Below the pieces are notes generated by a model that ran no database searches, was not told the DNA's origin, and saw only the letters and a list, made by a program, of their open reading frames with translations. Source: Bacteroidota bacterium (GTDB taxonomy: Bacteria; Bacteroidota; Bacteroidia; 2-12-FULL-35-15). Taken from it: 45,901 bases of DNA. The translations under genes and the position numbers were made by a program. The stretch covers positions 8,774 through 54,674 of the forward strand of contig JAHEYB010000019.1 of assembly GCA_023251805.1 (NCBI GenBank), read 5' to 3'. How positions within the stretch are numbered: the stretch's first letter is position 1; the number at the start of each line of letters is the position of its first letter. This document shows, one piece after another, positions 1 through 45,901 of the stretch.

Positions 1-1085
1 AAATGCATTAAATCCCCATCATTCACCACATATTCTTTTCCTTCTACACCCATTTTCCCGGCATCTTTACATGCTGCTTCGGAGCCTAAAGTAATAAAAT
101 CGTTGTACTTAATCACCTCAGCTCTAATAAATCCTTTTTCAAAGTCGGTATGAATTACCCCGGCAGCTTGCGGAGCAGTCATTCCTTTTATAATCGTCCA
201 AGCCCTTACTTCCTTTACTCCTGCTGTAAAGTAGGTTTGTAAATTCAAAATCCTATAGGCTGCTTTTATCAAATAATTTACCCCCGGCTCCGTAAGTCCC
301 ATTTCTCCTAAAAACATCTGACGCTCTTCGTAAGTTTCTAAACCCGCAATTTCCGCTTCCATGGCAGCCGTAATGATTAATACCTCTGCCTGTTCATCTT
401 TTACTGCTTCCTTCACTGCATTTACATAGTTGTTTCCTGTTTTTACAGATGCTTCATCCACATTGCAAACATAAAGAACAGGCTTCAAAGTCAATAAACA
501 ACAATCCGCCACATGCACTTTGTCTTGCTCCGATAAATTTGCTGCTCTTGCCGATTTCCCTTGCTCCAAAAGTTCTTTCAAGGCCGACAACACTTCAAAT
601 GCTTTTTTTGCATCTTTATCATTCCCTGTTTTCGCCATCTTCTCTACTTTCTTCATCTTCGATTCAACTGATTCCAAGTCTTTCAATTGCAATTCAGTAT
701 CAATAATTTCTTTGTCTCTCACCGGATTTACAGAACCATCCACATGCACCACATTCGGGTCGTCAAAACAACGTAAAACGTGAATGATAGCATTTGTTTC
801 GCGAATATTTGCTAAGAATTTATTTCCCAATCCTTCACCTTTGCTTGCTCCTTTTACCAATCCTGCAATGTCAACAATCTCAACAACAGTAGGAACAACT
901 CTTTCGGGGCTAACCAGTTTTTCCAAAACCGACAAGCGCTCATCCGGCACAGTAATTACGCCCACATTGGGCTCTATGGTACAAAACGGATAATTAGCTG
1001 CTTGTGCTTTTGCATTTGATAAACAATTAAATAAAGTTGATTTTCCAACATTTGGTAATCCCACTATTCCACACTGTAAAGCCAT
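1..1085 (-). CDS. ychF: Redox-regulated ATPase YchF (Obg family), 3' end cut by window edge
   Basis: YchF is a universally conserved P-loop ATPase of the Obg/TRAFAC class that associates with ribosomes and is linked to translation and oxidative stress; it acts in the cytoplasm. Translating the minus strand from the ATG at 1083-1085 gives MALQCGIVGLPNVGKST, with the P-loop at residues 9-17, then DIAGLVKGASKGEG (G3 region). The usual G4 NKxD is replaced by NVDE, which in this family goes with ATP rather than GTP specificity. The C-terminus shows TGS-domain sequence ending GDLMH at the first base, so only about five codons are missing compared with the usual length of about 363-367. The gene stands alone, with an AT-rich repeat region upstream. 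Confidence 0.96.
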   Translation of the reverse strand, partial: MALQCGIVGLPNVGKSTLFNCLSNAKAQAANYPFCTIEPNVGVITVPDERLSVLEKLVSPERVVPTVVEIVDIAGLVKGASKGEGLGNKFLANIRETNAIIHVLRCFDDPNVVHVDGSVNPVRDKEIIDTELQLKDLESVESKMKKVEKMAKTGNDKDAKKAFEVLSALKELLEQGKSARAANLSEQDKVHVADCCLLTLKPVLYVCNVDEASVKTGNNYVNAVKEAVKDEQAEVLIITAAMEAEIAGLETYEERQMFLGEMGLTEPGVNYLIKAAYRILNLQTYFTAGVKEVRAWTIIKGMTAPQAAGVIHTDFEKGFIRAEVIKYNDFITLGSEAACKDAGKMGVEGKEYVVNDGDLMH

Positions 1086-1092
1086 AATTTAA

Positions 1093-1228
1093 TTTTTGAG
1101 TTGTTGATTTGTTGAATTTTAGAATTATTTTAAAATCAAAAATTCTAAAACTATTTTTTGATTTGTAGATTTAATTATTTCGATTCAATTCTAAAATTCT
1201 ACAAATCTAAAATTCTAAAATTGTTTTG
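1093..1228. repeat. AT-rich inverted and direct repeat block between ychF and transketolase
   Basis: The gene-free stretch 1086-1394 holds repeated copies of AATTCTAAAATTC and its reverse complement, with variants of TTGATTTGTTGAATTTTAG near 1105 and CTACAAATCTAAAATTC near 1200, so the two halves can fold on each other. It looks like a dispersed intergenic repeat. No ORF or RNA gene is visible. The rest, 1229-1394, holds the transketolase promoter and leader. Confidence 0.6.
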
Positions 1229-1345
1229 AGCCTGCAAATATAACTATATCAAAAAATTATAAAAACCCTTATTTAGCTTTATTTAGCTGAGTTTTCAACA
1301 ATAATGCGATTTTTCAACAATACCTAAAAGCCTTATAAAAATTGA

Positions 1346-1353
1346 TACTTTTG
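1346..1353 (+). promoter_or_regulatory. Bacteroidota -7 element for the transketolase operon
   Basis: TACTTTTG matches TAnnTTTG exactly and lies 41 bases before the ATG at 1395. No convincing -33 TTTG is seen at the usual spacing, so the call rests on the -7 box and its position. Confidence 0.5.
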
Positions 1354-1394
1354 AACGCTTAATGTAAAAAATCATCTTTTAATCAACATATTTT

Positions 1395-2243
1395 ATGGCG
1401 TCAACAGCAGAATTAGAAAAAATTGTTTCTCAAGTTCGAAGAGATATTGTGCGACAAGTACATGCAGTAAATTCGGGTCACCCGGGTGGTTCTCTTGGTT
1501 GTACCGAATACTTTGTTTCGCTTTATTTTGAAATTATGAAACATACTGCTTCAAAATTTTCTATGGATGGAATAAATGAAGATGTATTTTTTCTTTCAAA
1601 TGGGCATATTTCTCCTGTATTTTATAGTGTTTTAGCCCACTCCGGATATTTTCCGGTGAAAGAATTGGCAACCTTCCGCAAATTAAACTCCCGTTTGCAA
1701 GGTCATCCAACTACGCATGAACATTTACCGGGTGTAAGAATTGCTTCGGGCTCACTCGGACAAGGTTTGTCTGTAGCAATTGGCGCTGCTTTGGCAAAAA
1801 AATTAAACAAGGATAACTCTATGGTTTATACCCTTCACGGTGATGGTGAATTGCAAGAAGGACAAATTTGGGAAGCTGCTATGTATGCTGCTGCGAAAAA
1901 AGTAGACAATATTATTTCCACTGTGGATATGAACGGACAACAGATTGATGGTTCTACCGAACAAGTATTACCCATGGGGAGTTTGCGTGCAAAATTTGAA
2001 GCATTTGGCTGGGATGTATTGGATTTAGATAAAGGGAATGATATTGCTGCTGTAGTAGCTACACTCCAAAAAGCAAAAGAGCATACTGGAAAAGGAAAAC
2101 CGGTGATGATTTTAATGAAAACAGAAATGGGTAATGGTGTCGACTTTATGATGGGTAGTCACAAATGGCATGGTGTTGCTCCTAATGATGAACAGTTGGC
2201 ACAGGCTTTGAATCAGAATGCTGAAACTTTGGGAGATTATTAA
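1395..2243 (+). CDS. Transketolase, N-terminal (thiamine diphosphate pyrophosphate-binding) subunit
   Basis: This is the N-terminal half of a split transketolase, the pentose phosphate enzyme moving two-carbon units between sugar phosphates; both halves are needed to make the active site. At 282 aa it has the length of stand-alone N subunits. Visible motifs are SGHPGGSLG (residues 27-35), HGDGELQEG (148-156), which starts the thiamine-diphosphate/metal motif, and the matching Asn in DMNG (about 180). The C-terminal subunit is at 3738-4691, but a VWA gene lies between them. All three genes run the same way with gaps of 33 and 45 bases, so they are probably one transcript from the -7 box at 1346. 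Confidence 0.95.
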   Translation: MASTAELEKIVSQVRRDIVRQVHAVNSGHPGGSLGCTEYFVSLYFEIMKHTASKFSMDGINEDVFFLSNGHISPVFYSVLAHSGYFPVKELATFRKLNSRLQGHPTTHEHLPGVRIASGSLGQGLSVAIGAALAKKLNKDNSMVYTLHGDGELQEGQIWEAAMYAAAKKVDNIISTVDMNGQQIDGSTEQVLPMGSLRAKFEAFGWDVLDLDKGNDIAAVVATLQKAKEHTGKGKPVMILMKTEMGNGVDFMMGSHKWHGVAPNDEQLAQALNQNAETLGDY

Positions 2244-2276
2244 TCTCTCGAACTAAAAGTCTAATCTCATTTACAA

Positions 2277-3692
2277 ATGAAAAAAACGAAATTTCAAATT
2301 TCAAATTTCAAATTGTTAGCAGTCATAATTCTTTTGACTTTTAACTTTCTCTCTTTTGACTTATCCGCTCAGCAAGCAAAACCACTAACTCGCATTGAGT
2401 TTGTGTTTGATGCTTCTTTTAGTATGTTCGGCCAATGGCAAAACGGAATGAAAATGGATATGGCTAAGAAAATGCTCAGCGATTTTTTAGACAGTATTCA
2501 AAAAGTTGATAATCCTAATTTAGAATTGGCTTTCCGTTGCTACGGGCACCAAGTCCCACTTCGTCCTGAACGCAGCTGTACCGATACCAAATTGGAAGTT
2601 CCCTTCGGAAAAAACAATGCTGTTGCTATCAAAAATAAATTGAAAATGCTTGTTCCGAAAGGCACAACGCCTATCGCTTATACATTGGAACAATGCGGAG
2701 GCGATTTTCCTTCCCCTTCTAGTCCCAATGTGAGAAACATTATTATTTTAATTACTGATGGGATTGAAGAATGTGATGGCGACCCTTGCGCTGTTTCACT
2801 AGCTCTTCAGAAAAAAGGAATTATTTTAAAACCTTTTGTTATTGGAGTTGGACTCGACCAAAGTTATATTAACTCTTTTGGCTGTATAGGAAAATTTTAT
2901 GATGCATCCAGCGAACAAAGCTTCAAAAACATTTTAAGTATTGTTATTTCTCAAGCCCTTAATAACACAACTGTTCAGGTGAATTTGAATGATCAGATTG
3001 GTAGGCCAAGTGAAACGGATGTTAATTTGACATTTTATGATGAACAAACAGGACTCATTCGTTACAATTATGTGCACACGATAAACAACAAAGGCGTTCC
3101 TGATACATTGGTAATCGATCCCATTGGAACTTATAAAATGGTTGTTCATACTATTCCACCTATTGAAAAGAAAGGCATAGAATTGATTCCTGGCAAACAC
3201 AATATTATTGCTGTTGATGCTCCTCAAGGGTATATCAATTTAAAAATGTCAGGTAATCCCGATCTCACAAAAAATATTAGTTGTATTATTCGTAAAAATG
3301 GAGACATGCAAACACTTCATGTTCAACACTTTAACACAACAGAAAAATTCATTGTTGGTAAATACGACTTGGAAATTTTAACACTGCCTCGTATTAAATT
3401 AGATAAGGTAGATGTTGCTCAGAGTAAAACAACATTTATTGAAATCCCTTTAGCAGGAAGTGTAACCATTGCAAAGCCTAGCGAAGGCCCAGGAAGTCTG
3501 TTTTTGGAAGACAACAACAAATTGGTTTGGGTTTGTAATTTAAATAGCACTTTGGTTCAAGAAACCATCAACTTACAACCAGGAAAATATAGAATTGAAT
3601 ACCGACCAAAAAATGCAAAAGAATCCATTTATACCATAGAAAAAAGATTTAAAATTGAATCGGGATTTTCGACCGCTGTTAAATTATATTAA
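2277..3692 (+). CDS. Secreted von Willebrand factor A domain protein between transketolase subunits
   Basis: A 471-aa exported protein. Residues 1-31 form a signal peptide ending near SAQQ. A VWA domain follows (about 37-215) with a complete metal site: DASFS (Asp45, Ser47, Ser49), a Thr at 130/131 in KGTTP, and Asp161 in ITDG. Cysteines in RCYG, RSCTD, EQCGG, EECDGDPC and FGCIG suggest disulphides and a periplasmic or surface location. Residues after about 220 look like beta-rich repeats, perhaps Ig- or PEGA-like. VWA domains bind protein partners through Mg2+; the ligand here is unknown. The start is fixed because the next in-frame Met lies inside the VWA domain. The first codons contain a 7-bp tandem repeat. 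I see no reason to link it biochemically to transketolase. Confidence 0.88.
   Translation: MKKTKFQISNFKLLAVIILLTFNFLSFDLSAQQAKPLTRIEFVFDASFSMFGQWQNGMKMDMAKKMLSDFLDSIQKVDNPNLELAFRCYGHQVPLRPERSCTDTKLEVPFGKNNAVAIKNKLKMLVPKGTTPIAYTLEQCGGDFPSPSSPNVRNIIILITDGIEECDGDPCAVSLALQKKGIILKPFVIGVGLDQSYINSFGCIGKFYDASSEQSFKNILSIVISQALNNTTVQVNLNDQIGRPSETDVNLTFYDEQTGLIRYNYVHTINNKGVPDTLVIDPIGTYKMVVHTIPPIEKKGIELIPGKHNIIAVDAPQGYINLKMSGNPDLTKNISCIIRKNGDMQTLHVQHFNTTEKFIVGKYDLEILTLPRIKLDKVDVAQSKTTFIEIPLAGSVTIAKPSEGPGSLFLEDNNKLVWVCNLNSTLVQETINLQPGKYRIEYRPKNAKESIYTIEKRFKIESGFSTAVKLY
2289..2314 (+). repeat. 7-bp tandem repeat inside the signal-peptide codons of the VWA gene
   Basis: AAATTTC occurs three times in succession (2289-2309), followed by AAATT, about 3.7 copies. 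The unit is not a multiple of three, so gain or loss of one copy would shift the frame. It encodes residues 5-12 of the VWA protein. Confidence 0.8.
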
Positions 3693-3737
3693 ACTGATTA
3701 TCAATATTTTATAAATATTATCTATATAAGTTATTAA

Positions 3738-4691
3738 ATGAAAAAATATACCTTTACCGAAAAAAAAGACACCCGCTCAGGATTTGGAGCAGGATTATCA
3801 GAATTGGGAAAAAGCAATCCGAATGTAGTAGCATTGTGTGCCGATTTAACCGGCTCATTAAAAATGGATGCTTTTGCAAAAGACCATCCTGAACGATTTT
3901 TTCAAGTAGGTATTGCTGAAGCAAACATGATTGGGATTGCAGCCGGTTTAACCATTGGCGGAAAAATTCCTTTTACAGGAACGTTCGCAAACTTCTCAAC
4001 CGGTCGAGTATATGATCAAATCCGCCAATCCGTTGCTTACTCCGGAAAAAATGTAAAAATATGTGCGTCCCATGCAGGATTAACGCTTGGAGAAGATGGA
4101 GCAACGCATCAAATATTGGAAGACTTGGGATTAATGAAAATGCTTCCAGGAATGGTAGTTATCAATCCCTGCGATTTCAACCAAACAAAAGCGGCTACAA
4201 TAGCTATTGCTGCTCACGATGGACCTGTTTACTTGCGATTTGGACGACCAACAGTTCCAAACTTTACACCTTCCGATCAAAAATTTGAAATCGGCAAAGC
4301 AGTGATGTTAAACGAGGGAACAGATGTAACCATATTTGCGACAGGGCATTTAGTATGGAAAGCAATTGAAGCCGGAGAACAATTAGCCGCAAAGGGAATA
4401 AGTGCAGAAATAATAAATATTCATACCATTAAACCATTAGACAATTCAGCTGTCCTAGCTTCAGTTAAAAAAACACGTTGTGTAGTTACTGCAGAAGAAC
4501 ATCAGATGAATGGCGGATTGGGTGATAGCATCGCTCAACTTTTAGCACGAGAATTACCAACTCCAATTGAAATGGTTGCAGTGAATGATAGTTTCGGAGA
4601 AAGCGGTACACCAGATCAATTAATGACAAAATATAGATTGGATGCGATAAACATTGTTGATGCAGTAAATAAGGTTATAAAACGCAAATAG
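3738..4691 (+). CDS. Transketolase, C-terminal subunit
   Basis: The 317-aa partner of the protein at 1395-2243. It holds the pyrimidine-binding domain and the C-terminal transketolase domain. The conserved glutamate that activates thiamine diphosphate is in GIAEANMIGIAAG (Glu61). GEDGATHQ, DLTGSLKMD and AEEHQMNGGLG are further family signatures. It is complete, ending in a short basic tail. Split transketolases are common in Bacteroidota and other lineages, normally with the two genes adjacent; here a VWA gene separates them. The ATG at 3738 begins MKKYTFTEKK, with no better upstream alternative. Operon membership is inferred from strand and spacing. Confidence 0.95.
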   Translation: MKKYTFTEKKDTRSGFGAGLSELGKSNPNVVALCADLTGSLKMDAFAKDHPERFFQVGIAEANMIGIAAGLTIGGKIPFTGTFANFSTGRVYDQIRQSVAYSGKNVKICASHAGLTLGEDGATHQILEDLGLMKMLPGMVVINPCDFNQTKAATIAIAAHDGPVYLRFGRPTVPNFTPSDQKFEIGKAVMLNEGTDVTIFATGHLVWKAIEAGEQLAAKGISAEIINIHTIKPLDNSAVLASVKKTRCVVTAEEHQMNGGLGDSIAQLLARELPTPIEMVAVNDSFGESGTPDQLMTKYRLDAINIVDAVNKVIKRK

Positions 4692-4722
4692 ACCCACCCC
4701 TGCCCTCCTAAAGGGAGGGAGA
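4692..4722. repeat. Short GC-rich palindromic repeat after the transketolase operon
   Basis: CCCTCCTAAAGGGAGGG forms a hairpin just after the transketolase stop codon. It is far more GC-rich than its surroundings and resembles the C-rich palindromic block at 25919-26002. It may act as a transcription barrier, but no T-run follows. Confidence 0.5.
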
Positions 4723-4740
4723 AGTCTCTCAAACAAAAAA

Positions 4741-5319
4741 ATGGGAGGAGAATTAAAACATACATTGTCAAAAGCCTCTGCTCTCGATCAAGAGATTATC
4801 GAACAATTTCGAAATGAACAAACGCGCAACTATGCGTTTAATCTACTAGTTCGGGAATATCAAAAACGACTTTACTGGCACATCCGAAAAATTATTCTCA
4901 ATCACGATGACACGGATGATGTGTTACAAAACGTTTTCATAAAAATTTGGCGGAACCTCGAAAACTTCAAGGAGGAATCTCAACTCTACACTTGGATGTA
5001 TCGCATTGCTACCAACGAATCAATCAACTTTTTAAATCAAAAGAAAAAACGAGCCGGCATTCCTCTGGATGACGTATCCGCATTCTTAGCAAATAACCTC
5101 GAAAGTGATAGTTATTACAAAGGTGATGAAATACAAACCAAACTTCAAAAAGCTATATTGACCTTACCCGATAAACAACGTATTGTTTTTAATATGAAAT
5201 ATTTTGATGAAATGAAATATGAGGAGATGAGCAAAATCTTGGAAACATCAGTGGGAGCGCTAAAGGCATCTTATCATCACGCAGTAAAAAAAATTGAAGA
5301 TTATCTTACCAAAGATTAA
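4741..5319 (+). CDS. RNA polymerase sigma factor, ECF subfamily
   Basis: A 192-aa sigma-70 family protein with only regions 2 and 4, as in ECF factors. Region 2 covers about 30-100 (EYQKRLYWHIRK, DDTDDVLQNVFIKIWRNL, QLYTWMYRIATNESINFL), matching the -10 recognition and core-binding helices. Region 4 is about 135-190 (LPDKQRIVFNMKYF, EEMSKILETSVGALKASYHHA), the helix-turn-helix. It directs RNA polymerase to a small regulon, commonly an envelope response. The next genes (5352, 5988) run the same way 32 and 9 bases apart and encode a membrane protein and an exported protein: the usual sigma/anti-sigma/target layout. The regulon is not visible from the sequence. Confidence 0.93.
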   Translation: MGGELKHTLSKASALDQEIIEQFRNEQTRNYAFNLLVREYQKRLYWHIRKIILNHDDTDDVLQNVFIKIWRNLENFKEESQLYTWMYRIATNESINFLNQKKKRAGIPLDDVSAFLANNLESDSYYKGDEIQTKLQKAILTLPDKQRIVFNMKYFDEMKYEEMSKILETSVGALKASYHHAVKKIEDYLTKD

Positions 5320-5351
5320 ACCTTTTGTGACAAACAGAATCAAAGAAAAGA

Positions 5352-5978
5352 ATGAACAACGACAATAACATATCAAACGAGGATAACGATTTAAACGAAA
5401 TGGCTCCTAAGCTCTCAAAGCTTAAGTCCAACAACCCGTTGTGTCACACTGAGCGCCTCACTCTGGGCGGAGTCGAAGAGCGAAGTGCGTCCAACGTTTA
5501 TTTTGATGCCTTTACTTCTAAATTACAAAATCGCATTGATGATGAAGAAGAAATTAAAGCGTTTGCTCCTACTCTCTTAAGTATAGATAAATACAATCCT
5601 TTTGAAGTTCCTCCTGATTATTTTGAAGAACTTCCTACTATTGTTCAAGAACGAGTTATTCAAAGCAAAAACACTTCTTCTTTTGAATGGCTTTTTTTGT
5701 TATTCAAACCTCGCTTCGCAATTCCCTTTATTGCCATTATTTGCATTTCTTTTGCCGGAATTTATTACATGAATAATCAAACCACTATTAAAAACGAAGC
5801 CAATGAAGAACTTTCGTTGGAAGATCACTTGTACTACATTGATGAAGCTGATATTGTAGAACAATTGACAGCAGATGCTTCCACAGAAAATGAAAACATT
5901 TCTGACGATGAAAATAGTATCGAAAATTATCTTTTAGAAAACAATATTGAAGAATCAAATTTACATAACGAATTATAA
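5352..5978 (+). CDS. Single-pass membrane protein, probable anti-sigma partner, with in-frame repeat insertion
   Basis: A 208-aa acidic protein with one transmembrane helix at about 119-137 (FAIPFIAIICISFAGIYYM). The cytoplasmic part contains NPFEVPPDYFEELPTIVQERV, of a type I recognise from genes directly downstream of ECF sigma factors in Bacteroidota; by position and topology it is a likely anti-sigma factor, though I see no named zinc-binding anti-sigma motif. The C-terminal part is acidic and extracytoplasmic. The N-terminal region holds a 21-residue stretch (CHTERLTLGG, VEERSAS) encoded by an inserted dispersed repeat. Removing the insert leaves LKSN joined directly to VYFDAF. The ATG at 5352 is the first plausible start after the sigma gene. 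Confidence 0.7.
   Translation: MNNDNNISNEDNDLNEMAPKLSKLKSNNPLCHTERLTLGGVEERSASNVYFDAFTSKLQNRIDDEEEIKAFAPTLLSIDKYNPFEVPPDYFEELPTIVQERVIQSKNTSSFEWLFLLFKPRFAIPFIAIICISFAGIYYMNNQTTIKNEANEELSLEDHLYYIDEADIVEQLTADASTENENISDDENSIENYLLENNIEESNLHNEL
5426..5495. repeat. 63-bp dispersed repeat inserted in frame, flanked by 7-bp direct repeats
   Basis: GTCCAAC occurs at 5426-5432 and 5489-5495, exactly 63 bases apart. Between them lies GTGTCACACTGAGCG and GGCGGAGTCGAAGAGCG, the same sequence family as the repeats at 18013-18135 and 34844-34867 (CACTGAG, CTTCGACT and their complements). The direct repeats look like a target-site duplication and the length keeps the reading frame. Confidence 0.75.
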
Positions 5979-5987
5979 AATAAACAA

Positions 5988-6488
5988 ATGAAAAATAGCA
6001 CTCTTAAAACCATTCTTCTTCTTGCCTTTATTTCTCTTACAGGCATTGCTTTGTCACAACCTATGGGACCGCCACCCAAAGACAAACCCAAAGGGGAACA
6101 TCAGGGAGATAAAAAAGACAATATCGAATCAATGAAAATTGCTTTTTTAACTACTAAGCTGGATTTAACTCCGGAAGAAGCACAAAAATTTTGGCCCGTT
6201 TATAACCAATACAATGATAAGCTTCAAGAGCTTCGTAAAAAACGCAGACAAGATGAACGTGAAGCAAAAAAGAATTTTGATGAGTTGAGCGACAAAGAAG
6301 TGGAACAAGCCATAGATAATGACCTTGCTTTTCGTCAAAAGGAGCTTGACTTACAGAAGGAATACAATACAAAATTCAAATCGGTGTTGCCCATCAAAAA
6401 AGTATCAAAGCTGTACGCAACCGAAGAGCAATTTAAAAGAGTATTACTCGATAAACTAAAAGATAAACAACCACCGGTAGGAAATTAA
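5988..6488 (+). CDS. Small exported LTxxQ/Spy-like helical protein
   Basis: A 166-aa protein with a signal peptide (residues 1-23, ending ALSQ), then a proline/lysine-rich linker (PPPKDKPKGEHQG) and a highly charged helical region. KLDLTPEEAQKFWPVYNQY resembles the LTxxQ-type motif of the Spy/CpxP group of periplasmic proteins, which sense or chaperone misfolded envelope proteins. The tail (about 90-140) is probably a long amphipathic helix. Its position as third gene of the ECF operon fits an envelope-stress role, but that is inference from motif and context. Its stop codon overlaps the stop of the convergent xerD gene (shared TTAA, 6485-6488). Confidence 0.75.
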   Translation: MKNSTLKTILLLAFISLTGIALSQPMGPPPKDKPKGEHQGDKKDNIESMKIAFLTTKLDLTPEEAQKFWPVYNQYNDKLQELRKKRRQDEREAKKNFDELSDKEVEQAIDNDLAFRQKELDLQKEYNTKFKSVLPIKKVSKLYATEEQFKRVLLDKLKDKQPPVGN

Positions 6489-7384
6489 GAACGAGGATGA
6501 AACTGAATAATCGATTCTCTTAAATAATCTCTGTCCAAGTGAGTATATATTTCTGTAGTGGTAATCGACTCATGACCCAACATTTCCTGAACAGCCCTCA
6601 AATCAGCTCCTCCTTCAATTAAATGAGAAGCAAATGAATGTCGAAAGGTATGCGGACTAATCTTCTTTTTTAATTGGATTTTATATGCCAAGTCTTTGAT
6701 AGTGGTAAATACATAAATTCTTGAAATTTTTGTTCCTCTGTTATTTAAAAACAAAAAATCTTCGTTGTCTTTTTTAATCGGAATGTGACACCTTACTTCG
6801 TCCTTGTAAATTTCTATCTGTTTTATTGCTACACTTCCAATAGGAACCAGTCGTTCTTTATCTCCTTTCCCAGTCACTTTGATATAATCTTCATTAAAAA
6901 ACAAATTTGATATTTTTAAATTAACCAATTCAGTCACTCGTAAACCACAACTGTACAAGGTTTCTAACATCGCTTTGTTTCTTTGCCCTCCTTTTCTGCT
7001 TAAATCTATGGCATCAATTAGTTTATTAATATCATCTAGGCTTAATGTATCCGGAAGTTTACGGGATAAACGTGGCGCTTCTAGTAAGGCTGTTGGGTCG
7101 TTACTTAAAATATTTTCTAGTAACAAATATTTATAAAAACCTTTTATGCCACTTATTAAGCGCGCCTGTGAAGTGGCTGTCATTCCCAATTCATTTACCC
7201 ACTTTACAAATTCCTGCAAATGTTTTAATTCAATGTCTTTGGGTGAGATGTCGTATTTCATGAATTCAAGAAACTGAACCAACTTGTTAACATCGTGTAT
7301 ATAAGCTTCGATAGAGTTTCCCGACAATGATTTCTCAAGCGATAAAAAGGATTTAAAACCCTTTATGTATACGTTCCAACTCAT
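6485..7384 (-). CDS. xerD: Tyrosine recombinase XerD-like
   Basis: A 299-aa site-specific recombinase with an N-terminal core-binding SAM-like domain (about 1-90) and a C-terminal catalytic domain. The full catalytic set is visible: Arg149 (CGLRVTEL), Lys173 (TGKGDKER), His245 and Arg248 (PHTFRHS), His271 (MLGHESI) and nucleophile Tyr280 (EIYTHLD). Length and motifs match the chromosomal XerC/XerD resolvases that convert chromosome dimers to monomers at dif with FtsK. Naming it D rather than C rests on overall resemblance only. No integron, att site or phage gene lies nearby, so it is probably the housekeeping copy. It diverges from aroQ. Confidence 0.88.
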   Translation of the reverse strand: MSWNVYIKGFKSFLSLEKSLSGNSIEAYIHDVNKLVQFLEFMKYDISPKDIELKHLQEFVKWVNELGMTATSQARLISGIKGFYKYLLLENILSNDPTALLEAPRLSRKLPDTLSLDDINKLIDAIDLSRKGGQRNKAMLETLYSCGLRVTELVNLKISNLFFNEDYIKVTGKGDKERLVPIGSVAIKQIEIYKDEVRCHIPIKKDNEDFLFLNNRGTKISRIYVFTTIKDLAYKIQLKKKISPHTFRHSFASHLIEGGADLRAVQEMLGHESITTTEIYTHLDRDYLRESIIQFHPRS

Positions 7385-7414
7385 ACTGCTAAATTACTAA
7401 TCCAATTTTTGATA

Positions 7415-7422
7415 TATCTTTG
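7415..7422 (+). promoter_or_regulatory. -7 element of aroQ
   Basis: TATCTTTG is an exact TAnnTTTG match 41 bases before the aroQ GTG. It lies within 10 bases of the oppositely directed xerD box, making a compact divergent promoter. Confidence 0.55.
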
Positions 7423-7431
7423 CTAACAGAA

Positions 7432-7439
7432 CAAATATA
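7432..7439 (-). promoter_or_regulatory. -7 element of xerD
   Basis: On the minus strand TATATTTG matches TAnnTTTG, 48 bases before the xerD ATG. Polymerases bound here and at the aroQ box would overlap. Confidence 0.5.
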
Positions 7440-7462
7440 AACAACCAATAACTCATAACTAG

Positions 7463-7876
7463 GTGAAACTTATCATTATAAACGGCCCAAACCTCAATTT
7501 ATTAGGAACTCGTGAAACAGATGTTTACGGAAGTCAAACCTTTGAGGCATATTTTAATGACTTGAAAAAGAAGTTTGCCTCCGTAGATTTATCCTATTAC
7601 CAAAGCAACGTGGAAGGTGAATTAATTAATAAATTACACGAAGTTGGGTTTTCTTATGGTGGCATTATTATTAATGCAGGCGGCTACACACATACTTCTG
7701 TTGCTTTGCGCGATGCAATTGCGTCCATTAAAACTCCTACTATTGAAGTGCACATTTCAAATGTATTTGCCCGAGAAGACTTCCGTCATACCTCCTTAAT
7801 AGCGCCCAAATGCAAAGGTTCAATATCAGGGTTTGGTATGGATTCATACCGACTGGCTGTGGAAAGTTTTGTCTAA
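7463..7876 (+). CDS. aroQ: 3-dehydroquinate dehydratase, type II
   Basis: It converts 3-dehydroquinate to 3-dehydroshikimate, the third step of the shikimate pathway, as a cytoplasmic dodecamer in this family. The 137-aa length is typical. Signatures are IINGPNLNLLGTRE at the N-terminus, the catalytic tyrosine Tyr22 in DVYG, Asn71 in NAGGYTHTS, His97 in EVHISN, and Arg108 in EDFRHTS. The start codon is GTG at 7463; no ATG gives the conserved MKLIIINGPN start. It is a single gene with its own -7 box. Its stop codon overlaps that of the convergent glycosyltransferase (CTAA, 7873-7876). Confidence 0.96.
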   Translation: MKLIIINGPNLNLLGTRETDVYGSQTFEAYFNDLKKKFASVDLSYYQSNVEGELINKLHEVGFSYGGIIINAGGYTHTSVALRDAIASIKTPTIEVHISNVFAREDFRHTSLIAPKCKGSISGFGMDSYRLAVESFV

Positions 7877-8904
7877 AGAAACCTATCTTCTAAATCAATC
7901 TCTTTAAAGGTTCTTTTTCCTCTGATATAATAATCAGCGATAATGCTGTGCAGATAAACAGTAGTTGTTGTATAGTTTTTGATGTTCTTTTTTAATGCTT
8001 TTCTCTTTCTAAGAGTGGTTCCCAAATTGCTATAAAAACTAAAATGTGCTTTTAATACCGCTGCAAAATGTGGAAATTGTCCCGACACTAAAAACTTAAA
8101 ACCCGCAACAGCATCCAGCTTCATCCTCCATATCAATTTCAAGAAAAAATATTGCGGAGGATGATTTTTACAAAGTAAAATCAAGTTATTTCTAAAGTTC
8201 AGATAGGTTTTTTTAGAACTTGTTTTATTAAGTGTACCGCCTCCAACATGGTAAATAGTTGATGATGGGCAATACATTATTTTGTATCCTAAATTTTTTA
8301 ATCGCCAACACAAATCAATTTCTTCCATGTGAGCAAAAAAATCTTCATCAAAACCATTTACCAAATGATATAGTTCTGCTCTAACAAACAAACAAGCACC
8401 AGTAGCCCAAAACACTTCTCTAACATCATCATATTGGCCTTTATCTTCTTCCAATGTATCTAAAATTCTGCCTCTGCAAAAAGGATAACCATATTTATCT
8501 ATAAATCCTCCGGCAGCACCTGCATACTCAAACAAATTTTTGTTATCAAAAGCTTTGATTTTTGGTTGGCAAGCAGCAATGGATTTATCTGCATCCATAA
8601 TCTTGATAATTTCATCGATCCAATTGGAACTTACTTCCACATCCGAATTTAATAGCACATAGTATTCGGCTTTCACCAATTTAAGTGCATCGTTATACCC
8701 TTTGGCAAATCCACCATTAGAAGCATTTTTAATGATTCTAATTTGAGGATATTTTTCTTTTAAAAATTCAACGGAATCATCCGTAGAAGCATTATCGGCA
8801 ACAATAATTTCGGCAAGGGAAGAATTGCAGGCAAAAACAGATGGTAAAAATTTCTCTAGAAAATTTTTACCATTCCAATTTAAAATAACGACTGCAACCT
8901 TCAT
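7873..8904 (-). CDS. Glycosyltransferase family 2 (rhamnosyltransferase-like)
   Basis: A 343-aa inverting GT-A glycosyltransferase. The nucleotide-sugar fold opens with VAVVILNWNGKNFLEKFLPS, followed by IIVADNASTDDSVEFL, NGGFAKGYNDAL and the metal-binding region LLNSDVEV (DxD equivalent). ATGACLFVRAEL and EEIDLCWRLKNLGY are the acceptor-side motifs of the WbbL-like group that builds rhamnose-containing surface glycans; donor and acceptor are not determined. The C-terminal 90 residues are basic and may contact the membrane. It is 17 bases downstream of the GWxTD gene on the same strand, so the two are probably co-transcribed, though no functional link is evident. Confidence 0.9.
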   Translation of the reverse strand: MKVAVVILNWNGKNFLEKFLPSVFACNSSLAEIIVADNASTDDSVEFLKEKYPQIRIIKNASNGGFAKGYNDALKLVKAEYYVLLNSDVEVSSNWIDEIIKIMDADKSIAACQPKIKAFDNKNLFEYAGAAGGFIDKYGYPFCRGRILDTLEEDKGQYDDVREVFWATGACLFVRAELYHLVNGFDEDFFAHMEEIDLCWRLKNLGYKIMYCPSSTIYHVGGGTLNKTSSKKTYLNFRNNLILLCKNHPPQYFFLKLIWRMKLDAVAGFKFLVSGQFPHFAAVLKAHFSFYSNLGTTLRKRKALKKNIKNYTTTTVYLHSIIADYYIRGKRTFKEIDLEDRFL

Positions 8905-8921
8905 AAATTAACAGGAACTGA

Positions 8922-10424
8922 TTATCGAGGATTATTAAAATTATCATCCGTATTTCCACCGTAGTGTTCCGGAGCTTTTTCATCATCCAAATTAGTGGAT
9001 TGTGTATCTCTTTTATGAAGTAACAATTGCCATCTTGTATTAATTATTTCACCACGAGCATCCGAATGAATTAAAGAATATTTATTAGTAACTAAATCGG
9101 GATTATAAAAAACAAATTTTTTGCTGGATTGCTTGTTGCCTGGATTTATTAAAAGCTGACTTTTATCAATCAAAGTATAATATTCCCATATTTCATAAGG
9201 AAAAGCACTGGGTTCACTATCATATTTTGTGCGTTGATCTGGCGGACCATATTGCAAATACACTCTTCCTCTATCGGTATCAAACCCTTTTAGTCCGTAA
9301 GTTCCAAATTCTTTTGATACTTTCAATACTTCTTGATAATACTGCAACCAAGCTATTTCGGGATTTACGCCATTTCTTGATTTCCAAAAATTATAAAAAT
9401 ATTGTTGCATTAATTCAAGTTCATTTGCTTTCATCTGATTTTCGGAAAACTGTACTTCTGTTGAATTTGAAATCGGTCGTAGCATTTTAATATAATACCT
9501 CAGCGAATCAGCATTTTTGTAATTACTTACAAAAGTGTTTGTTACAGCAATCGCTTTTATATCATCAAAATTCAATGCCATTAATTTATTTGTCCTTTGG
9601 AAAAATGCTTTTTGCTGTGCTTGAATTTTATTTTCCTTGTCCCTCACTTCCACTACCAAATTATAGTTACCGGAAGGAAGCGATTCAATATTAAATTCGG
9701 ATAAAAGAATGTTTACATCGTTGGCCATTTGTTTATTAAACCCATTGTAGTCCGTTAAACGAACTTTACTTTCATAGGATTCTAGATAATAACTCACAAT
9801 AAATTTTGCCGAATCGCCCAATATTTTTTTTGCCTGATACATTTCAGCATAAAATTTTATTTTGCTTGTATTTTCAGGAAAATAGTTGGAAACATAAGGA
9901 GTTAAATCGTATCCACTTTTTGTTAGTATGGATGGAACAGTTGCTTTTGCATAAGATTCCAACAGTTGAATGGATGAAATACCCATTATTATTTCCGGAA
10001 AATCAATCGTAACAGGAATAGTAGAAACGAAAGGTTTTTCGCCCGGTTTATTTTTATCTGCAATAGACAATTCCATTTCATATGCACCATTAGCAAGTAT
10101 ATAGCGCTGCTGGTCTAGAAAATTTGGAAATCCTTTTGAAGTGTCAGCCGTTTCGGGGCTGTTCAAGGAATATTTTTGTGCGTTTTTAATCTCTCCATTT
10201 TGCTTAAAAGCAATGGAAATATCAACGGCACCTTGAAACTGACCTTTGGAATTTTTGACAAATTTCATTGAATTGCCAATCACCGAAATATACGTTTCTA
10301 GATAAGGGCCTTTAGCCGGAGTGGAAAAAATACCATAGGTTAAATATGCCGTAACATTTGCAGCGAAAAGGCTATTTGTTACAAAAACAAAGGATAAAGA
10401 GAAGAGAATCAGGCACTTTTTCAT
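8922..10424 (-). CDS. GWxTD domain-containing exported protein
   Basis: A 500-aa protein with a signal peptide (MKKCLILFSLSFVFVTNSLF, cleavage near FAAN). The C-terminal part (about 365-470) matches the GWxTD domain found in Bacteroidota and Acidobacteriota: WLQYYQEVLKVSKEFGTYG, GFDTDRGRVYLQYGPPDQ and YEIWEYY. The conserved GRVYLQYGPPD block is clear; the name-giving GWxTD motif itself is altered. The function of the domain is unknown; the protein is probably periplasmic. I start it at 10424 rather than an in-frame Met nine codons upstream because MKK begins the signal peptide and a -7 box at 10468-10475 leaves room for a leader only for the later start. Confidence 0.85.
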   Translation of the reverse strand: MKKCLILFSLSFVFVTNSLFAANVTAYLTYGIFSTPAKGPYLETYISVIGNSMKFVKNSKGQFQGAVDISIAFKQNGEIKNAQKYSLNSPETADTSKGFPNFLDQQRYILANGAYEMELSIADKNKPGEKPFVSTIPVTIDFPEIIMGISSIQLLESYAKATVPSILTKSGYDLTPYVSNYFPENTSKIKFYAEMYQAKKILGDSAKFIVSYYLESYESKVRLTDYNGFNKQMANDVNILLSEFNIESLPSGNYNLVVEVRDKENKIQAQQKAFFQRTNKLMALNFDDIKAIAVTNTFVSNYKNADSLRYYIKMLRPISNSTEVQFSENQMKANELELMQQYFYNFWKSRNGVNPEIAWLQYYQEVLKVSKEFGTYGLKGFDTDRGRVYLQYGPPDQRTKYDSEPSAFPYEIWEYYTLIDKSQLLINPGNKQSSKKFVFYNPDLVTNKYSLIHSDARGEIINTRWQLLLHKRDTQSTNLDDEKAPEHYGGNTDDNFNNPR

Positions 10425-10467
10425 AACCATACGTTTTTTGTGTACGCACACGTGACGGGGATTAGAG

Positions 10468-10475
10468 CAAAGTTA
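10468..10475 (-). promoter_or_regulatory. -7 element of the GWxTD/glycosyltransferase pair
   Basis: TAACTTTG on the minus strand matches TAnnTTTG. Transcription would begin about 10461, giving a leader of about 37 bases to the ATG at 10424. Confidence 0.5.
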
Positions 10476-10525
10476 GTGAATAAAACTATTTTTTACACTT
10501 TTTTATTTTCTGAAAGAAAAATTAC

Positions 10526-10533
10526 TATTTTTG
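10526..10533 (+). promoter_or_regulatory. -7 element of tRNA-Ser
   Basis: TATTTTTG, an exact TAnnTTTG match, ends seven bases before the first base of the tRNA, so transcription would begin at or next to the mature 5' end. Confidence 0.6.
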
Positions 10534-10539
10534 CGCTCT

Positions 10540-10624
10540 GGAGAAATGGCAGAGTGGTCTATTGCGGCAGTCTTGAAAACTGTTGACTGTAACAGGTCCT
10601 GGGGTTCGAATCCCTATTTCTCCG
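10540..10624 (+). tRNA. tRNA-Ser(UGA)
   Basis: An 85-base class II tRNA. Acceptor stem GGAGAAA (10540-10546) pairs with TTTCTCC (10617-10623), with discriminator G. The anticodon loop CTTGAAA (10572-10578) sits between GCAGT and ACTGT and has anticodon TGA at 10574-10576, serine. The long variable arm and the T loop GGTTCGAATCC fit serine. The 3' CCA is not encoded. Confidence 0.96.
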
Positions 10625-10670
10625 CTTAGTGAGTTTTATTGAAGCCTATTGGGTATTATTAAACCAGATT

Positions 10671-10700
10671 AAATCCCATTCGTAATGAATGGGATTTTTT
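10671..10700 (+). terminator. Intrinsic terminator of tRNA-Ser
   Basis: AAATCCCATTC and GAATGGGATTT form a perfect stem around GTAAT, followed by a run of T. It overlaps the 5' extension of the next reading frame, so the real start of that gene is further downstream (10754). Confidence 0.85.
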
Positions 10701-10714
10701 ATGACATAAAAGTC

Positions 10715-10722
10715 TATTTTTG
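10715..10722 (+). promoter_or_regulatory. -7 element of the ElyC/SanA-like gene
   Basis: TATTTTTG matches TAnnTTTG 31 bases before the ATG at 10754. It would lie inside the coding region if the earlier Met at 10685 were used. Confidence 0.5.
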
Positions 10723-10753
10723 TCTTATAATAGTAAGTCTCAAAAAATTAACA

Positions 10754-11401
10754 ATGGGTTTATTCAGATTAATAATAGTTTCGCTTCTTTTCCTGACGGT
10801 AATCATCGTTATCTGGCGTTTACAGAAGTACAAGGCGGTCAAAATTATCACAAGATGGTTTTTAATTCCATTCTTTGTATTGTTCTTGATTTCATCTGTT
10901 ATTAGTAACCATTTGGTGAATAAAGCATCGGAAAACAAGGTGTATTCGGATGTAAATTTAATTCCATATAGAGAAACTGCATTAGTTTTAGGAGCTGATC
11001 AAAAGTCTGCTCCTGAATTTTTTTCCAAAAGAATTGATGCGGCATTTATTCTGTATAAAGCAGGTAAAGTGAAAAATTTCATCTTAAGTGGGTGTGTTGG
11101 TCCGGCTAACTATGACGAAGCTGCTAACATGAAGTCTGCGCTTGTAGCCAAAGGCGTACCGGATTCTCTGATTACAATGGATAAAGAAGGGGATCATACA
11201 CTCAATTCGATTGTTAGATGCAAGGAAGTTTATCATAAAGATAAAATCATTCTTGTCTCTCAATCGTATCATGCCGCCAGGGCGATTTACACCGCTTCTA
11301 AAAATGGCGTTGATGCAATTGGGTTTTATTCGGGAACAGTTGGAGTAATAACACCACCCAAAGAATATCTTTCAAGGCTCAAGGCGGTGGTTTTTCAATA
11401 A
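10754..11401 (+). CDS. ElyC/SanA/YdcF (DUF218) family membrane-anchored protein, short C-terminus
   Basis: A 215-aa protein with two N-terminal hydrophobic segments (about 1-20 and 31-50), then a periplasmic DUF218 domain: TALVLGADQ, SKRIDAAFILYKAGKVKNFILSG, MKSALVAKGVPDSLI, GDHTLNSIVRCKEV and SQSYHAARAIY. SanA/ElyC proteins affect envelope permeability and peptidoglycan; the reaction is not established. The start at 10754 is chosen because the terminator of tRNA-Ser and a -7 box lie upstream of it. The protein ends SRLKAVVFQ, shorter than relatives I recall, which continue to a PKFLG-like end; no frame of the following DNA clearly supplies that end, so this is probably a natural or recent shortening. 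Confidence 0.85.
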   Translation: MGLFRLIIVSLLFLTVIIVIWRLQKYKAVKIITRWFLIPFFVLFLISSVISNHLVNKASENKVYSDVNLIPYRETALVLGADQKSAPEFFSKRIDAAFILYKAGKVKNFILSGCVGPANYDEAANMKSALVAKGVPDSLITMDKEGDHTLNSIVRCKEVYHKDKIILVSQSYHAARAIYTASKNGVDAIGFYSGTVGVITPPKEYLSRLKAVVFQ

Positions 11402-11464
11402 CGCTTAACCAGAATTAACAGGACTTGATAAAGGCAAGAATTTTGTCCAAATCTTGGACAAAAA

Positions 11465-11493
11465 GGTTCGAAATGTGAATCTGCTTGCCCGCA
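11465..11493 (+). repeat. 29-bp paired repeat, copy 1
   Basis: Begins GGTTCGAAA and ends CTTGCCCGCA; matches copy 2 at 24 of 29 positions. It is followed by the GAAAGGCCC hairpin at 11502. Confidence 0.75.
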
Positions 11494-11600
11494 CTAAAGC
11501 AGAAAGGCCCTTTTCGATTTATTTCGGAGAGGGCCTTTCGCTTCATGAGGCCTGAAGTGAAATTGCGCAGCGATTTCTACTTCAGAAAATAAATGGATAT

Positions 11601-11629
11601 GGTTCGAAACTTGTACCTTCTTGCCCGCA
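11601..11629 (+). repeat. 29-bp paired repeat, copy 2
   Basis: Begins GGTTCGAAA and ends CTTGCCCGCA, 136 bases after copy 1 in the same direction, and likewise followed by a hairpin (11641). Confidence 0.75.
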
Positions 11630-11640
11630 GACGAATGAAC

Positions 11641-11670
11641 AAGATCCCGCTTTTTGGCGGGATTTTTTTG
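11641..11670 (+). terminator. Intrinsic terminator-like hairpin
   Basis: ATCCCGC/GCGGGAT stem around a TTTTTG loop, followed by a T-run. It ends the repeat region upstream of the LRR gene. Confidence 0.75.
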
Positions 11671-11771
11671 TTTTCAGGAAAGACATGAAAGCCTTTTAAC
11701 ATATTAACGACTAACAACTTACATTGCCATTCAAAATATTTTCTTATATTTACTCAAACAAAGAGCAAAAC

Positions 11772-12851
11772 ATGAAGAAACTTTTACTTGCTTTTTTTAT
11801 TTCACTTTCTATCATAAGCTCCTCAAAAGCACAAGGAATTTATATTCCCGATTCTCTCTTCAGAAATGCATTACTAACGAATATCGACATTAATACAAAT
11901 GGGGACACTTCCATTACGCTTGTTGAAGCAGCAGGTTTTACTGATACAATGGATTTATGGCATTTACATATAAATACACTTCAAGGAATTGAATATTTTA
12001 CCAATATGACCGGATTGAATTGTGAAGGAGAATGTTGCGGACTGATTGGTTTACTTAGAGACCTGGACCTTACTCAATGCACCAACCTAAAATGGTTAAA
12101 CTGTTTTAACAACCAAATTCACGACTTAGACCTTAGCCAAAATACTGATTTAGAAGTATTAAATTGTGGAAGCAATCCATTAGGTACACTCGATTTGAAT
12201 AGCAATATTTTATTGAAAGGTTTGTACTGCGATGCTGATAGCCTCACAAGTATTAATATTAGTCAGAATGCAAATTTGGAGCAGTTTTACTGTGTTAATA
12301 ATTCTTTAACTAGCATAGATATTACCGGCAATACTGCATTGAAGGCTTTGTATTGTTCTAACAACCCTCTTAGCAGTTTTGATTTATCCAAGAACATTGC
12401 CTTAGAAGAACTATTGTGTGTTGATGATCAACTAACAAGCTTGGATGTCTCCAAAAATCTTCTGCTTTCTTATTTCTATTGCTTTTCAAACCCGGCTCTT
12501 ACAACTATTTGTGTGAATAGCATTGCGGATGCTACTGCTCAAGAATTAGCGATGGGTTATCTGAAAGACAGCTCTGCACAATGGTCAGAAGGATGCAAAA
12601 TTGTAATTATTGACCCACCTATTGATGCTTTACTTTCACCAAATCCTAGTAATGGTCAATTTAATTTTAATGGTTTGGAAACAAATAGCAACATTGAAGT
12701 TTATGATTTGACCGGTCGATTAATATTCAGCACTGTTTCAATTTCTTCTACAACAAAAATAGATTTATCACAAAAAGGAAAGGGCATTTATACTTTTAAG
12801 GTGATAGATAGCAATCATACTTTGCAAAAAGGAAAAATAATTGTTCAATAG
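11772..12851 (+). CDS. Secreted leucine-rich-repeat protein with T9SS sorting domain
   Basis: A 359-aa exported protein. Signal peptide residues 1-20 (MKKLLLAFFISLSIISS, cleavage near KAQG). From about residue 75 to 245 there are roughly eight repeats of 20-22 residues of the form LxxLxCxxNxLxxLDLSxN, an unusual cysteine-bearing LRR of the type seen in secreted Bacteroidota proteins; such solenoids bind proteins or glycans. Residues about 280-359 are a T9SS type A sorting domain (SPNPSNGQFNF, EVYDLTGRLIF, KGIYTFKVID, GKIIVQ), removed on export. The start at 11772 (MKK) is preferred over the Met 16 codons upstream because it begins the signal peptide. The ligand is unknown. Confidence 0.88.
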   Translation: MKKLLLAFFISLSIISSSKAQGIYIPDSLFRNALLTNIDINTNGDTSITLVEAAGFTDTMDLWHLHINTLQGIEYFTNMTGLNCEGECCGLIGLLRDLDLTQCTNLKWLNCFNNQIHDLDLSQNTDLEVLNCGSNPLGTLDLNSNILLKGLYCDADSLTSINISQNANLEQFYCVNNSLTSIDITGNTALKALYCSNNPLSSFDLSKNIALEELLCVDDQLTSLDVSKNLLLSYFYCFSNPALTTICVNSIADATAQELAMGYLKDSSAQWSEGCKIVIIDPPIDALLSPNPSNGQFNFNGLETNSNIEVYDLTGRLIFSTVSISSTTKIDLSQKGKGIYTFKVIDSNHTLQKGKIIVQ

Positions 12852-12865
12852 CTTCGAACGAATCC

Positions 12866-14626
12866 TCACTTCTTTCTCAATCGATTAATTGTTCTTTCAA
12901 TATACTTCTCAGTAGGTAAAAGGGATTGCTGAATTCTACGCGCATATGTAATGCTATCAATAATTTCTCTTTGGTGCTCCTCAACCAAATTTTTCTGCAA
13001 TTCCACCTGCTGTTTTTGATCCTCAATTATTTTTTTTGCTTTGCGATTAAGCATTAAACTTCTAAAAATAAAAAAAGCCAATAGACCAATGGCGATAAAA
13101 CCAAAAACAAAGGAGTTTCTAATTAATTTTTGATTTTTTATCTCCTCATCTTTTTTGGCTTTTTCAGCAACATAAGCCTTATCTCTTGCCTGCTGATTAA
13201 TTTTAAGGCTTTCTTCTTTTGCGTGATAGCGAACCTTTTCTAGCGCTTTAATTTGATTCTCATTTCCAATACTATCTTTTGAATTCAAATACAATTCATG
13301 CATCTCTAATGCTTCTTTATAATTTAAATTGGACTTTAAAATTTCGTACAAAGCAAATGAGCTTTCTTTAATGTTGACTGGTGTTTTTGATTTGACTGCT
13401 TGCGACAAACCCATTCTACCATAGCTTTCAGCTTTCGTCTTGTTTCCCATTTTAAAGTACAATTGCCCCAATGCTTTATTACACATTGCACTTTGATCCA
13501 TCATTTTTAATTCATCAGATATTTTTAAAGCTGAAAGAAAATAATATTCTGAAGAATCATGTCTATCCATTTGCTCATATATTTCCCCCATGCTATAAAG
13601 CGAAAACTGCTGGATAGAAAACTCTCCTGCTTCCCTTGATATTTTCAATGCACCATTATAATAAACAAGAGCTTGCTGATACTCCTTTAAATTAATATGC
13701 AAAGCACCCAGTGAACTTAGTAAATTTGAATAGGTAATTTTGTCTTTCTTTGAGACTTTTGTCAAAGCCAATAGATAATTTTTTTTCGCATTAACAAAAT
13801 CATCTTCCATAATGTATAAGTTCCCTATTGTTAATAAGCAATACACCATTCTCTTCTTATTATTTGTCAATTCCCCATAACGATATGCTTCTTGCATACA
13901 ACTCAATGCTTTTGGTAATTGCCCCCTCATTCTGTATTTCTCACCCATTCCAGAAAGTGCATATGCCAAGCGGGGAAAATCATTTCTTTTTCTAGCAAAA
14001 AAAATGGCTGTGCTATCCATTGCTATCGCCTTTTTATAATCACCTTTTTTATCAAAAATTTGCGACCAAGTACTATTAACAAATGCTATTACTTCTTCAT
14101 CCTTATTTTTTTCAGCTAATGAAAGTGCCTTGGAATAATATCCCTCAGCTGTATCAAATTTATAAGTCAACCTATTTATCTCGGCCAAATGCAAAAAGCA
14201 CCTTGATAAAAGATAATCATCATTCATTTGTTTTGCCGCTAGAGATACATCACTTAAAATTGAATCAGCTTCAGCATATTTTTGCAGAGCTATAAGGTAT
14301 GTCGATTGCAATATTTTCCCTTTGTATTTTCCTTTTTGATAGGCAATTTTACTGCTGAGAGAAATTATTTCTCCAGATAACAATAAACGATTTTGAGATG
14401 ATGAATTTTGCGCTAAAATGCACAAATTGTCAACTAAGGATGTGTCACTTTTTGAGTTAAATACTACCTTTTTGAGTGAATCATTATCTTTACTAATAAA
14501 AGTAGTATCGTGCAAAAGACTATCTATGGAACCAGAAAGCACAATAGATAGACCATTCCCTGTTTCATGTCTAGAACAAGCTTGCAGAATAATTGCGATA
14601 AAAAAAACAAGAATTGCTTTTTTCAA
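12866..14626 (-). CDS. TPR lipoprotein with membrane helix, lacking the usual SpoIIE-type phosphatase domain
   Basis: A 586-aa protein. Residues 1-17 are a lipoprotein signal with lipobox LQAC (Cys17). About ten tetratricopeptide repeats follow (110-440; for example YYSKALSLAEK, YNGALKISREAGE, YFLSALKISDEL), then a charged segment and a transmembrane helix near 505-525 (FVFGFIAIGLLAFFIF). A coiled coil follows, ending with SITYARRIQQSLLPTEKYI. In related Bacteroidota sensors that motif leads into a PP2C/SpoIIE serine phosphatase; here the protein stops 11 residues later, in NRLRKK. The TPRs are periplasmic and the coiled coil cytoplasmic. It may act through a separate effector or be a truncated copy. 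A -7 box lies at 14656-14663. Confidence 0.82.
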   Translation of the reverse strand: MKKAILVFFIAIILQACSRHETGNGLSIVLSGSIDSLLHDTTFISKDNDSLKKVVFNSKSDTSLVDNLCILAQNSSSQNRLLLSGEIISLSSKIAYQKGKYKGKILQSTYLIALQKYAEADSILSDVSLAAKQMNDDYLLSRCFLHLAEINRLTYKFDTAEGYYSKALSLAEKNKDEEVIAFVNSTWSQIFDKKGDYKKAIAMDSTAIFFARKRNDFPRLAYALSGMGEKYRMRGQLPKALSCMQEAYRYGELTNNKKRMVYCLLTIGNLYIMEDDFVNAKKNYLLALTKVSKKDKITYSNLLSSLGALHINLKEYQQALVYYNGALKISREAGEFSIQQFSLYSMGEIYEQMDRHDSSEYYFLSALKISDELKMMDQSAMCNKALGQLYFKMGNKTKAESYGRMGLSQAVKSKTPVNIKESSFALYEILKSNLNYKEALEMHELYLNSKDSIGNENQIKALEKVRYHAKEESLKINQQARDKAYVAEKAKKDEEIKNQKLIRNSFVFGFIAIGLLAFFIFRSLMLNRKAKKIIEDQKQQVELQKNLVEEHQREIIDSITYARRIQQSLLPTEKYIERTINRLRKK

Positions 14627-14655
14627 TTTGAAATTTTTTTGATTACTAAGACAAC

Positions 14656-14663
14656 CAAATATA
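14656..14663 (-). promoter_or_regulatory. -7 element of the TPR lipoprotein gene
   Basis: TATATTTG on the minus strand matches TAnnTTTG 30 bases before the ATG at 14626. Confidence 0.5.
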
Positions 14664-14759
14664 CTCTTAAAATTATGTAATAAAAATTATGATTAACATT
14701 TTATTTGAATCAAATGATATTCATTTTTCTTTCTTATTTTTATACCCTAAACAAATAGT

Positions 14760-16007
14760 ATGAATAAGCAATTAGGAAATTCAAACCCCTTCAACATTGT
14801 TGTTATAGTGGCTGCATTGGGCTACTTCGTGGATATCTACGACTTGATATTATTTGGAATTGTAAGACGTCCATCACTACTTGACATCGGAATTGCCGAA
14901 GCACAATTAAAAGATGCAGGTATTTACCTAAACAATATGCAAATGATAGGAATGATGTTGGGAGGAATTGTTTGGGGCATGCTAGGTGACAAAAGAGGCC
15001 GCTTATCGGTTTTGTTTGGAACTATTTTACTTTATTCTCTTGCGAATATTGCTAATGGATTTGCCGGTTATGATTTTTTAGGTGGACATAGCTTAACAGC
15101 CTATGCATGGCTACGCTTAATAGCCGGATTTGGATTAGCAGGGGAACTAGGAATTGGCATTACTCTGGTTTCGGAGGTAATGGCAAAAGAAACAAGAGCA
15201 TACGGAACAACTTTGGTTGCCGGTGTTGGCGTATTGGGTGCAGTTTTAGCTTATTTCGTTTCAAAATGGGGTTGGCGCGAAGCCTATTGGATTGGTGGGA
15301 TATTGGGATTATTTTTATTGGGACTACGAATCTATGTTCATGAATCGGGAATGTTCTCAAAATTAAAAGCCTCTAATACCAAAAGAGGAAATTTTTTAAG
15401 TCTGTTTACAAGCGGACCAAAATTTTTCAAGTATATCTGCTGCATCTTAGTGGGTGTACCTGTTTGGTATGCCATTGGGATTTTAATATTTTTTGCAACA
15501 GAAATAGGAGAAGCACTTGGGGTAGTTGGCAAAATTGATACTGGAAAAACAATTATGTTTCACTACATAGGGGCTGCAATCGGCAGTATTTTAATTGGAT
15601 ATATGAGCCAAAAATTAAAATCAAGAAAAAAGGCTTTGATTATTTTTATTGCAATCATGGGATTATTATCTGCGTATTATCTTACTTCATCCGGCCTTAG
15701 CCCTAATGGATATTATGTTTTAATTTTTGTTTTGGGAATTGCAATGGGCTATTGGGCATTATTTGTTACTGTAGCTTCCGAACAATTTGGCACAAATATT
15801 CGTTCAACAGTTACCACCACGGTCCCAAATTTTGTTAGAGGTACTATTGTTGGGATGACTTTATGGTGGAAAAGTATGTCTGGCAGTATGGGTATTATAC
15901 ATTCTGCAATGATTGTTGGAGCAGTTGTAATACCCCTTGCAATTATTGCTGTACTCTGCTTGAAAGAAAGCCATGGTAAAGATTTAGATTATTTAGAAAT
16001 AGACTAA
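14760..16007 (+). CDS. Major facilitator superfamily transporter
   Basis: A 415-aa integral membrane protein with about 12 hydrophobic segments. MFS signatures are GYFVDIYDLILFGIV in TM1, GGIVWGMLGDKRGRLSVL (the loop 2-3 GxxxDrxGRr motif), LRLIAGFGLAGELGIGITLVSEVMAKETRAYG around TM4-5, and the corresponding half-repeat loop IGYMSQKLKSRKKAL. The family carries sugars, organic acids and other small solutes, usually with H+; the TM4-5 motif suggests the metabolite:H+ symporter or sugar-porter group, but the substrate cannot be read. The CoA-binding gene begins one base after its stop, so the two are translationally close and probably co-transcribed. Confidence 0.9.
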   Translation: MNKQLGNSNPFNIVVIVAALGYFVDIYDLILFGIVRRPSLLDIGIAEAQLKDAGIYLNNMQMIGMMLGGIVWGMLGDKRGRLSVLFGTILLYSLANIANGFAGYDFLGGHSLTAYAWLRLIAGFGLAGELGIGITLVSEVMAKETRAYGTTLVAGVGVLGAVLAYFVSKWGWREAYWIGGILGLFLLGLRIYVHESGMFSKLKASNTKRGNFLSLFTSGPKFFKYICCILVGVPVWYAIGILIFFATEIGEALGVVGKIDTGKTIMFHYIGAAIGSILIGYMSQKLKSRKKALIIFIAIMGLLSAYYLTSSGLSPNGYYVLIFVLGIAMGYWALFVTVASEQFGTNIRSTVTTTVPNFVRGTIVGMTLWWKSMSGSMGIIHSAMIVGAVVIPLAIIAVLCLKESHGKDLDYLEID

Positions 16008-16008
16008 C

Positions 16009-16371
16009 ATGTCAAAAAAAACAGTTGTTATAGGCGCTTCCACAAACCCTGATCGTTATGGATATAAGGTAACTGTTGCTTTGCAAAGAAACAAGCATGA
16101 AGTTGTTCCTGTTGGAATAAAAGAAGGTGAAATAAACGGTGAAAAAATTCTTTTAGGGAAACCTGAAATAAAAGATGTGGATACAGTAACTCTTTATGTT
16201 GGTCCTCTCAACCAGCCCGAATGGTATGATTATATTATTTCTCTAAACCCAAAACGTGTTGTGTTTAATCCGGGAACCGAAAATCCTGAGTTTGAAAACA
16301 TCCTTATCAAAAACAAGATTGAGGTAATTGAAGCTTGTACTTTGGTAATGTTGTCGATAGGAAACTACTAA
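16009..16371 (+). CDS. CoA-binding (CoA_binding_2) domain protein
   Basis: A 120-aa stand-alone Rossmann-fold domain. The N-terminal KKTVVIGASTNPDRYGYKVT contains the dinucleotide/CoA-binding glycine region; VVPVGIKEGEINGEKIL, DTVTLYVGPLNQPEWYDYI and KRVVFNPGTENPEF are typical of the YccU-like family. These proteins bind CoA in the cytoplasm; the physiological role is not established. It lies one base after the MFS gene and is followed by a bidirectional terminator-like hairpin (16377-16406), so the operon ends here. Confidence 0.9.
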   Translation: MSKKTVVIGASTNPDRYGYKVTVALQRNKHEVVPVGIKEGEINGEKILLGKPEIKDVDTVTLYVGPLNQPEWYDYIISLNPKRVVFNPGTENPEFENILIKNKIEVIEACTLVMLSIGNY

Positions 16372-16376
16372 ATAAA

Positions 16377-16406
16377 AAATTCGTTGCTATTTCTAACAAC
16401 GAATTT
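16377..16406. terminator. Hairpin between convergent genes
   Basis: AAATTCGTTG and CAACGAATTT form a perfect 10-bp stem with a 10-base loop, A-rich before and T-containing after. It probably ends transcription from the CoA-binding gene and perhaps from the opposite gene at 16428. Confidence 0.7.
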
Positions 16407-16427
16407 GTAATCACAAACAAACATTTT

Positions 16428-16715
16428 TTATTTCTGTTCTCCCGCCTTAACAACAGGCACTGCCGTTGCCACTGCTTTTTTGGGAACTATCGGGTGTTTT
16501 TTAGCTGGGGCAGCCTTTTTTGCAGGAGCAGCTTCCGTTCTTACAACAGCTTCCTGACCGGTTTTAGTAGTTGTACTTGGCTGCACTTTATCAACTCTTG
16601 TTGCAGTTGATACTTTTACAGGTTCTTTAGTTGCTTTAGCCTTTGCCGGTTCTTGAGCGATTGCTGAAATGGAAACTAATCCAATAAAAGCAAACAATAA
16701 ACTTAACTTTTTCAT
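16428..16715 (-). CDS. Small secreted Ala/Lys/Pro-rich protein of unknown function
   Basis: A 95-aa protein. I start it at 16715 (MKKLSLLFAFIGLVSISAIA), a clear signal peptide with cleavage near AIAQEP; the longer frame adds 16 codons without signal character. The mature part is low complexity, rich in Ala, Lys, Pro, Val and Thr (AKATKEPVKV, PAKKAAPAKKHP, VPKKAVATAV), resembling histone-H1-like or linker sequence. No domain is recognised. It is preceded on the same strand by the aminotransferase gene (gap 75 bases). It is plausible as a real gene because of the signal peptide and hairpin flank. Confidence 0.6.
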   Translation of the reverse strand: MKKLSLLFAFIGLVSISAIAQEPAKAKATKEPVKVSTATRVDKVQPSTTTKTGQEAVVRTEAAPAKKAAPAKKHPIVPKKAVATAVPVVKAGEQK

Positions 16716-16790
16716 GACTTTATATTTTAAGATTTGAATAGCATAACGCAATGTTAATGCCAAAAATTTTTGTAAAGAAGTTAAACAATG

Positions 16791-17978
16791 TTAAAGCAAT
16801 TCATTTATTGCCTTTATAATGGTTGCACAGGCAAATCTAATTTCTTCCTCAGTGATTGTTAGTGGCGGTGCAATACGCATAGAATGGGAATTAAATAAAA
16901 ACCAATCGGTAATCACGCCATTTTTTATGCAAGTATCAATAATGGCTTTATTTTGTTCGTAGCTGTCAAATTCCAATGAAAGCAATAACCCTTTTCCACT
17001 TACTGATTTTATTTTAGGATGCTTTAATAATGCTCTAAATAATTGTTCCTTCTCTTCTACTCCATCCACTAATTTTTCTTCTAACAAAATAATTATGGTA
17101 GCAATAGCTGCAGCGCAACAAACAGGATGCCCACCAAATGTAGTGATATGTCCCAATATCGGATTATTGGTGAACGAATGCATTATTTCTTTTGATGAAA
17201 TAAAAGCACCGATGGGCATTCCTCCTCCCATTCCTTTTGCCAAACAAAGTATATCCGGAACAAAATCATACTGCTCAAATGCAAATAATTTCCCTGTTCG
17301 CCCAAAGCCACATTGTATTTCATCTGCTACAAGTAAAGCTCCAAGTGCTTTACAATGCTCACTAAGTTTTTTTAAAAAATCGTTTTGTGGAACAATTGCT
17401 CCTGCTTCGCCTTGTATAGTTTCCACTACCACACAAGCTGTTCGCTCTGTTATGCTTGTAAAATCAGAAACATTATTGAATTCTATTTGTTTTGTATCTG
17501 GCAACAGAGGTTTAAAAGCATTTTTAAATTCTTCATTGCCCATAATGCTCAAGCTGCCTTGGGTACTGCCGTGATATCCATTTTTAAAAGAAATAATTTC
17601 AGTCCTTCCTGTAAAACGTTTAGACAATTTCATTGCTCCTTCAATGGCTTCGCTACCCGAATTAACAAAATAAGTTGAACTTAAATTTGAAGGTAAGTTT
17701 TCGGATAATAGTTTGGCCAATTTCACTTGAGGGCTCAGTACATATTCACCATATACCATTGTGTGCATATACCTATCAACTTGTTGCTTAATCGCCTCAA
17801 CAACTTTTGGATGACGATGACCAACATTACTTACAGAAATTCCTGAAATTAAATCTAGATAACGTTTGCCTGCTGTATCAAATAAATAAACACCTTCAGC
17901 CTTGTCAATTTCCAAGGCCAAAGGTGTTTCAGAAGTTTGTGCGATATGATTTAAAAATAATTGTCGTTGTGAAAGCAT
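16791..17978 (-). CDS. Class III PLP aminotransferase (acetylornithine/ornithine aminotransferase-like)
   Basis: A 395-aa fold-type I PLP enzyme. Visible: VNSGSEAIEGAMKLSKRFTGR (cofactor phosphate binding), FKNGYHGSTQGSLS, ADEIQCGFGRTG (Asp219 contacts the pyridine N) and the Schiff-base lysine Lys248 in LCLAKGMGGGMPIGAF. Members move the terminal amino group of acetylornithine, ornithine, GABA or similar donors to 2-oxoglutarate. The sequence resembles ArgD/RocD most, but no arginine-biosynthesis gene is nearby, so the substrate is left open. It is a single gene, cytoplasmic, with a dispersed repeat block upstream at 18013. Confidence 0.92.
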   Translation of the reverse strand: MLSQRQLFLNHIAQTSETPLALEIDKAEGVYLFDTAGKRYLDLISGISVSNVGHRHPKVVEAIKQQVDRYMHTMVYGEYVLSPQVKLAKLLSENLPSNLSSTYFVNSGSEAIEGAMKLSKRFTGRTEIISFKNGYHGSTQGSLSIMGNEEFKNAFKPLLPDTKQIEFNNVSDFTSITERTACVVVETIQGEAGAIVPQNDFLKKLSEHCKALGALLVADEIQCGFGRTGKLFAFEQYDFVPDILCLAKGMGGGMPIGAFISSKEIMHSFTNNPILGHITTFGGHPVCCAAAIATIIILLEEKLVDGVEEKEQLFRALLKHPKIKSVSGKGLLLSLEFDSYEQNKAIIDTCIKNGVITDWFLFNSHSMRIAPPLTITEEEIRFACATIIKAINELL

Positions 17979-18012
17979 GTGCTAAAATACGGAATTTAGT
18001 CATCGCATCATA

Positions 18013-18135
18013 AAGTCTTCGACTCCGCTCAGACTGACGCTCCGTAGCACTGAGTAGTTCGTTTACGTTCAGACTATTGCTCCGTCACACTGAGTACTTC
18101 GACTACGCTCAGTATAAACTAAGTCGAAGTGTCCT
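18013..18135. repeat. Composite block of CTTCGACT/CACTGAG repeats
   Basis: Within 123 bases are three variants of CTTCGACTCCGCTCAG / CACTGAGTAGTTCG / CACTGAGTACTTCGACT and an inverted AGTCGAAGTG. Each contains CACTGAG or CGCTCAG arms that can fold with the next. It is a dispersed intergenic repeat, filling the gap between the aminotransferase and the Asp-box protein. Confidence 0.75.
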
Positions 18136-18148
18136 TTAATTCAACGAC

Positions 18149-20674
18149 TTATTTTTCTATAACGACTTTCGTTTTCTTATCTCCACAGGTAACAAAATAA
18201 ATTCCTGCCTCTAAAAAGGACACATCCAGTTGAGTTTCTCCCATTTGCCCTTTCTTTGAAAATACTTGTTGTCCGATTGAATTAAAAACAACTACTTCTT
18301 TTTCTTCTCCATTCACAAGTGTGATGATTCCATTTGTTGGATTAGGAAAAATTTGCAATTCATTTTCATTTTCAAAATCAACAAGTCCAGTTGATAACAT
18401 AGAACCCATTTTCATTCCATTACCAAAACTTGTCACCCACATTTCACTTGGTATGTAAGGATTAAAAAATACCCGCTCCGGTTGTTGAAAAGGATAAGCC
18501 GAAACCATTGAAAACGTTGGCGTTCCCGAATTAATATTGCTCGACATCCATAAACCTTGGCCTTCGGTAGTTATAAAAACCTGATTGGCATTACTTGGAT
18601 TAAAAGTCAGCGAAGTTACTCTGTCGATTGTAGTGCCTGTTAATTTTGTCCAGGATGTTCCTCTATTTGTTGTTTTATAAATTCCCCCTAAACCATTTGG
18701 CGGTCCGCCCCAACCACTAAACACACATACATACCACGTGTTTTGTGTAACATCATTCGGGTCAACCACAACATCTTTTGTCCAGTAATACATTCCTGCA
18801 TCTGATACATCTGTCCATGTACTACCATTGTATACAAACGTTCCTGAGCTTGCTGTAAAAACAGCAGTTCTTCTTCCAGAATATGTAGCCACTACATTTC
18901 CATCATTTAAAACAACGATACTCGCAGGATGTTTTTCGGTACGTGGCGGATTTGGTAAGAGTGTCCATGTTGAACCGGCTAATAAATTTAAATTGGTTGT
19001 TTTGTATATTCCTCCTAAACCTGTCCCACCACTGTAATGAATTACACTTGCATAGGCAATGTTAGGATTAGATGGATCTAATGCAATCCAAAAAACAGGG
19101 TGATTGAATATGTGCAAATTTTGCCAGGTCAAACCATTGTTTGTAGAATAAATAATTTTTCCATTTGCATCTGTTCCATCCAATATTGCATCACCCAATC
19201 GTGTACTTTGATACATATCGTGAATATTGGAACATCCGGCATAGAGCGTTCCTGTAGATGGATTTTTTACTACACGATATGTTGAATTTGCCGAATTACC
19301 TGTATAATTAAACGACCAAGAACTTCCTGCATCTGTACTTCTTATTCCTCTTATGTCAGAAAAGCAAGCCCACATATTATTTGCATCCGACCATTGCACT
19401 TGCCAGCAAGTAGTATTTTCTAGTCCACAACTTTGATAACTTGCATAAGGCGGAGTTAATGTATTCACAACATGTTGGCCCGCAGGATTCAAATAAGCCT
19501 GTTGCCATGTTGTTCCACCATTAGATGTTTTATGTACAAAACCAAAATCTCCAAAAATTACATCGCTTGAATTGTTGGGAGCAACTGCTAAACCAAAGGG
19601 GCATTCACCATAACTCCAACCTCTGTCACCACCTTGTCCACTCCAACCCGTATTAATATTTAAATTATTTGCTGTATTAAAAACGTGTGACCAAGATGTT
19701 CCTGCAGTAGTTGTTTTAAAAACATCAGGCTCCGAACTAGCATTGCTTCCGGCTAAGTAAACAGTAGTAATATCATTGGTTGCCATTCCGACATACATTG
19801 GGAAATCGGTAGCCAAGGAAATACCTGTCATTTTAGGAAGCCAGTTTCCCGCTCCGTAATCAACCGAATATACCCCTTTTGCATACCCGTAATAATCAGA
19901 ACCAACTATGCCTACATATAAATCAGCGACATCAGCAGTTATACAAAAGAAACGAGTAGTAGCTCCTGTTTTTGCTCCTGCAAAAGACCAAATGCGCTCC
20001 GAAGCGGTTAACCCTGTGATAGTAGCGGTTGTCCAGCTAACTCCAGAAGTAGTTGAAACTAAAACTCCATCATTGGTTCCTACATAAATAGTTGTTCCAT
20101 CAAAAAATACACCTGCTACCACATTTCCGGAGCCTGTAGCTGCCGTATGAATATTTGTAAATGTTGTACCTCCATTGCTGGAAAAATAAATACTTCCATA
20201 ATAAGAAATGATTACACGATTGGGATTATTAAAATCAGCATCTATCGTAAATGTTTCTTCTGTATTATCAGGGTTACCGGGTAATGGCGACCAAGTCACA
20301 CCATTATCTGTGCTTTTCATTGGCACTACTTCATTGTTTGCATAGCTGATGCTATAAAGCAAGCCAACGGTAGAAGTAAAACATACTTTTGAATTGTGGC
20401 CACCAATAAGTTCGGAATAGTGAACTTGCGAATACGTAACTCCATAATCGGTTGTGTGAAATAATTCACCCATGTCACAGGACACAAAATATTCGTTATT
20501 GTTAGATGGATTAATCGAAAGAGAAAACAAGGCTCCACCACCACCAATACCTCTTGAAGCAAATGATGTTGGTTGTGCATTTGTGGAAATGAAAGACACA
20601 AGTACCAAGACACAAGACAAAATTTGTTTGGAGAAATAAGATTTTAGTGTTTGAAAAGAATAGTAGTTTTTCAT
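18149..20674 (-). CDS. Large secreted Asp-box (sortilin/VPS10-like) beta-propeller protein with T9SS sorting domain
   Basis: An 841-aa exported protein. The start at 20674 (MKNYYSFQTLKSYF) gives a signal peptide ending near STNAQ; the longer frame would begin upstream of the -7 box at 20696-20703. The body holds many Asp-box turns (S/T-x-D/N-x-G-x-T-W): STDNGVTWS, TSNGGTTWQ, STDAGSSWS, STNNGLTWQ, TTNRGTSWT, which form one or two beta-propellers like xyloglucanases and VPS10 proteins. No catalytic acids can be assigned with confidence. Residues about 770-841 are a T9SS sorting domain (LQIFPNPTNGIITL, VVFNSIGQQVF, EAGIYFVTCG). It is likely a surface or secreted glycan-binding or glycan-cleaving protein, by fold only. 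Confidence 0.85.
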   Translation of the reverse strand: MKNYYSFQTLKSYFSKQILSCVLVLVSFISTNAQPTSFASRGIGGGGALFSLSINPSNNNEYFVSCDMGELFHTTDYGVTYSQVHYSELIGGHNSKVCFTSTVGLLYSISYANNEVVPMKSTDNGVTWSPLPGNPDNTEETFTIDADFNNPNRVIISYYGSIYFSSNGGTTFTNIHTAATGSGNVVAGVFFDGTTIYVGTNDGVLVSTTSGVSWTTATITGLTASERIWSFAGAKTGATTRFFCITADVADLYVGIVGSDYYGYAKGVYSVDYGAGNWLPKMTGISLATDFPMYVGMATNDITTVYLAGSNASSEPDVFKTTTAGTSWSHVFNTANNLNINTGWSGQGGDRGWSYGECPFGLAVAPNNSSDVIFGDFGFVHKTSNGGTTWQQAYLNPAGQHVVNTLTPPYASYQSCGLENTTCWQVQWSDANNMWACFSDIRGIRSTDAGSSWSFNYTGNSANSTYRVVKNPSTGTLYAGCSNIHDMYQSTRLGDAILDGTDANGKIIYSTNNGLTWQNLHIFNHPVFWIALDPSNPNIAYASVIHYSGGTGLGGIYKTTNLNLLAGSTWTLLPNPPRTEKHPASIVVLNDGNVVATYSGRRTAVFTASSGTFVYNGSTWTDVSDAGMYYWTKDVVVDPNDVTQNTWYVCVFSGWGGPPNGLGGIYKTTNRGTSWTKLTGTTIDRVTSLTFNPSNANQVFITTEGQGLWMSSNINSGTPTFSMVSAYPFQQPERVFFNPYIPSEMWVTSFGNGMKMGSMLSTGLVDFENENELQIFPNPTNGIITLVNGEEKEVVVFNSIGQQVFSKKGQMGETQLDVSFLEAGIYFVTCGDKKTKVVIEK

Positions 20675-20695
20675 GGTAGATTTTTTTATACATAT

Positions 20696-20703
20696 CAAAC
20701 CTA
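20696..20703 (-). promoter_or_regulatory. -7 element of the Asp-box protein gene
   Basis: TAGGTTTG on the minus strand matches TAnnTTTG. Transcription would start near 20689, leaving a short leader to the ATG at 20674 and excluding the Met at 20719. Confidence 0.5.
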
Positions 20704-20906
20704 TAACTATTAAAAACAAAAAACAACACCCGAATAAATAATGCGAAAAGAATCGCAGGTTTTATTTAGACTTCGGAATTAAAATTGTAAGATAATTTGT
20801 TTAATTAAATTATATAACTATTTGATTATTAATATTTTAATTTATTTTAATACTGAAAGAAATAAGGTTTCGCTTTACACAATTAAAAGAGCTATTTTTA
20901 ACTAAC

Positions 20907-22280
20907 TTGCACTCATCTATTAATATGCTTTACTCAATTCTAAAATTATTGATGCGCACTACGGTAAGAATTTTCTTCCGTTCCATTACTATTCAAAATA
21001 AAAAATTGATTCCTGAAAAAGGACCTTTATTGGTTTTAGCGAATCACCCCAGTACTTTTCTTGATCCTATTGTTATTGCGACATTAATAAATCGTAAAGT
21101 ATTTTTTTTGGCAAAAGGGGAACTTTTTAAATCGGGTTTTGCAAAATGGTTTTTACCAAAACTTAGTATGATTCCCGTTTATAGAAAGCAAGACGATCCT
21201 TCACAAATGAGTAAAAATCAAGATACGTTTAAAAAGTGTTTTGAACATTTAGAAAAAGGCGGAGCTATATTGATGTTCCCGGAAGGAATTAGCATTACGG
21301 AGCGGAAATTAAGACCCATAAAAACAGGAGCCGCACGAATTATTATGGGTGCTGAAGCAAATAATAATTTTGCACTTCAATCGGCCATCGTAACAATTGG
21401 ATTAAATTACGTGAATCCACATCGTTTTAATAAAGATGTATTCATCAACATTGATGAACCAATTCGTATTGCTGATTATAAAAGTGATTACGAAAAAGAT
21501 AATTTTCGAGCTGTTGAAAAACTAACTGAGGAAATAAGAATGAAGCTCGAAAAGCTTGTAATTACTATTGAAGATGACAAAACAGATGAATTGGTAAAAA
21601 ACATTGAAACACTTTATAAATATAAATTAACAAAAGATAGTGGCTTTTCAAAAAATGATCAGGCTGCTGATTTTAATGCAACCAAAAATATTCTCGAGTC
21701 GGTCAATTATTTTTTAGTACATGAACCCGAACGTGTGGAATCGTTAAGAATAAGAATAGATGAATACTTCAACAATCTTCAATTTGTTGGAGTAAACGAT
21801 ATCGATATTGCTAAAAATCAAAAAAATAGAAACTTTTTTGGAAGTAGTTTGCTTGCTTTGTTTACCATCGTTGTGGGTTTTCCATTTTATTTATACGGAC
21901 TAATTAACAACTATCTTCCATTTCAAATTCCCGGTTTTATTGCTGATAAAATAAGTAAATCAAAAGAATTCAGAGGTCCGATTGGAATGGTGAGCGGAAT
22001 GTTTATGTTCATTATTTTTTATACCACTCAAATTATTTTGGTACAGAAATTTTTTAAAGTAGAATTGCTAACCATAGCATACGCAACCACTCTTCCTTTA
22101 TTTGGATTATTTGCTTATTGGTATTATCATACAGTTAGCAAAATTAGAAACAAATGGATGTTGCTGATGTTATTTTACAAAAAGAGCGTATATATTTCTA
22201 ATCTTATTCATGAACGCGAGCAGTTGATTGCAGAATTTGATAAAGCGAAAGAGGAGTTTAAGAAGTTGATGGGGAAATGA
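20907..22280 (+). CDS. Lysophospholipid/glycerol acyltransferase (PlsC-like) with C-terminal membrane helices
   Basis: A 457-aa protein. The N-terminal 200 residues form a PlsC domain: LVLANHPSTFLDPIVIA holds the catalytic His47 and Asp53, here spaced H-x5-D rather than the standard H-x4-D, and MFPEGIS (124-127) is the glycerol-phosphate-binding FPEG motif. It would transfer an acyl chain onto a lysophospholipid or glycerol-phosphate acceptor at the inner membrane. Residues about 310-420 contain three hydrophobic segments (SLLALFTIVVGFPFYLYG, MVSGMFMFIIFYTTQIIL, LLTIAYATTLPLFGLFAYWY), an extension absent from plain PlsC. An alternative start is Met7 at 20925. It is a single gene; no -7 box is clear. 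Confidence 0.88.
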   Translation: MHSSINMLYSILKLLMRTTVRIFFRSITIQNKKLIPEKGPLLVLANHPSTFLDPIVIATLINRKVFFLAKGELFKSGFAKWFLPKLSMIPVYRKQDDPSQMSKNQDTFKKCFEHLEKGGAILMFPEGISITERKLRPIKTGAARIIMGAEANNNFALQSAIVTIGLNYVNPHRFNKDVFINIDEPIRIADYKSDYEKDNFRAVEKLTEEIRMKLEKLVITIEDDKTDELVKNIETLYKYKLTKDSGFSKNDQAADFNATKNILESVNYFLVHEPERVESLRIRIDEYFNNLQFVGVNDIDIAKNQKNRNFFGSSLLALFTIVVGFPFYLYGLINNYLPFQIPGFIADKISKSKEFRGPIGMVSGMFMFIIFYTTQIILVQKFFKVELLTIAYATTLPLFGLFAYWYYHTVSKIRNKWMLLMLFYKKSVYISNLIHEREQLIAEFDKAKEEFKKLMGK

Positions 22281-22352
22281 GTTAATTGAGGAATTGGGTG
22301 ATTAGGGAAATGGGGTGATTGGGGTAAGAAGGTGATTGCTAATATAAAACAA

Positions 22353-22389
22353 AAAGTCCAAAGTCGGAGCCTTTCCAACTTTGAACTTT
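22353..22389. terminator. Imperfect hairpin between convergent genes
   Basis: AAAGTCCAAAGTCGGA pairs with TCCAACTTTGAACTTT with two mismatches. No strong T-run follows. The bases just before (22281-22340) are G-rich with three GGTGATT copies. Confidence 0.4.
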
Positions 22390-22404
22390 AAACCTTAAAC
22401 TATT

Positions 22405-23340
22405 TTATTTTCTTAATCTTCTCTTAATAAACTTCACTAGGAAATAAGCTGTCAATCCTAAAATTAACCACAACGGCCATACATAAACTACTCCTATCAA
22501 GAAAGAAAGGAATCCTTTCCAACCATTTCCAAAAGCGTGTCCCATTCTTCCAAAGAAACCGGGTTCGTCCTCCGGAGTATATTCAAAATTTTGATGGAAA
22601 TTTAAATTGATGGTACTATAATCAACTTGGTCGTTCAAATATTTTAATTCTCCTTCTTTTGCTTCAATTTCTTCACGGATAATTCTTAATTGCTCTTCCA
22701 CTTCCAAAATATCCGTTACTTTCACAGCTTTTTGCAAAAGATCGAGGTAACGTTTTTCCACTTCTTTTTTTGTTTTTAAACGTGCAGTAATATCAACAAA
22801 CTGAGCTGTTACATCTTCCATGTAAATATTTTTAGAATTTACATGACTGGCAACTCCGGCCAAATTAGTAACCATTGCATCAAAATCTTTATTTGCAATA
22901 CGGATAATCATTGAATTTGAAATACTGTAGGTAGAATTCTGCTCATTTTCTCCACCGATATATGCATTACCCGCTTTCACAATTTTATCGATTGCAATAC
23001 GAGCCACTTTATAATCTTCCACAGAAATATCAATATTGGCTGTTTTCTTGATTTTCTCTGCAACTTTAACTGGATTAGAAACAAGAACTACATTTTTTGT
23101 TAATCCATTAGAAACTGCTCCTGAACCTGGTTCTGCTTCTTTTTTATCATATACTTGAGGAACAACATAATTTGCCGACTCATCCATAGGTGGTGATGGC
23201 GGTGGTGTTTCTTCTGCAGAAGCTTTCAGGTATTCAAAACCTCCTTCTTTTGCTGATTCAGTATCAAATGATGAAACTTTGTCCATGCAAGAGACCAAAG
23301 AAACAAGGGATAGCGATACTACTAAAACGATTTTTTTCAT
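22405..23340 (-). CDS. DUF4349 domain lipoprotein
   Basis: A 311-aa protein. The start at 23340 (MKKIVLVVSLSLVSLVSC) gives a lipoprotein signal with the cysteine at residue 18; the longer frame adds 26 codons that do not fit. The mature N-terminus is Pro/Ser/Glu-rich, followed by a DUF4349 domain (about 95-275; TANIDISVEDYKVARIAID, NSMIIRIANKDFDAMV) containing a coiled coil (EVEEQLRIIREEIEAKEGEL). A C-terminal transmembrane helix near 280-305 (FLIGVVYVWPLWLILGLTAYF) and basic tail follow. The family's function is unknown; relatives are envelope proteins. It diverges from the thioesterase gene at 23456. Confidence 0.85.
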   Translation of the reverse strand: MKKIVLVVSLSLVSLVSCMDKVSSFDTESAKEGGFEYLKASAEETPPPSPPMDESANYVVPQVYDKKEAEPGSGAVSNGLTKNVVLVSNPVKVAEKIKKTANIDISVEDYKVARIAIDKIVKAGNAYIGGENEQNSTYSISNSMIIRIANKDFDAMVTNLAGVASHVNSKNIYMEDVTAQFVDITARLKTKKEVEKRYLDLLQKAVKVTDILEVEEQLRIIREEIEAKEGELKYLNDQVDYSTINLNFHQNFEYTPEDEPGFFGRMGHAFGNGWKGFLSFLIGVVYVWPLWLILGLTAYFLVKFIKRRLRK

Positions 23341-23455
23341 GGCGAGTTTTTTTAGGATTAACGAATATAGTTTTAAATTATTACACAATCCACAGATGCA
23401 AAAATTAAAAGATTCCATAAAAGAATTCTCACTAACTTTATCTAAAATATTTTAT

Positions 23456-23884
23456 ATGAGCATTTGGTTTAAACCCTATACACTTACCGATATTCAATGG
23501 ATGCAAAAAGACAATATGTGCGAAGCCATTGGGATTGAAATTACTGAACTTACAGCCGATTCCATCAAAGGAAGAATGCCAGTGGATAACAGAACTGTTC
23601 AACCAATGAAAATTCTTCACGGTGGTGCATCACTTGCTCTAGCAGAAACATTGGGAAGCGTTGGTTCCAATCTTATTGTTGACAACAGCAAATATGTTTG
23701 TGTAGGCCTAGATATAAATGCCAATCATTTACGCCCTGGAACATCCGGTTTTGTTTATGCAGAAGCGAAACCCATTCACATTGGCAAGAAAACACATGTT
23801 TGGGGTATTGAAATCAAAGATGAAAAAGGAAAACTAATTTGTGTGAGCAGGTTAACAATGGCCGTGGTTGTGATTGGTTTGTAG
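23456..23884 (+). CDS. Hotdog-fold thioesterase (PaaI/YdiI-like)
   Basis: A 142-aa acyl-CoA thioesterase of the hotdog fold. The PaaI/YdiI signature is LHGGASLALAETLGSVGS (about 52-70), with the catalytic acid in ALAET; KYVCVGLDINANHLRPG and KKTHVWGIEI are the following strands. It would hydrolyse an aromatic or medium acyl-CoA in the cytoplasm (1,4-dihydroxy-2-naphthoyl-CoA for YdiI in menaquinone synthesis), but no menaquinone gene is adjacent. The Met at 23456 is chosen because MSIWFKPYTLTDIQWMQ is the usual family N-terminus; the upstream frame overlaps the divergent DUF4349 gene. Confidence 0.9.
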   Translation: MSIWFKPYTLTDIQWMQKDNMCEAIGIEITELTADSIKGRMPVDNRTVQPMKILHGGASLALAETLGSVGSNLIVDNSKYVCVGLDINANHLRPGTSGFVYAEAKPIHIGKKTHVWGIEIKDEKGKLICVSRLTMAVVVIGL

Positions 23885-23904
23885 TTAGGAGACAATATTA
23901 GAAT

Positions 23905-24011
23905 CGTCATTGCGAGTCCCGCCCCGAGCACTCGGGGCTGGATGTGGCAATCTCACACGATAATGATTAGAATTACAATTAGGAGGGATTGCTTCGTACC
24001 TCGCAATGACG
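23905..24011. repeat. 107-bp element with terminal inverted repeats
   Basis: Starts CGTCATTGCGAG and ends with its exact complement CTCGCAATGACG. The 5' half has CCCCGAGCACTCGGGG (an internal hairpin) and GGATGTGGCAATCTC, and the 3' half GGATTGCTTCG. It has no ORF. The same element, 108 bp, is at 33154-33261. It looks like a MITE-type or palindromic dispersed repeat. Confidence 0.85.
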
Positions 24012-24073
24012 CTCCGTAAAAAGCAATGTGCATTAAAATAAATACCAATAAACTTTTAACAGTGGAACTAATT

Positions 24074-24328
24074 ATGTGGAAAGAAGAAAACAACCAACTA
24101 ACAAGAACATTTGTGTTCAAGAATTTTATCGAGGCATTCGGATTTATGTCGAAAGTTGCTTTGGAAGCTGAAAAAATGAATCATCACCCAAACTGGAGCA
24201 ATGTGTATAACAAAGTAACAATCTCACTGAATACACACGATGCAGGAAATACTGTAACCGATAAAGATCACAAGCTGGCAAAAAAAATTGATGCCTTATT
24301 TGATGGTAGCTCAAAGTTTGACAGATAG
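24074..24328 (+). CDS. Pterin-4a-carbinolamine dehydratase
   Basis: An 84-aa enzyme of the PCD/DCoH family, which dehydrates 4a-hydroxytetrahydrobiopterin to regenerate the cofactor of aromatic amino acid hydroxylases. The catalytic block [16 protein letters not shown] includes the paired histidines and the HHPxWxNVYN signature, followed by [22 protein letters not shown]. The start at 24074 (MWKEENNQL) is the conserved N-terminus; an in-frame Met at 24026 lies just after the repeat element and adds unrelated sequence. No phenylalanine hydroxylase gene is in the window. Both flanks carry repeat elements. Confidence 0.93.
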
Positions 24329-24346
24329 CACAATTAACCTTTGAGC

Positions 24347-24384
24347 CGTCATTGCAAAAGATTGCTTCGTACTTCGCAATGACG
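24347..24384. repeat. 38-bp short derivative of the terminal-inverted-repeat element
   Basis: CGTCATTGC at one end and GCAATGACG at the other, with AGATTGCTTCG between. It keeps only the two ends of the 107-bp element. Confidence 0.75.
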
Positions 24385-24401
24385 TACTAAATATAAATTC
24401 A

Positions 24402-25901
24402 ATGAAAAAAATATTCATCCTTTTTAGTTTCATTATCTCTACAAATATCTGCTATTCCCAAAACTCCAAACTAAAAACAGAAATTGAAACCCTAAAAAAA
24501 GATAACTCCTTACAACATGCAACGTGGAGCATATGTGTTATGAACACGAAAAAAGATTCTGCACTTATTGAATACAATAGCAATATTAGTGTAGTTCCTG
24601 CAAGTACAATGAAAGTAGTAACTACTGCTGCAGCACTTTCCATTTTAGGAAGCGATTTCAAATTTGAAACAAAACTTCAATACGATGGAACATTTGATAC
24701 GATTACCGGTATCTTAAATGGAAATCTATATATTCTTGGTGGTGGAGATCCAACATTGGAATCTCAGTATTTTAAAGATAAAAAGGACAGCACAAGCATT
24801 TTGGAAAAATGGGCGATTATTTTAAAAGCGAAAGGAATAAAATCAATACAAGGTGCAGTTATTGGAGATGCGAGTGCTTTTGAAGATAACATGATTCCGG
24901 CAAATTGGATTTGGGCAGACATGGGGAATTATTTCGGAGCGGGGGCTTGCGGACTCACTTATCACGATAATAAATATTCTGCTTTTTTTAAATCAGGGGC
25001 AGCCGGAACAGAAACATTTATCACTTCCATTGAACCTACAATTGGTGAACTGCTATTAGTAAATCATGTTACTGCAGGTGGGAATGACGACAATGCATTC
25101 ATCTATGGTTCGCCATATTCTAATTACAGAACAGTTTCTGGTACCATTCCATCAAACAAAACTAATTATGAAGTAGAAGGTGCCATTCCTGATCCTGCTT
25201 TGTTTTGTGCACAAGAAATGACTCGTGCTTTAAAAAATGCAGGAATTACTGTTGCAAAAAATGCCACCACTGTTCGAGCTGAAAAAGACTTTGAAGCCAC
25301 AAACAAAACAACATCTTCTTATAAAAAATTAGAATACGATGTAAAAAAACGCGCTGATTTTTATACTCACTACTCTCCTACCCTGGATAAGATTGTATAC
25401 TGGACCAATATTAAAAGTTTGAATTTATATGCAGAACATTTATTAAAATTCATTGCTTACAAAAAAACAGGATTGGGTTCTACAAATGCGGGAACAGATA
25501 TTGTAACAAATTTTTGGAAAACCAAAGGTGTAGATGTAAGTGGATTTTTTATGAATGATGGCTCGGGCTTAGCAAGAGCAAATGTGATCACAACAAAAAT
25601 ACAAACACAAATTTTACGCATAATGTCCAGTGATAAAAATTTTACTTCTTTTTTTAATTCATTACCCATTGCAGGAAAATCAGGTTCTATGGGAAGCTTG
25701 TGTGAGGGAACATTTGCTGAAAACAATATGAGAGCCAAAACTGGGTACATCACTCGTGCAAGAGGATACACCGGATATGTAAAAAACAGAAAAGGTGAAT
25801 TACTTTGTTTTTCTGTTTTAGCAAATAATTACGAATGTAGTCCGACAGAAATGAAATTAAAATTAGAAAAGTTGTTGGTAGCGATTGCGGAGTGTGAGTA
25901 A
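24402..25901 (+). CDS. dacB: D-alanyl-D-alanine carboxypeptidase/endopeptidase, PBP4 (S13) type
   Basis: A 499-aa penicillin-binding protein with a signal peptide (1-20). The S13 active-site set is complete: Ser68-x-x-Lys71 in PASTMK, SxN as Ser339-Leu340-Asn341 in IKSLNLYAEHLLK (SDN in E. coli), and Lys446-Thr-Gly in RAKTGYI. It trims the terminal D-Ala or cleaves peptide cross-links in periplasmic peptidoglycan. The long insert between the first two motifs (about 90-330) is typical of this class. It is a single gene; the start at 24402 gives the signal peptide directly. Confidence 0.94.
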   Translation: MKKIFILFSFIISTNICYSQNSKLKTEIETLKKDNSLQHATWSICVMNTKKDSALIEYNSNISVVPASTMKVVTTAAALSILGSDFKFETKLQYDGTFDTITGILNGNLYILGGGDPTLESQYFKDKKDSTSILEKWAIILKAKGIKSIQGAVIGDASAFEDNMIPANWIWADMGNYFGAGACGLTYHDNKYSAFFKSGAAGTETFITSIEPTIGELLLVNHVTAGGNDDNAFIYGSPYSNYRTVSGTIPSNKTNYEVEGAIPDPALFCAQEMTRALKNAGITVAKNATTVRAEKDFEATNKTTSSYKKLEYDVKKRADFYTHYSPTLDKIVYWTNIKSLNLYAEHLLKFIAYKKTGLGSTNAGTDIVTNFWKTKGVDVSGFFMNDGSGLARANVITTKIQTQILRIMSSDKNFTSFFNSLPIAGKSGSMGSLCEGTFAENNMRAKTGYITRARGYTGYVKNRKGELLCFSVLANNYECSPTEMKLKLEKLLVAIAECE

Positions 25902-25918
25902 AAAAAGATTATTAGGAC

Positions 25919-26002
25919 AATTCCCCCTTAGAAAAAGGGGGATTTGACTCAGAATTTTATTAGCAATCCCCCAGCCCCCTTCACCAAGGGGGAATCGCTT
26001 CG
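25919..26002. repeat. C/G-rich palindromic repeat block
   Basis: Two hairpins in a row: ATTCCCCCTT/AAGGGGGATT and AATCCCCCAGCCCCCTT with AAGGGGGAATC. It fills the gap between convergent genes and is far more GC-rich than its surroundings, like 4692-4722. Confidence 0.75.
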
Positions 26003-26019
26003 GAAAAATATTTTCGACC

Positions 26020-26811
26020 TTACAACAACCCCTTCTGCCAAAGTGAGCACACATCCATAGTAATTGCAACGCTATAGTGGATTGCAACTCCCAACCAAAT
26101 ACTTCTGCTCTTTAAACTCAGTGTTCCCAAAACAATACCTGCTGCTATGGCTGCAAGAGTTTCTGGAAAAGGTTTTCCGAAATGTATCATACAATACGGA
26201 ATGGTCATCACAAATACTGAATAAAATCCAAAACGTTGTTTGCTGCCATGTAATAAAAATCCGCGAAAGAAAAATTCCAAGGCAAAAAACTGAATAAAAT
26301 AAACGACTTCCCAAATAAATAAATTTGGATATATGGCTTCCCCTTTTTCTAAATTATAAAAAGGATAACGAGCCTGAAAGCTTTCGGTACGAGAGAAAAA
26401 TAAAACCAAAGGAATCATTACACAAAGCATAATGATATAAATTTTATTGTCTTTGAAAGCCCCCTTAAAACTCAATCCGTAATCTGAAAATTTTTCTTTA
26501 AAGACAAATTTTATCAGAATAAAAGGAGGAACAATGTAAAAGAAAATAACATTGGAGGCCCAATAGATTAATCGGTGTAACTCTGCATTGGGATGGATAG
26601 TAGTTAAATTTTCGAAGGAATTTGCCAACGAGTTTAAACCAACGTTTTGCAAAAACTGCAGCAAAAATTTAGGGTCTCCCAAATAGCGAATCATAGTAAG
26701 AGAAAAAGCAACAGTAATGCAGATGAGCATTACTTTATAATCAGGCTTTGAATCTTTTTTGATTTCTTTTTCTGCCGAATGAAAAGCTGTGGAAACTAAT
26801 TTAGAAATCAA
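26020..26811 (-). CDS. CPBP-type intramembrane metalloprotease (ABI family), variant motif
   Basis: A 263-aa protein with about 6-8 hydrophobic segments. CPBP proteases carry EExxxR, FxxxH and HxxxN/D motifs that bind a metal within the membrane. Here the first is LEFFFR (Glu179, Arg183), so the first of the paired glutamates is Leu; motif 2 is CMIHFGKP (His210) followed by PETL (Glu217), and motif 3 is WLGVAIHYSVAITMD (His245). Prenyl-protein processing is the eukaryotic role; bacterial members act in bacteriocin immunity or surface-protein processing. The missing glutamate makes activity uncertain. It is the last gene of a three-gene overlapping operon with 26801 and 27547. Confidence 0.78.
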   Translation of the reverse strand: MISKLVSTAFHSAEKEIKKDSKPDYKVMLICITVAFSLTMIRYLGDPKFLLQFLQNVGLNSLANSFENLTTIHPNAELHRLIYWASNVIFFYIVPPFILIKFVFKEKFSDYGLSFKGAFKDNKIYIIMLCVMIPLVLFFSRTESFQARYPFYNLEKGEAIYPNLFIWEVVYFIQFFALEFFFRGFLLHGSKQRFGFYSVFVMTIPYCMIHFGKPFPETLAAIAAGIVLGTLSLKSRSIWLGVAIHYSVAITMDVCSLWQKGLL

Positions 26812-27550
26812 AATTCAATGTTGTAATCCAACCTCGGTATAAATCCGTTAAATAAGTCATTTGCTGAGTACCCGTATAACCTATCTTGCTCGACTTATCC
26901 AACAATTGTTTTTCACTTGTAAAAGGTAAGTACTCACGAGTACGCAAATCAAATAAAATGTATTCAATTTCTCCCCTTCCCTCTTGCAACAAAGCTGCAT
27001 CTTTTGAATTATCCACTTTTGCAATAACAAAATTTTCGTCAAATGCCATTTGTGAAATATTTTTCAAATAAACACTATCGTTCACATCGCTAAGTATTTC
27101 ACCGGAAAAATCGGTTGGCGAATATCTAATAGACAAAGGATATACAAAAGGAACAATAATTTTACCATCCTCCGTATTTTCGGCCAGTTTATTCTCATAA
27201 TAATCTCCCGGCACTTTATCTTTAAGTGATTCGTTGGTGTATTTTTTCAAAGTATCTAAAAAATAACCTCGTTCTTCTTTATTGTAAGCATCGTTATCAT
27301 CGTTGTAGGTCAAACCATCATTTTTATGTTCATCCAGCCACTCTACGCCTGATCTAACTTTTTCTCCTATTTTTCTTACCATATAAAAAATAGAAATAAT
27401 CAAAATGCATAAGGACAAAGCAAAAGCACTTCCCCAAATTGCAGCATTTTTGTTTTTCCCGCTTGCTAAAGAAATAATTGTAAAAATAACAGTCACTAGC
27501 GTAGCTATACCGCCAATTATAATTCCAATAATAAAAAGTGTTGCGTTCAT
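26801..27550 (-). CDS. Membrane protein of unknown function, middle gene of the propeller/CPBP operon
   Basis: A 249-aa protein not recognised as a named family. Two N-terminal transmembrane helices (about 4-28, LFIIGIIIGGIATLVTVIF, and 36-57, AIWGSAFALSLCILIISIF) precede a soluble, acidic, beta-rich domain (EEYGE-like acidic stretches, FVYPLSIRYSPTDFSGEIL, EIEYILFDLRTREYLPF). It overlaps the upstream propeller gene by 4 bases (ATGA) and the downstream CPBP gene by 11 bases, so the three are translationally coupled and probably work together in the inner membrane or periplasm. Confidence 0.7.
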   Translation of the reverse strand: MNATLFIIGIIIGGIATLVTVIFTIISLASGKNKNAAIWGSAFALSLCILIISIFYMVRKIGEKVRSGVEWLDEHKNDGLTYNDDNDAYNKEERGYFLDTLKKYTNESLKDKVPGDYYENKLAENTEDGKIIVPFVYPLSIRYSPTDFSGEILSDVNDSVYLKNISQMAFDENFVIAKVDNSKDAALLQEGRGEIEYILFDLRTREYLPFTSEKQLLDKSSKIGYTGTQQMTYLTDLYRGWITTLNFDF

Positions 27551-28716
27551 TGTTTTAAAATTTTCACCAAAAATACATCATTATTTCCATTTGTAATACT
27601 TAGAGTGTTTCCAACTATTATATAAGAGTTTTCCGTTTCAACAATATTATAGGCGGCATCATCTGCATTGCCTCCATAGTCTTTTTGCCATTCCATATTT
27701 CCTGCTGCATCTGTTTTTACTAAATATGCCTGCTCGTAATTATTTCCAAAACTGGAAGTCCTTCCGGCAAAAATAAAACCTCCGTCATCCGATTGCTCCC
27801 CATGCTCAGCCCCATCGTGAAAGCTTCCTCCATAATTATTTTCCCAAAAAATTGTTCCGTTACCTGATATTTTTAAAGCGTAAACGTTGTGCTCAATATG
27901 TCCAAAACTGGCTGTATGTCCACAAATAATAAAATTTCCATCGGTAGTAGGTCTTATACTTACCGCTTGCTCATATTCGCTTCCTCCGTACAACCATGAG
28001 TTTAGTGAATCTCCAAGGCTATTTACTTTAACAACAAAACAATCGCGGTTTACCGCTCCGAAATTATCTGTAAAGCAAAACAACATTATATTTCCGCTGT
28101 CGGCATTACACAAGCTAATTCCACCATCATCCAATGCGCCACCATAGGTTTTTGTCCAAATAACAATTCCGCTTGGATTTATTTTTAATAGATAAATATC
28201 TCTCAAACCGCTTCCAAAACTGGACGTGAGTCCATTCATTAAATAATTGCCATCGCTTGCAATTACAATATCTTCACCTACTTCATCACCTGCTCCACCA
28301 TATTCTTTTTGCCAAAGCAAAACCCCGGAAGTGTCAATTTTAATAAGGTAAATATCGTTTCCACCTGCTCCATAGCTATTGGTTGTACCAATTATAAGCA
28401 AATTACCATCTGTTGTTTTTATGATTTCGTTGGGCTCATCGTTTCCGCTACCGCCAAATGTTTTTGACCAAATGGTATTTCCCTTGGCATCTGTTTTTAT
28501 CAGATAAATATCTTTTTGTCCCGCCCCTAAACTATTGGTAGAAGCCACTACAAACAAATCGCCATTGGTATATTCCAACACTGCTTTTCCAAATTCATCG
28601 TTTGCCCCACCATAATTTTTTTGAAATTCGGAAGGTTTTAAATCAGGAATTGGCGGGTCTTTTTTACAAGAGATAATTGCAATTGAAAGTAAAAAAAGTA
28701 GGAAATAATATTTCAT
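27547..28716 (-). CDS. Seven-repeat beta-propeller lipoprotein
   Basis: A 389-aa protein with lipoprotein signal MKYYFLLFLLSIAIISC (Cys17). The rest is seven repeats of about 52 residues, each with YGG near its start, a DG(N/D)xxxxG stretch in the middle, the SFGxGxxDIYLIKxDxxG segment and a terminal W (for example KTDAKGNTIW, KIDTSGVLLW, KINPSGIVIW). Seven blades would close a full beta-propeller. Similar repeat proteins are surface or periplasmic and bind ligands; no catalytic site is visible. It starts the operon that continues with the membrane protein (ATGA overlap) and the CPBP protease, which may process or anchor it (inference). Confidence 0.8.
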   Translation of the reverse strand: MKYYFLLFLLSIAIISCKKDPPIPDLKPSEFQKNYGGANDEFGKAVLEYTNGDLFVVASTNSLGAGQKDIYLIKTDAKGNTIWSKTFGGSGNDEPNEIIKTTDGNLLIIGTTNSYGAGGNDIYLIKIDTSGVLLWQKEYGGAGDEVGEDIVIASDGNYLMNGLTSSFGSGLRDIYLLKINPSGIVIWTKTYGGALDDGGISLCNADSGNIMLFCFTDNFGAVNRDCFVVKVNSLGDSLNSWLYGGSEYEQAVSIRPTTDGNFIICGHTASFGHIEHNVYALKISGNGTIFWENNYGGSFHDGAEHGEQSDDGGFIFAGRTSSFGNNYEQAYLVKTDAAGNMEWQKDYGGNADDAAYNIVETENSYIIVGNTLSITNGNNDVFLVKILKQ

Positions 28717-28808
28717 AGTTTAAAGATATGGCTGGAAACGAAAAAATCCAATAATTATTTGATTTTCAAGGCGGATAGGGGCTAAAATCATCTTTTTTAC
28801 TGATATTC

Positions 28809-28839
28809 TTTGCACGAATGGAAAATAAACCTATTTTTG
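28809..28839 (+). promoter_or_regulatory. Promoter of tRNA-Asp
   Basis: TTTG at 28809-28812 is 19 bases before TATTTTTG at 28832-28839, an excellent match to the Bacteroidota -33/-7 pattern. Transcription would begin about 28846, some 38 bases ahead of the mature tRNA. Confidence 0.65.
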
Positions 28840-28883
28840 CAGTCCAATTCTGAGGAATATCGTTTAGAATTGTACTATTTTGA

Positions 28884-28957
28884 GGTTTGGTAGTTCAGCT
28901 GGTTAGAATGCCTGCCTGTCACGCAGGAGGTCGCGGGTTCGAGTCCCGTCCAGACCG
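28884..28957 (+). tRNA. tRNA-Asp(GUC)
   Basis: A 74-base tRNA. Acceptor GGTTTGG (28884-28890) pairs with CCAGACC (28950-28956) with one G-T pair and discriminator G. The anticodon stem CCTGC/GCAGG closes the loop CTGTCAC with anticodon GTC, aspartate. The T arm has GGTTCGAGTCC. The 3' CCA is not encoded. Confidence 0.96.
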
Positions 28958-28967
28958 CTCAAAATGC

Positions 28968-29001
28968 AAAAGTCCTTCATAGAAATATGAAGGACTTTTT
29001 T
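28968..29001 (+). terminator. Intrinsic terminator of tRNA-Asp
   Basis: AAAAGTCCTTCAT and ATGAAGGACTTTT form a 13-bp stem followed by a T-run. Confidence 0.88.
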
Positions 29002-29016
29002 GTTTTTAGGTACATT

Positions 29017-29385
29017 CTAGAGTTTCTTTTTAAATACGTTCAGATATGGATTATAATAGAAACTAAATGCTTTCGGCATACTGCAACAGCTTAAAATTTC
29101 TTTACCAATAATATTTGACTTCAAATCAGAAACTGGAATGAAAGACAAATCCTTCAGATCATTTGCTAGTCCTCCAACGACAATAGCAATAAACACAGGC
29201 AAATCAGAATTGAGAGCAAAAGCTTTATAATTGTTAAATTTTTTAATATCTAGTTCAATCCTACCATACTAATAATTTGTTGCAAACTTACATTCAACCG
29301 CAAACCTTTTAGAATGTTCCTTAAATTTAAACTTAAGAAAATGTCCAATCTCTTTTAGATTATACGAGTACAATTTGGTCTGACG
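29017..29385 (-). pseudogene. Decayed gene with nuclease-like ExK motif, one in-frame stop
   Basis: The minus-strand frame runs open from about 29385 to the stop at 29017, broken by one TAG. It reads YSYNLKEIGHFLKFKFKE, FAVECKFATNY, stop, YGRIELDIKKFNNYKAFAL, PVFIAIVVGGLANDLKDLSF, FIPVSDLKSNIIGKEIL. The EIGH...FAVECKFA pattern (E-x-K after a hydrophobic strand) followed by a YKAFALNSDLPVFIAI-type strand recalls PD-(D/E)XK nuclease-like folds, but the family cannot be named from this length. No start codon and no upstream half are present, since the promoter of the next gene begins at 29404. I infer a truncated and stop-disrupted remnant; the 61-codon piece after the stop could in theory be expressed from its Met at 29202. 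Confidence 0.6.
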
Positions 29386-29403
29386 TTAAACACATATGGG
29401 CTT

Positions 29404-29434
29404 TTTGTTTTTGTCACAAATAAAACTATCTTTA
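29404..29434 (+). promoter_or_regulatory. Promoter of the T9SS cargo gene at 29463
   Basis: TTTG at 29404-29407, a 19-base spacer, then TATCTTTA (seven of eight of TAnnTTTG). Transcription would begin near 29441, 22 bases before the ATG. Confidence 0.55.
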
Positions 29435-29462
29435 TTATGAATAAACTACTAAACTCAAAACA

Positions 29463-30473
29463 ATGAAAAAAAACTACTTTATAACTCTGTTATGCTTCTT
29501 TGCAATAATGCAAGCATCGGCACAATGCACTACTAGCTGTGCGTATGTTGCTTCTTCAACTGGAATTGGAAGTTCAACAATTGTAACGCTTCTTAAACCT
29601 ACAGGTGTTGTTGCAAACGATGTAATGATTGCTGCAATCCACTCTGGATGGTGTGGTGCAAATACTATTGTCCCTCCAGCTGGCTGGACATTAATCAATT
29701 CAACCAGCAATACCGGACCAGGTTGTGGTTCAACTAGTACTCAAATTTTATTGGCAACTTACTATAAAGTAGCTGGTGCTTCAGAACCAAGTGCTTATAT
29801 TTTTACTGGAACGTCTTCTCAATATTTAGTGGGTGGAATTTCGGCTTACACAGGTGTGAATATTTCTTCACCTATAAATGCAAGTAGCAGTTTTGGAGCA
29901 CAAGAAGCATGTGCAAATATTGTTGCCAACAGCGTTACAACTACCGCAGCATGTACACGTTTGGTTTCTGTTTTTGTTTGCAGTGTAAACTCAAGTGCTA
30001 CCAACATTGTTCCTCCAGTCTCTTTAACCGAACGCTTAGATGTTGGAAATACAGGTAACCATCCATGGGGAAACGAAAATCTAGAAATTTCGGATGAATC
30101 CATTTCTACAGCTGGTGCTACTGGGAACAGATCGGCTGCATTAACAGGTTGTTCAGGATTAAGTTGGGCTACTGCCGGACAATTAATTGCATTAACATGT
30201 CAAACGTCAACGGGCATAAACGATGTATCCTTAAGCAATTCATTTGCAATTGTTCCAAATCCATCTAATGGAATTTTTGAAGTGAGCATGTTAGAAAAAA
30301 CTACCATTTCATGTAACATGGAAGTGTTTGATTGTTTAGGTAGAAACATTAAACAAACAGAAATTAAAGAACTAAAAACCGTTGTTGATTTAAGCGGCTT
30401 CCCAAAAGGAATTTATTTTGTGAAATTAGTTTCTGAAGAAGGAACTGTTGTGAAAAAAATCGTGATTCAGTAA
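29463..30473 (+). CDS. Secreted protein with T9SS sorting domain
   Basis: A 336-aa protein. Signal peptide 1-20 ends near ASAQ. The body is Ser/Thr/Gly/Asn-rich with even-spaced cysteines; SSTIVTLLKPTGVVANDVMIAAI and PPAGWTLINSTSN belong to a beta-sandwich domain often seen in secreted and phage-tail-like proteins (the PSGVxxGDxxVA...PxGWT pattern). It is likely a binding module. Residues about 255-336 are the T9SS type A sorting domain (AIVPNPSNGIFEV, MEVFDCLGRNIKQTEI, GIYFVKLVSEEG, KKIVIQ). No enzyme motif is seen. It has its own promoter and ends at a strong terminator (30493). Confidence 0.85.
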   Translation: MKKNYFITLLCFFAIMQASAQCTTSCAYVASSTGIGSSTIVTLLKPTGVVANDVMIAAIHSGWCGANTIVPPAGWTLINSTSNTGPGCGSTSTQILLATYYKVAGASEPSAYIFTGTSSQYLVGGISAYTGVNISSPINASSSFGAQEACANIVANSVTTTAACTRLVSVFVCSVNSSATNIVPPVSLTERLDVGNTGNHPWGNENLEISDESISTAGATGNRSAALTGCSGLSWATAGQLIALTCQTSTGINDVSLSNSFAIVPNPSNGIFEVSMLEKTTISCNMEVFDCLGRNIKQTEIKELKTVVDLSGFPKGIYFVKLVSEEGTVVKKIVIQ

Positions 30474-30492
30474 TTGTAATTTTTGAAAAATG

Positions 30493-30525
30493 AAAGTCCT
30501 CCCGAGCATCCGGGGGACTTTTTTG
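30493..30525 (+). terminator. Intrinsic terminator after the T9SS cargo gene
   Basis: AAGTCC(T)CCCG pairs with CCGGGGGACTT across a short loop, then a T-run. Confidence 0.85.
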
Positions 30526-30551
30526 TTATTAGACCATTTTATAAGAAAACC

Positions 30552-31031
30552 TTAGACTTGTTTATTTAGAATTTTGAGCAAATCTTCCAACTGCTCAAGA
30601 GGAATTTTTACAACTGATTCAATTTTTGCTTCATGCTCACCAATTACTAAGGTGCCAATTTTCTCATCTTCATATCCAATACTATTAATTGAAAAAGTCA
30701 AATTATCAAATTTTATTTCTTTTTTACCATCCTTAAACCACTTATAGTTTGCCTCATAAGTAAGAGTGTCTCCATTAATTTCAATCTCTTCTTGACCAAA
30801 AGTATTCCATAAAAAAAATTTCAAAATGTGAAAACCCAGAAAACCAGAAACGAAAATTGTTATTATAAACCCAATATGAAAACCTTTTCCAATAGCCATC
30901 GCTCCAATCATACCAATTGTTGGGAAAATAAATAATCCAGCTCCTAGCAAGAGCAAAAAAACTCTTAAAATTGCAGGGCCTCTTTTAACCTTGAGTATTA
31001 AATTATTATTTTGAAATTCGAATTGATTCAT
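30552..31031 (-). CDS. Small two-helix membrane protein of unknown function
   Basis: A 159-aa protein starting at 31031 (MNQFEFQNNN); the longer frame would run through the terminator of the neighbouring peptidase gene. Two hydrophobic segments (about 20-43, LRVFLLLLGAGLFIFPTIG, and 48-70, GKGFHIGFIITIFVSGFLGFHI) are followed by a soluble beta-rich part with WKDGKKEIKFDNLTFSINSI-like strands, resembling PH-like membrane-associated domains. No name is assigned. Downstream of the S9 peptidase gene on the same strand, but separated from it by a terminator. Confidence 0.65.
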   Translation of the reverse strand: MNQFEFQNNNLILKVKRGPAILRVFLLLLGAGLFIFPTIGMIGAMAIGKGFHIGFIITIFVSGFLGFHILKFFLWNTFGQEEIEINGDTLTYEANYKWFKDGKKEIKFDNLTFSINSIGYEDEKIGTLVIGEHEAKIESVVKIPLEQLEDLLKILNKQV

Positions 31032-31052
31032 GAATAATATGTTTCGTTTTGT

Positions 31053-31085
31053 AAAAAACAAAAAGGGCTTAAACAAGCCCTTTTC
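31053..31085 (-). terminator. Intrinsic terminator of the S9 peptidase gene
   Basis: On the minus strand AAAAGGGCTTG and TAAGCCCTTTT form a stem with a short loop, followed by a T-rich run. It starts three bases after the stop codon. Confidence 0.85.
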
Positions 31086-31087
31086 AA

Positions 31088-33001
31088 TTATAATGTTTCT
31101 TTCAACCATTTATAAAATTCACGTTGCCACACCAATCCATTTTGATCTTTTAGCACCCAGTGATTTTCATTTGGAAAATAAAGTAATTTACTTTTTATAC
31201 CTTGCAATTGTGCTGCTTGAAATGCACCCAATCCTTGTTCGATAGGTACACGGTAATCTTGTCCGCCTTGAATCATTAAAATTGGTGTATCCCATTTTTT
31301 AACTAGATTAACCGGATTAAAATCGTTGTATGTTTTTTGTGCAACTGCATTGTCCTTATCCCAATAGTTTCCACCTAAATCCCAATTCACAAACCACATT
31401 TCTTCCGTTGTACCATACATTGCACGCCAATCAAAAATACCATCGTGAGAAATAAATGTTTTGAAACGTTTGTTATGAATTCCTGCTAAATAATAAACTG
31501 AATATCCTCCGTAGCTTGCACCAATACAACCTAAGCGGTTTTTGTCGCAGAAAGGCTCTTTTGTAAATTCATCAATAGCTGTTAAATAATCTTGCATATT
31601 TTGTCCACCATAATCTCCACTTATTTGCTCATTCCATTTTACTCCATGGCCCGGCATTCCTCTTCTGTTGGGTGCAACAATAATATAACCGTTTGCTGCC
31701 ATCAATTGGAAATTCCATCGATACGAATAAAATTGTGTTAATCCTGATTGTGGTCCACCTTGACAATATAAAATAGTTGGATATTTTTTTTTAGCATCAA
31801 AGTTGGGAGGATAAATCACCCACTCTAACATTTGCTGTCCGTCAGATGTTGTCACCATTCGTTTCTCCACTTTGCTCATATTTATTTTCTGATACTTTTC
31901 ATCGTTGACGTGTGACAATTGAACAACAAATCCTGATAATAAATCTACAGTATAAATTTCAGCCGCATGATTCCAATCGGTACGAGTAACAACCATTTTA
32001 TTACCTGATTGTCCAACCATTGTTTGAATATCAAAATTTCCTTTTGTAATTTGTTTGATGACAGCAGGTTTTTTGGTAAGTGCAGGATCGGTAACAGAAA
32101 ACAATTGAACTGTTCCATCAATCGGAGCTAAAAAGTAAATCATTTTGCCATCGTTGCTCCATCTAAAATCGTTTACCGTTCCATCCCAATCCTTTGTAAT
32201 GTTTAATTTTTCGGTAGGCTCATTTATAACAATGTCATTTTTATCGGACTCATAACCATCTCTTCGCATGCTTAGCCAAGCTAATTTTCCTGTAACAGAA
32301 AAAGCAGGATTCACATCATATCCCATCATTCCTTCCGACATATTTGTAGTTAGCTTAGTAGCTATGTCGTAAGCATAAATATCTGTATTGGTACTTATCG
32401 CATAGGCTTTACCATATTTTTTCTTTGTAACATAAATTACTTGCTTGCCATCCTGACTCCAAATAAAATCTTCGTCTCCACCGGAAGGTTTTTGCGGACA
32501 ATCATGTGGCTCGTTAGGCATAATATCTAGTGTTCCAACTTCTTCTCCATCTTTAAGGGTATTGATAAAAACATGACCAAAAGCGCCATCTTCCCAAGTA
32601 TCCCAGTGACGGTAATTTAAATCGTCATAAATCATTACATCCGATTTTTGAAGGTCGGAATAAACATCTTTACCAAAAATTTTAACAACAGCAACATCAC
32701 GAGAAGAAATACTCATAGCGCCATCAGGAGAAATACGATTATTAGGGATAAGATCTCCCGCCTTAGGGTTTTCAACTGCTTTTCCGCCAATAATAGGCTG
32801 GATAAATACCTGGGTTGTTTTTTTGTCTTCAGCAATGTTGTATGTACGAACAGAATACACAACCGATTTTCCATCTTTAGTGATACCCAAAGCACCTACT
32901 TTACCCATTTGCAAAAGCATTTCAGGAGTAAGATTTTGCATTTGAGCCATAAGTGCTCCAGCAAATAATAGGATAGAAAGAGAGAGAGTGATTTTTTTCA
33001 T
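31088..33001 (-). CDS. S9 family prolyl oligopeptidase/dipeptidyl aminopeptidase-like protein
   Basis: A 637-aa exported serine peptidase. Signal peptide 1-20 ends near LMAQ. The N-terminal half is a beta-propeller (WD40/PD40-like blades, for example GDEDFIWSQDGKQVIYVTKK, FRWSNDGKMIYFLAP). The C-terminal alpha/beta hydrolase domain has the S9 triad: Ser496 in GASYGGYS, Asp582 in GGQDYRVP and His614 in NENHWV, with GGP oxyanion residues near 415. Members cleave short peptides after Pro or Ala in the periplasm for peptide uptake. A -7 box is at 33043-33050. Confidence 0.93.
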   Translation of the reverse strand: MKKITLSLSILLFAGALMAQMQNLTPEMLLQMGKVGALGITKDGKSVVYSVRTYNIAEDKKTTQVFIQPIIGGKAVENPKAGDLIPNNRISPDGAMSISSRDVAVVKIFGKDVYSDLQKSDVMIYDDLNYRHWDTWEDGAFGHVFINTLKDGEEVGTLDIMPNEPHDCPQKPSGGDEDFIWSQDGKQVIYVTKKKYGKAYAISTNTDIYAYDIATKLTTNMSEGMMGYDVNPAFSVTGKLAWLSMRRDGYESDKNDIVINEPTEKLNITKDWDGTVNDFRWSNDGKMIYFLAPIDGTVQLFSVTDPALTKKPAVIKQITKGNFDIQTMVGQSGNKMVVTRTDWNHAAEIYTVDLLSGFVVQLSHVNDEKYQKINMSKVEKRMVTTSDGQQMLEWVIYPPNFDAKKKYPTILYCQGGPQSGLTQFYSYRWNFQLMAANGYIIVAPNRRGMPGHGVKWNEQISGDYGGQNMQDYLTAIDEFTKEPFCDKNRLGCIGASYGGYSVYYLAGIHNKRFKTFISHDGIFDWRAMYGTTEEMWFVNWDLGGNYWDKDNAVAQKTYNDFNPVNLVKKWDTPILMIQGGQDYRVPIEQGLGAFQAAQLQGIKSKLLYFPNENHWVLKDQNGLVWQREFYKWLKETL

Positions 33002-33042
33002 AGAAGTATGTTTTTAAAAGACTATTTTCTTTATTTGGAGGG

Positions 33043-33050
33043 CAAAGATA
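33043..33050 (-). promoter_or_regulatory. -7 element of the S9 peptidase gene
   Basis: TATCTTTG on the minus strand, an exact TAnnTTTG match, 42 bases ahead of the ATG. Confidence 0.5.
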
Positions 33051-33153
33051 ATGGTTTTTTAGGGAAATGGAACGCGGATTACGCTGAAAAAAGGGATAAA
33101 AACGGATTTTATAAAGGGAAAGTCAATTGATGAGAAAAATGAATGATACGAAT

Positions 33154-33261
33154 CGTCATTGCGAGTCACGCCCCGAGTAGTCGGGGCAGGATGTGGCAAT
33201 CTCTTCTAATAAAAGATTCGAATTTTCAACTAGGAGATCCCGTGTCGTTGCAAGGATGACG
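33154..33261. repeat. 108-bp element with terminal inverted repeats
   Basis: Begins CGTCATTGCGAG and ends GGATGACG; the 5' 60 bases match 23905-24011 closely (GCCCCGAG, TCGGGGC, GGATGTGGCAATCTC), while the 3' end is less conserved (GTTGCAAGGATGACG). No ORF. Confidence 0.8.
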
Positions 33262-33300
33262 GTATTAATTCGCAATTCGTACAATTCGTATTTTTTTCGT

Positions 33301-33324
33301 AACCTGTCTGCCGACAGGCAGGTT
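33301..33324. repeat. Short GC-rich palindrome near the end of the YCF48-like gene
   Basis: AACCTGTCTG and CAGGCAGGTT pair around CCGA. It sits just past the stop codon of the minus-strand gene at 33337 and could slow or stop transcription, though no T-run follows. Confidence 0.55.
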
Positions 33325-33336
33325 CGCTGGGAAAAA

Positions 33337-34338
33337 TTAGTACACAAGCATCCCTATTCTACCTTCGTTTCCTGAAAAATAGACTGCTTTACCTTTTTTT
33401 GCTTTACGGCAGGCGTGGTAGGATGTTGTGCTTATTTGTTTCCAGGTTTTACCATTATCGTTGGTTATATCAACGCCTGTTAGTCCGCAGCAGATCCACG
33501 TATCGCCCAAAATGTATTCCACACAACTTTTGTATCCTGCAGGTGATTTTTCTGGAAAAATCCAAGTTTTTCCACCATCCGTTGTAAGTGCAGAATTGGG
33601 TGTTGCTGAGTCATTAGTGAAATCACCACCAACAACAATGTAGGTCAAAGAATCTTTGATAGCAATGGAGTTTGCACCTGTAGATGTTTTACCTTGAACA
33701 AGTGGTAGCTTTATTATTTTACCAGAACCTGTAAATAAGTTACTAGAAACACCCCCAGAAACAAAAACAAATCGACTTTTATCAATTGTTCTGATATTTG
33801 TTCCGCTACTTGCAAAACAGGCTTCTGATGTATCAGCGGTTACAATATTAGCGGTTTTCTCCCAAGCATTCCAACTGTCGCCTCCATTAACCGTTTCGGC
33901 TAGAAAAAAATTTCCATCAATTGGATCTCCTACAACAATTCCTTGCTTTTCATCCGTAAAATCCATGGCATCCAAAAACATTCCTTTAGCAGTATTTTTA
34001 TATACTTTTTTCCAACTTTTTCCCCCATTAATTGTCTTTAAAATATAAGCTGGTTCTGCTACTGCCATAATAATAGCAACATCAGTACTAAACGCTTCAA
34101 TATCTCTAAAATCAGACTTTTCATAGTCTTTTACCACAATCCATTCCCATGTTTTTCCGGCATCAATAGATTTTCCAACAGTTCCTTTGCTTCCACTTAC
34201 CCACACTATATTATCATCCACTACACTTAGTCCACGCAAAGACAATTTGTCTCCTACATTTAATTCTTTTACGCTTTGTGCGTTTATCGCCATTGCAATA
34301 ACACTAATACAAATAAATAATATACCCTTTTTATACAT
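33337..34338 (-). CDS. Exported YCF48-like/Asp-box propeller protein
   Basis: A 333-aa protein with signal peptide (1-20, ending NAQ). Five Asp-box turns are spaced about 40-55 residues apart: SIDAGKTWEW, TINGGKSWKKV, TVNGGDSWNAW, TTDGGKTWIFPE and TNDNGKTWKQI. FVSGGVSSNL, IVVGGDFTND and NEGRIG add propeller blades. The pattern matches YCF48/HCF136-type proteins annotated as oxidoreductase or photosystem assembly factors; in heterotrophic Bacteroidota the role is not known, and photosynthesis is not implied. No T9SS domain, so it is probably periplasmic. Confidence 0.85.
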   Translation of the reverse strand: MYKKGILFICISVIAMAINAQSVKELNVGDKLSLRGLSVVDDNIVWVSGSKGTVGKSIDAGKTWEWIVVKDYEKSDFRDIEAFSTDVAIIMAVAEPAYILKTINGGKSWKKVYKNTAKGMFLDAMDFTDEKQGIVVGDPIDGNFFLAETVNGGDSWNAWEKTANIVTADTSEACFASSGTNIRTIDKSRFVFVSGGVSSNLFTGSGKIIKLPLVQGKTSTGANSIAIKDSLTYIVVGGDFTNDSATPNSALTTDGGKTWIFPEKSPAGYKSCVEYILGDTWICCGLTGVDITNDNGKTWKQISTTSYHACRKAKKGKAVYFSGNEGRIGMLVY

Positions 34339-34393
34339 TTTTAAAATCCGGTTAAACCATTCTTAGCCTTTGAGGTCAAAGTGCAATCGAATT

Positions 34394-34401
34394 CAAATAT
34401 A
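34394..34401 (-). promoter_or_regulatory. -7 element of the YCF48-like gene
   Basis: TATATTTG on the minus strand matches TAnnTTTG 56 bases before the ATG at 34338. A weaker plus-strand box TAACTTTA lies at 34407-34414, only seven bases before the lipoprotein ATG at 34422. Confidence 0.45.
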
Positions 34402-34421
34402 ATCCTTAACTTTATAGTACA

Positions 34422-35390
34422 ATGAAAAAACAAGTCGGAATATTTGTCCCATTCATTTTAGTCGCAATTGCAATAAGTTCTTGCAGCGCTCCACGTTCAA
34501 TCTTGACCTCCGGAAAAGTACTTCCCAAAAACCAGGTTCGTTTCGGAAAAAACACCACATTTAATATTTCATCAGCACCTATTGAACGCTCCATCAAAGG
34601 CTCTATGGATTTAGCAGAAAATGTTTCTAGCAGTGATACGGTTATTTACAACAACCAAATTGCTAATTTAAATTCAGCAGTTATGGCCTATTGCCTCGAC
34701 CCTATTGGTTACAATACCGAAACATTTTTTAGGTACGGATTGGGACATCGACTAGATATGGGATTTAGAAATACAGGAGGTGCTAATGCTTTTGATATGA
34801 TGTATCAATTTATGGGTTCAAACAAAAATTGCAATGAATCCGGCCCTTCGACTACGCTCAGGGTGACTGGTGGATTTTATGGAAGTATCGGAGCTCAATA
34901 TTCATGGCATAATTACCGCTTTGTAAATTTTTACAAATTTGATAAAATTCAAAAACTTTTTGGTTTGGAAATGGAGCGAAAAGACATTACTATTCCATTG
35001 GTTTTTAGTAAATCGTTTGGGCCGGAAGAGCGTGTTGGTTGCTTTTCGTTTGGATTAGTTTATTCTCATAGTTTTATCAATTACAAAATAAGCCCTAAAA
35101 ATATTTATTCGGAAGAAATTATTGCTAACGTTCCAAGAGAATTGCTTCTACCTGTTTCTGGAAAAACACAATTTGATGCTTATGGAACATTTATCAATAT
35201 TAAATTGGGAAAAAAATATGTGTTCTTCAACTTCTCATTGGCAGCCTATTATCAAAATTATGGCCGATATCCAATGTTAGGAGGCTCCAATGTGCTGTTA
35301 AAAGGGATAAGCATTGTTCCGTCATACGGAATGCAATTCAACATTTTTCCAAAAACTAAAAAGAAAGTTGACGAAGGGATCCAAATCTAA
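34422..35390 (+). CDS. Outer-envelope lipoprotein of unknown function, with in-frame repeat fragment
   Basis: A 322-aa protein with a lipoprotein signal ending ISSC (Cys21). The mature part has alternating hydrophobic/polar strands (RYGLGHRLDMGFRN, FGLVYSHSFINYKI, FINIKLGKKYVFFNFSLAAYY, SIVPSYGMQFNIF), compatible with a small beta-barrel or barrel-like outer-membrane protein. No family name is assigned. Residues about 142-149 (GPSTTLRVT) come from a dispersed repeat fragment (34844-34867) within the coding sequence; both neighbouring strands look intact around it. The start at 34422 gives the signal peptide directly. Divergent from the YCF48-like gene. Confidence 0.7.
   Translation: MKKQVGIFVPFILVAIAISSCSAPRSILTSGKVLPKNQVRFGKNTTFNISSAPIERSIKGSMDLAENVSSSDTVIYNNQIANLNSAVMAYCLDPIGYNTETFFRYGLGHRLDMGFRNTGGANAFDMMYQFMGSNKNCNESGPSTTLRVTGGFYGSIGAQYSWHNYRFVNFYKFDKIQKLFGLEMERKDITIPLVFSKSFGPEERVGCFSFGLVYSHSFINYKISPKNIYSEEIIANVPRELLLPVSGKTQFDAYGTFINIKLGKKYVFFNFSLAAYYQNYGRYPMLGGSNVLLKGISIVPSYGMQFNIFPKTKKKVDEGIQI
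34844..34867. repeat. 24-bp fragment of the CTTCGACT dispersed repeat inside a coding region
   Basis: CCCTTCGACTACGCTCAGGG plus TGAC, the same motif as in 18013-18135 and (as complement) in the 5426-5495 insertion. It is in frame and adds no stop. Confidence 0.7.
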
Positions 35391-35430
35391 TTTCCAAAGA
35401 TTTCTTATATTTATATCAGATTAAAAAAAT

Positions 35431-37542
35431 ATGAAAAGAAATCTACTCCTTTTCTTTTTTATTACATGCGTTATTAATGGATATGCCGGAGACAGTATTT
35501 CTATTAAAAAGCGTACAATTGCCATCCTGGACTTGACTGCAAGGAACATGGAAGCGAATGATGGAGAATTGTATTCGGCAAAACATATCTTAAAAGTTGC
35601 CGGCCTGCCATTTATTGTAACACCTAATGTAAATATTGCAATTAAATATGGTGTGGTGATTCCTTCTTCACGTTTAACAGATTCTGTTTTTACGACTTCT
35701 GAATATGATTCAATATACAGTTATGTAAACAGTGGAGGAATATTAATTTCTGCAGGTGTTCGAGATTCTGCATTTTTACCTCTTTTTGGAATTAATACCG
35801 CTACATCCACTTCATCGCAGCATCGAATTATTTTTAACATGTCCTTAATGGATCAATCAATGCGTTGGTTGAACGACACCATGGAACAAACTATTAGTAT
35901 TGGAAAAATATCCTATTCTACCACCATCACTGTAAGACACTTTACACTGGGGAGTGGAATAGAAATGGCACATTATGATGATAATTCTACTGCCATAACA
36001 AGAAATAATTACGGAGCGGGGATTGCCTATGGCTTGGGGTTTTCTTTTAAGAACTTAGTACTAACCAACCAAATAAACAAAGATGCCGAAGCACAACGCA
36101 TCTATTCAAATGGATTTGAACCAACAACTGATGCCTTAATTTTATTTTTGAAAGCAATTTGCACCAAGCATACTCCTTATACCGTTTGGAAACATACGAG
36201 TCCCTTTGAAACAAAATCATCCTTAATGATAACGCATGATGTGGATGCAACAACTTCTTACGACACTATGAATTATTATGCTGATTATGAAAACTCGATT
36301 GGCCTTTCTTCTACATATTTAATTACAACACATTATTTAGGTGATGGAGCATTGGGAGCTTTTTATAATCCAAGCAGTATTCCCAAAGTGCAATATTTAC
36401 TTTTAAAAGGTCACAAATTAGCGAGTCACTCTGTTGGTCATTTTACCGATTTTGATTTGGATACTATTGTACCATTGGGTAATTTAGGAAATACGCAAGC
36501 TTCTTATCTTCCTTACAATTCAGGAACCGTGGGCTCAACGGTAGGTGCCACTGTTATTGGTGAAGCAGAAGTTTCTAAAAATGTTTTGCAAAATGATTTA
36601 GGTGTAAACATCCGAACTTTTAGGGCAGGATATTTATGTTACAACAAAAAATTGGTAAATGGATTAGATACTGTTGGATACGAATACAATTCCACTTATT
36701 CTGCCGGAGACGTGTTGACAAATTTTCCTTATCGAAATCATAAAGACAGAAGTTCGTCAGGAATGCTAACAAATGTTTGGGAAATTCCAATGGCCATTTC
36801 TGATGTTTTTAATTCGGACCCGATTAGCTATGCAAACTATTCGGCCAAGCAAGCTATTTGGCTGGATGTAGTGAATCGCAATAGAGATAACTATGCTCCC
36901 GTTGTTTTATTGGTTCACCCAACACGTATTTTTAAATTGTGGGCCGAGCAAGATTTAATCAATCAATTACCTTCGGGTACATTTACTTCCGACTTAGAAA
37001 CTTTTGCAGATTATTGGAGAGGGAGAGATAGTATAGAATTCAGTTCAGAATTATCGAACGATACTTTAACCATTACTATCCCATCTTACCAACTTCCATT
37101 AAATAATATGCTTAGTTTTATTGTTGATGACGGACAAAATTTAGATTTAGTAAAAGCGCAAGACGAAAATGGAGTTCCCATTTCAATATTTCAAAACATT
37201 TGGGATGACAATGGATTGATTCTTCACTTTGGATATTATAGTCCGCTTGGAACAGCCTGGAATGAGTCGGTTGAAGATTATGGCTTAGTGGCAAATGCTT
37301 ATCCAAATCCATTTACATATACTACAACAGTAGAAATTTGGTTTAAGGAAGATGCGAGTTTAAAAATTGACTTGTACAATGTAATGGGACAACTCATTAA
37401 CACTAAATCAACAGATCAATTACAAGCAGGTATATACAAACATACTATCGATGCAAACAACCTTCCTGCAGGAACTTATTATTGCAAAATAAGTACAGAA
37501 AAAAAATCCATCGTAAAGAAAATTATTCTTTTAAATCACTAA
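35431..37542 (+). CDS. Secreted polysaccharide-deacetylase-like protein with T9SS sorting domain
   Basis: A 703-aa exported protein. Signal peptide 1-19 ends near NGYAG. Residues about 25-200 resemble a glutamine-amidotransferase/ThuA-like fold (TIAILDLTARNM, EYDSIYSYVNSGGILISAG). A NodB-type deacetylase core follows: MITHDVDATTSYD (about 266, metal-binding aspartates) and the HxxxH of SHSVGHFTDFD (about 332), the zinc site of carbohydrate esterase 4. Residues about 620-703 are the T9SS sorting domain (ANAYPNPFTYTTTVEI, IDLYNVMGQLIN, LPAGTYYCKIST, KKIILLN). It probably deacetylates a surface or environmental polysaccharide. It ends five bases before the convergent Ig-repeat gene. Confidence 0.82.
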   Translation: MKRNLLLFFFITCVINGYAGDSISIKKRTIAILDLTARNMEANDGELYSAKHILKVAGLPFIVTPNVNIAIKYGVVIPSSRLTDSVFTTSEYDSIYSYVNSGGILISAGVRDSAFLPLFGINTATSTSSQHRIIFNMSLMDQSMRWLNDTMEQTISIGKISYSTTITVRHFTLGSGIEMAHYDDNSTAITRNNYGAGIAYGLGFSFKNLVLTNQINKDAEAQRIYSNGFEPTTDALILFLKAICTKHTPYTVWKHTSPFETKSSLMITHDVDATTSYDTMNYYADYENSIGLSSTYLITTHYLGDGALGAFYNPSSIPKVQYLLLKGHKLASHSVGHFTDFDLDTIVPLGNLGNTQASYLPYNSGTVGSTVGATVIGEAEVSKNVLQNDLGVNIRTFRAGYLCYNKKLVNGLDTVGYEYNSTYSAGDVLTNFPYRNHKDRSSSGMLTNVWEIPMAISDVFNSDPISYANYSAKQAIWLDVVNRNRDNYAPVVLLVHPTRIFKLWAEQDLINQLPSGTFTSDLETFADYWRGRDSIEFSSELSNDTLTITIPSYQLPLNNMLSFIVDDGQNLDLVKAQDENGVPISIFQNIWDDNGLILHFGYYSPLGTAWNESVEDYGLVANAYPNPFTYTTTVEIWFKEDASLKIDLYNVMGQLINTKSTDQLQAGIYKHTIDANNLPAGTYYCKISTEKKSIVKKIILLNH

Positions 37543-37547
37543 TTTTT

Positions 37548-40500
37548 TTAGTGTCTCAAAACCGACAAGCTTTCTGTTTTAGTACCTGTAGGGTTTGTAG
37601 CAGCTATTGAAATTGAATTCATTCCCATATTTATAGGAGCAGAAAAACTAACTATTTTTGTTTTAATGCCATAAGTAAAAGCTATAACTACTCCATTTAC
37701 TTTCACAACAATATCGCTTTGCATTGCAACTCCATTAACAGTAGCTGTAACATTTAAAACAGGCGTTGAAGCAGTATAAGGATTTGGAAAACCAAAAACA
37801 ATGGTTGGCATAGCAGCCGGGGTTGAAGCAGTTCCTCCACCTTTTGGAGTTACACTTCCAGGAGGAGTATGAACATTAGGTGTTCCGGGATTAGCAGGAT
37901 TTGCAGTTGTATCAGGAGTGATTGGGTCGATAGTAGTTGGGCGATATTTTATTATTACCGATTTTGTATCTGTACCTGAAGTATTGGTAGCTGTGATAGT
38001 AACAGTATTAGGACCAACAACTAAACTTGCATTAAACTTCACTTGTTTGCTTGAGGCATTATAGGTGAATGCAGTGAGGTTTACTCCGTTTACCTTAACA
38101 ACTATACTACTTGCTGTGAGCACATTTACAACAGTTGCTTCCACATTATAAACGGAAGTGGTAGTTCCAATACCCATACTGGTAGGATTTACGAACGTAA
38201 CAATTGGTGCAGGCATAGCTACCGGAGCAGAATAAATAATAGTAGTTGATTTTGAATCGCTACCTGAAGGAGTATTCGCAGAAATGGTAACATTATTTCC
38301 TCCTGCAATCAAACTTGCAGTCAATGCTAATTGTTTAGTAGCAAGATTATAAGTAAAAGAAATAGATCCACCATTTATAGTTGCAGTAATTTGAGAAGAA
38401 GCAGTAACATTCAATACCGTAGCATTTACTGTTGCTGTTGCAGTAGAAGTATTAAATGGATTGACACTTGGAGAAGTGATTGTAACAACCGGAGCTGGAG
38501 ATGCTACAGGCTGAGAATAAATAATTGTTTGTGATTTTGAATCACTTCCTGATGCAGTACTTGCAGAAACACTTACAATGTTAGCACCAGCAATTAAACT
38601 CGCAGCAAAACTAAATTGTTTTGTTCCTACATTATATGAAAAAGCAGAAGTAGAAACACCATTCAATGAAACAGATATTTGAGAAGCAGCAGCAACATTT
38701 AATACAATTGCAGTTATGGTTGCAGCATTGCTGGATGTATTAAACGGATTTACAGTTGGTGACGTTATAGTAACAATCGGAGCAGGTAAAGAAACCGGTT
38801 GAGAATAAATAAGCGTTTGTGATTTTGAATCACTACCCGATGGTGTGCTAGCGGTAATGGTTACCACATTAGCACCTGAAATTAAATTCACTAAAAATGA
38901 AAACTGTTTGGTGGCCATATTGTATGTAAAAGCACTGGAAGCGGCACCATTAAATGTTGCTGAAATTTGTGAAGGAGATGTAACATTTAAAATAATTGCA
39001 TCAACACTTACCAGACTAACAGTTGTATTAAACGGATTTACTGCAGGTGAAGTGATTGTAATAATCGGAGCGGGGGCAGTAACAACCGGTTGACTATAAA
39101 TGATGGTAATTGATTTTGAATCAGCACCTGCAACGTTCGTTGCTGAAATAGTAATGGTGTTTGCTCCTGCCATTAAATTTGAACTGAAATTTAATTGTCC
39201 GGTTGAAGGATTGAAGGCCAACATTCCTGAAGGCATAGGCGCGCCATTTGTTGTCACAGAAATTTGCCCAACTGAAGTTACATTTTGCACAATCGCATTT
39301 ATAGGAAGAGAAGAAACACTTGAAGTAAACGGATTTATTGCAGGATTCACTATTGTAATAAATGGTGGAGGTGTAACATTCGTTATCGCATAAATGATGG
39401 TAGTAGATTTTGAATCACTTCCTGACGCATTTGTCGCAGAAATTACAAATGTATTTGCACCTGGATTTAAATTACTACTTACAGTTAATCCGTGACTAGA
39501 AGGATTAAAAATAAAACTACCAGTTGCAACTCCATTTATTGTTATTCCAATTTGACTTTGTGATGCAACATTTAAAACAGTAGCAACAACAGTAGCATTA
39601 TTCATTGTAGTTGAAAACGGGTTAGAGCTCGGACTAGTAATAGTAATCATAGGAGCAGGTGCGGGTGGAGGAACAATAATTTGTGTTTCATACAATACTG
39701 TTGCATTATCTGTTGTGCTTCCATTTCCATTAGTAGCAGTAATCATAAAAGAATTACTTCCATTTAAAAGCATTAAGGGAAAAGCAAACTGATGCGATGT
39801 TGCATCGTAAGTAAAATTGGCATTACTCACTCCATTATAAACCAAACCAATATCACTTTTAGAAGTAACACCTTTTACAGTAGCTCTAACAGTGTAACTT
39901 TGTGTAGTAGATGTATAAGAACTAACGCTTGGATTTGTAATTATAACTGTTGGTTTATCTCCGGACGTTGTAACAATATTGTTGGTTGTATTGTTGTTTG
40001 TAATAGTTGTTGTATGGTGTGCGCCTCTTCCAAAACTAAATTTCAACCATACAGAAGAATAGTGGTATTTATCTTTGTTTGAGCTTAAGGTATTTTCATT
40101 TGTCCATTGTTGCCCATCCAATCCATCGTGCAGCGCCCAAGTCATTTTGTGTTCTAAACCCATCGAAAAAACTGGAGTAAATTGATATCCTAAACCAACT
40201 CCAACGGATGGCATGAATTTCCAACGAGCATTTTCACTTCCTTCAGCAAACGTCTCATAAGAGCCATCGTATAAATTATTTAAAGAAGAAGTTATTTGAG
40301 AACCATTTGCTGTTCCATTTGAATCAACACTGATATAATTATAACGAATATCGCTTCCATCTAACTGGTCGGTTTTTGCAACGGCTTTTGTTATTCCTAA
40401 ACCTCCAAAAACATAAGGATAAATTTTTGTTTTGTTACGCATGCGATTTGCACCAATAACAAGTTCAAGCGATAATTCATTAATTGAGGTTCTATAGTTT

Positions 40501-40850
40501 TGGTAAACAAAACCGCCATTTGAATAATAATTCAGATTATTATCATATGCACCGGTCAAAATAGGATTATTTGCAATTCCCATCGACTTTTTTGAATCTT
40601 GACCATAAGCAGTAGCATTTAAATAACGGAATCTCCATCCCCAATCCAAGGCATTTTTATCGTTTTGGGAATACATTTGTCCTAAGGTAAATCCTCCTGC
40701 CCCTCCAAGCTTTTTCATTTTGATGTCGCTTTGCAGCCAAGATGCACCAATATTAAAACCTAATTCAACTGGATGAGTTGTTTGCGCGTTCGAAATACCG
40801 TTAGATAGTATCAGTGTTAAAAGGATGATGGAAATAAATATTCTTTTCAT
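37548..40850 (-). CDS. Outer-membrane beta-barrel protein with eight Ig-like repeats
   Basis: A 1100-aa protein. Signal peptide 1-22. Residues about 25-275 look like an OMP barrel: strands with aromatic edges (LDWGWRFRYLNATAYG, IYPYVFGGLGITKA, KFMPSVGVGLGYQFTPVFSMGLEHKMTWAL, YHYSSVWLKFSFG). A short Thr/Asn linker follows, then eight repeats of about 95 residues, each beginning TITSP(S/T)xNPF and ending (S/A)TxxSGSDSKSxTIIYSQPV. A Pro/Gly/Thr-rich linker (PNVHTPPGSVTPKGG) separates the last repeat. The fold suggests a barrel anchor with exposed Ig-like adhesive modules; there is no T9SS domain. The name is by structure only. Confidence 0.8.
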   Translation of the reverse strand: MKRIFISIILLTLILSNGISNAQTTHPVELGFNIGASWLQSDIKMKKLGGAGGFTLGQMYSQNDKNALDWGWRFRYLNATAYGQDSKKSMGIANNPILTGAYDNNLNYYSNGGFVYQNYRTSINELSLELVIGANRMRNKTKIYPYVFGGLGITKAVAKTDQLDGSDIRYNYISVDSNGTANGSQITSSLNNLYDGSYETFAEGSENARWKFMPSVGVGLGYQFTPVFSMGLEHKMTWALHDGLDGQQWTNENTLSSNKDKYHYSSVWLKFSFGRGAHHTTTITNNNTTNNIVTTSGDKPTVIITNPSVSSYTSTTQSYTVRATVKGVTSKSDIGLVYNGVSNANFTYDATSHQFAFPLMLLNGSNSFMITATNGNGSTTDNATVLYETQIIVPPPAPAPMITITSPSSNPFSTTMNNATVVATVLNVASQSQIGITINGVATGSFIFNPSSHGLTVSSNLNPGANTFVISATNASGSDSKSTTIIYAITNVTPPPFITIVNPAINPFTSSVSSLPINAIVQNVTSVGQISVTTNGAPMPSGMLAFNPSTGQLNFSSNLMAGANTITISATNVAGADSKSITIIYSQPVVTAPAPIITITSPAVNPFNTTVSLVSVDAIILNVTSPSQISATFNGAASSAFTYNMATKQFSFLVNLISGANVVTITASTPSGSDSKSQTLIYSQPVSLPAPIVTITSPTVNPFNTSSNAATITAIVLNVAAASQISVSLNGVSTSAFSYNVGTKQFSFAASLIAGANIVSVSASTASGSDSKSQTIIYSQPVASPAPVVTITSPSVNPFNTSTATATVNATVLNVTASSQITATINGGSISFTYNLATKQLALTASLIAGGNNVTISANTPSGSDSKSTTIIYSAPVAMPAPIVTFVNPTSMGIGTTTSVYNVEATVVNVLTASSIVVKVNGVNLTAFTYNASSKQVKFNASLVVGPNTVTITATNTSGTDTKSVIIKYRPTTIDPITPDTTANPANPGTPNVHTPPGSVTPKGGGTASTPAAMPTIVFGFPNPYTASTPVLNVTATVNGVAMQSDIVVKVNGVVIAFTYGIKTKIVSFSAPINMGMNSISIAATNPTGTKTESLSVLRH
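37551..39957 (-). repeat. Eight tandem Ig-like coding repeats of about 95 residues
   Basis: Repeat starts in the protein read PTVIITNPSV, MITITSPSSN, FITIVNPAIN, IITITSPAVN, IVTITSPTVN, VVTITSPSVN, IVTFVNPTSM and TIVFGFPNPY. Copies 4-6 are the most alike, which suggests recent duplication; copies 1, 7 and 8 have diverged most. Confidence 0.85.
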
Positions 40851-40904
40851 AAATAGCTTATTTTTAGTGGCATTTGCATTTATTGTGCCGAATTTCTATT
40901 TCGC

Positions 40905-40943
40905 TAAAAAAGTCCCATCCCTGCTATTAGGGACAGGACTTTT
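40905..40943 (-). terminator. Intrinsic terminator of the OmpA/PD40 gene
   Basis: Minus-strand AAAAGTCCTGTCCCT and AGGGATGGGACTTTT form a long stem with two mismatches, followed by a T-run. It is about 25 bases after the stop codon and separates this gene from the Ig-repeat gene. Confidence 0.8.
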
Positions 40944-40968
40944 AAGGCTTGTCAATAGGATATTTTGT

Positions 40969-43653
40969 TTATTTTTTCTTGCTTAAAATCTTAAACTCTG
41001 TTCTACGGTTTTTAGCATGTTCTTCCTCACTACATTCTACACCATCCGCACATTTATTGATTAACCTGCTTTCACCATAACCTTTACCGGATATTCTATC
41101 TTTGGTAATTCCACCTTTTAAGATATAATCAACAGCCGCTTTTGCTCTTTGCTCTGATAATTTCAAGTTAAATTCAACGGTAGAGCGTGAATCGGTATGA
41201 GCCGCCATATCAATAATCAGGTTTTGATTATTTTTCATTATATTAATTACCTTATCAAGCGTTTTTGCTGCTTCAGGCAAAATTTTGGACTCACCATAGT
41301 TGTAATATACATTTTCAACAATGGTTAAACTATCCTTTTTAGCTTGGTCTTTCAAAAGCAACACTTTCAACCAAGGGTCATCTACATATAAAACTCCAAG
41401 TTTGTTTTGGTCGGATGGCAAAATCGTAAATTTAAATTTACCATTAGAACGAGTAAATTCTTTCACAACAACACCTTTTACATTCGTCAACAAAATTTTG
41501 TTAAATGCTTTTAATTTTGAATCACTTTCATCCAAGGCAAACAATATAGTTTGGTCGGCCGGCAAGTTTGTAAATTGGAAGCTACCATTTGCATCGGTTT
41601 TGGTAGTTTGTAAAATTTCTCCCTTTTCGTTTACCAAATTCACAATTGAGTTGGCTAATGGTGCTTTATTTTCACTTACTAAATTACCTTTCAAGTCGAA
41701 ACGCAATTCGCTGTCTTCCACTGTCATTAATTTCAACGTAACTTTATCAGCTGCTAGGAAAGAAAATTTAAAATCACCCGTATCGCCCGACTTAGTAGTT
41801 TGTAATTCCTTACCGGATTTGTTAGTGATAATAATTTTAGTGTTAGGAGACAACTTAGTATCATTCTCATCTACTTTTACTAAAAAGTTTTGGTCGGCAG
41901 GCAAATCAGTAAATACAAAAGCTCCAAATGCGTTGGTAGTAGTTGTTTGCACAATTTCACCTTTGTCATTTAATAAATTTACTTTTGTGTTTGCAAAAGG
42001 CATTGAAGGATTTTCACCATATAATAAATTTCCGGCAATGGTTACATCATCTCCTGCGCCTAGCTCAGGAAGAGCATTTGGATCGGCCGGTAAATTTTGA
42101 AATACAAATTTTCCACCTTTATCATTAATAACCGTAACACGAATGATTTTATCTTTTTCATCCGTTAAATAATATTTTCCTTTGTCTTTAAAACGAGGAT
42201 CGCTTTCATCTAACTTCACCATATATCGCTTATCAGGATCCAATTTATCGAACTTAAAAAATCCTGTATTATCAGTTGTAGCTACATTAATAATTTTCCC
42301 ATCGTCTGTAAGTAACATCACTTCTGCATTTTTTGCAGGATCGTTAATATTTTTACTAAATAAAATCTTGCCCGCAACAGTTAAGAATTTATTTAATGCA
42401 ACAAAACTATAGATATCATCAGACCCCAAACCTCCCGCTCTATCTGAAGAAAAATAACCCTTTGTTTCTTCTGTGAAGAAAATGCCAAAATCATCGGTTA
42501 TAGAATTTAGTGGAAGTCCGAGATTTTTTGCTTCAGTATATTTTCCATCTACTTTTGAGCTTGAAAAAATATCCAATCCTCCAAAGCTGGAATGTCCATC
42601 AGAAGAGAAAAACAATACGCCATCTTTTCTAATAAAAGGAAATACTTCTGACCCTGCTGTATTAATTTGTTCACCTAAATTTTGTGGCTTCCCCCAAGCA
42701 TCTCCTTCTTTTTTACAAACATAAATATCTGTTCCACCCAAACCACCCGGCATATCTGAAGCAAAGTACAATGATTGACCATCTGCTGAAATACTAGGAT
42801 GTGCTGTAGAGTATCCATCGACATTATATTGGAACGGTTCTGCTTTACTCCAAGAATTCCCATGTGCTTTTGAAATATACAACTTAGGAAGGTTGACAAA
42901 ATTTTTGTCTTTTTTATTTAAAACATAATTTACCCGCGTTAAATACATTACATTTTGTTCCGCATTAAAACAAACCGGACCATCGTGATAGTTGGTATTA
43001 ATTTGCCAAGAAAAAGATTTTACTTTTTTGGAAATGGTTGATTTCCCATCAGCGGTAGTACTTATAGAAGACGAATAAACATTTAAAAAAGGTTGTTTGT
43101 TCCAACCATAACTGCTGTAGTTGATGATGTCTTTTGTACGTTCAGAAATAAAAACCAAATCATTTTTATAAACAACGGGGGAAAAATCGGAATGAACTGA
43201 ATTTAAATTTGCAACTGAACTCACTTCAAATTGTTGAACTCTAGAAATCCACAATTTAATTTCTTCGCAAGACTTTACTGATAATTCGGCCCTTTTATCA
43301 TTAGGAGAAGAGTTTGCATAAATTTTGAATTGCTCTTTTGCTTCATCAATCTTTCCATTATTTTTAAGCACCATTCCATAATAAAAATTATTGATTGGTG
43401 TAACACCCGATTGTTTCACTAATTGAGCATAATAACCTTCCGCTTCTTTGTAGTTTTTTGTCAAACGATAGCTATTGGCTATTTTCTCAAGAGCTTCTTT
43501 GTTATCCTTTTTCTTCACAGCTTTTTTGTATAGCTGAATGGCTTTGATATACTCGTAGTTATCATAATACTTATTTGCCCTTTTCAATTGTGCAAACGAA
43601 GTGTTTACTATAATTACCAACAATATTATTCCTATCGATTTTATCTTTTTCAT
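40969..43653 (-). CDS. OmpA-family outer-membrane protein with TPR and PD40 repeats
   Basis: An 894-aa protein of the type found beside PorP/SprF in T9SS/gliding loci. Order: signal peptide (1-21), TPR-like region (25-115, YYDNYEYIKAIQLYKKAVKKK), PD40/WD40-like blades (150-420; FVFISERTKD, SADGQSLYFASDMPGGLGGTDIYV, GVLFFSSDGHSSFGGLDIFSS), about three carboxypeptidase-regulatory-like beta repeats (430-760, VNLLNDKGEIVQTTTTNAFG pattern), and a C-terminal OmpA peptidoglycan-binding domain (790-890) with AAHTDSRSTVEFNLKLSEQRA and NRRTEFKIL. It would tie the outer membrane to peptidoglycan. It lies 30 bases downstream of the PorP/SprF gene. Confidence 0.9.
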   Translation of the reverse strand: MKKIKSIGIILLVIIVNTSFAQLKRANKYYDNYEYIKAIQLYKKAVKKKDNKEALEKIANSYRLTKNYKEAEGYYAQLVKQSGVTPINNFYYGMVLKNNGKIDEAKEQFKIYANSSPNDKRAELSVKSCEEIKLWISRVQQFEVSSVANLNSVHSDFSPVVYKNDLVFISERTKDIINYSSYGWNKQPFLNVYSSSISTTADGKSTISKKVKSFSWQINTNYHDGPVCFNAEQNVMYLTRVNYVLNKKDKNFVNLPKLYISKAHGNSWSKAEPFQYNVDGYSTAHPSISADGQSLYFASDMPGGLGGTDIYVCKKEGDAWGKPQNLGEQINTAGSEVFPFIRKDGVLFFSSDGHSSFGGLDIFSSSKVDGKYTEAKNLGLPLNSITDDFGIFFTEETKGYFSSDRAGGLGSDDIYSFVALNKFLTVAGKILFSKNINDPAKNAEVMLLTDDGKIINVATTDNTGFFKFDKLDPDKRYMVKLDESDPRFKDKGKYYLTDEKDKIIRVTVINDKGGKFVFQNLPADPNALPELGAGDDVTIAGNLLYGENPSMPFANTKVNLLNDKGEIVQTTTTNAFGAFVFTDLPADQNFLVKVDENDTKLSPNTKIIITNKSGKELQTTKSGDTGDFKFSFLAADKVTLKLMTVEDSELRFDLKGNLVSENKAPLANSIVNLVNEKGEILQTTKTDANGSFQFTNLPADQTILFALDESDSKLKAFNKILLTNVKGVVVKEFTRSNGKFKFTILPSDQNKLGVLYVDDPWLKVLLLKDQAKKDSLTIVENVYYNYGESKILPEAAKTLDKVINIMKNNQNLIIDMAAHTDSRSTVEFNLKLSEQRAKAAVDYILKGGITKDRISGKGYGESRLINKCADGVECSEEEHAKNRRTEFKILSKKK

Positions 43654-43683
43654 AAACTAATTAAACAATGAATATCCTTACAA

Positions 43684-44604
43684 TTACAAATATCGTGGTG
43701 ATGTTATTTTTGATTTTGAAATATTAAAATCATATCCTAACATAATTTCGTGGCTACCACCGCCAACTTTTCCAATTTTATTGATACCATAATCAAAAGA
43801 GTACCCAAGCTTAAATTTTTCTGTGATATTAAATTGTGCATATGCAACAAAACCATAGGTGCTTCTAGCAGATAATCCAACCCACATCCTTTGCTTCAGC
43901 AAAAAACTCAAATTGATATCAGCTGTAGAAGGAGAACCTTTTGCAGCTTTCACCATTAATGAAGGATTGAAAATTAAATTTTCGGAAATAGACCATGCTT
44001 TTCCGAATGTAAAAAACATATGTGGTGCTAATTTTCCATTATCTCCATTTAATGTCGAAACCGATGTTAATCTACCGCTATACAAATGGGTTGCACTAAA
44101 CCCAACATACAATGTATTGGTATAATAATACAAACCGGCATCCGCTGTAGGAACAATCTGAGAAGTTTGATTGTGAGTATTGTATACGTCTCCTTGGTCT
44201 TTGTAGATGATATCATCCCAATTATAAGTATAATTAAAAATACCTGCACGCAAACCAAACGATAATTTTCCATTTTTAATAGGAATACGATAAGCATAAG
44301 AGCCCATTGCACCGATACTTTTTTTAGGGCCAATTTGGTCAGCAATAACAGAAAAACCGATACCTACTTTTTTCTTTTTCAAAGGACCATGAGCCGAAAC
44401 AGTTTGTGTTTTTGGTGCACCATCAATTCCTGTCCACTGACTACGAATAAAAGCAGAAGTGCTAACAGCTTCTTTACTTCCAGCATAAGCAGGATTGATT
44501 GCCATTTGATTAAACATATACTGACTGTACTGTGGATCTTGCTGAGCAAATAGTTGCGCTGCAGTCACAAAACAAAAAGCAAAAATTAACAATTTTTTAC
44601 TCAT
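43684..44604 (-). CDS. PorP/SprF family type IX secretion-associated membrane protein
   Basis: A 306-aa beta-barrel-like outer-membrane protein. The start at 44604 (MSKKLLIFAF) gives a signal peptide ending QLFAQ; the Met nine codons upstream adds no signal character. The hallmark QDPQYSQYMFNQMAINPAYAGSKE follows at once. Later strands SFGLRAGIFNYTYNWDD, FGFVAYAQFN-like and KLGYSFDYGINKIGKVGGGSHEIMLGY complete the family pattern. PorP/SprF proteins help secrete or attach T9SS cargo such as the gliding adhesin SprB, and often lie beside their cargo. Here the neighbours are a gliding-motility C-terminal protein upstream and an OmpA/PD40 protein downstream. Confidence 0.92.
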   Translation of the reverse strand: MSKKLLIFAFCFVTAAQLFAQQDPQYSQYMFNQMAINPAYAGSKEAVSTSAFIRSQWTGIDGAPKTQTVSAHGPLKKKKVGIGFSVIADQIGPKKSIGAMGSYAYRIPIKNGKLSFGLRAGIFNYTYNWDDIIYKDQGDVYNTHNQTSQIVPTADAGLYYYTNTLYVGFSATHLYSGRLTSVSTLNGDNGKLAPHMFFTFGKAWSISENLIFNPSLMVKAAKGSPSTADINLSFLLKQRMWVGLSARSTYGFVAYAQFNITEKFKLGYSFDYGINKIGKVGGGSHEIMLGYDFNISKSKITSPRYL

Positions 44605-44681
44605 GGGAAAATAAGTTTTAAATGTATTCATGAATACTTCGTATTTCGTTGTGTTATTTTTAAAAATATTTTTATTCTCAA

Positions 44682-45455
44682 TTAATGCGTTAATTCAATC
44701 CAACCTTTGTAGGTCCTTCCACTTCCTTCAACAACATAAAAATAAGTGGCATCAGGAAGTTCGCCACCTTTACTATTTGTTCCTTTCCATACTTTTCCTT
44801 CGGTGATATTATCATAATCTTTTGCGCTCCATACTTTATCACCCCATCTGTTAAAAATTGTAACTGAATTATCTTTAACAAATTCAATTCCTGGAATTGT
44901 CCAGAAATCATTATTTCCATCATTATTAGGTGTGATACCATTATAAAAACTTAATGAATCAGCACAATCAACTTGCGCTTCACCAATAACAACCGAATCA
45001 TCTACAACAAAATTCCCATCATCTACATGGAAATAATATGTGCCGGGAGCAAGATTTGATTGATTGGCACTACTATCGTTTATAGGAGATAACCAATAAA
45101 ATACAACAGGACCTGTTGCTGATAAAATGTTAAGAGATGCGCTACCATTATTTGCACCAATACAAGAAGCATCGGCAAAAATCACATTCGCATCCAAGGA
45201 ACTATTAGCAGTGTTTGGCTGATGAAAACCTTGTGTCAGCACTTTCACATTTAAAGGAGCGGTAGTTGGAGCATAGGTCCAAATAATTGGCTCACCAATA
45301 GTATAATCAATTGTTCCCCAAGGTAAAACAGCTGAGGTTCCACCGGAGCTAAGAACATCTCGCATGGGAGGATTGTTCTGCACTTGGCCAACTGTTGTTA
45401 ATTGCAATACTAACAATAACAAGCAGACTAGCGATATATGTTTTCTATTTATCAT
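44682..45455 (-). CDS. Secreted protein with gliding-motility-associated C-terminal domain
   Basis: A 257-aa protein with signal peptide (1-24, ending VGQ). Residues about 30-90 include SSGGTSAVLPWGTIDYTIGEPIIW, common near the N-terminus of short T9SS proteins. The last 85 residues are the gliding-motility-associated (type B sorting) C-terminal domain: FYNGITPNNDGNNDFW, VTIFNRWGDKVW, DATYFYVVEG and YKGWIEL. Relatives are usually much larger adhesins; this one has only a short middle part. It lies just upstream of PorP/SprF on the same strand, and is probably its partner cargo (inference from context). Confidence 0.88.
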   Translation of the reverse strand: MINRKHISLVCLLLLVLQLTTVGQVQNNPPMRDVLSSGGTSAVLPWGTIDYTIGEPIIWTYAPTTAPLNVKVLTQGFHQPNTANSSLDANVIFADASCIGANNGSASLNILSATGPVVFYWLSPINDSSANQSNLAPGTYYFHVDDGNFVVDDSVVIGEAQVDCADSLSFYNGITPNNDGNNDFWTIPGIEFVKDNSVTIFNRWGDKVWSAKDYDNITEGKVWKGTNSKGGELPDATYFYVVEGSGRTYKGWIELTH

Positions 45456-45477
45456 TTTGATAAATTAAATAGGTTTA

Positions 45478-45901
45478 TTATTTCTGTTCTGATTTTGCTT
45501 TTTCAATTTCTTCTAATTTTTTTAGAAGCATTTCAATTTGTTTTTGTTGTTTTTCAATTTGAGATTGTTGTTCTTGCATTCCTTTTACCAAAACAGGAAT
45601 TAATGCACCATAATTCACAGCTTTTATTGTAATTGTTTTGTCAGTTAAATTACCATCATCGCCCATTATCGGATGTTCTGACTCTTTCACCATTTCTGGG
45701 AAAACAGTTTCTAAATCCTGAGCCATAATTCCATATTGCTTTACTTTAGAAAAGTGCATAAATGGGAACTTTTCATTATCAAAATAATATGTTTTAACCG
45801 GAAGTTTGCTTATCTGATTTAATGCTCCGGAATAATCTGCAACATCTCGTTTTAATCGTTGATCGGATGTCAACCAACTTCCACCACTTGCAAAAGCATC
45901 A
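45478..45901 (-). CDS. Tail-fibre-type protein with C-terminal S74 chaperone (endosialidase-type) domain, 5' end outside window
   Basis: The visible 141 residues are the C-terminal end of a longer protein that continues past the window edge. ASGGSWLTSDQRLKRDVADY is the start of the S74 intramolecular chaperone domain; the Ser-Asp pair of SDQRLK is the autoproteolysis site pattern. YGIMAQDLETVFPEMV and VNYGALIPVLVKGMQEQ are the rest of the domain, followed by a coiled coil (IEKQQKQIEMLLKKLEEIEKA). In phage and in some Bacteroidota surface proteins it drives trimer formation and is then cut off. No phage genes are nearby, so a cellular surface protein is more likely. It is 22 bases ahead of the gliding-type gene, probably in the same transcript. 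Confidence 0.85.
   Translation of the reverse strand, partial: DAFASGGSWLTSDQRLKRDVADYSGALNQISKLPVKTYYFDNEKFPFMHFSKVKQYGIMAQDLETVFPEMVKESEHPIMGDDGNLTDKTITIKAVNYGALIPVLVKGMQEQQSQIEKQQKQIEMLLKKLEEIEKAKSEQK

Follow-up and report, generated by a model that had tools for sequence, protein, structure and literature searches.

A nested palindromic repeat carried in frame by a probable anti-sigma factor gene of a Bacteroidota bacterium

The probable anti-sigma factor gene that follows an ECF sigma factor gene in the window (the whole stretch of DNA that was analysed, 45,901 nucleotides) contains a dispersed palindromic repeat as an in-frame insertion, as the first-pass annotation had proposed, and copies of the same family lie in frame in other genes. 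The insert reads as two 25-nt elements, one nested in the loop of the other (Table 1). Taken as a whole, the explanation we consider likely is that this compound insert is translated within a disordered linker of the anti-sigma factor, where the added peptide is probably tolerated more than useful. Insertion of palindromes in frame within genes is a known yet uncommon event; here it comes without a target-site duplication. Filled and empty sites in alignable genes reveal the effect of insertion on the target, and among related species the anti-sigma locus offers empty, single-element, nested and apparently decayed states of one site.

The compound insert and its host gene

The host frame is uninterrupted over 208 residues. 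At the loci checked its relatives adjoin the same ECF sigma factor gene, and the NPF-x5-YF motif is common to them across Bacteroidota. A Pfam search of the product gave no match; its designation as a probable anti-sigma factor comes from the gene position and a predicted membrane-length helix, not from a family match. The structure model, which is poor overall (mean pLDDT 63), places the compound insert in coil (pLDDT <50) preceding a helix. We considered the insert as a piece of a folded domain, and this was ruled out by the low-confidence predicted coil. The predicted translation across the insert includes SNNPLCHTERLTLGGVEER.

The first-pass annotation had delimited the repeat by two copies of GTCCAAC, and counted 21 added residues. 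Both copies are present, at 5426–5432 and 5489–5495 with a spacing of 63 nt, and removing 63 nt joins LKSN to VYFDAF as claimed. The boundaries drawn from them (5426–5495) are wrong, as the repeat itself spans 5442–5487. The three closest relatives (L062–L064; 70–72% protein identity) have an empty site, with five residues (NPSES or SPSDS) between NPF and YF where the window gene has nineteen (CHTERLTLGGVEERSASNV), a net gain of 14 residues (42 nt); the expectation that relatives would lack exactly 21 residues was not borne out.

The inner element carries a CCTC tag. The nested architecture recurs in at least five further copies in the genome, and a nested intergenic copy (G000:C36:65850) is 91% identical to 5442–5487 over 46 nt.

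Table 1. Positions of the features in the window
Feature	Positions	Strand	Remarks
ECF sigma factor gene	4741..5319	+	Pfam Sigma70_r2, Sigma70_r4_2
Probable anti-sigma factor gene	5352..5978	+	N-terminal NPF-x5-YF; one predicted membrane-length helix; no Pfam match
Upstream GTCCAAC	5426..5432	+	Native codons, kept in insert-free relatives; not a target-site duplication
Compound palindromic repeat	5442..5487	+	46 nt inserted in frame; 42 nt longer than in empty-site relatives
Outer element, 5' part	5442..5455	+	TGTCACACTGAGCG
Inner whole element	5456..5480	+	CCTCACTCTGGGCGGAGTCGAAGAG, in place of the outer element's NAGT
Outer element, 3' part	5481..5487	+	CGAAGTG
Downstream GTCCAAC	5489..5495	+	Within native linker codons (ASN opposite PSE / MSD in the alignment); coincidental match
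Intergenic copies of the CTGAGCGNAGTCGAAG family	18016..18130	.	Include an inverted pair
Second gene with an in-frame copy	34422..35390	+	322 aa; lipoprotein-like start; no Pfam match
In-frame copy inside 34422–35390	34842..34868	-	Net +21 nt; empty site in G003 and G011

The repeat family and known palindromic repeats

The consensus of the repeat is YGTCA-xy-CTGAGCGNAGTCGAAG-y'x', a hairpin-forming element of 25 nt with YGTCA at its end, arms that covary over a short stem, and a constant 12-nt loop. We found 199 matches to CTGAGCGNAGTCGAAG at two mismatches or fewer in the 2.98-Mb genome of the uncultured source bacterium, an incomplete draft (80%), and none to a reversed-pattern control, which upholds the earlier assignment of the interior to a dispersed family. 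Across 146 distinct copies the arms covary, with position 1 paired in 86% and position 2 in 92%, compared with 29% and 41% expected if the positions were independent. The stem around the 12-nt core comprises only two covarying pairs, together with CT/AG and, in addition, a partly paired A-T. The end tag is CGTC in 97 copies and TGTC in 31 of the 146, close pairs are mostly inverted (37/48), and the letters 3' of the stem are mixed, with no CCA tail. The folds of single elements differ from one another, and an Rfam search with the element returned no match. At one mismatch or fewer, the pattern is abundant as well in the nearest genomes of the same genus (G035, 183; G011, 124; G003, 105), and it is rare or missing in the remaining genomes compared, with none in G023.

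Repeats with a CGTC tag have been described, including in Bacteroidetes, with intragenic copies in UvrD/Rep helicase and tRNA synthetase genes among others; different REPs also occupy nearly the same position in recB of two Xanthomonas species (Di Nocera et al. 2013, PMC3733652). Like that superfamily, the CTGAGCGNAGTCGAAG family has an unpaired CGTC, TGTC or CCTC at one end, a palindrome of 20–40 bp in high copy number, clustered copies that are mostly head-to-head or tail-to-tail dimers, and no flanking transposase, the last as judged at the full-length Y1 transposase locus only. The four published families have a stem of 8–9 bp, a loop of 4–5 nt and a CCA tail, whereas the CTGAGCGNAGTCGAAG family has a covarying stem of about 4–5 bp around a fixed 12-nt core and lacks the tail; because stem and tail differ, we file it as CGTC-REP-like, outside the four families. 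We did not find the nested form, with NAGT replaced, described in PMC3733652, and the limited open-access literature yielded no prior description of the family.

Two other systems invite comparison. In-frame palindromes in genes are given as the hallmark of the Rickettsia palindromic elements (RPEs; Ogata et al., via PMC2229807, PMC10969869 and PMC3733652), two of which, RPE-4 and RPE-6, are assigned to the CGTC elements. By these descriptions, both systems are dispersed palindromes translated in frame within conserved genes, but the best known RPEs measure about 100–150 bp, whereas the element here is 25 nt and its copies are mostly intergenic. The GTAG REPs, associated with RAYT (IS200/IS605-like) transposases, are likewise short hairpin repeats in high copy number, often in inverted pairs; the GTAG end and a repeat-flanked RAYT are both absent from the CTGAGCGNAGTCGAAG family.

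Two further repeat arrangements were seen. Half elements form a tandem array at G000:C29:18233-18300 (L005), with GTCACACTGAGTAC repeated, which suggests growth of the 5' half by slippage. Another dispersed CGTC-type family, CGTCATTGCGAG...GCAATCTC, is intergenic at 23901–23954 and 33150–33203, and near 24001 and 24374.

In-frame copies in other genes

Copies are depleted from genes: 9 of the 146 lie inside long genes (at least 40 codons inside a frame of at least 200 codons, such DNA making up 68% of that sampled), against a chance expectation of about 99. In-frame copies occur in genes for LeuRS, ArgS, MetH, UvrD, an FtsK-like protein (labelled from sequence only), a glycosyltransferase, an FAD-dependent oxidoreductase and the anti-sigma factor, among others, and in-gene copies are read in four of the six frames.

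The cleanest filled and empty pair is the second window gene, 34422–35390. Where its relatives (84–85% identity) read GAATCCGATAAAGGTGG, the window gene reads GAATCCG-26 nt-GGTGG; 26 nt have taken the place of 5 nt and nothing is duplicated. Net inserts relative to relatives are +18 nt in ArgS and +15 nt in MetH; outside 34422–35390, the numbers of replaced bases are approximate, with ancestral linkers deduced from relatives at 59–85% identity.

In LeuRS of the source genome, the CGTC-type element is nested in a different palindrome, CCCTCTCC..., which relatives also have at that site. This site, the boundary of the editing domain (CP1; L163–L192), has the CCCTCTCC-type palindrome in several species and a DUF559 insertion in G006, G014, G004 and G040. 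The same LeuRS gene (L163) has two more insert-like stretches, ISPSPRGQGEAW and KPKSPFSKGTPSEEGGKGDD, resembling translated copies of palindromes from other families. Near residue 118 of MetH (L193, L213 and L216), the source genome has its CGTC-type element, and another palindrome is apparently present in G013 and possibly in G022; this loop looks permissive and repeatedly used.

Insertion history and mechanism

At the anti-sigma locus, two more distant relatives, in G006 and G031 (61% and 59% identity; L065/L066), carry a single element at the identical codon, TGTCAT[A/T]CTGAGCGGAGTCGAAGTATG, for a net gain of 21 nt. Divergent orthologues sharing the insert, which the first-pass annotation had named as the observation that would count against it, therefore exist as far as the position goes, but they hold one element only. 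With the inner element removed, the insert of the window gene and those of L065/L066 have the same start, frame and length, codon for codon. G023 (L068) has a twelve-residue linker, HQTEKSHIASDD, that resembles a decayed copy, although its genome has no pattern matches; homology of this linker to the repeat insert is only suggestive from the sequence. Among ECF sigma factor relatives in the genome contigs, we found no closer species carrying the insert.

A five-gene tree groups the window gene's genome with those of L062–L064 (100/99), then with L065/L066 (100/100) and then with L068 (85/83), and on this tree the distribution of the insert needs two changes. A clade uniting the source genome with G006 and G031, which would explain the shared insert, was rejected (p-AU 0.00013). 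The coincidence of start, frame and length leads us to prefer a history with a single old gain, a nested addition and a loss: one element would have entered the linker before the split from G006/G031, the source lineage would later have gained a second element in the loop of the first, and the ancestor of G003/G011/G035 would have lost the insert.

Alternatively, one permissive linker may have received the repeat two or three times. The in-gene copies of the source genome, G006 and G031 are still near consensus despite strong protein divergence. This helps such a history, and a neutral old insert explains it less well than separate recent insertions, or conversion by other copies, would. Recurrent insertion, in which the linker was hit independently in the source and G006/G031 lineages through its permissiveness or a site preference of the element, is accordingly a possibility that we regard as real if somewhat doubtful. 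In its favour, the insert is missing from the closest relatives, genomes rich in the family have near-consensus elements and the one in G023 is decayed, and several palindrome families have hit both LeuRS at the CP1 boundary and MetH close to residue 118. Recurrence does not readily account for the coincidence of start, frame and length with L065/L066, given that net gains in other genes vary (+15, +18 and +21 nt). Near-consensus DNA retained in three species could also reflect domestication, with a peptide or mRNA hairpin selected for a function such as tuning anti-sigma translation or sigma binding. We think this very unlikely; sister species do without the insert, the linker that contains it is predicted to be disordered, and the compound folds no better than shuffled sequences (z 0.4 as DNA and 0.1 as RNA).

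The pair of GTCCAAC copies on either side of the insert had been read as a 7-bp target-site duplication, as cut-and-paste or MITE-type transposition would leave. The upstream copy predates the insertion, since the SNNP codons containing it, part of an SNNPF stretch, are kept in the empty-site relatives, and it does not abut the element at the 5' side. A survey of the genome for short duplications around copies found a shared word of at least 7 nt within 25 nt on either side of 11/146 copies, compared with 3.9% of shuffled flank pairs, and none comparable to that proposed here. This excess is weak and the family is rich in inverted dimers, so a shared 7-mer at the anti-sigma copy is unremarkable. 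The replacement of 5 nt by 26 nt in 34422–35390, few bases being exchanged and none duplicated, argues against ordinary transposition. We regard cut-and-paste or MITE-type transposition with a 7-bp duplication as extremely improbable.

Each insertion would replace roughly 4 to 10 target nucleotides (net gains of 21, 18 and 15 nt), as expected were the hairpin copied in through break repair or template switching and not by a cut-and-paste transposase. Copies in genes last only with a net length that is a multiple of three, an open frame and a flexible protein loop. The spread of CGTC-type repeats, with no linked transposase, has been left open (PMC3733652). A fuller scheme, which we put forward as speculative and unlikely, is that nuclease-provoked break repair replaces a few target bases, with GAGCG / CGAAG in another copy as a preferred self-target, and that homing-type endonucleases, for example the DUF559 proteins whose genes are bracketed by other palindromes, act in trans to drive the palindrome families of the clade. 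If true, permissive protein loops would be docking sites for unrelated palindromes, used repeatedly.

Two candidate mobilisers of the CTGAGCGNAGTCGAAG family were rejected. The sole full-length Y1 transposase gene of the genome (G000:C4) has no copy of the family within about 1.5 kb, and the RAYT candidate was set aside, its locus holding a GTCCCTACGGGAC palindrome and none of this family. DUF559 was set aside in the same way, none of the family being present at the DUF559 loci whose flanking palindromes were inspected. The Y1 (REP-type) gene itself (L091, G000:C4:125692-126036) lies beside repeated GTCCCTACGGGAC palindromes of a different REP family.

The DUF559 (PF04480) genes of the clade are an observation in their own right. 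Same-family GC-rich palindromes lie within 200 bp on both sides of 14 of 23 such genes, and of 12 of 4000 random places, a control that is conservative if anything, as the loci sampled for it overlap in part with the DUF559 loci themselves. The brackets are inverted copies of one palindrome, for example CCCCTCTCCAAAGGAGAGGGG ... CCCCTCTCCTTTGGAGAGGGG. A search of the limited open-access literature for DUF559 with palindromes or homing found nothing relevant, and the palindrome-bracketed DUF559 genes may be more novel than the anti-sigma insert. Palindrome and DUF559 together possibly form an autonomous palindrome-endonuclease element. Bracketed DUF559 endonuclease genes were seen in relatives at L254, L255, L256, L257, L258, L262, L263, L270 and L183, and several bracketed genes lie in frame inside MetH, LeuRS and acetyl-CoA-synthetase-like genes.
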